Assembly: GCA_903953565.1 (NCBI GenBank)
Contig: CAJBKE010000005.1
Span: 1 to 46,743, forward strand
Direction of reading: 5' to 3'
DNA: 46,743 bases
Origin: an uncultured Verrucomicrobiota bacterium
GTDB lineage: Bacteria > Verrucomicrobiota > Verrucomicrobiia > Chthoniobacterales > JACTMZ01
How positions within the stretch are numbered: the first letter of the stretch is position 1; every line of letters begins with the position of its first letter. This document shows positions 1-46,743 of the stretch, one piece after another. The position numbers and the translations under genes were made by a program. Below the pieces are notes generated by a model. The model was given only the letters and a program-made list of their open reading frames with translations, did not search any database and was not told where the DNA came from.

Positions 1-2
1 AC

Positions 3-101
3 GACCTGTTCTATGTCAAACACTGGTGCATCGGTCTCGACGTCCGACTCGCCCTGCAAACCCTCGGAGTGCTCGTCAGCCCGCCAGCCAAGGCGTATTG
101 A
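3..101 (+). CDS. C-terminal end of exopolysaccharide sugar-phosphate transferase (partial)
   Basis: This is an open frame entering from the left edge and ending in TGA; only 32 residues are visible. The stretch DLFYVKHWCIGLDVRLALQT resembles the conserved C-terminal tail of bacterial sugar transferases of the polyprenyl glycosylphosphotransferase family (WcaJ/PglC-type). These enzymes transfer a sugar-1-phosphate to undecaprenyl phosphate at the inner membrane to start exopolysaccharide assembly; the family tail reads D(L/F)xYxxxWSxxLDxxIxxxT. The start and catalytic core lie outside the window, so the family call rests on this short tail alone. Confidence 0.6.
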   Translation, partial: DLFYVKHWCIGLDVRLALQTLGVLVSPPAKAY

Positions 102-296
102 GCTGCTTCAACTGAAGCTTTCCCCTGTTTTCTGTGGCGGCGGCGCGTGCCCCCTCTGTTAGGGCGCACCGGCTCAGCGGCACCACCACCTTTTCCCCGT
201 AACGCCGCTGACCTTGCCTCGGCAAACGACAACAGGCATTATCCCCGATGCCGCGCCACCTAGTCGCGGCCCCGCGCCCCTGCGTGCGCCCCGCCC
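102..296. other. Non-coding spacer
   Basis: GC-rich spacer between the sugar-transferase tail and the ABC ATPase gene. I see no convincing gene, hairpin terminator or promoter consensus in it. Confidence 0.4.
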
Positions 297-1421
297 ATGG
301 CCAGCGTTACACTCCAAAACGTCACCAAGATCTACCGCGGCCGCCGCGGCGAGGAGATTCCTGCCGTCCTCGACCTCTCGCTCGAAGTCCCCGACAAATC
401 TTTCGTCGTCCTCCTCGGGCCCTCCGGTTGCGGCAAGACCAGCACTCTACGCATGATCGCCGGCCTCGAGAGCCTCACCTCCGGTCGAATCCTTATCGGC
501 GACACCGACGTCAGCAAACTCCCACCCGGCGACCGCGATGTCACCATGGTTTTCCAGAACTACTCGCTCTACCCGCACCTCAGCGTTGCCGAAAACCTCG
601 CTTTCGGCCTTCGTGTCCGCCATCTCCCTGCGGATGACATTGCCCGCCGCGTCCACGAGGCGGCCGCCATTCTCGGAATCGAGGACATCCTCACCCGGAT
701 GCCACGGGACCTCTCCGGCGGACAGCAGCAACGCGTCGCCGTGGGACGGGCCATTGTCCGCCAACCCCGGGTCTTCCTCTTCGACGAACCCCTCTCCAAC
801 CTCGACGCCAAAATGCGCGCGCAACTCCGCGCAGAGCTGATCAAGCTCCACCAGCGTCTCCAAACCACCATTATCTACGTCACGCACGACCAAGCGGAAG
901 CCATGACCATGGGCACCAGTATCGCGCTCCTGCGCGATGGTACACTGCAGCAAACCGGACGCCCCCTCGACCTCTACCACTCTCCGCGCAACACCTATGT
1001 AGCCGGGTTCCTCGGCAGTCCATCGATGAATTTTATACGTGGCACCCTCCACCGCGCTCACGACAGCTCGCGCCTTGTTTTCCGCGAAAGCGGCGGAGGC
1101 TCCGTGGAAATCGAACTTGCCCCGCGCGACAACGTCGGCCGCCTCGCCGAAAAGGAAATCCTCCTCGGACTCCGCCCGGAGCACTTCCAACCGCTCCTCC
1201 CCGGCGAAACGCCGGACGCCGCCACTTTCCCCGCGCACCTTGACATCGTTGAACCCACCGGCGCCGAATCCATCTGCTATCTCCAGACCGGCGGCAACAC
1301 GCTCATCTGCCGCAGCCGTCACATCATCGACACACGCGAAGCCGGCCACCGCATGCTTTTCCGTGCCGACACGTCGAAGCTTCTTTTTTTCGACACCGCC
1401 ACCAACGAGCGTATCGATTGA
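297..1421 (+). CDS. Sugar-type ABC transporter ATP-binding protein (UgpC/MsmX/MalK family)
   Basis: A 374-residue ATPase with all ABC motifs: Walker A GPSGCGKTS at about residues 41-49, Q-loop glutamine at 87 in VFQNYSLYPH, signature LSGGQQQR at 139-146, Walker B VFLFDE at 159-164 and switch histidine 197. The last 130 residues form the TOBE/MalK-type regulatory region (LLGLRPEHF), typical of importers for maltose, glycerol-3-phosphate and oligosaccharides. No permease or binding protein is encoded nearby. It is therefore probably an orphan or shared ATPase like MsmX, serving permeases elsewhere; that role is inference. The next gene starts at its stop codon, implying co-transcription. Confidence 0.92.
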   Translation: MASVTLQNVTKIYRGRRGEEIPAVLDLSLEVPDKSFVVLLGPSGCGKTSTLRMIAGLESLTSGRILIGDTDVSKLPPGDRDVTMVFQNYSLYPHLSVAENLAFGLRVRHLPADDIARRVHEAAAILGIEDILTRMPRDLSGGQQQRVAVGRAIVRQPRVFLFDEPLSNLDAKMRAQLRAELIKLHQRLQTTIIYVTHDQAEAMTMGTSIALLRDGTLQQTGRPLDLYHSPRNTYVAGFLGSPSMNFIRGTLHRAHDSSRLVFRESGGGSVEIELAPRDNVGRLAEKEILLGLRPEHFQPLLPGETPDAATFPAHLDIVEPTGAESICYLQTGGNTLICRSRHIIDTREAGHRMLFRADTSKLLFFDTATNERID

Positions 1422-1423
1422 CC

Positions 1424-2566
1424 ATGCCCCTCCTCCGCACCCGCGAAGATGTCGAGCGCCAAGAAAGTGAAAACCTCGCGCCCTTCGCCCAAAAATCCTC
1501 GTCCTCCCGCGGACGTCTCCACGCGCAACCTTCGCACCGCTGGCGCAGCGAATACCAACGCGACGTTGCCCGCATCATCCATTCGGCCGCCTTTCGCCGT
1601 CTCGAATACAAAACCCAGGTCTTTCTCAACGGCACCGGCGACCATTACCGCACGCGACTCACCCACACCATGGAAGTCGCGTCCATCGGCCGCACCTTGG
1701 CCCGCGCCCTCGGACTCAATGAGGACTTGGCCGAAGCCGTTGCTCTCGCGCATGACCTTGGACACTCCCCCTTCGGTCACTCCGGCGAAGAGACTCTCGA
1801 CCGCTTGCTCAAAGACCACGGCGGTTTTGATCACAACGACCAAAGCCTCCGCGTCGTCACGTTGATCGAGAGCCCCTACGAGGACTTCGACGGTCTCAAC
1901 CTCACCTTCGAAGTCCTCGAGGGCGTGCAAAAGCACGCCACAGCGCGCACCGCGCCCGACCTCGGCGCCTACGCCTGCGCCAGTCTCGAGGGCCAGATCG
2001 CCGATCTCGCTGACGAAATCGCTTACTACTCGCACGATGTGCAGGACGGGATCGAAGCCGGCCTCATCCGTCCGGCGCAATTGAGAAATGTCCCGCTCTG
2101 CGCGGAAACTGCCGCAGCCAGCGGACTCGACCTGGCCGATGCCGGAAACAAGGAAGTGCGGCTCGCGCTGGCCCGCATTCTCTCCAATACGCTGATAGAA
2201 GACGTTCTGCTGGCCAGCGCCGGACGCATCTCCGCATCGGGCGTGCAAAGCGCGGACGAGGTGCGCCGCCACGCCGACCTCCTCGTCGGCTACAGCCCGC
2301 GCATGGCGAAGCGGACCGACGAACTCCGGTCCTTCCTCTACGCGAATCTTTACTTCCATCCGGAGGTGGAGGGCGCCAACCGCCGCGCCTGCGACATGAT
2401 GGCCGCAGTGTTCGACGCTTACATGAAGGACCCGAGCCAGATCGGACGCGAAGCGACTCGGCGCGTTCCGAACTGCGGACTGCACCGCGCCGCAGGGGAT
2501 TACATCGCGGGCATGACCGATCGTTACCTCCTGCGCGAGCACGCGCGCTTGTTTCACGCATCGTGA
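1424..2566 (+). CDS. dgt: dGTPase-like HD-domain phosphohydrolase
   Basis: A 380-residue protein of the deoxyguanosinetriphosphate triphosphohydrolase-like family, which splits dNTPs into nucleoside and tripolyphosphate. The N-terminal signature RDVARIIHSAAFRRLEYKTQ is followed by the metal-binding HD set: His81 in THTMEVA, His110-Asp111 and His114 in HDLGHSPFGH. The size and the FDHNDQSLR element fit the shorter 'dGTPase-like' subgroup. ATG at 1424 lies two bases past the stop of the ABC gene; an in-frame TTG at 1418 overlaps that stop and is the alternative. It ends in a four-base overlap with the following hydrolase. Confidence 0.9.
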   Translation: MPLLRTREDVERQESENLAPFAQKSSSSRGRLHAQPSHRWRSEYQRDVARIIHSAAFRRLEYKTQVFLNGTGDHYRTRLTHTMEVASIGRTLARALGLNEDLAEAVALAHDLGHSPFGHSGEETLDRLLKDHGGFDHNDQSLRVVTLIESPYEDFDGLNLTFEVLEGVQKHATARTAPDLGAYACASLEGQIADLADEIAYYSHDVQDGIEAGLIRPAQLRNVPLCAETAAASGLDLADAGNKEVRLALARILSNTLIEDVLLASAGRISASGVQSADEVRRHADLLVGYSPRMAKRTDELRSFLYANLYFHPEVEGANRRACDMMAAVFDAYMKDPSQIGREATRRVPNCGLHRAAGDYIAGMTDRYLLREHARLFHAS

Positions 2567-3423
2567 TTTCCACCACCGAGGAACCCCGGAAGACACCTCT
2601 CGCCGTCTTATCGCGCGTTGCCCTCATCGCCATTCTTGTCTGGCTCGGACTGCTCGTCTTCCTCGCGCTGAGCCAACGCTCGATGATCTACTATCCATCA
2701 CGCAACGACGCCGAATCGCTCGAACGGGAAGCCAGCGCCCAAGGCTTCGAGCCGTGGAAAAACCCGCAGGGTGGAACCATCGGCTACCGCAGTCTCCCTG
2801 CGCCCGATGACCCGCGTCCGCCACTCGCCATTCTCATCACCCACGGCAACGCCGGTTACGCCACGCACCGCGCCGACTACACCGCGATCCTCCGCGCCGC
2901 CGCGCCCGACCGCGCCCTCTCGGTCTATATCCTCGAATACCCAGGCTACGGCTCGCGTTCCGGGACTCCCTCACAAACCGCTTTCCTCGCCGCGGCCGAC
3001 GAAGCCGTGGCTCTGATCCCCGACAACAAACCCCTCATCCTCCTCGGTGAATCGATCGGCACTGGCGTGGCCTCCGCAACCGCCGCCGCGCATCCCGATC
3101 GCGTCGCCGGCCTCCTACTTCTCACTCCTTTCGACACCCTCGCCAATGTCGCCCAGCATCATTACCCGCTTCTCCCCGTTCGCTGGATCCTGCGCGACCA
3201 ATACCCGTCCGAGAATTGGCTCAAACAATTCCATGGCCCCCTCGCGATCGTTGTCGCCGCGAACGACACCATCGTCCCCGCCACGTTCGGCCAAAACCTC
3301 CACGACACCTACGCCGGCCCCAAAAAACTTATCATCGCCGACCAAGCCGACCACAACGACCTCCTCCACACGCTCCCCCCATCCGCCTGGCAAGAAGCGC
3401 TCCAATTCCTGCTCAATTTGTAG
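2563..3423 (+). CDS. Membrane-anchored alpha/beta hydrolase (YfhR/BEM46-like)
   Basis: This 286-residue serine hydrolase starts with GTG overlapping the dGTPase stop by four bases (translational coupling). One N-terminal membrane helix spans residues 17-38, followed by the alpha/beta-hydrolase fold. Visible features are the oxyanion region LITHGNAG, nucleophile elbow GESIG with Ser164, Asp235 in AANDTIVP and His264 in ADQADHNDL. Family members are membrane-anchored hydrolases of unknown substrate. The stop codon TAG is the first three bases of a hairpin repeat that recurs after ileS. Confidence 0.85.
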   Translation: MISTTEEPRKTPLAVLSRVALIAILVWLGLLVFLALSQRSMIYYPSRNDAESLEREASAQGFEPWKNPQGGTIGYRSLPAPDDPRPPLAILITHGNAGYATHRADYTAILRAAAPDRALSVYILEYPGYGSRSGTPSQTAFLAAADEAVALIPDNKPLILLGESIGTGVASATAAAHPDRVAGLLLLTPFDTLANVAQHHYPLLPVRWILRDQYPSENWLKQFHGPLAIVVAANDTIVPATFGQNLHDTYAGPKKLIIADQADHNDLLHTLPPSAWQEALQFLLNL

Positions 3424-3424
3424 C

Positions 3425-3441
3425 GGCGGTCTATGACCGTC
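3425..3441 (+). repeat. Hairpin repeat TGTAGCGGCG at gene 3' end, copy 1
   Basis: Directly after the stop codon is a 7-bp stem (GGCGGTC / GACCGTC, one G-U pair) with a TAT loop. The shared word TGTAGCGGCG contains the stop codon of the upstream gene and recurs at 11673 after ileS. It sits in a 29-bp gap between convergent genes, so it could end transcription from both sides, although no T-run follows. Confidence 0.6.
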
Positions 3442-3452
3442 GGACCCCCTCG

Positions 3453-4676
3453 CTACCTCCGCCGCTTGATCCCGAACGAATACCCGCTCCGGTGCCTCCC
3501 GCCGCCCGCCGCACGTGCCTTCACGTGCGTGGCGCTCGGATCGAGCAACGTGGTGTATTTGTAATCAAACCCGTCCAGCTTCAACCGCGGGATTTTCATC
3601 CCGATGAACCGTTCGATCGACTCGATCATGGCCAGATCCTCCGCCGTCACGAGCGTGAACGCATCGCCCACCGCCTGCGCCCGCCCCGTGCGGCCGATGC
3701 GGTGCACATAGTCTTCCGGATGGCCCGGAATGTCGTAATTGATCACATGCGAAACGCCCGCGATGTCCAGACCTCGCGCCGCGATATCCGTCGCCACCAG
3801 CACTTCGTAGCGACCGTTCTTAAATCCCTCCAGCGCCTCCTCGCGCTCGCGTTGCGTGCGGTTCGAATGCAACGCGACTACCGAGTGGTTTTCTTTCTTC
3901 AGCTGGCGCGCAATGCGGTCCGCCCCGTCTTTCGTCCGGCAGAACACCAAGACGCAATCGAAATTTGTTTTCTCCATTAATCCGGACAGCAATTCGTATT
4001 TCTGGTCCATCGCCACCGGATAAAAGGCGTGCGTCACCGTCTCCGCCGGTGACATGCGCATACCAATCTCGATCTTCTCCGGATCGTTGACGGCAAATTT
4101 CGCCAGCGATTCGATCTCCGCCGGCATGGTTGCCGAGAAAAACAAGGTCTGCCGCTTCTTCGGCAATTTCTGGATGATGCGCCGCACCTGAGGCAAAAAG
4201 CCCATGTCGAGCATCCGGTCGACCTCGTCGAGCACGAGAAACTCGAGGCCGTCGAGCGGCACCTCGTTCTGCTCCATGAAGTCGAGCAAGCGCCCCGGCG
4301 TGGCCACAATGATGTCCGTCCCGCGCTGCAATTCCTCCCGCTGCTTGCCGTAACCCACCCCGCCGTAAAGCAACGTGCAGGTCAAATCGCTGAACCGCCC
4401 GTAATCGCGGAACGCTGTCTCGACCTGCATGGCCAGCTCGCGGGTCGGTTCGAGCACGAGGCACCGCGGCCTTGTCTGGTGCGATCCAAGCTTGCTCAGA
4501 ATGGGCAACCCGAAGGCCGCCGTTTTCCCCGTGCCCGTCTGGGCCGACCCCATGAGATCCTTGCCCGACAAAATGACCGGAATAGCCCGCAACTGGATTG
4601 GCGTGGGATCGACAAAGCCCATCGACTGAACCCCGTGCACCACCGCATCCGACAGCCCCAACTCGTTAAAACCCAT
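3453..4676 (-). CDS. DEAD-box ATP-dependent RNA helicase (RhlE-like)
   Basis: A 407-residue superfamily-2 helicase, nearly all core. The order is: Q-motif GFVDPTPIQ at about 20-28, Walker A AQTGTGKT at 45-52, PTRELA at 78-82, TPGRLLD at 126-132, motif II DEVD at 150-153, SAT at 181-183, and motif VI HRIGRTGR at 325-332. Such proteins unwind structured RNA, typically in ribosome assembly or mRNA decay. Motif II is DEVD rather than the canonical DEAD, which keeps the catalytic D-E pair. The short basic tail (SGYSFGIKRRR) suits RNA contact. It is convergent with the upstream hydrolase gene. Confidence 0.93.
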   Translation of the reverse strand: MGFNELGLSDAVVHGVQSMGFVDPTPIQLRAIPVILSGKDLMGSAQTGTGKTAAFGLPILSKLGSHQTRPRCLVLEPTRELAMQVETAFRDYGRFSDLTCTLLYGGVGYGKQREELQRGTDIIVATPGRLLDFMEQNEVPLDGLEFLVLDEVDRMLDMGFLPQVRRIIQKLPKKRQTLFFSATMPAEIESLAKFAVNDPEKIEIGMRMSPAETVTHAFYPVAMDQKYELLSGLMEKTNFDCVLVFCRTKDGADRIARQLKKENHSVVALHSNRTQREREEALEGFKNGRYEVLVATDIAARGLDIAGVSHVINYDIPGHPEDYVHRIGRTGRAQAVGDAFTLVTAEDLAMIESIERFIGMKIPRLKLDGFDYKYTTLLDPSATHVKARAAGGGRHRSGYSFGIKRRR

Positions 4677-4813
4677 AATTCAAGATGCGCCAATATCCCC
4701 CATCCAACCCGTCACGCAAAGAACAAACTCCTTCACCCTTGTGGCGTCGCCGTCGCCGGCGGCGGTTGTTGCCACCACTCCCCGGCCGGGGACGATGACA
4801 CTACATCACCATC

Positions 4814-4848
4814 CAAGCCTCAAACTCATCCCTCCGCCTTCCGCTTTT
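4814..4848 (+). repeat. Short dispersed intergenic repeat, copy 1
   Basis: A 35-base pyrimidine-rich word beginning CAAGCCTCAAACTCA; it matches 8884-8918 at roughly 29 of 35 positions. It lies in the otherwise empty gap 4677-4936 upstream of the helicase start. Confidence 0.5.
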
Positions 4849-4936
4849 CCACCACCCTCACCCCCTCGACGGCATCTTCGTATCGACCGCCACGCCAATC
4901 AGAGCGTCCATTTCCACGCCCTCGAGTTCCTACCCG

Positions 4937-5584
4937 TCACTTCGTCTCGGACAAATACCGCACGAACCACGCGGAAGCCAACTCGGCAACCTGTGCCAAA
5001 GTTCCCGCTTCCTCGAAAAGGTGGGTCGCGCCGGGGATAATGAGCAGCTCCGTCGGACACACCATTCGCGCCCTTGCTCCTTCGTTGAGTTCAATAACCA
5101 CATCGTCGTCGCCCCCGACGATGAGAAGCGTCGGGCAAGTGACCTCAGGTAACGCGTCGCCAGCCAAATCCGGCCTTCCTCCGCGCGAGACAACGGCTGC
5201 GACATCACTCGATTCCGCTGCCGCGACCAGAGCGGCGGCCGCTCCCGTGCTCGATCCGAACAGACCGATCCTCGCATCGGCAAGTTCAGCCTGATGTTTG
5301 GCCCACTGCACCACCTGCGCGACGCGGCGCGCCAGCAGGCCAATGTCGAAACGCAGTTCGCGCGTGACATCATCGACCCGCTCTTCGTGCTGCGTCAGCA
5401 AGTCCATGAGCAATGTGCCGAGTCCCGCTGCGTTGATTTGCTCGGCGACGAAACGATTGCGCGGACTATGCCTGCTGCTGCCGCTTCCATGGGCAAAGAT
5501 CACCAAGCCCCGGGCCTTCGCCGGCAACGTCAGGTCACCATGCAACGAAGCCTCGGGCAACGGAATGACGACCGACTTTGTCAT
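4937..5584 (-). CDS. Dienelactone hydrolase family alpha/beta hydrolase
   Basis: A 215-residue cytoplasmic alpha/beta hydrolase. It has the oxyanion-hole motif FAHGSGSSRHSPRN at 30-43, nucleophile elbow GSSTG with Ser112, an acidic cluster GGDDDVV at 157-163 and His188 in PGATHLF. This subgroup is regularly found beside, or fused to, the phosphoribosyltransferase encoded just upstream (fused in mycobacteria). The two genes here overlap by four bases (ATGA). The true substrate of the family is not known. Confidence 0.85.
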   Translation of the reverse strand: MTKSVVIPLPEASLHGDLTLPAKARGLVIFAHGSGSSRHSPRNRFVAEQINAAGLGTLLMDLLTQHEERVDDVTRELRFDIGLLARRVAQVVQWAKHQAELADARIGLFGSSTGAAAALVAAAESSDVAAVVSRGGRPDLAGDALPEVTCPTLLIVGGDDDVVIELNEGARARMVCPTELLIIPGATHLFEEAGTLAQVAELASAWFVRYLSETK

Positions 5585-6288
5585 AACTGCCCCTCTCTAC
5601 TCCCAGCCAAAATCCTCTGCACATCCTCGTCCGTGGTCGGCCGGAAGTCTTCATACCACTCGCCCACGGCGCCAAAACACGCAGGCGTCTGCAGCACGAC
5701 AACTTCGTCCGCGTCTTCCACGAGCGAGGCCACCGAATCGGGAGCACCGACCGGGGAAGCCGCGATCACCTTGGCGGCGCCCGAGGCTTTGACCGCTTGC
5801 AGTCCCGCTCGCATCGTCGCGCCAGTGGCCACGCCGTCGTCGACGACGATCACCTTCTTATCCTGCAAAACCAGCGGTTCGTGACTTCCCCGGTAGGCCG
5901 ACACTCGTCTTTCCAACTCCTTCTCCTCGACGGCCGCAATGCGGTCAATATCCCGAGCGGCAATCATCAGACCGCGGATAAGACCCATGTTGAGCACACG
6001 CACCCCACCTTCACCGATCGCGCCGATGGCCAACTCCGGTTGACCCGGGGCCCCCAGTTTCCGAACCATAAGCACATCGAGTGGCGCGCGCAGGACACGC
6101 GCAACCTCCCAAGCCACTGGAACTCCGCCCCGAGGAAGCCCCAGCACAACCACATCGCCGCGCCCGTAATACTTCGCCAGTTCCGCCGCCAATAACCTTC
6201 CGGCCTCCCGGCGGTCCGTGAATCTTTGCCCAGCTAATGCGCCCACACCTTCAAACTCCGCGCGCCGAGGCACCACCGCCAGCAGCAA
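5581..6288 (-). CDS. Phosphoribosyltransferase family protein
   Basis: A 235-residue type I phosphoribosyltransferase. RFTDRREAGRLLA at 22-34 opens the domain; LPRGGVPVAWEVA, RKLGAPGQPELAIGAIGEGG and the PRPP loop VVDDGVATGAT at 148-158 are all intact. Members bind PRPP, but their acceptor is unknown. The called start is TTG at 6286-6288 with GAGGG close upstream; GTG codons at residues 5 and 6 are alternatives. It is translationally coupled to the downstream hydrolase. Confidence 0.88.
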   Translation of the reverse strand: MLLAVVPRRAEFEGVGALAGQRFTDRREAGRLLAAELAKYYGRGDVVVLGLPRGGVPVAWEVARVLRAPLDVLMVRKLGAPGQPELAIGAIGEGGVRVLNMGLIRGLMIAARDIDRIAAVEEKELERRVSAYRGSHEPLVLQDKKVIVVDDGVATGATMRAGLQAVKASGAAKVIAASPVGAPDSVASLVEDADEVVVLQTPACFGAVGEWYEDFRPTTDEDVQRILAGSREGQL

Positions 6289-6328
6289 ATCCCTCGATGA
6301 TGCGGGGTGATCACTCCACGCCGTCGCT

Positions 6329-6360
6329 CAAGCCCCCAACTTAAGCTTCACCCTTCTCTT
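6329..6360 (+). repeat. Possible degenerate intergenic repeat, copy 3
   Basis: CAAGCCCCCAACTTAAGC followed by a C/T-rich tail loosely resembles the repeats at 4814 and 8884. It is the whole gap between the phosphoribosyltransferase start and the YnbE-YdbL stop. The match is weak. Confidence 0.25.
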
Positions 6361-6363
6361 CGC

Positions 6364-6861
6364 CTACCTCTTCTGCACCCAGCGCCACGTGTTGTTGTCT
6401 TGTTGCACTTCGATCCACTCACCGCTGAAGGAACGATTACGCCACAACTCGCCCTGCTGCGCCTGCACATCGGCGAGCGAAATCTTTCGCTCCGCGGCAA
6501 GTTGACGCATGACGAGCAGGCGGTCGGTGTTTTCCTCCGCCGCGACTTTTTCGACGTAAGCACCATAAGCTCCCTCCGGACGGCTCAGCACGACCAGCAA
6601 TCCGTCGCGGCCCTCGCCGATCAAACGCGAATTTTTGAATGTCTGCACATCGCCCATGCGCGAGCGTCGGCGCGCGTCGGCCGCCGGAAGATCTGCGGAG
6701 GGCGAAGGCTTGGCCGCGGATGAACCGCCGCCCCGCTCGTAAATGTCCACGCGCATATTGATATCCACCACGATGGGGTCCGGGGTGGAAAGATTCACCG
6801 TCGGCGCCTGGCAGCCCGCGCCAAGCATCGTGGCTAGCATGAGGACGCTCGCGACCCTCAT
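6364..6861 (-). CDS. YnbE-YdbL fusion lipoprotein (DUF1318 C-terminus)
   Basis: ATG at 6861 overlaps the YdbH stop (ATGA) and gives a 165-residue lipoprotein with lipobox LGAGC, Cys17. Residues about 18-43 (PTVNLSTPDPIVVDINMRVD) match YnbE, the small outer-membrane lipoprotein with a P-I-x-I-N-x-x-V-x-I strand. Residues about 69-165 match YdbL/DUF1318 (MGDVQTFKNSRLIGEGRDG, then AEENTDRLLVMRQLAAERKISLADV). In E. coli these are separate genes in ydbH-ynbE-ydbL. YnbE pairs with YdbH to bridge inner and outer membranes for phospholipid transport, and YdbL modulates that pairing. A low-complexity A/P/S linker (46-63) joins the two halves here. Confidence 0.8.
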   Translation of the reverse strand: MRVASVLMLATMLGAGCQAPTVNLSTPDPIVVDINMRVDIYERGGGSSAAKPSPSADLPAADARRRSRMGDVQTFKNSRLIGEGRDGLLVVLSRPEGAYGAYVEKVAAEENTDRLLVMRQLAAERKISLADVQAQQGELWRNRSFSGEWIEVQQDNNTWRWVQKR

Positions 6862-8858
6862 CTCCTGCCTCCCTGCTGCCAACGCGCGGTTCTTTGTTCA
6901 TCCTCGCCATGGAAGACCATTTCCATGTTTCGCGCGCCGGCGGGTCCTTGCATGCGAACGTCGATAATGCCTTGTTTTCCCACGAACCAAAAATCCGATC
7001 TGGCCTCCGTGTAGTCGAAGTCGCGCAGAGTCTCAAGCGTAACGCGGCTGCTTTCGCTTTTTAGGGCGGCCCATTCCGCCGGAATGGCGGCGAGCATGTC
7101 GTTGAGTTTGTTGATGACCAAACGCCCCTTGCCGCGCGCCGTCACGTTGCCCTTCACCCGCTCAACCACCGTCGCCCGACCATTGGCCTCGACTTTGAAG
7201 TCGGCCAGACCGGTCATCACCACGTGCTGCGGGGCGCCGTCTTCGCTGAGCGGACCGAGATCCACCCCTTCACCGCCGACCCACCCGGTCCACGGCGAGT
7301 CCGGTTGCAGGAAAAAACTGAACCCGCCGTTGACGTAGCCACGGTAAGCGCGTCCGCCGAAAAGACCGTTGATCCCCTTGCTGTCGAAGGTGACCGAAAC
7401 CCAGAGGCCGTTCGCATGAAAATTGCGCCAGCGCGCGCGGTCGAAGCGGACGACATTGACGAGGTTGTTGCGGCGCAAGTCCGCTGGATAATTGAAACGG
7501 AGATCACCTCGCACATCGCCCAACGAGAGATTGTAGGCGGGAAACTCGTAATCCTCCTCGGGCACCTTAAGCACAAGCTCGACGTTCAGTCCGGTCAGTG
7601 ACGACAAGGAAAGATTGCGCGCCGTGGTGTAGAAAGCCAGCGGCAGGCCGAATTGCTGCCGTCCGCCCACCGCGATCACCACCCGCCCGAAGTTCAACTT
7701 AAACTCGCTCACATTCCATCCCTCACTCTCCTTGACCGGCTCCGGAAGCTTGGCGGGATCGTCCGCGCTCTGCATGTATTCGAAGAGCGGTTCACCAACA
7801 TAAACCGTCGGCCCGATGAGCTTAACCTCCTCCAAATCGCGCGTGGCCAGACCAGCCAGCGTGAAGATGACAAATGCCGACCGCACCGTGACGGCGCGCC
7901 GCAATGGGTCGGATGGCGAGAGCAATTCGATATCGCTGAATTCAACCTGATGTTTGATTTCGCCCAACTCGTCCGCCACCGACCCGAGAGGAATGTTCCG
8001 CAAAGCCGTGTTCACCTGCAGGCTCAAGGCGGGCAGTCCGCCCGGAAGGCCGTCGGGCTGCACCTGCAGCCTGACCAAGTCGAGCGATTCAACCACCAAG
8101 GCCGAGCCAGACCCCTCCACCGGCGGCGTGTTGCTGTGGGCCATCAGACGCTCCAAACCGACCCCTGCAATCATCCATCCCTCTTCCACCCGCAGACCAG
8201 CCACACGTCCCTGCTGCAGGCCTGCGAGGTTAAATTTCAGCTCGGCACGCCCCGCGCCGAGCACCGGTAACTGCGCCTCTCCATCGCGAACCGCGCTGTA
8301 AACACGGCTCAGTTCCAAGACATGATTCTGCTCCGGTGCCGACGGACCAACGCGCTCCATCGTGCCGTCCACATTGACCGAAATATCCATCCCCGAATCG
8401 CCGAAACCCTCCAGCCAAACGTGTCCGCGCCGAATCTCCACCTTGCCGAATTCCCACGGCAGGGACGTCCCTGCGCTCGATCTGCCCTTGGCAAAATGGG
8501 CGATCGCTTCGCGGTCCAAATTGACCAGCGGCCCGGTCATGAGGAGAGATCCGAATCGTCCGCGACGCCAATCGGCTCCGGGACCCGCCGCGATTTCTTT
8601 GGCCGCAAAGACGGGCGTCTTTCTCCCGCGCAAGTGCAATTCGATGTCGCGCAGCAGCAACTCGCCGTTGCGGAAGCTCACTTGTCCGACTTTCAGACGC
8701 AACGCGGGATCATACGTCCGCACCGACCAGCGCAAGGCAGCGGCCGGACCTTTCCATGCCACCCAACCCGCCCCCAGCATCCCAACCGCCAGCACGGCCA
8801 GAACCCAACGCAACCACATGCGCCGGCGCCGGCGCGCTTTGGGTTCCTCCTTTTCCAC
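6858..8858 (-). CDS. ydbH: YdbH-like intermembrane phospholipid-transport protein (AsmA-like superfamily)
   Basis: A 666-residue protein with a basic cytoplasmic N-terminus (KARRRRRMW), one membrane helix at about 15-34 and a long periplasmic beta-rich region. The short-strand pattern (LKVGQVSFRNGELLLRDIEL) is typical of AsmA/TamB-like bridge proteins. The call as YdbH rests chiefly on the coupled downstream YnbE-YdbL gene. E. coli YdbH is longer (about 880 residues), so this is a compact version. Its role would be to form a hydrophobic groove that carries phospholipid across the periplasm, docking to the YnbE part in the outer membrane. It is divergent from ileS. Confidence 0.75.
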   Translation of the reverse strand: MEKEEPKARRRRRMWLRWVLAVLAVGMLGAGWVAWKGPAAALRWSVRTYDPALRLKVGQVSFRNGELLLRDIELHLRGRKTPVFAAKEIAAGPGADWRRGRFGSLLMTGPLVNLDREAIAHFAKGRSSAGTSLPWEFGKVEIRRGHVWLEGFGDSGMDISVNVDGTMERVGPSAPEQNHVLELSRVYSAVRDGEAQLPVLGAGRAELKFNLAGLQQGRVAGLRVEEGWMIAGVGLERLMAHSNTPPVEGSGSALVVESLDLVRLQVQPDGLPGGLPALSLQVNTALRNIPLGSVADELGEIKHQVEFSDIELLSPSDPLRRAVTVRSAFVIFTLAGLATRDLEEVKLIGPTVYVGEPLFEYMQSADDPAKLPEPVKESEGWNVSEFKLNFGRVVIAVGGRQQFGLPLAFYTTARNLSLSSLTGLNVELVLKVPEEDYEFPAYNLSLGDVRGDLRFNYPADLRRNNLVNVVRFDRARWRNFHANGLWVSVTFDSKGINGLFGGRAYRGYVNGGFSFFLQPDSPWTGWVGGEGVDLGPLSEDGAPQHVVMTGLADFKVEANGRATVVERVKGNVTARGKGRLVINKLNDMLAAIPAEWAALKSESSRVTLETLRDFDYTEARSDFWFVGKQGIIDVRMQGPAGARNMEMVFHGEDEQRTARWQQGGRR

Positions 8859-8883
8859 GTCCCGAAAATGACACCCCTTCCCC

Positions 8884-8918
8884 CAAGTCTCAAACTCAAC
8901 CCTCGTCCTTCTGCCTGA
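8884..8918 (+). repeat. Short dispersed intergenic repeat, copy 2
   Basis: CAAGTCTCAAACTCAACCCT and the following 15 bases match 4814-4848 closely. It lies in the 106-bp divergent gap between ydbH and ileS, where I recognise no clear promoter boxes. Confidence 0.5.
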
Positions 8919-8964
8919 GTGATATTGCCCTCATCCCCGCGTCCGCGTAGTCTCCGCGGTTCGC

Positions 8965-11676
<2,712 letters not shown>

Positions 11677-11696
11677 CGGCGCCGTCCCCGGCGCCG
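11677..11696 (+). repeat. Hairpin repeat at gene 3' end, copy 2
   Basis: A perfect 8-bp stem CGGCGCCG with a TCCC loop starts immediately after the ileS stop. With the preceding TGTAG it shares the word TGTAGCGGCG with 3419-3428. It fills most of the ileS-lspA gap and could act as an attenuator or an RNA-processing hairpin. Confidence 0.65.
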
Positions 11697-11708
11697 GTCG
11701 TTCCCGTC

Positions 11709-12176
11709 ATGACCCCCATCCGCCTCCTCCTCTTCGTAACGCTCCCGCTCGTCGTCCTCGACCAGTTGACCAAGTGGGCCACGCTGGAATTCATCCCCCT
11801 CCACCACGAAATCCCCGTCATCCCCGGCCTCTTCAATCTCGTCCACGTCAACAACACCGGCTCCGCCTTCGGTCTGATGAAAGGCTGGTTCAATTTCCAC
11901 GTTATCTTCGGCGCCATCATGGCCGTGGTTATGTTCGTCCTTCTCTTCCGCAAATCGACCGACAACCTGACACGCTTCGCCGCGGCCCTCATCCTCTCCG
12001 GCATCTTCGGCAACGTGACCGACCGCATCCGCTTCGGCCATGTGGTCGACTTCCTTGATTTCTACGCAGGCCAATACCACTGGCCCGCCTTCAACATCGC
12101 CGACTCCGCCATCGTCATCGCGGTCGGACTTTTTCTCTGGGCATCGTTTCGCGAGGGCCACAAAAAGCCCGCCTGA
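11709..12176 (+). CDS. lspA: Lipoprotein signal peptidase (signal peptidase II)
   Basis: A 155-residue four-helix inner-membrane aspartyl protease that removes signal peptides from prolipoproteins. Conserved boxes are present: DQLTKW near residue 18, NNTGSAFG, GNVTDRIRFGHVVDFLDF with the first catalytic Asp region, and FNIADSAI with the second. ATG at 11709 was chosen because it starts just before the first membrane helix. Its substrates in this window would include the YnbE-YdbL fusion and both GH106-like lipoproteins. Confidence 0.96.
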   Translation: MTPIRLLLFVTLPLVVLDQLTKWATLEFIPLHHEIPVIPGLFNLVHVNNTGSAFGLMKGWFNFHVIFGAIMAVVMFVLLFRKSTDNLTRFAAALILSGIFGNVTDRIRFGHVVDFLDFYAGQYHWPAFNIADSAIVIAVGLFLWASFREGHKKPA

Positions 12177-12194
12177 AGCTGGCTGGCAGAGAGT

Positions 12195-12238
12195 TGGTTG
12201 CGGGCGGAATGTGAACCCGCGCCCCTCAGGTTATGAAA
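12195..12238 (-). pseudogene. Degenerate 3' half of tRNA-fMet (CAU)
   Basis: Read on the minus strand this ends GCCCGCAACCA, preceded by a TTCACAT T-loop with a five-pair stem (GCGGG/TCCGC, one G-U), the variable region and TTCATAACC, the anticodon-side sequence of initiator tRNA. Compared with a typical tRNA-fMet it lacks about two bases of the acceptor strand. The anticodon stem does not pair and the D-arm side is unrecognisable, so it is not functional. Such 3'-half copies are typical scars of integrative elements. Confidence 0.6.
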
Positions 12239-12312
12239 TTTGCGTGGCCGCCACGAAACGGAACAATTCGGCACGGAAGTTGTCACCATTGTCACCGCTT
12301 GCGCGCGTGCTC

Positions 12313-12546
12313 TCAGGCTTCGGATTGACTGAATTCCCAAAAAGCTCGGGGAGTCATGATCGAAGCGCCCTTGAAACTTTCCAAGACAAGCAAGTCTTTG
12401 TCGCCGGTTACAATAGCCTGCGAGTCTCGGGGCAAAACCAAGCCGAGCACCATCAAGTCGTTGGGATCGCGACACGTCTTGGGATTAAGTTTCTCGGGCC
12501 TCACCAGTTCGACGTTCTGCCGACAAGGCGGCCAAATTAGACGGAG
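12313..12546 (-). pseudogene. PIN-domain toxin remnant (C-terminal half)
   Basis: An open frame that ends in TGA at 12313 encodes CRDPNDLMVLGLVLPRDSQA, then IVTGDKDLLVLESFKG and MTPRAFWEF. This is the C-terminal half of a COG1569-type PIN toxin (family pattern CRDPxDxxxLxxA, then IVTGDKDLL and ITPxxFLE). The N-terminal half with the first catalytic acidic residues is missing: upstream the frame runs straight into the 3' end of the DUF1501 gene. No antitoxin gene is recognisable. With the tRNA fragment it accounts for most of the 377-bp gap between lspA and the DUF1501 gene. Confidence 0.7.
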
Positions 12547-12553
12547 AGCGCGA

Positions 12554-13837
12554 TTACCCGCGCAGCAAAGGCAATCTGCCGAAGTTCCGGCCCAGAACCG
12601 GGGCGGACGGGGTTTTCAGCCACTGCTCGAGCAGCGTGGCATAGACGCTGCGAAAATCGGTGTGGTGCACGAGGTCGCCGCGTTCGAGCTTGCTCAGGCT
12701 GGGATGCTTGCCGAGGAGGCCTCCCTTGAGCGCGCCGCCGAAGAGGAAGAGCGGGGCGGCGGCGCCGTGGTCGGTGCCGCCGCTGGCATTCTGCGCAACG
12801 CGACGGCCGAATTCGCTGAAGGTCAGCAGCATGACGCGGTCGAAATTTCCCTGCGCTTTCATGTCGCGGCAGAACGCGCCGACCGCCTGGTCGAAGACGG
12901 ACAGTTGCCGGTCGTGCGCACCCGCTTGGTTGGCGTGCGTGTCGAAACCGCCGAGCGAAACATAATAAACGCGCGAAGGCATGCCGCCGCCGATCAAGCG
13001 CGCGACCAGTTGCAAGCGACGTCCCAGGTCGGTGGCGGGATAGTCGGCCCCGCGATGGGATTTGCGGAGGATGTCCTGCACTTTGGAGGAGGAAGCCACG
13101 GCGTCGAGCGCGGTGCGCTGCAGGAAATCGGCCACGTTCACATCGGGATCGGATGCGCCGAAGAGCATGTCGATAGAACCACCGGCGGGGGCGGACGCAT
13201 CGTCGTCTGTTTCCATTGGCGCGGGATTCATGCCGTCTTGGAACTGGTAGTCTTGTGGCGCACCGATGGCGACGGACTTGCCTGACTCAGACCGCAGCGC
13301 TTGCGGCACTTGGTCGCCGATGGCGATGCCCGCGCTGGGGTCTTCGCCCGCGCAGGCTGCATCGCAGTAACGGCCGAGCCAGCCGTAGGCCTCGTTCTTG
13401 TCTGCATCGCTCGCCGTGTGCCAGATCTCGGTGGCGCGGAAATGCGAACGGTTTGGATTGGGATAGCCGACACCCTGCACAATGGAGGCCTGCCCCTCAC
13501 CCAACAGTGCGCCGAGGTTTTCCAGCGACGGATGCAGTCCGCAATAGTCGTCGAGCCGGCGGACTTTGTCCGCGGGGATGGCCAGACCGGGCCGGGCTTT
13601 GAAGTAGGCATCGTCGGCAAACGGTATGACCGTATTGAGACCGTCGTTGCCGCCCGCGAGTTGCATGACGACCAAGATGGTATCGTCCCGGCCGGTGACC
13701 GGCGTGAAACTCGAGGCGGCCACGCCGTCGAGGGCGGCAAAGGTGCGGTTGACGAAGGACGGCACAGTCGGCGCGATGGCGCCGCCGAGAATGACGGTGC
13801 GCAGGAATTTGCGGCGGGTGAAGAACGGGTCGGTCAT
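12554..13837 (-). CDS. DUF1501 protein, Tat-exported
   Basis: A 427-residue protein with a twin-arginine signal (TRRKFLRTVILGGAIA, residues 7-22), so exported folded. The DUF1501 domain, distantly related to the alkaline phosphatase/sulfatase fold, is seen in LVVMQLAGGNDGLNTVIPF, GLHPSLENL, RSHFRATEIWHT, GFDTHANQAGAHD and TFSEFGRRV. DUF1501 genes sit with DUF1800 genes throughout Planctomycetota and Verrucomicrobiota. Their biochemical role is unknown. It starts two bases after the DUF1800 stop. Confidence 0.93.
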   Translation of the reverse strand: MTDPFFTRRKFLRTVILGGAIAPTVPSFVNRTFAALDGVAASSFTPVTGRDDTILVVMQLAGGNDGLNTVIPFADDAYFKARPGLAIPADKVRRLDDYCGLHPSLENLGALLGEGQASIVQGVGYPNPNRSHFRATEIWHTASDADKNEAYGWLGRYCDAACAGEDPSAGIAIGDQVPQALRSESGKSVAIGAPQDYQFQDGMNPAPMETDDDASAPAGGSIDMLFGASDPDVNVADFLQRTALDAVASSSKVQDILRKSHRGADYPATDLGRRLQLVARLIGGGMPSRVYYVSLGGFDTHANQAGAHDRQLSVFDQAVGAFCRDMKAQGNFDRVMLLTFSEFGRRVAQNASGGTDHGAAAPLFLFGGALKGGLLGKHPSLSKLERGDLVHHTDFRSVYATLLEQWLKTPSAPVLGRNFGRLPLLRG

Positions 13838-13839
13838 GG

Positions 13840-15255
13840 TCAGCAGAGGTTGTATTCGGGACAGCCGAGCAGAACGACCGAGGCCTCGCGCACCGTGTCG
13901 TCACCGCAGGGGAAATCGCTTTCTTCCAAGACCGCCTCCAATCGCTTTCGCGTAGCCGGTCCGGCGGGCGCGGCGAGGAAGACTTTCTCCAAACGCTCTG
14001 CCAGCGTCCCCGTGTCGAAGCGCGTTTCCGGCGGGGCCACGGCGGCCCAAGCGGCCGCGTCGAGCGATTCCGCCTCCACGGGCAACGGGGGCGCGGCCAC
14101 GGTGAACAAAAGCGCAGTGTTGCTCCGCCGGATCAATGTCGCGCTGTTGATCCACGACGTGCCGCCGTCCCAGCCCTTCACGCTCGGCGGCATGAAGAGG
14201 TTTTGTCCGAGTTCCGCGGACAGCGGCAGAGCCACGCCGGGCGGCAGAAGCTGGCGGCGAGTTTCGCGTGCCGCCTGTACCATCCACTGCGCCGGGCTCT
14301 TGATTTGCTTGGCCATAGCTCTCGGAGAGTAAAATTCCGGCCGGGTGAAAATCATCCGCAACAACTCGCCGGTGTGCAGATCGTTTTTCCGGAAATGCGC
14401 GGCCAGCGATTTGATCAACTCCGGGTGCGGCTGAGGATAGGCGTAAAACTCCCACAACTTGGTCGCGAGGAACTCGGCGCAGTGCGGCTGCGAGCAAATG
14501 ATATCCACCGCGTCCTCCGCGCCGAACTTGCCGGATTTGCCGAAGAGCGTTTTTCGTCCGTTATCGTGGCGCCGAGGAACGAGCATGCTGTCGCCGTTCT
14601 CCGGATTGACCACCCATCCGGTGAAGCACCGCGCCGCCTCGCGGATGTCTCTCTCCGTGTAATGCCCCTCGCCGAGGGTAAAAAGCTCGAGAATCTCGCG
14701 GGCGAAGTTCTCGTTCGGTGCCTTGCCTTGGCTCTGTCTCCCGTCGAGCCAGACCAACATGGCCGGATCCCGCACCATGGCGGCGCAAAGTTTGCGGAAC
14801 GGCCCGGCGCCGAAACGGCGGAAGGTTTCATTCTGGCCAAGCATGAGGTGATTGAACCGAACCTTCGTCTGGCTCGTGGCAAAATGGCCGTGCCAGAAAA
14901 GAGTCAATTTTTCGCGCACCCCCGCGTCCCCGGCCCGCATGCACTCGAGCCACCAGGTCCGCATAGCATCGAATGTTTCCTTCATCGCCCGGGTGTAGGC
15001 CCGGAATTCCAGCCGGGCCGCTTCGTCGCTCCGCACCGCACGCGTCAGTTCGCGCCGCCGACGTCCCTCCGCCGGATCGGTCGCCGGCGGCGAGGGCAGA
15101 CTGCGGCCGTCGTCCGCCAGCAAGCGATCCACTGCAACTTCCAACCCCGCCGCCGCCAGAACCTCCGCGTCCTCCGGCGTGCCTCCGAAACCCGCCCGGC
15201 GCAGCAAATGCGCCGCAGCGTCGGAATTCCATAGGATCTCGTCAGGGGAAGACAT
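13840..15255 (-). CDS. DUF1800 protein
   Basis: A 471-residue protein of the DUF1800 family: AAHLLRRAGFGGTPED near the N-terminus, LTLFWHGHFATSQTKV, then NENFAREILELFTLGEGHYT, ARCFTGW and SPAQWMVQAAR. No signal peptide is seen with the ATG at 15255; an in-frame start further upstream is possible but adds unrelated residues. Family function is unknown. It forms a two-gene operon with the DUF1501 gene downstream and is divergent from the solenoid-protein gene. Confidence 0.92.
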   Translation of the reverse strand: MSSPDEILWNSDAAAHLLRRAGFGGTPEDAEVLAAAGLEVAVDRLLADDGRSLPSPPATDPAEGRRRRELTRAVRSDEAARLEFRAYTRAMKETFDAMRTWWLECMRAGDAGVREKLTLFWHGHFATSQTKVRFNHLMLGQNETFRRFGAGPFRKLCAAMVRDPAMLVWLDGRQSQGKAPNENFAREILELFTLGEGHYTERDIREAARCFTGWVVNPENGDSMLVPRRHDNGRKTLFGKSGKFGAEDAVDIICSQPHCAEFLATKLWEFYAYPQPHPELIKSLAAHFRKNDLHTGELLRMIFTRPEFYSPRAMAKQIKSPAQWMVQAARETRRQLLPPGVALPLSAELGQNLFMPPSVKGWDGGTSWINSATLIRRSNTALLFTVAAPPLPVEAESLDAAAWAAVAPPETRFDTGTLAERLEKVFLAAPAGPATRKRLEAVLEESDFPCGDDTVREASVVLLGCPEYNLC

Positions 15256-15384
15256 CGCAGCCCAGAATTCTAACCCCGTAGTCACCGCGCCGTTGCGAAA
15301 AAAAACGAGACTTCCGGGCAACCATTGCACCGCAGAGGGGTTTCATCACTTGGTCCTTAGGGCCGATAAGTGCACAGTAAAGCA

Positions 15385-16773
15385 ATGATTTCACGCCCCC
15401 TGCTTCTTTCCGTTCTGGTCTTGGTCGGGGCCGGCCTTGTCTTGGCTGCCGCGACGTTCTGGACTGGTAGAGAACCTGATCCGGCCCCAACCGCCGCGGT
15501 CCCCGCGACGGCGAGTGACTTTTTGCCGGACGGTGGCCACCTTGCCTTGGCCGAGATCCGCGCCACCGACATCGCCGAGGAAGAGCCCGCATCGCCGACC
15601 GGCGCCGAGACCACGCGCCGGAAACCGGCACTCACCATGGCCCAAGTAATGGAAGGCCTGCGCGCCCTCGACGACGCACCACCGGGCGCCGACACCGAGC
15701 GACGCGAACGGGAATTCCTCGATCGTTGGTCGCGACTCGATCCGGCCGGCGCCGCGGCTTATGCCATGGACATTTTCCGCCAAGGCGGCGACGAACGGTT
15801 ATTGCGCCGCGCCGCCGAAGCCTATGCGCGCCAAGACCCCGCCGGCGCCTCGGCTTGGGCTGCGTCGCTCAACTCACCGATGGCCCGCGAGACCGCCCTG
15901 CGGGAAATCTACCGCACCTGGGCCTCGTCCGATCCTGCAGCCGCCGCAGCCTCCATCTCCTCCCTGCCCGTCGGCTCTGCCCGCACTCTCGCCGCGAGTT
16001 TGGTCGGCACTCGTCTGGCTGGCAGCGATCTTTCCTCCGCCTTGCAATGGGTCGGACAATTGGACGGCGCCGTGCAATCCGCCGCGATACGTAGCGTGAT
16101 CTCGCAATGGGCGGGGACAGACCCCTCCGCGGCAGCCCGCTGGCTTACGCAGCAAAACTCTCCCCACCTGCGCCATGAAGGATTGCGCGTGCTGGCCGAG
16201 GGTTGGGCCGGCCGCGACCCAGCAGCTGCGATGGCCTACGCCCAGAGCATCGCGCAGCCCGGATTACGCGAAACGTTCATGGAATCCGCCCTGCAGCGCT
16301 ACACCCGTAACGACCCGCTTGCCGCCGCAGCCTGGCTGGCCAAGCCCGAGGCCGCGCCTTATCTAAGTCAAGGGGTCAACCGCGTCGGTTCGCAGTGGGC
16401 CGGCTTCGACCCCGCCGCCGCAGCCCAGTGGGCCGCATCGATCCCGGACAACGGACTGCGCAACCGTGCATTGGCATCCGTCGCACGCACGTGGACCACT
16501 TCGTCACCCGCCGAAGCCTCGGCCTGGATCGGATCCCTCGCCGACCCCGGCGCGCGCAACGCGGCCACCGCGGCCTTCAGCTCAACGCTGGCCCGCACCG
16601 ACCCCGCGTCCGCCGCGCAGTGGGCGACCTCCATCACCGACAACGGCGCCCGCGGACGCACCATCAGTCAAGTCGTCAGCGAATGGAAAAAATCCGACTC
16701 ACCCGCCGCCATCGCCTTCGTGCAAAGCACGCCCACCATCGACAACAACCTGCGGAAGCGCCTGCTCCGCTGA
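15385..16773 (+). CDS. Membrane-anchored alpha-solenoid repeat protein, function unknown
   Basis: A 462-residue protein. ATG at 15385 precedes a single hydrophobic segment (residues 5-25), after which the protein would be periplasmic. From Trp115 to the end it consists of about eleven tandem 31-33-residue repeats. The pattern is [W/Y]-A-x-x-D-P-x-x-A-x-x-W ... R-x-x-A-[L/I]-x-x-[V/A], for example WAGTDPSAAARWL, WAGRDPAAAMAYA and WAGFDPAAAAQWA. Each repeat would make a helical hairpin, giving a Sel1/TPR-like superhelix. Such folds act as scaffolds; no catalytic motif is visible. A GTG at 15370 is an alternative start. Confidence 0.75.
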   Translation: MISRPLLLSVLVLVGAGLVLAAATFWTGREPDPAPTAAVPATASDFLPDGGHLALAEIRATDIAEEEPASPTGAETTRRKPALTMAQVMEGLRALDDAPPGADTERREREFLDRWSRLDPAGAAAYAMDIFRQGGDERLLRRAAEAYARQDPAGASAWAASLNSPMARETALREIYRTWASSDPAAAAASISSLPVGSARTLAASLVGTRLAGSDLSSALQWVGQLDGAVQSAAIRSVISQWAGTDPSAAARWLTQQNSPHLRHEGLRVLAEGWAGRDPAAAMAYAQSIAQPGLRETFMESALQRYTRNDPLAAAAWLAKPEAAPYLSQGVNRVGSQWAGFDPAAAAQWAASIPDNGLRNRALASVARTWTTSSPAEASAWIGSLADPGARNAATAAFSSTLARTDPASAAQWATSITDNGARGRTISQVVSEWKKSDSPAAIAFVQSTPTIDNNLRKRLLR

Positions 16774-16847
16774 CCCGTGCGCTTGATTTTTGTGTTGTTT
16801 CGATGGCCGCCGCATTGCGTTGTCTTCACCTCCCGCATGGGGCCAGA

Positions 16848-17945
16848 ATGAAGGGCTTTCCCCTGCCCGATGTGATGACTGCACCCGCCCGCTCTCTCCG
16901 CCGCCTCGCCATGGTCGTCGCGCTCCTCGGCGCGTCCGGATGTGGCGAACAAAACGCGTCTCCGGAACGCGATATTCCCACCGCGCAAGCCGAGCGGCGC
17001 GACATCCGCGAGGAAATCCGGCTCAGCGGCGACGTCGCCCCGGCTTTCCAGGTCGAGATCAAACCGGAAGTCGGCGGCAAACTGCGCGAGGCCCATGCCT
17101 CGACCGGACAGGTAGTGAAACAGGGCGACCTCCTCTTTGTCATAGACGACAGCGACCTGCAAATCGAGCGCGCTTCGGCCCAGGTCGAGATCGACGGCGC
17201 CCGGGTCTCGGTGGAAAAGCTGGCCGGCAACCTCGGCCGCGCCCGCGAGTTGTTCGAGGCCAAACTGATCAGCAAGGAAGTCTACGAGAACCTCGATGCC
17301 GATCACCGCTTGGCCGAGAACGCCCTGCAGCGCGCCCAGCGCCGCCTCGAAACCGTCGACGACCGCATCGCCAAAACCCGCGTGCCCGCCCCGGCCGACG
17401 GCACCATTCTGTCCGTGCCCGTCATCGCCGGGCAGGTCGTCGTGCCCGCGGTCAGTGTCAACGCGGGCACCACCCTCGCCACCCTCGCCGACATCTCCAG
17501 CCTCATCGTCGACGCGCACGTCAACCAACTCGACATCGGCAAGGTGAACCTCGGCGACAGTCTCGAAGTCCTCGGCGGCGCCGATGATGCCATCAGCAGC
17601 ATGGCGAAAATCACCTTCATCGCCCCGCTGGCCACGACGAAAAACAACGTCAAAGGCTTCACCGTGCAGGCCGTCCTCGGCGGCGACACCTCGGCTTTCC
17701 GCCCCGGCATGACCGTGGCCATCCGCCTCCCGCTGGCCACCGCGGCCGATGCGGTCTCCGTGCCGCTCGGCGCCGTCTTCGAAACCCGCCAAGGCCGCGT
17801 CGTCTATGTCCCCCGCGCCGACGGCACCGCCGAACCACGGCCTGTCGAAGTCGGGGCGACCGACCTCTTCCACGCCGAAATCCGCTCCGGACTGCAGGAA
17901 GGTGAGCGCGTGCTACTGCAAAGGCCCGATGACCGCGATTCCTGA
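16848..17945 (+). CDS. Efflux periplasmic adaptor (membrane fusion protein, MacA-like)
   Basis: A 365-residue MFP. A signal with possible lipobox GASGC (Cys at about 33) is followed by the first biotinyl-lipoyl half (IKPEVGGKLREAHASTGQVV), a helical hairpin (ASAQVEIDGARVSVEKLAGN and on), the second lipoyl half (VPAPADGTILSVPV) and a beta-barrel domain (FRPGMTVAIRLPL). It would link the inner-membrane ABC permease to the outer-membrane channel encoded downstream. ATG at 16875 is an alternative start. It overlaps the ATPase gene by 17 bases. Confidence 0.9.
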   Translation: MKGFPLPDVMTAPARSLRRLAMVVALLGASGCGEQNASPERDIPTAQAERRDIREEIRLSGDVAPAFQVEIKPEVGGKLREAHASTGQVVKQGDLLFVIDDSDLQIERASAQVEIDGARVSVEKLAGNLGRARELFEAKLISKEVYENLDADHRLAENALQRAQRRLETVDDRIAKTRVPAPADGTILSVPVIAGQVVVPAVSVNAGTTLATLADISSLIVDAHVNQLDIGKVNLGDSLEVLGGADDAISSMAKITFIAPLATTKNNVKGFTVQAVLGGDTSAFRPGMTVAIRLPLATAADAVSVPLGAVFETRQGRVVYVPRADGTAEPRPVEVGATDLFHAEIRSGLQEGERVLLQRPDDRDS

Positions 17946-18630
17946 CACGCCGGCGGCCGTCGACCTGCGCGACGTGCGCAAAATCTACGGCACCGGACCC
18001 GACCCCGTGGCAGCCCTCGACGGCGTGAACCTGCGCATCGATCCCGGCGAATTCGTCGCCATCACCGGCACCAGTGGCAGCGGCAAATCCACGCTCATGC
18101 ACCTCGTCGGCTGCCTCGACACACCCACTTCGGGACATGTCAGTGTGGCCGGCGAGGACATCAGCACGGCCGGATCCGACCGCCTCGCCCGGCTGCGCAA
18201 CCGCAGCATAGGCTTCGTCTTTCAAGCCTTCAACCTGCTCCCGCGCCTCGACGTGCAGCGCAACATCGAACTGCCCCTCGTCTACGCCGGCGTCTCCGCC
18301 GCCGAACGCTCCCGCCGCGCCGCCGCCGCCGCCGCGAAGGTCAACCTGACCGACCGCCTGACCCACCGCCCCTCCGAATTGAGCGGCGGACAATGCCAGC
18401 GCGTCGCCGTGGCCCGCGCACTGGTCAACGATCCCGCCCTCATCCTTGCCGACGAACCCACCGGCAACCTCGACTCGGCCAACGGCGCCGACGTGCTCCG
18501 CTTGCTCGCTTCGCTCCATGCCGCCGGCCGCACCATCGTCCTCGTCACCCACGACCCCGCAGTGGCCGCGCGCGCCGCCCGCATCGTGGAATTGCGCGAC
18601 GGACGTATCATAAAGGATGCGAAGACATGA
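17929..18630 (+). CDS. MacB-type ABC exporter ATPase
   Basis: A 233-residue ATPase of the LolD/MacB group. Walker A is GTSGSGKS at 47-54, Q-loop FVFQAFNLLPR at 97-107, signature LSGGQCQR at 151-158 and Walker B LILADEPTGNLDS at 171-183. The FVFQxFNLLP and ADEPTGNLDS variants are characteristic of lipoprotein and macrolide-type exporters. It is encoded between its adaptor and its permease, overlapping both, so the subunits should be made together. Confidence 0.95.
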   Translation: MTAIPDTPAAVDLRDVRKIYGTGPDPVAALDGVNLRIDPGEFVAITGTSGSGKSTLMHLVGCLDTPTSGHVSVAGEDISTAGSDRLARLRNRSIGFVFQAFNLLPRLDVQRNIELPLVYAGVSAAERSRRAAAAAAKVNLTDRLTHRPSELSGGQCQRVAVARALVNDPALILADEPTGNLDSANGADVLRLLASLHAAGRTIVLVTHDPAVAARAARIVELRDGRIIKDAKT

Positions 18631-19979
18631 GTTGGCTCTCCGGACTCCTCATCGGCCTGCAGGAAATCCGCGAACACAAGTTTCGCAGTTTTCTGACCAT
18701 GCTCGGCGTCATTCTGGGCGTAGCCAGCCTGCTCGCCATGTTCGCACTCACTGCCGGCATCGCCGCCGGTTGGCGCAGCACCATGCAGCAAATCGGGGGA
18801 CTCGAGCGTGTCGGGATCAACGACAAACAAGTGTCGCTCGAATTCGCCGACCTCGCGGCCCTTTCGCCCGGACGCACCCTCGCCGATGCCGAGGCCCTGC
18901 GCGGCATCCCGCACCTTGTCTCGCATATCGCTCCGGAAATGCAGGTCGGCGCAACGATTTCCGCGCCGGACGGCGCGACGGTCAGCGCCCGCGTTACCGG
19001 GACTTGGCCGGACAACTTCACCGTCTCGCAGCACGAGATGGCCGCCGGTCGTTTCCTCACCGACCTCGACCTCGAACGCGGGGCGCGCGTCGTGATCCTC
19101 GGCGATGCGAAGGTCGCGGAACTCTGGCCCGACGAATACGGGACGGACGCTGATTTTCTCGGACGCACCATCACGATCAACGGACGACCTTTCGCCGTGG
19201 CCGGCATCCTCGCCCGCTACGAACGCGAGCAGGATCGTCGGCGGCGGCAGGCGTTGGCCAGGGGGGACAAACCGCCGGCGGGCCAGGCCATGGGAGGGCG
19301 GGGCCCCGTCGGGAGCGGACGCCGAGACATGTTCAGTTGGAAAAACGAATCGGTCATCGTCCCCCTCAGCACGCTTTACCACGAATTCCGCTCCGGCCAG
19401 AAGGACACCCCCCCGCTGGCCATGGCCAAACTCGACCAGCTGAATTTCCGCGTGCGCGATCTGTCCCGTTTCGACGAGACGCTGCGCGAGGTGCAGAATC
19501 TTCTGAAGGGCACGCGGCGCGGAGTGGACGACTATGACTTCGACACGCGCGAGGATTGGTTCGAACGCATGGAAACCAGTTTGCGTTCCACCCAACTGAG
19601 CGGCGGACTCATCGCCGGGATCAGCCTTCTGGTCGGCGGCATCGGCATCGCCAACATCATGCTAGCCAGCATCGCCCAACGCGTGCGCGAACTCGGCGTG
19701 CGCCTTGCCGTCGGCGCCCGCCGCCGGGATGTCTTCCTCCAGATCCTGGCGGAAAGCACCGTCATCGGAATCATCGGCGGACTCCTCGGTCTGGGCGCCG
19801 GCGTGCTCCTCCTCGCATTGCTCGAACGCCTCGCCCCGCTGGAAAGCCCACCGGTCATCGAACCCTCCGCCATCCTCATCAGCGTCGGCTTCGCCAGCGC
19901 CGTCGGCGTCCTTAGCGGCCTCTATCCCGCGTGGCGCGCCTCGCGTCTCGATCCCATCGCTGCGCTGCGTTACGAATAA
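18627..19979 (+). CDS. MacB/FtsX-type ABC exporter permease
   Basis: A 450-residue permease whose ATG overlaps the ATPase stop (ATGA). One N-terminal membrane helix (about 22-47, FLTMLGVILGVASLLAMFAL) is followed by a periplasmic MacB_PCD domain of roughly 270 residues. A C-terminal FtsX domain has three helices (SLLVGGIGIANIMLASIAQR, IIGGLLGLGAGVLLLALL and SVGFASAVGVLSGLYPAW). The ends RVRELGVRLAVGARRRDV and PAWRASRLDPIAALRYE are family hallmarks. MacB-type transporters extrude periplasmic substrates through a TolC partner by mechanotransmission; the substrate here is not predictable. Confidence 0.95.
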   Translation: MSWLSGLLIGLQEIREHKFRSFLTMLGVILGVASLLAMFALTAGIAAGWRSTMQQIGGLERVGINDKQVSLEFADLAALSPGRTLADAEALRGIPHLVSHIAPEMQVGATISAPDGATVSARVTGTWPDNFTVSQHEMAAGRFLTDLDLERGARVVILGDAKVAELWPDEYGTDADFLGRTITINGRPFAVAGILARYEREQDRRRRQALARGDKPPAGQAMGGRGPVGSGRRDMFSWKNESVIVPLSTLYHEFRSGQKDTPPLAMAKLDQLNFRVRDLSRFDETLREVQNLLKGTRRGVDDYDFDTREDWFERMETSLRSTQLSGGLIAGISLLVGGIGIANIMLASIAQRVRELGVRLAVGARRRDVFLQILAESTVIGIIGGLLGLGAGVLLLALLERLAPLESPPVIEPSAILISVGFASAVGVLSGLYPAWRASRLDPIAALRYE

Positions 19980-19985
19980 CTGGTC

Positions 19986-21494
19986 ATGCCGCGCCTTCTC
20001 TGCATCCTGTTTTCCGTCCTGGCCGCTGCGGCACAGGGCAAGACAGAAGGAGACTACTTTGCGGCCCTCACCTACGCCGAGTCGGTGCAACTCGCGTTGC
20101 AGAAAAACTTCGCCATCGAAGGCGCGTCCTTCGACCCGTTGATCGGCCGGGCCCAACTGCGCAGTTCCGAAGGCAAATTCGACCCTGCCCTCACCCTGGC
20201 CTACACCCGGGACGACAACGAGGAAGACCTCACCGGACTCAATGTCACGACCGCAGAGCAACTGGCCGACGGACTCATCCAGCCCGGCCTCCTCACGCGC
20301 AACACCCGCGACTTCGGCGAGGCCAACGTCGGCGGGCTGACCCCTTGGGGCATGACCTACGAACTCGGCGTCACGCTCGAGAACCGCCAGAACTCGCGCA
20401 ACGGCTACACCAACCGCTACACATCCTTCGCCGGATTCACCGTCACTCAACCCGTGCTGCGCGGCTTCGGCACCGACGTCACTCTCGCCTCCGTCCGCCT
20501 CGCCAGCGCCGACCTCGGCATATCGAAGTATGCCTACGCGCGGCAGGTCATCGAAACCGTGACGCGCGTGGCCGAGGTCTACAACGAACTGTGGTTTTCC
20601 GGCGGAAACGCCGAAGTCGAGCGGCGCTCGCGTTCCCTCGCCGCGCAACTTGCCGCCGACAACCGCCGCCGCGCCGAGATCGGCGTGATGTCGCCACTCG
20701 ACGTCCTTCAGGCCGAGACCGACGTCGCCGCCCGGGAGGAACGCGTCCTCGTTGCCGAGCGCCAGCAGGCCGACGACGAAAACTTCCTCAAACAACTCGT
20801 GACCAACCGCGTCGAGGATGTGTTGTCCGTCCGTATCGACATCGCCCCGCCCCCGCGCGCCCCCGGAATCGCGGAGAACCGCAAAGCGGACCTCGCCGCC
20901 GCCGTGCAGAACCGCCCGGACTTCCAAGCCGCACTGCTCGAGTTGCAAAAGCGCGAGATCAACGTCGTCTTCACCCGCAATGCCGCCCTGCCGCAACTCG
21001 ACTTGGTTGCCAGCCTCGGCCGCAACGGCATCGACAACGATCTTTCCGACAGCATCAACCGCAGCGTGGAAAACGGCACTCTCGCGTGGTCCGTCGGCGG
21101 CATCTTCAGCGTGCCCATCCCGAACAACACCGGACAGGGCGATCTGGAGGCAGCCAAACTCGAAGCCGCTCGCCAGATCGTCGAGTTGAAACGCCTCGAG
21201 CAAAGCATCCTCATCGAAGCCGACAATGCCGCCGGCCAAGTCGAGACCGCGTCGAAACGCATCGACGCCGCCAAACAAGCGCGTGTCCTTGCCGCCGAGA
21301 CCCTCGCCGCCGGCGAAACCCGCCTCCGCGCCGGCATCGCCACGACCTTCGAAGTCCTCCAATTCCAACGCGACCTCGCCACCGCGGCCATCTCCGAAAT
21401 CCGCGCCATGGCCGACTACAACATCGCCGTGGCCCGCTACCAACAAGCCACCGGAACCACCCTCGCCCGCCACGGCATCACGCTACCCGAATAA
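19986..21494 (+). CDS. TolC-family outer-membrane efflux channel
   Basis: A 502-residue protein with a short signal peptide (residues 1-18) and two OEP repeats rich in helical heptads. The two copies of the family pattern are visible: YAESVQLALQKNFAIEGA with TRVAEVYNELWFSG, then NRKADLAAAVQNRPDFQAA with GNAALPQ-like NAALPQLDLVASLG and TFEVLQFQRDLATAA. It completes an adaptor-ATPase-permease-channel operon (16848-21494). The extra gap of six bases from the permease implies co-transcription. Confidence 0.92.
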   Translation: MPRLLCILFSVLAAAAQGKTEGDYFAALTYAESVQLALQKNFAIEGASFDPLIGRAQLRSSEGKFDPALTLAYTRDDNEEDLTGLNVTTAEQLADGLIQPGLLTRNTRDFGEANVGGLTPWGMTYELGVTLENRQNSRNGYTNRYTSFAGFTVTQPVLRGFGTDVTLASVRLASADLGISKYAYARQVIETVTRVAEVYNELWFSGGNAEVERRSRSLAAQLAADNRRRAEIGVMSPLDVLQAETDVAAREERVLVAERQQADDENFLKQLVTNRVEDVLSVRIDIAPPPRAPGIAENRKADLAAAVQNRPDFQAALLELQKREINVVFTRNAALPQLDLVASLGRNGIDNDLSDSINRSVENGTLAWSVGGIFSVPIPNNTGQGDLEAAKLEAARQIVELKRLEQSILIEADNAAGQVETASKRIDAAKQARVLAAETLAAGETRLRAGIATTFEVLQFQRDLATAAISEIRAMADYNIAVARYQQATGTTLARHGITLPE

Positions 21495-21812
21495 TCACTC
21501 GAGGTGGAAAACCTCGCGCAGCGGAGCACTGACGGGGCTATGATCCGAATTGGACGGCATGATTTCGACGTTCTGCTTCCACCATTTTTGACATATCTCC
21601 GTCGAGGCGATGGACGCCCACTGTTCCTCGCTTTCGATTTCCGCATAGCCGAAGAGTTGGCGCGTTTCGGGGAGCAGAAAGATCGAGTAGTTCGAGATGC
21701 CGTGGTCTTTGAGCACCTTCTCCAACTCCGGCCAGATCGGGTTGTGGCGCTTTTCGTATTCCTCCTCGGCGCCGGCATGAACCGACATGACGAAGGCTTT
21801 GCGGATTTTCAT
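21495..21812 (-). CDS. rhaM: L-rhamnose mutarotase
   Basis: A 105-residue protein, the usual length for RhaM. It interconverts alpha and beta anomers of L-rhamnose so that released sugar can enter catabolism. It carries the signature HNPIWPEL with the presumed catalytic His23, [19 protein letters not shown], and the tandem Trp77-Trp78 before the C-terminal PLREVFHLE. The ATG at 21812 overlaps the stop of the GH78 gene by four bases. This is the clearest evidence that the neighbouring glycosidases act on rhamnose. Confidence 0.95.
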
Positions 21813-24067
21813 GGTTTCCGGAGCTTGGCGGCAAAGCGGTGTCGTCCAGGCGAAAGCATTTTCGCCCGCTGTCCAGGCAGGCGCAGTTCGGCTTTGGTGC
21901 GCGGGGGCACTTCGACTTCGCCGCGCAGCGCTTTGCCGCGGACTTGCCAGCGGCAGGCGACGCGGCCTTGCGGGGTGTCGAGTTTGCATTGCGCGGAAGT
22001 CAGGCCGCCTCCGGGCTCGGGAGCGAAGAGGATCTTTTTGTAGCCGGGAGCCAACTGACGGATGCCGCCGATGACGCCATACATCCACTCTCCGACCGCA
22101 CCGTAGGCGTAGTGGTTGAAGGAATTCATGCCGACGTCACCGAAGCCGTGCTCTTTGGTGTAGCTGTTCCAACGCTCCCACATGGTCGTCGCGCCGTTGC
22201 GCACGGTGTAGAGCCAGGAGGGATAGTCCTCTTGCAGGAGAATCTTGTAAGCGAGGTCGGTGCGACCGAAGCGGGTGAGCACGGGCAGCAGCAGCGGCGT
22301 GCCGACGAAGCCGGTCGTCAAATGGCAATCGCGCGCTTCGATCAGATCGACGAGATGCGCGAAGGCTTTCGGTCGGAGCTTGGCCGGCAGCAGATCAAAG
22401 CCCAGCGCCAGCAGATAAGCCGTCTGGCAATGGCCGACCACGCGGCCATCCGGCGTGACGTAAGCACTGCGGAACGCCTCCACGATCTGCGCGTGCAGCT
22501 TGCGGAATTTTCGGGCGTCGACCTTCTGTCCGAGCACCCCGGCGATCTTCGCCATGAGGTGCGTGGTATGCGCGAAGTAAGCCGTCCCGACCAAGTCGCA
22601 AGGCACGGGCGCGTTCTGCGCGGTCACCGCGTCGATGGCCAACCAGTCGCCGTAGGCCGTGCGCGGACGGATCAAGTCCTTGGAAGTGCGCTGCTGATAG
22701 CCGATCCAGCGCTTCATCGCGTCGTAGTTCTCAGCCAAGATTTTCTTGTCGCCGTAGTGCCGGTAAATCTCCCACGGACAGATCACACCGGCATCGGCCC
22801 ATGCCGCATTGCCGAACTGATGCGGGCCGTATTTGCCGAGAACATCGGGCGCCACGTCAGGATACGCGCCGTCGGCACGCTGGCCGTCGCGCAAGTCTTG
22901 CAGCCATTTGCGGAAGAAATTCCGGACATCGTAGTGAAAAGCCGCGGTGCCCACGAAGACCTGCGCGTCGCCGGTCCAACCGAGACGCTCGTCGCGTTGC
23001 GGACAATCGGTGGGGACGTCGAGGAAGTTGCCGCGCAAACCCCAACTGATGTTCCGATCGAGGTGGTTGAGCAGCGGGTTCGAGCAGCGGAATTTTCCGG
23101 TCGCCGCCATGTCAGTGTGCAAGACGAGGGCAGTCAGCAATTCGGCGGACGGTGTCTTGCCCAGGCCCGTGACCTCGACATAGCGGAATCCGTGGAAAGT
23201 AAACCGCGGCGTCCATTCTTCGGTTCCCCCACCCCGACAGATATAGGTGTCAGTCGCGCGGGCCAGGCGCAGGTTTTCGCGGTAGACGGTGCCGTCGGCA
23301 TTGAGCATCTCGGCGAACTTGAGCGTGATCTTCTGTCCGCGCCGCCCACGCACCTTGAGGCGGCAGACCCCGGCGAGGTTTTGTCCGAAATCGAAGACAT
23401 AACTTCCCGGTCGTGGCTCGGTGATCTTCCGCGGCTTGAGGGTCTCGGTGATGCGCACCGCTTCATTGACCTTCGGGACGAGTTCGCCGCGGTAGTTGGG
23501 GAAAAGATCCGCCGCGCGCCAACCGGCCTTCGATGCTCCCGGCACGCACCAGTCCCCGAGATCCAGACGCGCGTCGTGGGTCTCCCCGTGATAGATGTCC
23601 GCCGCAACGACCGGACCGTTGCGCATCTCCCAACCGCGTCCCGTGGTCACGCTCACCTTGCGTCCGTCAGCCAATTCGATGTCCAGCCGCGCCAGAAGCT
23701 GAGGATGGATCCCGTAATGATTACGCTCGTTTTTCCAGAGCAGCGTGCCGGTATACCATCCGTCGCCGAGGATGGCGCCAAGGGCGTTGTCGCCCGGACG
23801 GAGCATGGCGGTCACGTCGGTGCTCATCACCTGCGCGCGTTTCCGGAAATCCGACCAGCCCGGCATGAGAAAATCCTCCCCCACCTTGCGGCCGTTGAGA
23901 AAGAGGTCGGCCACGCCGAGCGCGGTCCACTGCAACGTGGCGCGCCGGACCGAACCGGGCAGGGCGAAGGAATTCCGGAGATACGGGCACGGCGGCTCGC
24001 CCTTGGTGGCACGATGGCAGTCGCCGATCCATTTGGCGTTGCCGGGAAGTTTGGGTGTTTTCTGCAT
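21809..24067 (-). CDS. Alpha-L-rhamnosidase, GH78
   Basis: A 752-residue intracellular GH78 enzyme; no signal peptide is seen. Domains in order: N-terminal beta-domains ([31 protein letters not shown]), the (alpha/alpha)6 barrel, and a C-terminal beta-domain. The catalytic region [18 protein letters not shown] carries the general acid Glu360, and [12 protein letters not shown] carries the presumed base. It inverts alpha-L-rhamnosyl linkages at chain ends. ATG at 24067 is preferred over TTG at 24079. It is coupled to rhaM downstream and lies 53 bp below the small membrane protein gene. Confidence 0.95.
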
Positions 24068-24120
24068 AAAATCGGTCAATGGGCTGCGGCGCCCAGTTTG
24101 TGCTGGGTTTCATCCGCGGG

Positions 24121-24300
24121 CTACCGCGTGATGGGGTAAAGCCACATGATGATAATGGCAAGGAGAAGTCCCGCGCATTGGAATCCGACCAAGCCGACAT
24201 TCATTTTCCATGCTGTGGATTCATCGAGACCCGTGCGCTCGACAATCTGCGGATCGTTGCGCCCCCCGCCGCGGTGGCCGTTGGGAAGTAGTGAAGTCAT
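24121..24300 (-). CDS. Small single-pass membrane protein heading the GH78 operon
   Basis: ATG at 24300 gives a 59-residue protein: a polar N-terminus (about 30 residues with NGHRGGGRND) then one membrane helix (NVGLVGFQCAGLLLAIIIMW) ending YPITR. A longer reading from GTG at 24408 would add a second hydrophobic stretch, but it would place the operator and -10 inside the gene, so the short form is favoured. I do not recognise the family. It may be the C-terminal remnant of an MFS/GPH sugar symporter, or a genuine small membrane protein. It is the first gene after the promoter serving GH78 and rhaM. Confidence 0.5.
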   Translation of the reverse strand: MTSLLPNGHRGGGRNDPQIVERTGLDESTAWKMNVGLVGFQCAGLLLAIIIMWLYPITR

Positions 24301-24334
24301 GAGGGAACGCGTTAGTGGCGACGCGGAAAAAGTC

Positions 24335-24398
24335 TCTATACCAGCGAGGGCGTGTCGTGGCGCGAAATATCCTGCCACAAGCAAGCAGAATCCTGCCA
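24335..24398 (-). promoter_or_regulatory. AraC-type operator plus promoter, site a (GH78-rhaM operon)
   Basis: Read on the minus strand: TGGCAGGATTCTGCT from 24398, then a second TGGCAGGAT exactly 21 bp later, then after 31 bp the -10-like TATAGA (24340-24335) preceded by TGG (extended -10). The -35 position holds GCGCCA, a poor match, so activation is expected to need a bound protein. The predicted transcript starts near 24328, about 28 bases before ATG 24300. Confidence 0.75.
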
Positions 24399-24525
24399 GG
24401 GCCAGCACCGCCGTGAATTAAGTCATTGTGAATCACCCGGTGGCAACCGGGTTGCGTGGGTAGAATGGCAAACATCTAATCTTTCTCTGCCACGACCGAT
24501 GCACGGAACCCGAACCCGCGTTGTG

Positions 24526-24566
24526 TCGCCGCGATAATCCTGCCAAATGTCAGCACTTTGTTGCCA
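24526..24566. promoter_or_regulatory. AraC-type operator, site b (upstream of GH78-like gene)
   Basis: Same element as the other five: TGGCAACAAAGTGCT and TGGCAGGATTATC at 21-bp spacing, read on the minus strand. Here the nearest gene is on the plus strand, 82 bases away, so the element is inverted relative to it. On the plus strand its TTGCCA could serve as a -35-like hexamer, with GATAAC near 24585 as a weak -10. Confidence 0.65.
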
Positions 24567-24648
24567 CGTTCTGCAGACCGCTGGGATAACATACTTCTGC
24601 TGGCTTGGCCGTGCATCCTCATTCTGATTCCATCATTTACTTACACGG

Positions 24649-26895
24649 ATGAAGGAGTCTTTCTGGATCACCAGCTCCGCGGAACCGGGCACTGATGCTT
24701 TGTTTCGCGGGACGTTCCGTCTCGAGCGCGAAAGCCGCGCACGTCTCTGCCTAATCGGCGCTTCATGGTATCAGTTGTGGATCAACGGCGCATGGTTGCT
24801 CGAAGGCCCACTCCGCTATCCGCTGGAGGCTCCCGAGTTCCAGACCATGGAGATCGAACTTGCCACCGGTCCTCATGTGCTCGCCATTCACGCGCGCCAC
24901 GATGGTGTCGATACGCGCATGCTCAAAGCCACCGCGCCTTATCTGTGTGTGCGTCTGTTCGACAATGAGCGTGCGATCCCCATTGCATGGAAGGGCGCGC
25001 CACTGGCCCGTCAGAGCTCCACGGTGTCATGGCTCCAACCTCCCCCCCTGCGCCGAATCAACCCGCAATTAGGCTGGGCAGACCACCGTGACACACGCCT
25101 CGAACCGGAGCACTGGCGCGAAACCGCATTCGATGACTCTGCATGGAACGATCCCATCACCGGCGTCTCGGATCTGCCCGAACCGGTGGTGGCGAAACTA
25201 TCGCCGGTGCAATGTTTCCGGCATGAGCTAACGCCGCTGGCCGAAGGACCTCTGGCCACCACGTTCGGATTGCCGGACGACGAACCGGCCTACGCTTTTT
25301 TCGTGCGCGACCGGATCTGCCAAACTCTGCCCGCGCGGGGCCGTTGGTATCTTTACGATCTCGGACGCGTCCGTCTCGGACGTCCGTCCATCACGCTCGA
25401 GGCTCCGGCCGGCGCACTCATTGAAATGGCCAGCGCCGAAGCGCTGACCGGAGGCCACGTGTCTCCCCTCATCAACACTTCCACCGGCCCCTCTTGCAAC
25501 CTCGATCGCTTCGTTGCGCGCGGCGGACGGCAGACCTTCACCCCGCTCGTGCCGAAAGGCGGACGTTTCCTCGAGGTGCATGTCCTCGGCGCGGGATCAG
25601 AGACGTGTCCGGTGAAGGCGAAGTATCTCGAACGTTGCTACCATGCGCCGACCGAAGCGTCGCTCGCGTGCGGCGATGCATTGCTGGAAACAATCTGGGT
25701 GGCCGGAGCGGAGACACATCGCGCCTGCACCGAGGATGCTTTGACCGACAATCCCACACGCGAACGCGGCCAATGGACCGGCGACGCCGCGGCGACCGGG
25801 ATAGAAAACTCCGCGGTTCTTTTCCACGACCAGCTGCTTTGCCGTCGCGCGCTCGTGCAAGCCGCGCTTTGTGCACGGGAAGACGGTATGGTCGCGGCGG
25901 TGTGCCCCGGCGGTTGTTACCACATGAGCACGTATGCCTTCCTCTGGGTGGCGGCGGTCCGAAGATATCATGGCAACACGGGCGACCGCAGTTTGCTCGA
26001 CGAACTTTGGCCCGCGGCGGTGCGGAACATGCAGGCGCTCGAGCCGTTCCTCGGCGAAGAGGGGCTGCGCAACGAGGCCGGACAGATTTTCGTGGACTGG
26101 GGATACCGCACCGAGGAACCCATCGACACTGCGACGAACCTCCTTCTTCTTCACGCCATGCGGGAAATGGCGGCTTGGGCGGAGGAGACCGGACGCGACG
26201 GCGGATCCTACCGCGAGCGCGCCGGGACACTGGAAACCATGCTGGGGGCGCGGTTAAGCGCGAAGCTGGACTCCGGCAACTGGCCCGCTGTCGGCTACCA
26301 CAGCGCGGCGCTCGCCATGATGCTCGGCCTCGTCGAAGACGAGACTGCCTGCCTCGACCATCTCGCCGCGCATCTCCTCGATTGTTTTCCCAACAACCTC
26401 GAGGCGCCCCGGAATGAGAGTCCTCTGGATTTCAACGCGCGCCTCATCACACCCTACTTCGGGCATTTTGTTTTCCCGCTTTTTTTCGAACGAGGACGCA
26501 CCGACTTCGTGCTCGATCAATACCGGACCTGCTGGGGGTGGCTGCTCGAAGATGGGCGGACCACGCTACCCGAGGTGTTCGACACGCGCTGGAGCCATTG
26601 CCACCAATGGAGTGGCTGTCCGACCTGGCAGATGTCGCGCTACCTGCTTGGGCTCCGTCCACGCTTGGACCTAGCGGCCGACACCTTCGAATTCTGCCTC
26701 GCCCCGGGATCTCTTGCCGGCGCACGCGGTCGTCTCCACCACCCTGCAGGCGGATGGATCGACATCGAGTGGCAGGCGTCGAATGGACTTATCGAATATT
26801 CGTGCCGCGCGGATGCCCAGTTGATTGTTCGTTTCAACGACGGAACAGTCCGCAAAATCGCCGCGCGCGATCACGCCACGTGGAAGCTAAGATAG
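24649..26895 (+). CDS. Alpha-L-rhamnosidase-like protein, GH78 (divergent)
   Basis: A 748-residue protein without signal peptide. The N-terminal part has beta-domain features (WINGAWLLEGPLRYP, YLYDLGRVRLGRPSITLEAP); residues from about 340 form the six-hairpin barrel. The GH78 acid motif appears in altered form as DNPTRERGQWTGDAAAT, with Glu372 at the catalytic position, and WSGCPTWQMSRYLLGLRP matches the end of the barrel. Only distantly similar to the GH78 encoded opposite, so the aglycone or linkage is probably different. Cytoplasmic action on imported oligosaccharides is inferred. ATG 24649 has AGG-poor context, as is common here. Confidence 0.8.
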   Translation: MKESFWITSSAEPGTDALFRGTFRLERESRARLCLIGASWYQLWINGAWLLEGPLRYPLEAPEFQTMEIELATGPHVLAIHARHDGVDTRMLKATAPYLCVRLFDNERAIPIAWKGAPLARQSSTVSWLQPPPLRRINPQLGWADHRDTRLEPEHWRETAFDDSAWNDPITGVSDLPEPVVAKLSPVQCFRHELTPLAEGPLATTFGLPDDEPAYAFFVRDRICQTLPARGRWYLYDLGRVRLGRPSITLEAPAGALIEMASAEALTGGHVSPLINTSTGPSCNLDRFVARGGRQTFTPLVPKGGRFLEVHVLGAGSETCPVKAKYLERCYHAPTEASLACGDALLETIWVAGAETHRACTEDALTDNPTRERGQWTGDAAATGIENSAVLFHDQLLCRRALVQAALCAREDGMVAAVCPGGCYHMSTYAFLWVAAVRRYHGNTGDRSLLDELWPAAVRNMQALEPFLGEEGLRNEAGQIFVDWGYRTEEPIDTATNLLLLHAMREMAAWAEETGRDGGSYRERAGTLETMLGARLSAKLDSGNWPAVGYHSAALAMMLGLVEDETACLDHLAAHLLDCFPNNLEAPRNESPLDFNARLITPYFGHFVFPLFFERGRTDFVLDQYRTCWGWLLEDGRTTLPEVFDTRWSHCHQWSGCPTWQMSRYLLGLRPRLDLAADTFEFCLAPGSLAGARGRLHHPAGGWIDIEWQASNGLIEYSCRADAQLIVRFNDGTVRKIAARDHATWKLR

Positions 26896-26916
26896 GAATA
26901 GAGAAGGTCGGCCGGC

Positions 26917-28269
26917 CTACCGACTGAAACTCAAGAAATCGACCTCGAACATTTCCTTTTGACTGCCGTGAAAAAAGAGCCACACAGCGTGGACCCCCTC
27001 GGTTTTCTCGATGTCAGCCGTGATAGTTTGCCAGTCGCCTTCTTTCGCTTCAGGCACCAAGACCTTCCCGACAGCCGGGGCCCACGGCTGACCGATACGA
27101 ATCGCGATTTCTCCCCCGCCACCGAGAGCTTTGACCCTGCAATGCACCTTGCTGGCACCTTTGCCGAAGTCGATATACTTGAAGGCGACATTGTCGCCGT
27201 TGCGGATGCCGGTCAGAATCTCGTTGCCGGCCCCGTCCAGCGCGATGCGGACGTCTCCGAAGAGGAGGCAGGCACGAGACGCGTCGATTTCCTCGAAGGC
27301 ATTCAACGGCGCCCCGGCCCCTTGCGATGTCATCTCGACCTCATTGATGCTTCCGTCGGGATTGAACGTGATGGGTTCGACGCACGCCTTGCGCATCGTG
27401 AAGCTGTTGTGGGTCGCGCGGTGGTAAAAAACATACCATTGACCCTTGAACTCGACCACGGATCCGTGGTTGTTCCAGTTGCCGGGATCACAATGGTCGT
27501 TGTCCACAATGACACCGCCATACTTGTAGGGACCGAAAGGTGACTTGGCGGTGGAGTATCCGATGCACGTCGGCCGGTTGGCGCGGCTCACGTCGGCATA
27601 GACGAGGTAGTAAATCCCGTTACGTTTGAACATGAATGCGCCCTCATGAAAGTGGTGCTCCTTTTCATTCACCACGCCATTGACGATCGTAGCGGGATCG
27701 ATCCCGGTCATGTCGGGCTTCAGCTTCGCCATCTTGGCCTCGAACTGACCCCAAAGGTAATACGCTTGGCCGTCATCATCGATGAAGACTGACGGGTCGA
27801 TCTGCTCGAATCCCCCCACGTCCAAAGGACGTCCGTCCGTGAAGGGGCCGGTCGGGGAAGGACTGGTGGCCACGCCCTCGACGTCTTTCGGCTGACTCAT
27901 GCAATAATAGAGGAAGAATTTGCCGTCCTTCTCCATGCAGTCGGGAGCGGAGAGCGGCGTGTCGGAATAGGACACCGCATCCCCTTCGCCCTTTGAGGCA
28001 AAGATGTTCTCCGCGATTTTCCAGAGCTTCATGTCCGTGGTCTCCATCGCATGGTGACGCGACGAGCAATAATACTGCGTGCTCTCGTCCAATGAGCCGT
28101 AGATACGGAGTTTGCCATCTGTGAAGACGCGCGCGGAAGGGTCGGCAATATAGACCCCCGGGGGGACGATCGGATTTTGCGCCATTACGCTGGAGATCGC
28201 CACGAGCAGGATGCCGACAGTGATCATCGCCGAGACTTGCGCATCGTGGAGTGCGGAGCCCAAGTTCAT
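26917..28269 (-). CDS. Secreted GH43 glycosidase with C-terminal CBM6
   Basis: From ATG 28269 a 450-residue protein with a signal region (about 15-30, MITVGILLVAISSVMA). The five-bladed GH43 propeller shows its catalytic acids: base Asp43 in IADPSARVF, pKa modulator Asp158 in QIDPSVFIDDDG and acid Glu209 in HFHEGAFMF. The last 130 residues are a CBM6 (NEVEMTSQGAG ... VAFKYIDFG ... VDFLSFSR). GH43 enzymes remove arabinofuranose, xylose or galactose side groups. It is the last gene of the long minus-strand run and convergent with the GH78-like gene. ATG 28227 is an alternative start. Confidence 0.9.
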   Translation of the reverse strand: MNLGSALHDAQVSAMITVGILLVAISSVMAQNPIVPPGVYIADPSARVFTDGKLRIYGSLDESTQYYCSSRHHAMETTDMKLWKIAENIFASKGEGDAVSYSDTPLSAPDCMEKDGKFFLYYCMSQPKDVEGVATSPSPTGPFTDGRPLDVGGFEQIDPSVFIDDDGQAYYLWGQFEAKMAKLKPDMTGIDPATIVNGVVNEKEHHFHEGAFMFKRNGIYYLVYADVSRANRPTCIGYSTAKSPFGPYKYGGVIVDNDHCDPGNWNNHGSVVEFKGQWYVFYHRATHNSFTMRKACVEPITFNPDGSINEVEMTSQGAGAPLNAFEEIDASRACLLFGDVRIALDGAGNEILTGIRNGDNVAFKYIDFGKGASKVHCRVKALGGGGEIAIRIGQPWAPAVGKVLVPEAKEGDWQTITADIEKTEGVHAVWLFFHGSQKEMFEVDFLSFSR

Positions 28270-28327
28270 GAGGGAAAATCGTAACTCCGAGAAAGGAGGG
28301 TTGCAGCGAGAATCTTGTGAAACATCG

Positions 28328-31204
28328 TCACGGCAGCCGGATTTCCGCGGCGTATTCGGGAACGAGAGTGACGGACTTGATCTCCGCCGGTTCGTTCGCT
28401 TTGCCGGTCGGCCGGAAGGCGATCCCGTCGAAAACAATCTTATCGGGATTGGTCTTCCAAGGCACGACCCGCAGGAACAGCCCGTCGCCGCCGAGCTGCT
28501 CGCGCCAGCGCTTCAAACCGATCTCCCAAGGCTGCCCGTTGTTGAAGTTGTCGGTGACCAGATGGCTGTCGAGGAAAGCCCAACCCCGGTCACCGGCGTA
28601 GTCCACCCTCAGGAAAATGTCATTCAACTGGTCGAACTCCTTTGGCGGAACCTTGACCACAAGCTGCCCCTCCTGGGGCTTCACGATGTCAGCCTTGATC
28701 TCCCGCTTGGGCAGGGTGAGCGCGTAGCGGGCGAAGGCACCATCCTTCTGCGCTGCGAGCGGACCACTTGGCCCGCGCAATGCATCGGCGGGCTCGGGAT
28801 AGACAGCAAAGCTCAGTTCGTTCTTGCCGACTGCCGAGACGCGGAGCTTATCGCCGCCTGCCAGGATGTCGTTATCCGATACCACCACTCGCTGACCGCC
28901 CCATAGTTTGTCGGATTTAAGCGCATTCACCGCCTGCTGGCGTGTGAGGGTGAGCACGGAGAACGGTTTTCCTCCGACGGGTGTGACTTCGAAGATCGCG
29001 CTGGTGCCCGGTTCTGGCACGGGAATCTTCGCCAAGCCTTCGTCCTTGGCCGGCGCGGCCCCGGTGGTCGCCGCGACAGACGACGCCTCGAACGCGTATT
29101 CCGCGCTCATTCCCTCCGGCGCGAAAAAGACCCACGTGCGGTGCCCATCGTTGTCGAGGCGGGCGAGCAATTGCGCGGTCGCATATTTCAAGCGCGCGCC
29201 ATCCATCTCGAGATTGAGCGGCAGGACCGCCATCGCATCCGCTGCCAGGTCCATACTCTTGTCGTCGGCCGGCACCGTGATCGTTTCGTCTTTGAACTTC
29301 ATCTCGATGCGCACCCCCTTGCGCGGCGGCATCTTGAGTTTGTCCTGGTAGCTGTTGAGGAAGAGAAAGCCGCGGTTGCCGTCGATCCGCGCCACGTAGC
29401 GAAGATTCTTCGTGTCGCCGGGTTGCACCGGCTCGCCGGGCCAGACCGTGACCGTCGGCGTGATCAATTCGGGAAAGCCGGTCAGGAAGTTCGCCAGCGG
29501 CCGGAGGGCGCGGTAAGAATCCCGCAGGCGGCCGAACTCACCGATGGGCGCAAACCAGTCGTAGCTCATGATCGGCATCCAGCGGTCGTAATTGAGCGGA
29601 CCGCGAGTTCCAGACGGGTTGGTGCCCCCATGGTAGATATACATGCAGAACATGCTTCCCCCGCAGGCCGCGCGGGTCAGCAGGGTCACCTCCGCACCTT
29701 CCGGAGGAACGATCGGGCGCCATTCCGCCTGGATGGGGCACCCGGCGCCCAGTTCCACGTAGCCGACGGGATAACGCCAGAACTCTGGCGGCTGGCCGTA
29801 ATTGTCGGTAAAGGTCGAGGCCACGGTGGGGGCACCTGCGCCGAGAAACGAATAGACGCCCGAGGTTGCGAGGAATTCCCCGAGCGGCACAGGCGCACCG
29901 CCCCATGCGGTGGTGGTGAAGAGCGGCGCATCCATGCCCGCCTCTTGCGCCATTTTCTTGAGCCGGAGCAAATGCACTTCGTCCTCTGCGGTCGGAAAAT
30001 GGCCATTCCCGTAGCCGGCCCCGGGGAAAGGGTATTCCCAGATCACCGGAGCGTGGCCGAGTTCGTTCTCCGGCTGAACCGCAATGACCGGGCCGCCGTC
30101 CTCAAACATCAGTCCTTCGAGTTGCTCCCCGAGCTTTCCGTAGTAGCGCTTGACGTAGGCGAGATACGCGGGGTCATTGCTCCGCTCCAGGCCGGGCACG
30201 CCAAAGAGCCACTGGGGCAGTCCGCCGGCCAACACCTCCGAGTTCACAAAGGGTCCCGGCCGCAGCCAGACATACATGCCGTGCTTGGCGCAGAGCTCGA
30301 CGAACTTCCGGATGTTCCGGTTGCCGGTGAAATCGAACTGTCCGGGCTCCTTTTCCAGATGGCTCCAGATGACGTAGAACGAGATGGTGTTGAGGCCGCC
30401 GGCTTTGATCTTGAGGATGGATTCCTCCCACGCTTCCTCGTTCGTCCGTGTGGGGTGCATTTCGCCCGCGACCGGCACGAACGGCTTCCCGCCGATTTCG
30501 AGACCCTGGCTGGTCACGACGAACTTGGCCCCCTGCGGATTGACCCCGCCCCAGGTGTTGGGGCCGACGGGTTGGATCGCCCGGGGCTGCTGTGCGTCGA
30601 GCGTGTAGAGCAACTTTCCTGCCGGCGCGGCGGCCACGCCCTTGGCGGGTTCGGCGCGCACCGAGATGTTGTCCAGGCCAGGGGTCGTTCCGTTGGCGGC
30701 CCAGAACTGAATAGTGATGTCTGTGCCCGACGGGACTTCGGGAGCAACCAACACCGCCCGATTTCCTGGAACGAATTCTTTCACCGCAAGCGGAGTGCTA
30801 TTCGCCCCAAGAATAGCGACGCCGAGGATTACATCCGGCCCCCACGTTGGCAAAACATCGCATTCCAAAACCACATCGGCGGTCTCGTTGAGTCTGCCGA
30901 CCACCTGCTGCAGAAACCCCAATGGCGAGACATTGCAGACCGGCTTATACGGCCCGCTCCGCACGTCCACGGCATACGTGGCGTCGATGGATTTCTGAGG
31001 CTCCATCGGAATTGACGTCCAGCCGTGGGGCATACCGCTGCGCCAGCCGTTGGCATCCTCAGCTCCCAGACCGGATACATCGCTAAAGTCTCCGTTTGTC
31101 ACGGCGAGATCGTTCTTCGTTTGCGCGGCCGCATTGGCTGCGTAAATGAACATGATCGCAACGGTCAAAACAGCAGCTTGCGCCAAAGGGCTAAGTTTTT
31201 TCAT
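28328..31204 (-). CDS. Secreted GH35 beta-galactosidase with N-terminal NGDFS module
   Basis: From ATG 31204 a 958-residue protein with a signal peptide (MKKLSPLAQAAVLTVAIMFI onward, cleaved near 27). Residues 33-184 are an NGDFS module (LAVTNGDFSDVSGLG ... GTDITIQFWAANGTTPGLDN), the same module as in three stand-alone proteins of this locus. The GH35 barrel starts near 236: PVAGEMHPTR, YVIWSHLEKEPGQFDFTGN, LRPGPFVNSEVLAGGLPQWL, with acid/base Glu379 in PENELG. The C-terminal 400 residues are beta-rich. An in-frame ATG at 31309 would add 35 residues without improving the signal peptide. Likely extracellular or periplasmic removal of terminal galactose. Confidence 0.88.
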   Translation of the reverse strand: MKKLSPLAQAAVLTVAIMFIYAANAAAQTKNDLAVTNGDFSDVSGLGAEDANGWRSGMPHGWTSIPMEPQKSIDATYAVDVRSGPYKPVCNVSPLGFLQQVVGRLNETADVVLECDVLPTWGPDVILGVAILGANSTPLAVKEFVPGNRAVLVAPEVPSGTDITIQFWAANGTTPGLDNISVRAEPAKGVAAAPAGKLLYTLDAQQPRAIQPVGPNTWGGVNPQGAKFVVTSQGLEIGGKPFVPVAGEMHPTRTNEEAWEESILKIKAGGLNTISFYVIWSHLEKEPGQFDFTGNRNIRKFVELCAKHGMYVWLRPGPFVNSEVLAGGLPQWLFGVPGLERSNDPAYLAYVKRYYGKLGEQLEGLMFEDGGPVIAVQPENELGHAPVIWEYPFPGAGYGNGHFPTAEDEVHLLRLKKMAQEAGMDAPLFTTTAWGGAPVPLGEFLATSGVYSFLGAGAPTVASTFTDNYGQPPEFWRYPVGYVELGAGCPIQAEWRPIVPPEGAEVTLLTRAACGGSMFCMYIYHGGTNPSGTRGPLNYDRWMPIMSYDWFAPIGEFGRLRDSYRALRPLANFLTGFPELITPTVTVWPGEPVQPGDTKNLRYVARIDGNRGFLFLNSYQDKLKMPPRKGVRIEMKFKDETITVPADDKSMDLAADAMAVLPLNLEMDGARLKYATAQLLARLDNDGHRTWVFFAPEGMSAEYAFEASSVAATTGAAPAKDEGLAKIPVPEPGTSAIFEVTPVGGKPFSVLTLTRQQAVNALKSDKLWGGQRVVVSDNDILAGGDKLRVSAVGKNELSFAVYPEPADALRGPSGPLAAQKDGAFARYALTLPKREIKADIVKPQEGQLVVKVPPKEFDQLNDIFLRVDYAGDRGWAFLDSHLVTDNFNNGQPWEIGLKRWREQLGGDGLFLRVVPWKTNPDKIVFDGIAFRPTGKANEPAEIKSVTLVPEYAAEIRLP

Positions 31205-31312
31205 TCCCATTTGGCCCGATACCCCGAAGCCTGCTTCGGCTTTGCGGGTGAAGGGGCCGCATCTCCGTTGTCCGAGGCTTTTCCCGAGGTTCTTTATTTG
31301 TTGTTTCATGGG

Positions 31313-31600
31313 TTATAAATTCAGCTGGCTCAACGGCAAGGCGATCGAGTCCGCGTCCATCCGCAACGGCCGTTTGGTCGTCGGCCCATGGTCGACAAAG
31401 GATTTCGCGATGGAGTCGTAAACCTTGACCAGCCCGGCAAGATGCTTCCAGGAGTCGGACAATCCGCCGCGGACCCCGGCACCCGACGAAAAATCGCCGT
31501 TGGTGACAAGTTCCGGGGCTGCGCCGGCGATGGCCGTGGGAAGCGAGGCGAAGAGCAGACAACGGGCGACAGTGATTATTCGTCTGTTCAAAGTATTCAT
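31313..31600 (-). CDS. Truncated NGDFS-module secreted protein
   Basis: A 95-residue protein with a signal peptide (MNTLNRRIITVARCLLFASL onward) and then ELVTNGDFSSGAGVRGG, the opening of an NGDFS module. The module stops after about 65 residues, lacking the conserved FW-LDN end seen in its relatives. It lies between the GH42 and GH35 genes in the same direction. It could be a broken gene, the displaced original front of the GH35 gene, or a short real protein. Confidence 0.5.
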   Translation of the reverse strand: MNTLNRRIITVARCLLFASLPTAIAGAAPELVTNGDFSSGAGVRGGLSDSWKHLAGLVKVYDSIAKSFVDHGPTTKRPLRMDADSIALPLSQLNL

Positions 31601-31601
31601 A

Positions 31602-31650
31602 GTATCAAACAAATGTAGTGTTCGCGTTTTATGTTATTAAACAAATCGTA
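31602..31650 (-). repeat. AT-rich direct repeat before the truncated NGDFS gene
   Basis: Two copies of a roughly 15-base word (TATCAAACAAAT at 31603 and TATTAAACAAAT at 31635, each followed by GTAG or CGTAG) are spaced 32 bp apart. The stretch is clearly AT-rich in a GC-rich operon. It sits in the 82-bp gap below GH42 and may be an internal promoter or operator. Confidence 0.45.
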
Positions 31651-31682
31651 GAGATGACTGATCGCCGCCGATTCGTTTGCGT

Positions 31683-33692
31683 TCACCATGGCAATATCTT
31701 CACGCCAAAGCCTTCGATCTTTTCGGGTGCGCCGCGAGCGGGTTGAAACTGTGCCGCAGTTGCGCGCGTGTTGACCACAACGCAGCCGGCGGGTTTGCCA
31801 TCGCTGGTCACGCGCGGCGCGATGATCACGCCGGCATCCGCCGAAGCTTGAGTTTCCGGCGCCAAATTTTTGAGGAAGTCGCGCAGCCACCTGTCTTCCG
31901 GCTGGGTCCCAAGCAGAATGACCCGCCCCTGGCCGATGGGACATTCCACGATTGCAGCATAACCATCCAGGGGACCGCCGGAATACCGGGCGAGAACCCG
32001 CTGCGTTGCGCTCGTTTCATAGGCATCGCACCACCACTGACAGCTCACGGCTTCTTTTTCCGTCGCCAAACGGGTCGAGCTACCGGGCGGCGAGCGATGG
32101 CGGACATGGATGCCCAGCCACTTCTCGAAATCCGCGCCGTAGCAGGCATCGCGGTGCGCCGTCGCCTCGGTCGTGCGGCACGCGGAAAGCGGTCCAAGCA
32201 CCCAGGTGCCGCCCTGTTCGACATAACTCTTCATCGACTTTAGCGTCGCGGCGTCAAGTGCCGGAAAATACGGCGAGAAAACCGTTTGGTATCCGTCCAC
32301 CGACCCGCCGGGCATGATGACATCGCGGGAGATACCGCACTCCGCAAGCATCCGGTGAAACACGGTGGTGGCCGCATCGTAGCTGAAGCCGGCGGCGATG
32401 GGACTCGCGGTAAACTGCCATTGCGAAGGGAGTCCGTAGGTCAGCGCCACCTTGGCCGACGCGGGTTTGGTCGCGCGCAGCCAGGCGGCATTTGTTTTCA
32501 GCTCGGCGGCGGCGCGGCGGATTTCCGGCGTATTGGCGCATTCATCGCCCCAGGGATAAAGCAGGCTTCCGTGTTCCAGTTCCTGTCCGGCCCAATGCGC
32601 GCGCCAGAGCCAGAAACTTACGGCGTCGCCACCAAGCGCGTAGGTGAGCCACATCTTGGCGCGCAGCGCACCGGGGAAATTTGCCCAATCGCTTGCGTTG
32701 TCCACCGCCGTCCCCGCGCTATGAGTCGAGGCGGTTTCCGCGAGCCAGAACGGTTTTTTCAGCGGACGCATCCAGTCGGCCTCGAACGCGTAGCGCATCA
32801 GATCATTCGGCCCGGCATAACTGTCCGTGCTGACGAGATCGAGGTCGCGAAACAGGTCGGCGTAATCAATCTGTTGGTAGGCGGGATTGTGAGCGTTCGT
32901 GGTCACGCTCTTTTTCGTGTGCCGCCGCAGTGCCTTGGCCTGGGCGTCACAGAAGGCCACATAGCTGTCGCTCATGAAATGTCGGTAGGCGGCGACGAGG
33001 GAGGGATGATGCCCGGCACCGACACGCTGCGGATTGGGCAGCGGCACTTGATCGAACGATTGGTATTCCTGGCTCCAAAGCACGGTGAGCCAGGCGGCGT
33101 TCAGGTTTTCAATCGTGCCAAAACGATTCTTCAGCCACCCGTGAAACGCCTTTTCACAGTTCGCGCAATAACAATCCTCCCACAGTTCATTGTCGATTTG
33201 CCAGGCGATCACGCCGGGTTCACGGCCAAACTCCTCGCCCATTTTATCCGCGATGCGCACCGCGTAAGAACGATATGTCGGTGAGTTGGGGCAGTAGTGC
33301 CGTCGCCCGCCGTGGCCGATGGTCTGGCCGAAAGCGTTCACGCGGAGAATGTCGGGATGCGCCTCGCTCAACCAAACCGGCGGCGTGGCCGTGGGCGTGC
33401 ACAACTGGACCGCAATACCCGCGTCCGAAAACCGTTTCACCGCCGCATAAAGCCAGGCAAAATTGAACTCCCCGTCGTTCGTCTCCATGCGCGACCACGC
33501 GAACTCACCAAAGCGCACGAGATTCACCCCCATCTCACGCATCAGGGCGATGTCATCGTCCATCTGATCGCCCGCTACTTCGGGGTAATACGACACCCCC
33601 ACATAGGGTGGCTCGGGTTGAGCGGACGCAGCACGAACAATTGTCGGTGTGAGTAAGAGAGCAGATAGGATCAAGGTTTTCATGAGCATCAT
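31683..33692 (-). CDS. Secreted GH42 beta-galactosidase
   Basis: A 669-residue protein with a signal peptide (about 1-22). GH42 hallmarks: YYPEVAGDQMDDDIALMREM, VRFGEFAWSRME, the acid/base Glu169 in WQIDNELWEDC, and the zinc-site cysteines at 134 (HYCPNS), 174, 176 and 179 (DCYCANC). WLKNRFGTIENLNAAWLTVL and nucleophile Glu319 in FWLAETAST follow. Length matches the family (trimerisation domain and C-terminal beta-domain included). It would release beta-linked galactose outside the cytoplasm. Three possible ATGs (33692, 33689, 33683) all keep the signal peptide. Confidence 0.93.
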   Translation of the reverse strand: MMLMKTLILSALLLTPTIVRAASAQPEPPYVGVSYYPEVAGDQMDDDIALMREMGVNLVRFGEFAWSRMETNDGEFNFAWLYAAVKRFSDAGIAVQLCTPTATPPVWLSEAHPDILRVNAFGQTIGHGGRRHYCPNSPTYRSYAVRIADKMGEEFGREPGVIAWQIDNELWEDCYCANCEKAFHGWLKNRFGTIENLNAAWLTVLWSQEYQSFDQVPLPNPQRVGAGHHPSLVAAYRHFMSDSYVAFCDAQAKALRRHTKKSVTTNAHNPAYQQIDYADLFRDLDLVSTDSYAGPNDLMRYAFEADWMRPLKKPFWLAETASTHSAGTAVDNASDWANFPGALRAKMWLTYALGGDAVSFWLWRAHWAGQELEHGSLLYPWGDECANTPEIRRAAAELKTNAAWLRATKPASAKVALTYGLPSQWQFTASPIAAGFSYDAATTVFHRMLAECGISRDVIMPGGSVDGYQTVFSPYFPALDAATLKSMKSYVEQGGTWVLGPLSACRTTEATAHRDACYGADFEKWLGIHVRHRSPPGSSTRLATEKEAVSCQWWCDAYETSATQRVLARYSGGPLDGYAAIVECPIGQGRVILLGTQPEDRWLRDFLKNLAPETQASADAGVIIAPRVTSDGKPAGCVVVNTRATAAQFQPARGAPEKIEGFGVKILPW

Positions 33693-33714
33693 AAGAATCG
33701 AAAGAGCCTGTGCT

Positions 33715-35517
33715 TCAGCGAAGATCCAAGGTGCATGGTTCGATCGTCCAGTCGTTCATCAGGCGCGCGGAGTTGCCGGGGCGCCAGCCGAGGAGAACCT
33801 TCGCGGGGCCGGTCTTTTTTGCCGTATCCCAGCGAATGTCCACCGAGCCATCGGGGAGGTTTTTCGCCTGCACCCATTCCGTGCCCTCGATGACCAAAGC
33901 GCTTGAGTCGAGCGGGTTGTTCCCTTCCCCTCGCAGCCGGATCTTCCGGGAGCCCGCTCCTTCCAAGCGGGCGAGCGCGGCGACGTCGCTCTCATCCAGG
34001 CTGATGGAATCGGGGCGGCCCGGCTGGTGGTTGCGGGGTTGAACAGGATTGCCCTGATAGCTTGCATTCCGGATCGGACTCAGCGCGCCGGTCTCCTGCA
34101 GATGTTTTTCGATCAATGCATCCAGCTCGCGCACTTTGTCCGGCATGAATGAGGCCAAGTTGACTGTTTCGTCGGGATCGCGGCTGAGATCGAAGAGTTC
34201 GTAGTGGTGGGCCGCCGCGTTTTCTCCCGCCCAATAGAAACGCAGCAGCTTGAAATCCCCGAGCCGCACGGAAGCCGAGGGGGCGCACATCCAGGAGAAA
34301 TCGTGCGGGAAGTCGAAGAAAATCGGGCGGGTGGCCAGCGGCCCGCCTTCGAGCAGCGGGACCAAGCTGACGCCATCAATCGGCTGCCCGGCTGGCGGCT
34401 CGGCCCCCGCGATCTGCAGGATCGTCGGATAAAGATCAATCGTCGAAACGGGCGTGTTGTTGGTGCGGCCCGGTGTGATGTGCCCGGGCCAGCTGATGAT
34501 CCATGGCACGCGTGTTCCTCCCTCGTAGGTATTCGCCTTGCCGCCCCGCAGCGGAAGATTCGAGGTAGGACGGGCGAAGCCATCCATCTCATAGTTGACC
34601 CCGCCGTTGTCCGAAACAAAGACGACCATCGTGTTGTTCTTGATCTCGTGGTTTTCCGGCCGGTCGAGCCAGTCGAGAAGAAGCCCGACGCTGGAGTCGA
34701 GGCTTTCAATCATCGTCGCCATTTCCGGGCAATCCTGCAGCCCGCGCGGATCGGTCTTGGCCTGATACTTCGGGAGCAGAGCTTTCTTCGCGACGATCGG
34801 TCCATGGACCGCATACGGCCAGAGGTTCAGATAAAACGGCTTTCCAGAATCGCGGACGGAATCGAGCCACTTGATTGCCTCGGCGCTCAGCCGCTCGTTG
34901 AGGTATTCGCCTTCGGGACCCGGCGTCAGATTGGGAATGACGAGTTTCCCGTTCCGATAAGGAGAGTAGTAGTCCGGCGGTCCCGCGAGACGATCGCCCC
35001 CGATGACAAAATCGAATCCTCGGTGCCCGGCGTCGAACTCGCTCGTTTCGTTCCTTGGCGTGGAGAGATGCCATTTTCCAATATGGGCCGTAGTGTATCC
35101 GTCCTGCTTGAGGGCCTCGGCCAGCGTGCGGACTTCCAAAGGAAGGTGGTCCTTCGTCCCGACATCGCCGCAGTATTGGTTTTCCTTTGGCAGCACGGCT
35201 TTGGGTTCCGCGGTGGCGCGGTTGGGCGTAATCGCCTCGGTGAGATGAAGCCGCGCCGGATGTTGTCCGGTCATAATGCTGGCGCGCGTGGGCGAACACA
35301 GCGGACTGGCCGCATAGGCATCAGTGAACCTCATGCCCTCCCGGGCCAAGCGTTCCAGCGAGGGTGTCTCGTAGTAGGTCGAACCGTAAGGGCTTGTGTC
35401 CGCCCAGCCCAGGTCGTCGGCGAGAATGACGATGACATTTGGCTGGGTGGCGACGGCGGTGCCCGGCACCAAGACTAAGGCGGCGAGGCACAGAGCGCGA
35501 AGAAGCGGAGGAGCCAT
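33715..35517 (-). CDS. Secreted type I sulfatase
   Basis: A 600-residue S1-family sulfatase with a signal peptide (1-23). The N-terminal metal site is VILADDLGW (Asp34, Asp35). The maturation motif C-S-P-T-R at 74-78 has Cys74, which must be converted to formylglycine by a maturation enzyme not encoded here. GKWHL, VSDNGG and GGTRVPWIISWPGH complete the family pattern. The tail from about residue 485 is a beta-rich extension. It would remove sulfate esters from a polysaccharide, so the target glycan is probably sulfated. 17 bp below the GH106-like gene and 22 bp above GH42. Confidence 0.93.
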   Translation of the reverse strand: MAPPLLRALCLAALVLVPGTAVATQPNVIVILADDLGWADTSPYGSTYYETPSLERLAREGMRFTDAYAASPLCSPTRASIMTGQHPARLHLTEAITPNRATAEPKAVLPKENQYCGDVGTKDHLPLEVRTLAEALKQDGYTTAHIGKWHLSTPRNETSEFDAGHRGFDFVIGGDRLAGPPDYYSPYRNGKLVIPNLTPGPEGEYLNERLSAEAIKWLDSVRDSGKPFYLNLWPYAVHGPIVAKKALLPKYQAKTDPRGLQDCPEMATMIESLDSSVGLLLDWLDRPENHEIKNNTMVVFVSDNGGVNYEMDGFARPTSNLPLRGGKANTYEGGTRVPWIISWPGHITPGRTNNTPVSTIDLYPTILQIAGAEPPAGQPIDGVSLVPLLEGGPLATRPIFFDFPHDFSWMCAPSASVRLGDFKLLRFYWAGENAAAHHYELFDLSRDPDETVNLASFMPDKVRELDALIEKHLQETGALSPIRNASYQGNPVQPRNHQPGRPDSISLDESDVAALARLEGAGSRKIRLRGEGNNPLDSSALVIEGTEWVQAKNLPDGSVDIRWDTAKKTGPAKVLLGWRPGNSARLMNDWTIEPCTLDLR

Positions 35518-35534
35518 CGGGCGAGAGGTGGAAC

Positions 35535-37754
35535 TTATCCCTCTTCCACAAGAAAGAGACTCGAAGAGGGCGGCATGGTCAGTTCGGCCGGCAGGCTTTG
35601 CGTCGTGATGGTGCCGTCAGCCGGGTTATAGACCTGCACGCTTCCGGAGGCCTTCCCCTCGAGGCGGAATCGCGGGCTCACGGCGGCACCGCCCTTGTTG
35701 ACCACGTAATTGATTCTGCGTCCATCGCGCTCGAACCGGCCGATCAGGATGTCCTTGCTCTCCGCGTCGAAGCGCAGCCGAAAGCTGCCGGGGAACGCTT
35801 CGCCCAGAGACCCGACGACCTGCTCTGGAGTGATGGTGGCCACGCCGGCCACGGCTGCGCGCACCGCCTCATGTTCTGCAGGCGAATCTCCGAGGCGCGG
35901 CAACGAGTCCACCCAGAGCACCTTGCCGCCGGCCTTCTCGAACTGCTGGAGCTTCTGCATCACCGGAAGCGGCAACAGTTCGACCCGGGGCATGATGATG
36001 GACGTATATTCGTGCGCCCCCATGATCAGGCGTCCCGCACGGATTTCCGCCTTCAGCACCGCGTCGCCATCAACCCAACTGAAGTCGTAGCCATGCTCGA
36101 AGAGGCTGGGAATGATCTGCTCCTGGGTCTCCTCCATGAGGATCATCTGCGGGTCGTAGTTGGCCGGTTTTGACTGGATGTTGCTCGGGACCAGCGTCGC
36201 CGGGACCGGGCGGAAGGTGGATTGAAACGATTCGATTGGGTAATAGAGGGCGACGTTCGAGGTGTTTCTCGCTCCCCGCAGCATGAGGGCCAGCCGCCCC
36301 ACCTGCTCGTTGATCTTCCGGTAAACTTCGGCCGGGTATTTGTCCCAGAAAATGTAACTGCTCACATGGTTGACGCCGCATAAGAAGGCCACGTTGAGGT
36401 AGCGCATGACCTGCTCCAACGTGGCGGTAACGAAGCTCATGTCGCCCTTCCGGTCGATGAGCGGGTCCATCAGGCAGGTGACCTCCTCGCGGTTTTGCAG
36501 CTGGGCGACGGAGCTGGTCAACTTCGGCGACCAGTAGGTCCAGGGTTCGCCGGGATCCGGCATCGCGATGTCGCATCCCGGAACGTGCTGCTGCTGCATG
36601 GCCTGAAAGTAATTGCCGGAGCAAATGACGTGCATGTCCATGCGCTCCTCGCCAAAAAGGTGTCCGCCGGATTTGACGCCGTTTTCCTCGCACCAGCGCG
36701 CGAAGCGTCCGGTGATGTTCTCCGCGTAAATGTTTCCGACGGTCTGGTAAAAATGCCGGCGAACCAGCTTGGCCTCGTCGCTCTCCCCCGCGTAGAGGGC
36801 GGGGAGGAATGGCATGAGGTCGTAGCCGTGATCCTGGCGGAAACGTTCCGGCAGTGCCGCACTCCATGGGAGATAGGAAACGCCGCCCGGTCGCTCTCCT
36901 CCGGTGTGCCAGATCGACCCAGGGTGCGGTTCGTTGGTGTAGAAAAGATCGATTTGGCCGGCAAGTGGACCGAGACGGCGAGCATATTCGGCGTGGGTCA
37001 GTTCGACAAACTTGGCCATGGCCTCGGGATCGAGCAGGTTGGGGTAGTGGCCCGTGGTCTTGAATTGTTCCATCGTGCCGCGGGCCGGACTTCCCGCGTC
37101 GTTGTTGATCTGCTGCACGAAAGCGTGGAGCGCCCACTCGCCCGGCAATCCCGTGGCTTCGACGAAATTTCCCTGCACCGGCACCTCGGTGCCTGCGGCG
37201 TAATCGGGTTGCCCGTCTTTGACGGGATAGAGCGTGGCGCGGACGAACTTCTCCGCGCCCGGCGGCAGGTCCGTCCGCACCCGCTGCGGCCCGTTGCCGC
37301 GTTGGACCAAGGGGGCCAAGACCCGCAATTCAAACTTGGGATCGGCCTCGACGACCAAGCCCCCGGCCTGCGGGCTGGGATAGCCGTTGTCGTCGGCCAC
37401 CCACACCTGCATACCGGCCTTCTTGGCCTCCCGGATGTTGGTGATCATTGCGGCCCAGGCCTCCTCATCGCGCAGGTATTTGTGCGTGCTCATAAAGAGC
37501 TCCACCCCGCCGATGCCGTGCTCGCGCATCTTGGCGATCGGCACGATGGAACCATCGTGGCCGCCGAATTGGACGATCCGGCAATCGTTGGGCGGGTTGA
37601 GGAACTCAGAGTCAATCCGGGCACAGGTGGCCGAGGGCTTTTTCGCGCAGCCATGGACCAGACCGCTGGCCATTACGACCGCGAGGCCGAGCGAGAAGGC
37701 GTGGCGCGAGGATGAACGCTTTTTGCTCAGGTTTGTTGACGGGGCTTGTTTCAT
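35535..37754 (-). CDS. GH106-like lipoprotein glycosidase, paralog A
   Basis: A 739-residue predicted lipoprotein (lipobox region GLVHGC, Cys36). The layout resembles GH106 alpha-L-rhamnosidases: an N-terminal barrel (FLNPPNDCRIVQFGGHDGSI, MREHGIGGVELFM, GMQVWVADDNGYPS), FYTNEPHP with a conserved acid, PWSAALPERFRQDHGYDLMP, and a C-terminal beta-domain ending in LPAELTMPPSSSLFLVEEG. It is a clear paralog of the next gene upstream. Family assignment is by pattern, so related retaining or inverting families cannot be excluded. Its last 47 bases of similarity reappear as a stray copy at 37807. Confidence 0.68.
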   Translation of the reverse strand: MKQAPSTNLSKKRSSSRHAFSLGLAVVMASGLVHGCAKKPSATCARIDSEFLNPPNDCRIVQFGGHDGSIVPIAKMREHGIGGVELFMSTHKYLRDEEAWAAMITNIREAKKAGMQVWVADDNGYPSPQAGGLVVEADPKFELRVLAPLVQRGNGPQRVRTDLPPGAEKFVRATLYPVKDGQPDYAAGTEVPVQGNFVEATGLPGEWALHAFVQQINNDAGSPARGTMEQFKTTGHYPNLLDPEAMAKFVELTHAEYARRLGPLAGQIDLFYTNEPHPGSIWHTGGERPGGVSYLPWSAALPERFRQDHGYDLMPFLPALYAGESDEAKLVRRHFYQTVGNIYAENITGRFARWCEENGVKSGGHLFGEERMDMHVICSGNYFQAMQQQHVPGCDIAMPDPGEPWTYWSPKLTSSVAQLQNREEVTCLMDPLIDRKGDMSFVTATLEQVMRYLNVAFLCGVNHVSSYIFWDKYPAEVYRKINEQVGRLALMLRGARNTSNVALYYPIESFQSTFRPVPATLVPSNIQSKPANYDPQMILMEETQEQIIPSLFEHGYDFSWVDGDAVLKAEIRAGRLIMGAHEYTSIIMPRVELLPLPVMQKLQQFEKAGGKVLWVDSLPRLGDSPAEHEAVRAAVAGVATITPEQVVGSLGEAFPGSFRLRFDAESKDILIGRFERDGRRINYVVNKGGAAVSPRFRLEGKASGSVQVYNPADGTITTQSLPAELTMPPSSSLFLVEEG
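35551..35597. repeat. 47-bp direct repeat, copy 1 (inside GH106-like A)
   Basis: Encodes the LPAELTMPPSSSLFL region near the C-terminus of paralog A and is identical, base for base, to 37807-37853. Confidence 0.9.
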
Positions 37755-37790
37755 GAAGTGGAGAAAAAATGGGCGGTGGGCCGTGGGGCC

Positions 37791-37853
37791 TTAGTCACCC
37801 TCGACCAGAAAGAGACTCGAAGAGGGCGGCATGGTCAGTTCGGCCGGCAGGCT
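37791..37853 (-). pseudogene. Stray 3' end of a GH106-like gene
   Basis: Between the two GH106-like genes lies a short stretch that on the minus strand reads SLPAELTMPPSSSLFLVEGD and ends in TAA. It has no start codon and no upstream homology in frame. 47 of its bases (37807-37853) are identical to the 3' region of paralog A. It is most simply the relic of a tandem duplication whose middle was lost or overwritten. Confidence 0.75.
37807..37853. repeat. 47-bp direct repeat, copy 2 (intergenic)
   Basis: Identical to 35551-35597 and in the same orientation; it lies in the 114-bp gap between paralog B and paralog A. Confidence 0.9.
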
Positions 37854-37868
37854 CCTTGCGACGGGAAC

Positions 37869-40055
37869 CTACGAGGGGTCTTCGGTCACAATCAGACTGG
37901 ACTGCGGCGGGATGGTGACAGTGGCGGGCGTCTGCTGCGGGGTGATGGAGCCGTCGAGCGGATTGTAGACGTGCACGGACAGCCGCGCATCGCCGGCGGA
38001 TTCCAAGGGCACAGTCATGGGCTGCGGCCGGTAGTTGACCAGATAGTTGATACGCCGGCCGTCCCGGACGAAACGCGCGATCATGGGAGCTTGGTCGGCG
38101 CGCAACTCGAAACCCGGCGGCACGACACGGCCGACGGCGGCAGCCACATCGCCCGGACGCAGGATCTGCTGGCCGGCAAACAGCCCCCGCACTTTTTCAT
38201 GCTCGTCGGCTGCGTCGCCCATTTGCGGAAGCGAACTGGCCCACAGCACTTTGCCTCCGGCCTTTTGAAACTCTGCGATTTTCTCGGCGACATCCAGCGG
38301 AAGCACTTCCACCTGCGGCATGATCAGCGTGCGGTAGCGGCCGTTGGCCGCGACCAGCCAGCCATCCTCGACCTTCGCATCCCGAATCCAGTCTCCATGC
38401 AGCCAGTTGAAATCAATGCCCGTGGTAACCAGCGACTTGGCGATGGCATCGTAGCCTTCCCTCATCTCCTGCATCCGGCGCCACTGGGGCGGATACCACG
38501 CGCTGTCATGGGTCATGACGAATTCCGCAGCGGGCAGGAACTCCGCCTGAAACGTCTCGATGGGATAATACATGGCGACAGTAGCTGCGCTCCGAGCGCC
38601 GCGCAGGACAGCACACAAACGTCCGGCATACTCGCTCATGCCGCGATAGACGGACGGCTCATAGTCGGCCCACCGCAGGTAGGTCTGGAACTGGTTGACA
38701 CCGCAGAGCACTGCCATGTTGACGATCCGGCGGAACTGTTCGGGCGTGGGCGTCAGATTCATAACCGGACGGTCGATGATCGGGTCGAGCAGACACGCCA
38801 CGGCGTCGCGGTCCTTGGCCTGGGCGATGGAACTGAGGAACTTCGCATGCCAGAAAATCCACGGCGCGCCGGGATCGGGCATGGGCGTGTCGAGGCTGGG
38901 GATTTGCATCTCTCCCACAAAGCGGAAGAAGTCCCCGTAGCCGATGACATGGTGGATCATCACCTCCTCGAGAACCGGATGCCCTGCCGTGCGGACTCCG
39001 TTGGCCTCCGCCCACGTGCCGATGCGCCCGGTAAAGTTCTCCGCGAGAATACTTCCGACCGTCTCGTAGAAATGACGTCGCGTGAGTTTGTCCACCGGAG
39101 TGTTGCCCCCGTAAAGCGCGGGCAACCGCGGCAACAAGTCATAGCCGTGGTCTTCCCGGAAGCGCCGGGGCAGATCGTCCTCCCATGGCACAAAAGCCTC
39201 GCCACTGGGACGGGCGCGAAGCGGCTGGTGCTCATACCACTGGCTCTGCAGCAGCGGCTCGTTGGTGACGAAAACATCGATGTTCTCTTTGAGCGGCTCG
39301 AATCTCCGCGCGTATTCCTTGTGCGTCAGCTCGACGAATTTCTCCACGGCCGCGGCCTGTAGGAGGTTGGGAGAACGGCCGGTGGTGTGGAAGCCGCTGA
39401 CGGTGCCCTTGGCCGAATTGCCTTCATACATCACCGCCACGGCGAAAGCGCACAAGCGCCACGGCCTCTCGCGTCCCTGCGTCTCCACGCGATCCGCCTG
39501 CACTGGCACTGCCTCGGCCCGCTCCAGAACCGGCTGGCCGTCAACCAGCGGATAAAGGAAGGCGTAGACGAACTTTTCGGCATCCGCGGGCAGATCCAAA
39601 CGCACGGCACCGGTGCCTTCGCCGTCCTTGGTCACCTCCATCAAGCACCGCGCCTCGAACGCCGGCTCGGCCTCGACGACCAGGCCGCTCGCCGCGCCGC
39701 TGGGATAGCCGTTGTCGTCCGCCATCCAAATCTGCAAGCCGGCTTTCTTCGCCGCCTCGATGTTTTTGCGCACGTTGTCCCAAGCGTCGTCCGACGTGAG
39801 GTAACCAAAGCTTTGCATGAACAATTCGATGCCGCCGATGCCCGCCTCGGCCATTTTATCGACAGGCAAAAGGGCCCCGTCGTGCTGGCTGAATTGAATC
39901 AACCGGAACTCGGCGGGCGGATGGGCGAACTCTGAATCGATCTTTCCCCATGCCGCCGCATCATCTGCGAGTTCAGCCTTTTCCGCAGATGGCGGCCGCG
40001 AGCAAGCGGACAAAAACGCGATGGCGACAAAGAGGAGTGAGGGAAAATGTTTCAT
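37869..40055 (-). CDS. GH106-like lipoprotein glycosidase, paralog B
   Basis: From ATG 40055, 728 residues with a lipoprotein signal (FLSACS, Cys18). Same architecture as paralog A: FAHPPAEFRLIQFSQHDGAL, AGIGGIELFMQS, GLQIWMADDNGYPSGAASGL, VFVTNEPLLQ, PWEDDLPRRFREDHGYDLLP, and a C-terminal beta-domain (RRINYLVNYRPQPM). Conserved N-E-P and D-D-N-G-Y-P boxes are shared by both. Lipid anchoring suggests work at the cell surface or periplasmic face. It starts 13 bp after the GH99-like stop. Confidence 0.68.
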   Translation of the reverse strand: MKHFPSLLFVAIAFLSACSRPPSAEKAELADDAAAWGKIDSEFAHPPAEFRLIQFSQHDGALLPVDKMAEAGIGGIELFMQSFGYLTSDDAWDNVRKNIEAAKKAGLQIWMADDNGYPSGAASGLVVEAEPAFEARCLMEVTKDGEGTGAVRLDLPADAEKFVYAFLYPLVDGQPVLERAEAVPVQADRVETQGRERPWRLCAFAVAVMYEGNSAKGTVSGFHTTGRSPNLLQAAAVEKFVELTHKEYARRFEPLKENIDVFVTNEPLLQSQWYEHQPLRARPSGEAFVPWEDDLPRRFREDHGYDLLPRLPALYGGNTPVDKLTRRHFYETVGSILAENFTGRIGTWAEANGVRTAGHPVLEEVMIHHVIGYGDFFRFVGEMQIPSLDTPMPDPGAPWIFWHAKFLSSIAQAKDRDAVACLLDPIIDRPVMNLTPTPEQFRRIVNMAVLCGVNQFQTYLRWADYEPSVYRGMSEYAGRLCAVLRGARSAATVAMYYPIETFQAEFLPAAEFVMTHDSAWYPPQWRRMQEMREGYDAIAKSLVTTGIDFNWLHGDWIRDAKVEDGWLVAANGRYRTLIMPQVEVLPLDVAEKIAEFQKAGGKVLWASSLPQMGDAADEHEKVRGLFAGQQILRPGDVAAAVGRVVPPGFELRADQAPMIARFVRDGRRINYLVNYRPQPMTVPLESAGDARLSVHVYNPLDGSITPQQTPATVTIPPQSSLIVTEDPS

Positions 40056-40068
40056 GACAAATGAATGC

Positions 40069-41289
40069 TCAGCGGGCCGCCACAACTGCCACTTCGTTCG
40101 ACTTGGACGCTCCGAAGACATCCCGCACCGCTTCCAGATAAGCCATCCCGTTTACCGTGTCCGGTTCGAGGTAGCTGCCCTCCGTCCACTCGTTCCAGCT
40201 GTTGATGTTGAGGATGCGTTGCGCAGGCGGTGCGTCCATGAGGCGTTCTTTGGTAAGCTCCAGCGCCCGGCGGAAACGCGCGGGAGTGTTGCCGGAAATC
40301 GTGTTGGTGAACGGGTAGCCGAAGTTGCCGAATTCATCGTCTTGATGGGTGCGCGGACTGGAATCCCATCCCATGGTCACGTTGGGATAATACGGACGGT
40401 CGAACTTCTTCTTCGCCTCGTCCCAGTAGCCGAAATAGCCGTCGCGCACGTAGTTGTAGTCGGTCTCCAAATCAGGAAGATCGACGTGATGGAACCAAAC
40501 GTAGGACGTGACCGAATCGAAACCCAACTCCTCCACGACCTTCGCGCCGTCGACCGGCGTGTTCTGCCACGGCATGACCGCTCTGCCCCAAACCACCGCG
40601 TTGAGGTGCAGATCGGGGAAACCGGCCGCGCGTGTCTTGTCACGGAAGCGTTCCAAGGCGACGCGCGCCTCTTTCATTGAAGAAAAACCGGCCAGCAACT
40701 TGGACAAGTCGTAGAAAGAAAAATACGGGCAACCTTCGACCAGCCAGTAGGACGGATGGAGGAAGTAACGATCGACGACGAGATCGCCGATGCGCTCGAA
40801 AGCATCGGGTGTGACCACGCCCGGGAACCGAACCAGCTCCGGTTCACCGCGGCGGTAGGGCTGGATTTCCAACCAATCGTGGTTGGCCCACATCAGCGCG
40901 AAACGAAGGCGGTCGTTGTTCGAGGCCCCCATAAAACCGCGGTCCAAAGGCCGATCGAGGAAAGGTCCGTCTTCATAGTGATACCAGTCGAAAATGAACG
41001 CATCGATCCCGTGGTCGGCCGCCGCGGCGATCTTGCGTTCCATCGCCGCAGGATCGGACTCATCCTCGTAACCCCACAGCGGGATCTTCGGTTGGGCGTG
41101 GCCGGGAAAGCGGGGCCGCGCGTCTTTGACGAGTTCCCATTCCGTCCATCCCCCACCCTTCATCGCCTCGTTGCGCGGATCGCCGGGATGGTAATTGCCG
41201 AAGTAGTAACAGGCTACCTGCACGTTGTCTTGTTGCTCACCACTGAGCACTGCGTTTTTGCCAACGCGATCCGCGACAAGGCCATTCAT
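40069..41289 (-). CDS. GH99-like / WbsX-type protein
   Basis: A 406-residue protein with no signal peptide. The WbsX/GH99-like barrel is visible from residue 23 on: VQVACYYFGNYHPGDPRN, GGGWTEWELVKDARPRFPGH, QPKIPLWGYEDESDPAAM, GIDAFIFDWYHYEDGPF, FALMWANHDW and the C-terminal INSWNEWTEGSYLEPD. The GH99 family cleaves endo-alpha-mannosidic bonds, but WbsX-type members are also found in glycan assembly, so the reaction is open. It is the first gene of the 14.4-kb operon. GTG at 41226 is a possible alternative start, because the predicted -10 lies only six bases before ATG 41289. Confidence 0.78.
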   Translation of the reverse strand: MNGLVADRVGKNAVLSGEQQDNVQVACYYFGNYHPGDPRNEAMKGGGWTEWELVKDARPRFPGHAQPKIPLWGYEDESDPAAMERKIAAAADHGIDAFIFDWYHYEDGPFLDRPLDRGFMGASNNDRLRFALMWANHDWLEIQPYRRGEPELVRFPGVVTPDAFERIGDLVVDRYFLHPSYWLVEGCPYFSFYDLSKLLAGFSSMKEARVALERFRDKTRAAGFPDLHLNAVVWGRAVMPWQNTPVDGAKVVEELGFDSVTSYVWFHHVDLPDLETDYNYVRDGYFGYWDEAKKKFDRPYYPNVTMGWDSSPRTHQDDEFGNFGYPFTNTISGNTPARFRRALELTKERLMDAPPAQRILNINSWNEWTEGSYLEPDTVNGMAYLEAVRDVFGASKSNEVAVVAAR

Positions 41290-41295
41290 CTTGCG

Positions 41296-41359
41296 ACTTT
41301 ACCAGCCAGTGCGCGGCGCCGCGGTGAGAATCCTGCCAAATGTGAGCACGATCTTGCCG
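41296..41359 (-). promoter_or_regulatory. AraC-type operator plus promoter, site c (long glycosidase operon)
   Basis: On the minus strand CGGCAAGATCGTGCT and TGGCAGGATTCTC are 21 bp apart. 31 bp further is TAAAGT (41301-41296) preceded by TGG, the same CTGGTA context as site a. The -35 position is GC-rich (CCGCGG). It is the only copy upstream of the genes 41289-26917, so it probably drives them all. The predicted start point is at or next to ATG 41289. Confidence 0.75.
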
Positions 41360-41428
41360 GAAACGATCCGGCGCCGAGGCGTTGGGCTTGAGGCCGCCGC
41401 AACATACACACTTCGGGTGCGCGCCTAG

Positions 41429-42400
41429 TCATGAAGGTTTGCCCGCTTTGCGGCGGCCGGTCTGGAATTGCCGGGGCGATATTCCGTAAGCCATGCGGAA
41501 TTGCCGTGCGAAATAGCTGCCGTCGCTGAACCCGCACTCCAAAGCCACCTCGGTCACGGTCTTGTCGCTCGTTTGCAACATGGTCGCTCCCCGCGCGAGC
41601 CTCACTTTTTGCAGGTAAGCATGAGGGGTCTCATGCGTCACATCGCAGAAAAACCGGTAAAAGTTGCGCTCCGACATGCCGACGATCTTCGCCAACTCGG
41701 AGGGTTTCACCTCCTCGCCGAAATGGCTCTCCATATGGGCGATGGCCCGTCCAATTTTCATGATGCGTTCCGACTCGACGGTGGGAGCAGTGTTGTAGGC
41801 CCTCGACAACAACACGACCAAAGACATGAACTGCGCCAGTGCCATGAAACGGTGGCCGGCGGTTCCAAGTTCCTTCCTGCGCCCGGTAGCGCTTTCGTGA
41901 CGCTGCTCGAAACGCACGGCCCGCACCCGCGGCGCATCGCCGTACAACTCCGTCTCGATCGACTCAGCCAGCTCCCGCGCTTTGGCCAGTTCCCGCATTC
42001 CCAAAGTCAGGTGGCGAGCGGAACGACCCGATCGGCGCAGCGCCGGCTCGATGACAAATAGCGCCTGATAGCCCGGCAAGCCGGCCACATCGAGACGCAC
42101 CCGGTTGAGCAGCGAAGGCTCGTAGATCACGTTGACCACGCCTAGGTTGCGCGTCGCGCGGTAGCCGTGCGGACGCCCTCCGTGGTGCACGAAGACATCG
42201 CCAGCCTTGACCGCGAACTCTTCCTTGCCCACCACATTCACACCGCTGCCGTGCAGGACGATGACAATCAGCGAGAAGTCATGCGCGTGCAGTGGATAAT
42301 CCGGGTGATCATCCAGGATGAGCACATTGAGCGGAAAGTTCCGGTCGCCGAAAATCAGCTGGCGCTCGAACTTGACCGGCTTGGAAGAACGACGGGGCAT
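41429..42400 (-). CDS. AraC-family transcriptional activator, RhaS-like
   Basis: From ATG 42400, 323 residues. The N-terminal cupin sensor (about 15-115) resembles RhaS/RhaR: PLHAHDFSLIVIVLHGSGVN, FAVKAGDVFVHHGGRPHGYR, VVNVIYEPSLL. The C-terminal domain holds two helix-turn-helix units: SELAKIVGMSERNFYRFF at 234-251 and VTEVALECGFSDGSYFARQF at 282-301, followed by GISPRQFQ. Such proteins bind direct repeats as dimers and activate from sites next to -35. It lies amid six matching operators and is the only regulator in the locus, so it is the best candidate to bind them, with rhamnose or a rhamnoside as inferred inducer. TTG 42433 is an alternative start. No operator copy precedes its own gene. 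Confidence 0.9.
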   Translation of the reverse strand: MPRRSSKPVKFERQLIFGDRNFPLNVLILDDHPDYPLHAHDFSLIVIVLHGSGVNVVGKEEFAVKAGDVFVHHGGRPHGYRATRNLGVVNVIYEPSLLNRVRLDVAGLPGYQALFVIEPALRRSGRSARHLTLGMRELAKARELAESIETELYGDAPRVRAVRFEQRHESATGRRKELGTAGHRFMALAQFMSLVVLLSRAYNTAPTVESERIMKIGRAIAHMESHFGEEVKPSELAKIVGMSERNFYRFFCDVTHETPHAYLQKVRLARGATMLQTSDKTVTEVALECGFSDGSYFARQFRMAYGISPRQFQTGRRKAGKPS

Positions 42401-42464
42401 ACAGCCACTTACGATTTCAACGCATGCGGGCAAAGCCCCAAGTGAGGTCCGCGCGGCAAGGCCC

Positions 42465-43025
42465 TCACTCGTTCGGACGGAACGAGATACTCACGTTGTC
42501 GAGGCTGGGAAAACCTTGTGCCGACCAGAAACCGATCTTGAGCCTCGTGCCGGCGGATACATTGCTGGCGACGAGAGTGTGCGTTCCGGCATTGGTGAAA
42601 TCTCCGAAGGCCAGAGGAACCGAAGTGAGTGCGTCGTAAACCGCTGCGCCCATGCTGAAATCCGGATCATGCCACGGGTTCTTGTTGTCGAAGGTGATCG
42701 TCACCTCGCCCGGAACCGGCAACTGCCCGATTTCCTGCTCGAAAGCCGCGAACGAGGGTTGCGTTTGGCTCAAGGCGGCCACATTGGCGACAAGATCCCC
42801 CGCCTCCATCCGTATGGCGTAGTTCGTCGAGCCCTCAGTCGAGGCCACAGTCGCCCACCCGGCGGGAACTCCGGCATACCAGCCATTGCCCATCTCCTGC
42901 AGACCGGTGAGATCACTGAAGTCGCCATTGGTTACGCTGAGCGCATCAGCGTCGGACTGGGCTTGAGAAACTGAGAGAGTGGCGACCAACGCCGCCAAGC
43001 AAGCAAATGAAACCTTAGAAAACAT
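42465..43025 (-). CDS. Secreted stand-alone NGDFS-module protein 1
   Basis: A 186-residue protein: signal peptide (MFSKVSFACLAALVATLSVS), then a single beta-rich module from VTNGDFSDLTGLQEMGNGWY to GTRLKIGFWSAQGFPSLDNV. The start NGDFS and the end FW-x-x-x-G-x-P-x-L-D-N resemble the jelly-roll of CBM4/9/22-like carbohydrate-binding modules. About 65-70% identical by eye to the protein at 44219. ATG 43145, just below the predicted transcript start, is an in-frame alternative that would put 40 odd residues before the signal peptide. Binding of the target glycan outside the cell is inference. Confidence 0.75.
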   Translation of the reverse strand: MFSKVSFACLAALVATLSVSQAQSDADALSVTNGDFSDLTGLQEMGNGWYAGVPAGWATVASTEGSTNYAIRMEAGDLVANVAALSQTQPSFAAFEQEIGQLPVPGEVTITFDNKNPWHDPDFSMGAAVYDALTSVPLAFGDFTNAGTHTLVASNVSAGTRLKIGFWSAQGFPSLDNVSISFRPNE

Positions 43026-43167
43026 GGGCAACTTGGGCCTCAGCGCCCCGCGGCACCCGGAGTTCGAGGTTGCGGTGCTGCAAGTGCTGCTGTCGCTCGG
43101 TTCTTTGGCGAAGGTAGTAGAAGTTGCTGTGGTCGGGAACTTCATGGGGTGGTTAGTTGTGATAGAG

Positions 43168-43231
43168 AAATTAGCACCTCTGACCAAGCCATACTCTGCA
43201 AAACCTGCCAAAACAGAGTATTTTCCTGCCA
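43168..43231 (-). promoter_or_regulatory. AraC-type operator plus promoter, site d (NGDFS protein 1)
   Basis: On the minus strand TGGCAGGAAAATACT and TGGCAGG are 21 bp apart; 31 bp further is TAATTT (43173-43168) with TGC before it (extended -10). An eight-base inverted repeat, ATACTCTG at 43191 and CAGAGTAT at 43214, overlaps the element and may bind a second protein. The predicted leader is about 136 bases to ATG 43025. Confidence 0.7.
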
Positions 43232-43313
43232 AGGATTGATCACGACCCGCGGCCCCATGTTGAGGTCCGCAAGAACGGACAACGGCCCTTGTTCAGCGTG
43301 CGCCTCCGCCCTG

Positions 43314-44075
43314 TCAATTCTCGTCCCGTAGGAAATACTTCCTGCGGTCTGCGGCACTCATGTTGGCCACGTCCAACGCCTCCGTGTGGCCATCGGCAAA
43401 CAGGCACAGCGCTTTGCCAGCGTGGCGAGCATCAGGCTTGGGCAGACTACTTTTGTCTCCCTGCGATGCGTATCCCAGTCCGTGAAAATACCAAGAACTC
43501 TTCCAGCTTGACCCCTCGACATCCTTCGCCGTGGCCACCAGCACCTTTTTGCCGGGCGATCCGATGCGGCTGAGCGGAGTGCCACGGGACGACCCAAACT
43601 GAACTCCACAGTCTATCTCGGGCAGTGTTCCCAAACCCAGCATGATGGAGTCGTTGCCGCCGAAACCTCCCCAAGGATGCTGGTTCTTTGTCACCGCCGG
43701 ATCGTAAAAGGTCTGCGGCAACCACAAGCCATTCACAGGCCCGCTGGTCGCTAGGCCAGCCTGACGCCGGAGAAGGTTTTGCCAGAACTGCAAGTTATCC
43801 GGGCTGGACCCTAGCTGACGCCAATCGATCAACAAAGGCAGGCAGTTGTTGTTGTCTCCCGTGTAGGACGCCATGAGCACGCCAATCTGCCGGAGGTTTC
43901 CCGTGGCCTTGGCGGTTTGACCGGAGGCGATCATGCGCTGCGCCATAGGGAACGCGATGAGAGCCAGCAAAACGATGATCGCGATGACCACGAGCAACTC
44001 GATCAGCGTGAATCCGCTTTTCCTGCCGTGTTTAGCGGGACTCCATGAAGGGGGAAGGATCTGCACGATGTTCAT
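43314..44075 (-). CDS. Type II pseudopilin-like protein with H-X9-DG motif
   Basis: A 253-residue protein. Prepilin leader MNIVQILPPSWSPAKHGRKS-G is followed by FTLIELLVVIAIIVLLAL. Cleavage would follow Gly21, leaving Phe+1 and Glu+5 (residue 26) as required for processing by a prepilin peptidase and assembly. Near the C-terminus His218, nine residues and Asp-Gly (HAGKALCLFADG) form the H-X9-DG motif found with large pseudopilin families in PVC bacteria. These proteins are thought to act in secretion or surface structures. Its place under the same operator as the glycosidases suggests a role in the same process. Confidence 0.88.
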   Translation of the reverse strand: MNIVQILPPSWSPAKHGRKSGFTLIELLVVIAIIVLLALIAFPMAQRMIASGQTAKATGNLRQIGVLMASYTGDNNNCLPLLIDWRQLGSSPDNLQFWQNLLRRQAGLATSGPVNGLWLPQTFYDPAVTKNQHPWGGFGGNDSIMLGLGTLPEIDCGVQFGSSRGTPLSRIGSPGKKVLVATAKDVEGSSWKSSWYFHGLGYASQGDKSSLPKPDARHAGKALCLFADGHTEALDVANMSAADRRKYFLRDEN

Positions 44076-44104
44076 AACACGCCAGCGCTCAGAGAACACC
44101 GTTG

Positions 44105-44167
44105 AATATACCCAGGGCTGACGTCCTGGCGCAGATGTTACTGCCAAAGATCAGCACTTTCTTGCCA
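44105..44167 (-). promoter_or_regulatory. AraC-type operator plus promoter, site e (pseudopilin gene)
   Basis: On the minus strand TGGCAAGAAAGTGCT and TGGCAGTAA are 21 bp apart; after 30 bp comes TATATT (44110-44105). Predicted transcript start near 44098, 23 bases before ATG 44075. Confidence 0.75.
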
Positions 44168-44218
44168 TGGCGCGGGGAAGAAGACTCGCGGCTCTGGTTC
44201 CCCACAGACGGAAACGTC

Positions 44219-44776
44219 CTACTCGTTCGGCTTGAACGTGACGACCACGTCGTCGAGGGCGGGAAAGCCACGGACACTCCAGAAGCCTATTTTGAGCCGC
44301 GTGCCGGCGGAAACGTTGCTCGCCACCAAGGTATGGCTGCCCGAATTGGTGATGTCGCCGAAAGCCAAGGGGAGGCTTAAGTTCAGGCAATCGTAGATCG
44401 CAGCGCCCATCAAGAAGTCGGGATCATGCCAGGGTTCCCGGATTTCAAAGGTGACCGTGACTTCTCCGGGCGCCGACAATTCGCCGACTTCTTGCATAAA
44501 AGCGGCGAATGTCGGTTGCGTCTGGCTTAGGGCGGAGACATTGACGACAAAATTCCCCGCTTGGTTCCGTATGGCGTAGTTGTTCGTGCCCTCGCTCGAA
44601 GCGGTCGCCGTCCAGCCGGCGGGAATGCCTGCATACCAACCGTCCGCCATTTGCTGCAGATCGGTCAGGTCGCTGAAATCGCCATTGGTGACAGTGAGCA
44701 CATTCTCTTCAGCCGACGTGACCGAGAGCAGGGCGATGGATAGCCCGATGAAACAAAAGGTGGTTTTTCTAAGCAT
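44219..44776 (-). CDS. Secreted stand-alone NGDFS-module protein 2
   Basis: A 185-residue paralog of the protein at 42465. It has a signal peptide (MLRKTTFCFIGLSIALLSVT), then VTNGDFSDLTDLQQMADGWY, NYAIRNQAG, WHDPDFLMGAAIYD, and SAGTRLKIGFWSVRGFPALD. Conserved Trp, Asn-Gly-Asp and Phe-Trp positions are kept in all copies of the module. No operator lies directly upstream; it follows the PEP-CTERM gene by 73 bp and is probably co-transcribed from site f. A carbohydrate-binding function is inferred from fold resemblance and from fusion of the module to GH35. Confidence 0.75.
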   Translation of the reverse strand: MLRKTTFCFIGLSIALLSVTSAEENVLTVTNGDFSDLTDLQQMADGWYAGIPAGWTATASSEGTNNYAIRNQAGNFVVNVSALSQTQPTFAAFMQEVGELSAPGEVTVTFEIREPWHDPDFLMGAAIYDCLNLSLPLAFGDITNSGSHTLVASNVSAGTRLKIGFWSVRGFPALDDVVVTFKPNE

Positions 44777-44849
44777 GAAGACTGGTGCAGTGCGGACAGT
44801 GGGCCTCGTTCAGAGGCAGAGGACGACGTTCAGGCGGGATACCCTTGGA

Positions 44850-45494
44850 TTAACGGCGGCGACGACGGACGAGGTGCGCACCCAATCCGGCCGCGCCCAG
44901 CCCGAGCAGTGCATACGTGGAGGGCTCAGGCACCACCGAGACATTGTCAATGCCGGGCGCGCCGGGCGTGCCGGATCCTTGCCAAAAAGCGATGCCGATT
45001 GGCGTGCCGGCGTCGATGGCCACCGTGGTGGCAAGGGTTTGAAAACCGGCGGTCTCGTAAGCAGCCGCGGGAAGTGCCAAGACCGTCCAGTCGTTGTAAC
45101 TGGCACTGTTTTGCGTGTTGAAGATGCCGGCGCTCATGCCCGTGGGAGCGATCAGTGGGATGAGTTCGAAATTCAAGGTGACAATACCGGCCGTCGAGAG
45201 CGTTCCGACCGCTTGGTAGAGGGGGACGAAAGCCGGACTAACCGTCGTCAAGGCATTAAGGTTCGCCACATAATTGCCAGTAGGCAGAGGATCCAACTCG
45301 CGCACCGTGAAGGACGCGTTGACCCCTGTCCACCCCGTCGGGACACCATTATACCACTCAGGGGAGGCTTGCGTCAGGCCGGACAAATTTTGAAAGTTGC
45401 CATTTTGAACGACAAGCTGCGCTTGGGAGCGGTGAACCCCTGCAAGTAGGAGTATAGTGGCAACAAACGTTAGAAAGAAGAAATGTTTGTTCAT
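44850..45494 (-). CDS. NGDFS-module protein with PEP-CTERM sorting signal
   Basis: A 214-residue protein: signal peptide (1-25), a divergent NGDFS module (VVQNGNFQNLSGLTQASPEW ... GTPIGIAFWQGSGTPGAPGI-DN), then a PEP-CTERM tail VPEPSTYALLGLGAAGLGAH and a basic end (RRRRR). PEP-CTERM proteins are processed by an exosortase and sorted to the surface or the exopolysaccharide matrix; the exosortase is not in the window. It is the surface-displayed version of the module found in the soluble proteins. Confidence 0.85.
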   Translation of the reverse strand: MNKHFFFLTFVATILLLAGVHRSQAQLVVQNGNFQNLSGLTQASPEWYNGVPTGWTGVNASFTVRELDPLPTGNYVANLNALTTVSPAFVPLYQAVGTLSTAGIVTLNFELIPLIAPTGMSAGIFNTQNSASYNDWTVLALPAAAYETAGFQTLATTVAIDAGTPIGIAFWQGSGTPGAPGIDNVSVVPEPSTYALLGLGAAGLGAHLVRRRRR

Positions 45495-45514
45495 GGGAGT
45501 GTGTAGTTTAAACC

Positions 45515-45577
45515 ATCATACACCGAAGCAGTGAGCGCGCGCGGATTGTTTTGCCAAGTTCTAGCATTTCCCTGTCA
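45515..45577 (-). promoter_or_regulatory. AraC-type operator plus promoter, site f (PEP-CTERM gene)
   Basis: On the minus strand TGACAGGGAAATGCT and TGGCAAAAC are 21 bp apart; after 30 bp comes TATGAT (45520-45515), preceded by GGTG. Predicted start near 45508, about 14 bases before ATG 45494. The element overlaps the 3' end of the upstream autotransporter gene. The first half-site is the weakest of the six (TGACA). Confidence 0.7.
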
Positions 45578-46743
45578 AAGCTCTCTTGGAGAACCGGACC
45601 CGGCGCCACTGCCTGCAGCAGGCTGGCAAGAGCATCAGGCCGAGCAATCCCGCGGCAGCAATGACGGTCGAGGGTTCGGGAATGGCCGTGATGGTGAAAT
45701 AATCACCTTGGATACTCGTGGTATATCCGTTGTCGAAACTGAACTGTGCGAGATTGTCGGCGTTGAATGTAGCACTCGCAAACTGGAGTGAGTTGCCTTG
45801 GAAGAAGCTTTGCACTGTGACCAAAGCGCTGTCCGTATTCGTGTAACTCTGGAATTGCAGATTGCCCGCGGTCCCGCTGCCAAAGTTGAGGAACGAAGCC
45901 GCAGTGATGTTCAGGTTGCCGAAGACCTCGCTCACCCCGCTGGCGCGCTGGATCGTGCCGCCGGAGAGCGTGACCGCCGCGTTGTCGTTGACTTGGCTGC
46001 TTTGCGAGACGAGCAGGGTGGCGCTGGTGGCCACCGACACACTTGAGGTGGAACCCAAGGCGGATCCCGCCGAACTGTCGAGGTTCAACACGCCGCCGGT
46101 GACTGCCGTGGCGCCGGTGAAGTTGTTGGAGGTAGCAAGGGTGGCGGTGCCGGTGCCGGTCTTGATTATCCCGCCCGTTCCAACGATCCGATCGTTGACC
46201 GCGTGGGTGCCTGCACCCACGAAAGTGAGCGTGTTGCCCCCAAGATCAACCGCGTCGCCGGAGGCGACATCTAGGATAAGGCCCGTTCCGGACCCCGCAT
46301 TGATGGATGCGTTGGCGGCGAGCGATACCTTGCCTTGGTAGGTATTGGTTTCACCGCTGACTCCGGACCGCAGGGCGCCGGTATAAGAGCCACCGTCACC
46401 GCTGATGGTCAGAGACTCACCGTTCCCGTAGCTGGTCGCGCCTGCTACACCGGTGATCAGCCGAAGTTGCGCGCCGCTTTCCACGACCGTTCCGCCATTC
46501 GTGCTGCCCAACGCACTGCTGTTGCCGATCCTCAGCACGCCTGCCGAAACGAGCGTGTCGCCGGAATAGGTATTTGCGCCGCCAAGCCCGAGCGTCCCGG
46601 TTCCTTGCTTGACCAGAGCACCTGAGCCGGCAATCACCCCGCTGAAAGTGTCGCTACCGCTGGCCTTGTTGACCGCAAGATTGTGCGTGAATCCGCTGGT
46701 GGTCGTCTGCACCGTGCCATCCCCGGTCAGCCCGCCGATCGTG
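45561..46743 (-). CDS. Autotransporter-type beta-strand-repeat protein with PEP-CTERM (5' partial)
   Basis: The frame is open to the right edge, giving 393 visible C-terminal residues; the start lies outside. Repeats of the autotransporter-associated beta-strand type are clear: SGVIAGSGALVKQGTGTLGL, GANTYSGDTLVSAGVLRIGN, GTGGIIKTGTGTATLATSNN with FTGATAVTGGVLNLDSSAGS. These fold as a right-handed beta-helix. The tail IPEPSTVIAAAGLLGLMLLP plus basic residues is a PEP-CTERM signal. It is probably a large surface or matrix protein. Relation to the polysaccharide regulon is not shown, as its promoter is not visible. Confidence 0.88.
   Translation of the reverse strand, partial: TIGGLTGDGTVQTTTSGFTHNLAVNKASGSDTFSGVIAGSGALVKQGTGTLGLGGANTYSGDTLVSAGVLRIGNSSALGSTNGGTVVESGAQLRLITGVAGATSYGNGESLTISGDGGSYTGALRSGVSGETNTYQGKVSLAANASINAGSGTGLILDVASGDAVDLGGNTLTFVGAGTHAVNDRIVGTGGIIKTGTGTATLATSNNFTGATAVTGGVLNLDSSAGSALGSTSSVSVATSATLLVSQSSQVNDNAAVTLSGGTIQRASGVSEVFGNLNITAASFLNFGSGTAGNLQFQSYTNTDSALVTVQSFFQGNSLQFASATFNADNLAQFSFDNGYTTSIQGDYFTITAIPEPSTVIAAAGLLGLMLLPACCRQWRRVRFSKRALTGKC

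Follow-up and report, generated by a model that had tools for sequence, protein, structure and literature searches.

A YnbE–YdbL fusion lipoprotein encoded beside a YdbH-like protein in Verrucomicrobiota

The analyzed window, a stretch of 46,743 nucleotides from an uncultured bacterium of the order Chthoniobacterales, encodes a lipoprotein in which a YnbE part and a YdbL/DUF1318 domain are united in one polypeptide, directly downstream of a gene for a YdbH-like protein. This fusion is a new variant of the known YdbH–YnbE–YdbL system; no published description of a YnbE–YdbL fusion was found in the literature searched, the coverage of which was incomplete. We think it likely that the protein is the part of a YdbH-type intermembrane phospholipid bridge that sits at the outer membrane, and that it contains the chaperone as well. 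The same fusion is conserved throughout the order and seems to have arisen several times within the phylum. The features of the locus are as follows.

6364–6861, minus strand: YnbE–YdbL fusion lipoprotein, 165 aa (open reading frame; Pfam DUF1318; same fusion in all six families of the order with DUF1318 above the cut-off)
6814–6861, minus strand: lipoprotein signal peptide, residues 1–16, lipobox GAG/C (sequence; fast-evolving)
6733–6813, minus strand: YnbE part, residues 17–43, Cys17 followed by the strand PTVNLSTPDPIVVDINMRVDIYER (bridge HMM, 4.6e-7; near-invariant in close relatives)
6658–6732, minus strand: A/P/S-rich linker, residues 44–68 (in frame; variable between families, of similar span)
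6367–6657, minus strand: YdbL/DUF1318 domain, residues 69–165 (Pfam; AF2 model against 28oj, Z 10.2)
6858–6861, minus strand: ATGA stop/start overlap of the ydbH-like gene and the fusion gene (sequence; alike in E. coli ydbH/ynbE)
6858–8858, minus strand: YdbH-like AsmA-type protein, 666 aa, GTG start, N-terminal membrane helix (stepwise profile matches; iterated HMM)
8754–8816, minus strand: predicted N-terminal membrane anchor of the YdbH-like protein (hydrophobic stretch, within AF2 helix 8–36)

Two halves in one reading frame

The fusion gene starts with ATG, and its product opens with MRVASVLMLATMLGAGC. The lipobox GAGC, read from the sequence, places the lipid site at Cys17, and residues 17–43 are CQAPTVNLSTPDPIVVDINMRVDIYER. 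The coordinates, strand and anatomy of this lipoprotein, as described in an earlier note on this DNA, were confirmed by the open reading frame and its sequence. Several assemblies with titles naming Chthoniobacter flavus or Chthoniobacterales contain fused orthologues that are 68–81% identical. pN is well below pS (the latter near saturation) in each of three segments, YnbE, linker and DUF1318, which points to purifying selection on all three; the YnbE strand is near-invariant among close relatives, and the linker is constrained among them, though variable across families. The fusion is genuine, with one conserved reading frame. Many genomes were assembled from metagenomes, where a sequencing or assembly error could have joined two genes, but the same fusion recurs in dozens of genomes, in several assemblies and in six families of the order, with one frame under selection. 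Such an artefact is refuted by the independent assemblies, and its probability is negligible.

The second half is YdbL/DUF1318 by both sequence and fold, as the earlier note had proposed. The Pfam model PF07027 (DUF1318) matches residues 68–159 with an E-value of 1.8e-10 and 41.6 bits, above the cut-off of 27. An AF2 monomer model of the fusion, built from a 6-row alignment, reaches reasonable confidence in the DUF1318 part only (pLDDT 73–80 over residues 81–130). In the PDB it is by far closest to the E. coli YdbL crystal structure, 28oj (Foldseek E 1.8e-4), with which it aligns in VIA at Z 10.2 and 1.4 Å over 72 residues, the next best structure reaching Z 3.4. The PDB name of 28oj carries the term "chaperone-like", which agrees with the role reported for this protein: E. 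coli YdbL is said, in work by Kumar et al. from 2024 in PNAS, to prevent an amyloid-like runaway multimerization of YnbE. A stand-alone YdbL is a protein by itself, soluble in the periplasm and exported by a signal sequence of its own; here, the domain sits behind a lipoprotein signal and the YnbE part, so that the window protein is best classified as a fused variant and not as a stand-alone YdbL.

For the first half, the YnbE identity claimed in the same note holds through intermediate sequences, but not through the Pfam family. PF13617 (Lipoprotein_19) has no match in the fusion open reading frame and only one unrelated weak match in the whole genome, and an HMM of stand-alone YnbE proteins reaches the window with an E-value of only 4.6. 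Mature E. coli YnbE, used as a query against 7,243 open reading frame segments from the Verrucomicrobiota loci examined, gave 35 matches at E ≤ 5, of which 35/35 are ynbE or fusion reading frames; the best (6e-4) is a fusion from family f25 (L089). A bridge HMM, constructed from E. coli YnbE and three fusions of families f25, f31 and f19, matches the window protein at 4.6e-7. Among its 136 matches to E 10, a single one (E 7.5) is neither a ynbE nor a fusion reading frame, and those left unlabelled by the script are the window itself, fusions of the same genus or a ynbE. On these profile comparisons, the YnbE part is classed as a divergent YnbE homologue that is linked through intermediates and lies outside PF13617. 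As expected of YnbE, a lipobox cysteine begins the mature chain and the gene lies directly downstream of ydbH. The C-terminal helix-like segment that follows the YnbE strand in stand-alone and other fused forms is absent in the window's clade. Global hhalign comparisons of the fusion N-termini with stand-alone or E. coli YnbE were uninformative, the region being too short, and an hhalign score between two YnbE profiles was discarded because E. coli YnbE is part of both, which makes them not independent.

A genome search found one DUF1318 gene in the window's genome, and profile searches found neither a second DUF1318 gene nor a separate YnbE there. Similarly, two YnbE profiles run against 16 fused genomes gave exactly one match below E 1e-3 each, at the fusion. 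These results bear on a reading in which the YnbE-like segment is a mere lipid anchor for YdbL, and the bridge function is lost or performed by another protein. The missing helix-like segment would fit such an anchor, as would the failure of PF13617 and of the stand-alone YnbE HMM to reach the segment significantly. We nevertheless hold this reading to be improbable, given the near-invariant strand motif under purifying selection, the homology to YnbE through intermediates, the lack of any other YnbE found in the genome and the retention of YdbH next door.

The YdbH-like neighbour and related systems

The TGA stop codon of the ydbH-like gene lies inside the ATGA at the start of the fusion gene, so that the two genes share 4 nt. 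The earlier claim of a neighbouring YdbH coupled to the fusion holds, with the YdbH identity itself resting on operon position and stepwise homology. No Pfam model matches the 666-aa protein (P0002). A YdbH profile of the order matches other Verrucomicrobiota YdbH proteins with an E-value of 3e-7, and these match E. coli YdbH at 2.2e-6, ahead of AsmA (1.5e-4), YicH (5e-4), and TamB and YhdP, which are also worse. The direct match of the order's profile to E. coli YdbH is weak (E 0.067) and no better than that to TamB or YicH. By position and by these successive matches, the neighbour is designated YdbH-like. Its AF2 model contains an N-terminal membrane helix and a long beta-strand repeat, but a mean pLDDT of 45 makes the model unfit for comparing folds, and Foldseek returned no significant match in the PDB.

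Across the loci examined, a YdbH-like gene lies directly upstream in 42/50 fused and 53/69 separate cases, where some of the misses are short contigs or wrong reading frame picks. Family f65 (L125, L152) retains a ynbE–ydbL pair, and the upstream gene there is a GTPase-like reading frame, not ydbH. The window's genome also encodes TamB and AsmA-family proteins, and the YdbH-type system is one of several AsmA-like systems in it. Downstream of the fusion gene, the window carries genes for a phosphoribosyltransferase (PF00156) and a dienelactone-hydrolase-like protein (PF01738), which overlap by 4 nt (4937–6288, minus strand). These two domains are joined in one protein in some actinobacteria.

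The locus resembles the E. coli YdbH–YnbE–YdbL system in gene order, in the 4-nt ydbH/ynbE overlap, in the lipoprotein YnbE strand and in the YdbL fold. It differs in that YnbE and YdbL form one polypeptide, in the length of YdbH (666 versus 879 aa) and in the terminal helix-like segments, which are absent from the window's clade. In E. coli, translational coupling of ydbH and ynbE has been measured experimentally (PMC6728339), YnbE interacts with YdbH (PMC12977461), and YnbE reportedly joins the YdbH C-terminus by strand augmentation (PMC12045153). Stand-alone YnbE and YdbL proteins from other Verrucomicrobiota (for example families f17, f54 and part of f29) share the operon, the domains and the phylum with the window; unlike it, they are encoded by two genes, with a YdbL that has its own signal sequence and a YnbE that ends in a conserved (R/K)xLDxFFxDLD-like segment. 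TamL of Bacteroidota, a lipidated TamA-like protein, likewise serves an AsmA-like bridge as its lipidated partner in the outer membrane (PMC12045153), but it is an unrelated Omp85-type barrel and the partner of TamB.

Distribution and origins of the fusion

The survey comprised 387 Verrucomicrobiota genomes, 134 of which contain DUF1318, and another 57 relatives that were searched separately. Loci were read in 120 DUF1318-bearing genomes: 48 carry the fusion, 69 carry separate ynbE and ydbL genes and 3 are unclear, some states being assigned by inspection when the motif script failed. Fused and separate states occur together in 0/120 genomes. All DUF1318 loci above the cut-off in the window's order, from six families, are fused, and families f29, f34, f45, f46 and f84 are mixed, with both fused and separate members. 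The survey of Verrucomicrobiota proposed in the earlier note thus found the fusion to be conserved in the order and to recur across the phylum, a result that strengthens the YnbE–YdbL link that the note had drawn outside Proteobacteria; the fusion is not general, however, with separate genes (69) outnumbering fused ones (48).

Three further observations concern individual families. Several genomes of family f16 (L101, L102, L104, L168) have two paralogous fused copies, one with a reduced YnbE motif, and the fusion system seems to have been duplicated there. Locus L107 (G332, family f17) is possibly an orphan YdbL: its DUF1318 gene, which encodes a signal sequence of its own, lies downstream of a large reading frame that is unrelated, and no ynbE is nearby. 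In L088 (G424, family f15), a weak DUF1318-like segment precedes a phosphate-binding-protein-like sequence, with no ydbH or ynbE beside it.

The distance from the lipid-site cysteine to DUF1318 is 43–62 residues in most families. If the A/P/S linker were cleaved, releasing YnbE and YdbL as two proteins, the fusion would be only a translational convenience, and a linker that is of low complexity and variable between families could be read in this way. No cleavage motif common to the families was seen by eye, and we hold this idea, too, to be improbable.

The number of fusion events was addressed with two trees. A DUF1318-only tree (95 columns) contains 5 changes between fused and separate states and does not reject a single fused clade (p 0.83). 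An operon tree built by a quick method from the YdbH C-terminus and DUF1318 (97 rows, 441 columns), and dominated by YdbH, contains four state changes, each forced by branches with SH-aLRT ≥ 95. AU tests on this tree, for groups named after the tree had been seen, rejected one fused clade (p 3.4e-6) and the union in one clade of the fusions that lie outside the window's clade (p 6e-4); in such a tree, a downstream gene that had been transferred could look like repeated fusion. With the tree rooted on E. coli, which has separate genes, about four fusions are the simplest reading, and the same fusion seems to have arisen several times within Verrucomicrobiota.

The window's fusion clade consists of its order and families f16, f18, f19, f25 and f31. 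Its YnbE parts lack the (R/K)xLDxFFxDLD-like segment that elsewhere comes after the strand, and its YdbH proteins stop soon after the last strand, typically at SRNxExVxHG, without an LPLNxLLxxNxKL-like segment. Both terminal helix-like segments are missing in the window (6858–8858) and in L069–L087, and both are kept in other fused or separate lineages. The joint loss is probably a single evolutionary event, and the correlation is therefore merely suggestive. As the YnbE of this clade has no C-terminal helix-like segment, its docking may differ. One tentative idea, which we consider possible but somewhat doubtful, is that at least three or four fusions occurred in one phylum because the aggregation-prone YnbE strand must carry a stoichiometric cap, and that in the window's clade a cap in cis allowed the loss of the YnbE and YdbH terminal segments and a remodelling of the bridge interface.

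Possible mechanism and significance

In the proposed bridge, the fusion protein would be lipidated at Cys17 and transferred to the outer membrane, where its YnbE strand would be added onto YdbH's C-terminal strand, lengthening the hydrophobic groove. The YdbL domain, carried on a linker of ~25 residues, could then cover the exposed edge of its own YnbE strand or of one next to it and keep YnbE from unlimited self-stacking. The fusion would fix the chaperone ratio at 1:1, make separate export of YdbL unneeded and place YdbL at the right membrane. Its recurrence suggests that YnbE needs YdbL stoichiometrically.

Action of YdbL in cis on YnbE is plausible. In the AF2 monomer, the YnbE part is disordered (pLDDT ~30) and makes no contact with YdbL, but this low-confidence model from a 6-row alignment would neither support nor exclude a cis contact. 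Alternatively, the fused YdbL may work chiefly in trans or serve as a scaffold, capping the edge of another YnbE or touching YdbH, with the fusion ensuring equal amounts and outer-membrane delivery. The long flexible linker and the absence of a cis contact from the model are consistent with this alternative, and nothing decisive argues against it, the linkers of separate fusion lineages being of similar span and compatible with either cis or trans action; we regard it as rather unlikely. We favour the outer-membrane end of a YdbH-type bridge with a built-in chaperone.

Of the components of the YdbH lipid bridge, YdbL is understood least. Its repeated fusion in nature gives good evidence of an action on YnbE itself; the recurrent joining suggests that the two partners must work side by side. 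The fusions provide single-chain constructs for testing the capping idea, the stoichiometry and the geometry, and they extend the known range of the YdbH bridge to a phylum, the Verrucomicrobiota, in which these proteins go undetected by the Pfam models for YnbE and YdbH.

Follow-up and report, generated by a model that had tools for sequence, protein, structure and literature searches.

Gene content of the locus

The window, i.e., the whole stretch of 46,743 bases analyzed here, carries a polysaccharide-degradation locus with the following genes and features, all on the minus strand: an AraC regulator (42433-41429), a WbsX-like gene (41289-40069), gene B (37869..40055), an intergenic repeat, gene A (35535..37754), a sulfatase (35517-33715), GH42 (33692-31683), and GH35 (31309-28328). 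Genes A and B encode GH106-like proteins of 739 and 728 aa. Both pass the Pfam GH106 cut-off (PF17132; 33.9 and 31.5 bits, respectively, cut-off 29), with the similarity spanning about 70 of the 743 model positions, and both stay below that of the NCBIfam rhamnosidase model (41 and 46 bits, cut-off 1300).

Only three solved structures, 6q2f, 5mqm, and 5mwk, match A by sequence at E 0.01, and the same three lead the Foldseek matches of its predicted structure (pLDDT 73.7), with E-values from 4.2e-26 to 1.6e-22, TMq of 0.56–0.61, and rmsd of 9.6–11.8. These best sequence and fold matches of A among solved structures are the alpha-L-rhamnosidases BT_0986 (5mqm, 5mwk) and that of Novosphingobium (6q2f), both of which we take to be members of GH106. 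The GH106 alpha-L-rhamnosidases of solved structure have 1,038–1,151 residues, compared with about 730 in A and B. By these matches, "GH106-like" is a fair label for both putative enzymes. In two same-genus genomes, the GH106-like frame extends by several hundred residues (loci L004, L005, and L059; 1347 and 1311 from stop to stop) and contains repeats, presumably autotransporter-like ones.

Freshwater Verrucomicrobia MAGs are described, in the part of the study available to us, as rich in GH78 and GH106, with GH106 among the ten most common glycoside hydrolase families and sulfatases near glycoside hydrolase genes (PMC5615132). The gene content of the present locus is of the same kind, as far as that part goes; paralog arrays and gene loss are not treated in it. 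A literature search by title gave no publication on this locus among the matches listed.

The 47-base repeat

Bases 37807-37853, situated between the stop codon of B (37869-37871) and the start of A (37754, minus strand), are identical at 47 of 47 positions to bases 35551-35597 within the 3' end of A (minus strand), and the next base differs at both ends. The original prediction had reported this identity and the intergenic position of the second copy, and both hold; the wide divergence that it had ascribed to the paralogs is also seen, the A and B proteins being 47% identical. By k-mer counts (k = 47, 40, 30, 25, 22, and 20), this is the sole exact direct repeat of at least 22 bases in the window, where about 7e-19 direct repeats of the 47-base length are expected by chance.

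The reading frame of the A tail is kept in the intergenic copy and leads to a stop codon, TAA, at 37791-37793. Frame and stop had both been noticed before; the stop, however, is not part of the 47 identical bases and falls in a flank where seven of 17 bases are mismatched. Over the 64-base frame around the repeat, the copies are 89% identical. An exact search for the 47-mer in the genome contig collection gave no match.

A complete three-gene array in a relative

The DNA of the junction was searched in 213 genomes of the order. It was found in the window's own genome and in a second one (G125; 169 bits, 99% over 96 bases); in one further genome, only 28 bases of the spacer described below match. 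The match in G125 is located on contig C116, JAPLTF010000072.1, a 163,729-base MAG contig from Lac Pavin that is assigned to a different family within this order. The same contig was also recovered through an A-type gene that is 92% identical to A at the protein level.

The Pavin contig contains three complete tandem A-type genes, R1, R2, and R3 (locus L074: 5769-7964, 8001-10220, and 10258-12459; 85, 92, and 66% identity to A, respectively), followed by a sulfatase, GH42, and GH35. The start of A coincides with that of R2. Upstream of it, window bases 37756-37851 match the tail of R1 and the R1–R2 spacer at 95 of 96 positions, the one mismatch being at 37797. This match divides into C-terminal codons of an R1-type gene with its stop, LPAELTMPPSSSLFLVEGD (37791..37851, minus strand; hereafter the stub), and the spacer, which runs into the start of A (37755..37790, minus strand). 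Hence the last 60 or so bases of R1 and the spacer are kept while the body of the gene is missing, and an intact R1 upstream of R2 is the counterpart at the same place in G125.

The intergenic copy of the repeat is, on this comparison, best read as the stub of a third tandem GH106-like gene, R1, which appears to have been lost. Loss of a third copy had been among the possibilities originally raised, and the search for a third paralog in relatives suggested there has now yielded the complete array, with a gene whose tail and spacer equal the relic. Most probably the stub has no function of its own.

The array was encountered once. Among 15 loci from a search of relatives with the A-type gene, L074 alone has more than one A-type copy; the other 14 are without a second copy in the DNA covered. 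In ten same-genus genomes (G001-G010), nothing is closer to A than 46%, and matches at E 0.001, found only in G002, G003, G006, and G010, are B-type or remote. A class-wide search with A in 384 evenly drawn genomes gave four genomes at E 1e-100, with a best identity outside the window's own genome of 46%; G125 did not appear and evidently was not part of this draw.

Age of the repeat

Pavin R1 shares 46 of the 47 repeat bases, the sole difference being at 37852, so that the failure of the exact 47-mer search was to be expected in hindsight. The contiguous match of the stub to R1 starts at 37851. These 46 bases have stayed the same although the alleles of the two contigs differ with dS of 0.06 to 0.20 elsewhere in the DNA shared with Pavin, and the earlier argument that a perfect repeat in non-coding DNA must be recent is too strong. 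By simple arithmetic, 45 consecutive unchanged bases at about 4.5% divergence are expected approximately one time in eight.

Gene A is a mosaic of three paralogs

Gene A was compared codon by codon with R1, R2, and R3, and we counted as informative those sites that distinguish R1 from R2 and at which A has the state of one or the other, 340 in all. In the segment 35868..37754 (minus strand), which is 95.5% identical to Pavin R2 (dS 0.135), 230 of 253 informative sites are R2-like and 23 are R1-like. From 35856 to the end of the gene, 84 of 87 sites are R1-like, and the C-terminal segment 35553..35856 (minus strand; about 300 bases) is 97.4% identical to Pavin R1 (dS 0.057). The last 18 bases (35535..35552, minus strand) match R3 at 17 positions, R1 at 11, and R2 at nine.

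One change point is strongly indicated between the first two segments: the maximum chi-square is 229.6 vs. at most 18.6 in 2000 shuffles (0/2000 reach the observed value); the shuffling assumes independent sites, which is not true here, and the margin is large all the same. The informative sites flanking this point are 12 bases apart. Trees built with three outgroup genes agree with the segment assignments. The body of A groups with R2 with split support of 100, and in the tail tree A and R1 are separated from R2, R3, and the outgroups, again with support of 100; the placement of R2 versus R3 in that tree has support of just 48. The R1-like sites within the body include short runs of up to five consecutive ones, and smaller exchanges inside the body are possible.

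Gene A is thus an R2 body whose C-terminal segment is R1-type and whose end is R3-type, a composition that had been missed originally, although recombination at the 3' end had been rightly proposed. The R1-type tail begins near residue 630, ahead of the C-terminal strands 659-737. The short spacer between A and the sulfatase resembles that between R3 and the sulfatase, and the R3-type 18 bases are likely the scar of a lost R3. Both ends of the repeat are accounted for by this composition: one is the start of the stub, at the cut in R1, and the other is the point at which A becomes R3-type.

The divergence of the tail is compatible with gene conversion and with unequal crossover alike. Gene A may have gained its R1-type tail either before the separation of the two loci or after it; timing and polarity of the gain are not fixed, because Pavin R2 itself bears an R3-like tail. 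A conversion-like event separate from that in A is seen in Pavin, where R2 and R3 (L074 8001-12459) are 88.5% identical in the tail and 73.5% identical over the body.

A block shared with the Pavin contig

The similarity to the Pavin contig forms a block of about 9.5 kb with sharp edges (28325..37851, minus strand) that comprises GH35, GH42, the sulfatase, A, and the stub. When the window was cut into pieces of 250 bases, 34 of the 38 pieces from 28500 to 37999 had at least 90% identity to the Pavin contig. The remaining four start at 28750 (89.2%), 31250 (89.6% over 77 bases, covering a second relic), 35250 (84.0%), and 35750 (88.8%, spanning the mosaic point). Pieces immediately outside the block (27500-28249 and 38000-38249) gave no match to that contig. 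The stub is the edge of the shared block, a point missed in the original prediction. No transposase or integrase was found among the Pfam matches of the 26 window proteins scanned, a subset of its genes, and the edges were inspected by eye.

Identity of individual genes in the block to their Pavin counterparts is 96.3% for GH35 (dS 0.091), 95.2% for GH42 (dS 0.142), and 92.5% for the sulfatase (dS 0.197). The IleRS/LspA stretch of the window contig shows 73–87% identity in all ten same-genus genomes and 70% in G125, so the window contig belongs to its genus. The AraC–WbsX–B flank is 66–74% identical to G125 and 67–73% to the same-genus genomes G006 and G002; being about equally far from both, it is by itself no marker of native background. 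With 92–96% identity of the individual genes in the block and about 70% in the core, the block looks exchanged, and horizontal exchange between the two families of the order is likely.

A second gene relic is found in the block between GH35 and GH42 (31311..31587, minus strand), as judged from its translation and its matches to a Pavin B'-type gene. It retains the start, a signal-peptide-like stretch (labeled by eye), and the NGDFS motif of a lost protein, then continues with a fragment of a GH106-like gene, about 25 residues long, after which comes the adjacent piece of that gene in inverted orientation. Identity to the B'-type gene at 93486-93633 of the Pavin contig is 89.6% for bases 31311-31387 and 90.4% for bases 31386-31458. 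Pavin retains about 24 bases of this relic at the same place, and hence both loci share an older history.

The exchange could have proceeded from a Pavin-like source, in the reverse direction, or from a third source. A Pavin-like source is favored by the presence of the complete gene of the stub in Pavin and by the second relic being a fragment of another gene on the Pavin contig; protein searches of the window's genome found only A, B, and one further paralog on contig C8. Against it stand the older shared history and the base composition of the block, which in both copies is nearer to the window's genome. In tetranucleotide profile, the window block lies at a distance of 0.112 from a sample of its own genome and 0.156 from a sample of G125, and for the Pavin copy the respective values are 0.139 and 0.168. 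By these distances, no foreign composition of the block relative to the window's genome was found.

Support for assigning the Pavin contig to the other family is weak. Its tetranucleotide profile is intermediate between the two genomes. A 20-kb piece, L112, matched none of nine genomes at E 1e-60; another, L114, matched two of three genomes of the Pavin genus and none of six of the window's genus at E 1e-20. An NCBIfam scan of ten proteins from L113-L116 recognized no core gene. Both assemblies appear to be of MAG type.

The last points matter for a rather unlikely alternative that dispenses with horizontal transfer: the locus was inherited, and an in-place rearrangement, e.g., an inversion or deletion between GH106-like genes that are oppositely oriented in Pavin, produced the stub. 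Indeed, both contigs carry GH78-like, AraC, WbsX, B-type, GH35, GH42, sulfatase, and A-type genes. In Pavin, the AraC–WbsX–B' set faces the array and ends about 17 kb from the tail of R1, so that an inversion would set a B-type gene beside that tail, and the closeness of block composition to the window's genome in both contigs also fits inheritance. However, identity at two levels, 92–96% within the block as opposed to 66–74% in the AraC–WbsX–B flank and about 70% in the core, is unlike one vertical history. This objection would lapse if the Pavin contig were misbinned and the flank evolved very fast.

Gene B and its junction with the stub

Gene B belongs to another clade than A. It is 62% identical at the protein level to the paralog on contig C8 and 54–55% identical to the Pavin B'-type gene. 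Its tail is B-type, aligned with members of the clade to the end, and finishes with its own stop codon, which is in frame with the stub. The bases from this stop to the stub (37852..37868, minus strand) have no alignment to the Pavin contig. A search of a plasmid collection with B and the junction gave no match. The C8 paralog (L002; G000:C8:24386-26539), the third GH106-like paralog of the window's genome, is the closest to B among those compared; it adjoins a gene labeled by eye as sugar-transporter-like.

An assembly artifact at a repeat would be conceivable, as the assembly is in 70 contigs and the array genes are alike, but we regard it as quite improbable. Between the B side (109 bases) and the 202 bases that precede the junction in Pavin R1, the longest shared run has seven bases and, on the B side, is situated about 90 bases from the junction; since B and Pavin R1 have no longer run in common, shared k-mers would not be expected to join them at this point. 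The closeness of the informative sites at the mosaic point, judged on the Pavin copies since R1 of the window is gone, also speaks against misassembly, and when the genome was searched with protein queries, no isolated fragment of R1 or R3 came to light.

It is very improbable that the stub is functional, whether as a C-terminal extension of B produced by read-through or as an intergenic element with a regulatory role. The shared frame of the B stop and the stub would add 25 codons, but such a coincidence happens one time in three by chance, the product would bear two consecutive tails, and both the C8 paralog and the homolog in L071 end near the same point as B. Least credible of all is the earlier suggestion that the tail of B was replaced by that of A, the stub being the replaced piece: the stub does follow B in frame, but B has not lost its tail, since the latter is complete with its own stop and of a clade different from that of A, and the stub is followed by the R1–R2 spacer. 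Of the overall reading proposed originally, recombination at the 3' end and loss of a third copy survive, and replacement of the B tail does not.

Proposed history of the locus

Taken as a whole, an account in which the repeat is the stub of a lost R1, A is a mosaic, R3 was lost, and the stub marks the edge of a probably exchanged block has, in our estimate, a probability of about 80%. Counting against it, just one relative with the array was found, and the DNA of the stub occurs in 2/213 genomes of the order.

We infer the following order of events. The ancestral locus would have contained R1, R2, and R3 as tandem A-type genes, followed by the sulfatase, GH42, and GH35. In the lineage of the window, R1 would have been lost except for some 60 bases and the spacer, either on entry of the block or later, so that the other-clade gene B now abuts the stub. 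R2 would have acquired the R1-type C-terminal segment via crossover or gene conversion, and R3 would have been lost through a join at its last 18 bases, leaving the single mosaic gene A. The 47-base identity would then be the overlap of the stub and the converted tail.

Truncated paralogs are known to remain at recombination and deletion junctions of tandem gene arrays. The stub resembles such remnants: a paralog has lost its body and left a short 3' end, still in frame, beside living copies, and a relative has an intact copy. What differs is that both ends of the repeat are explained here and the surviving neighbor is a three-way mosaic. Concerted evolution, i.e., gene conversion among tandem paralogs, also is well known, and the switches of affinity between paralogs by segment, with sharp change points, are similar, whereas the setting, a polysaccharide-degradation locus of uncultured Verrucomicrobia, is different. 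No new mechanism is needed. Events of this type are known, the case being one of ordinary loss and reshuffling of genes seen in unusual detail, and general views are unchanged by it. The locus provides a small worked case of paralog gain, loss, and recombination in such loci, where one short repeat can expose how an array of three enzyme genes collapsed and where a gene block shared between families ends.

A more speculative and rather doubtful suggestion is that the array acts as a diversifying store of cassettes, with C-terminal beta-rich segments swapped repeatedly among the GH106-like copies and the stub being a by-product carried between families. Two swaps may be cited for it, that of an R1-type segment into A in the window and that of an R3-like one in R2 of Pavin. 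If this were true, new enzyme combinations would arise through recombination.

Two further observations concern the Pavin contig. The AraC–WbsX–GH106-like set is present in both genomes (window 37869-42433; G125:C116 89475-94111) with 66–74% DNA identity, and its orientation relative to the GH35, GH42, and sulfatase array is opposite between them. The contig also contains an L-rhamnose isomerase gene (L116 1196-2731; NCBIfam score above the cut-off), which fits a rhamnose-polymer locus.
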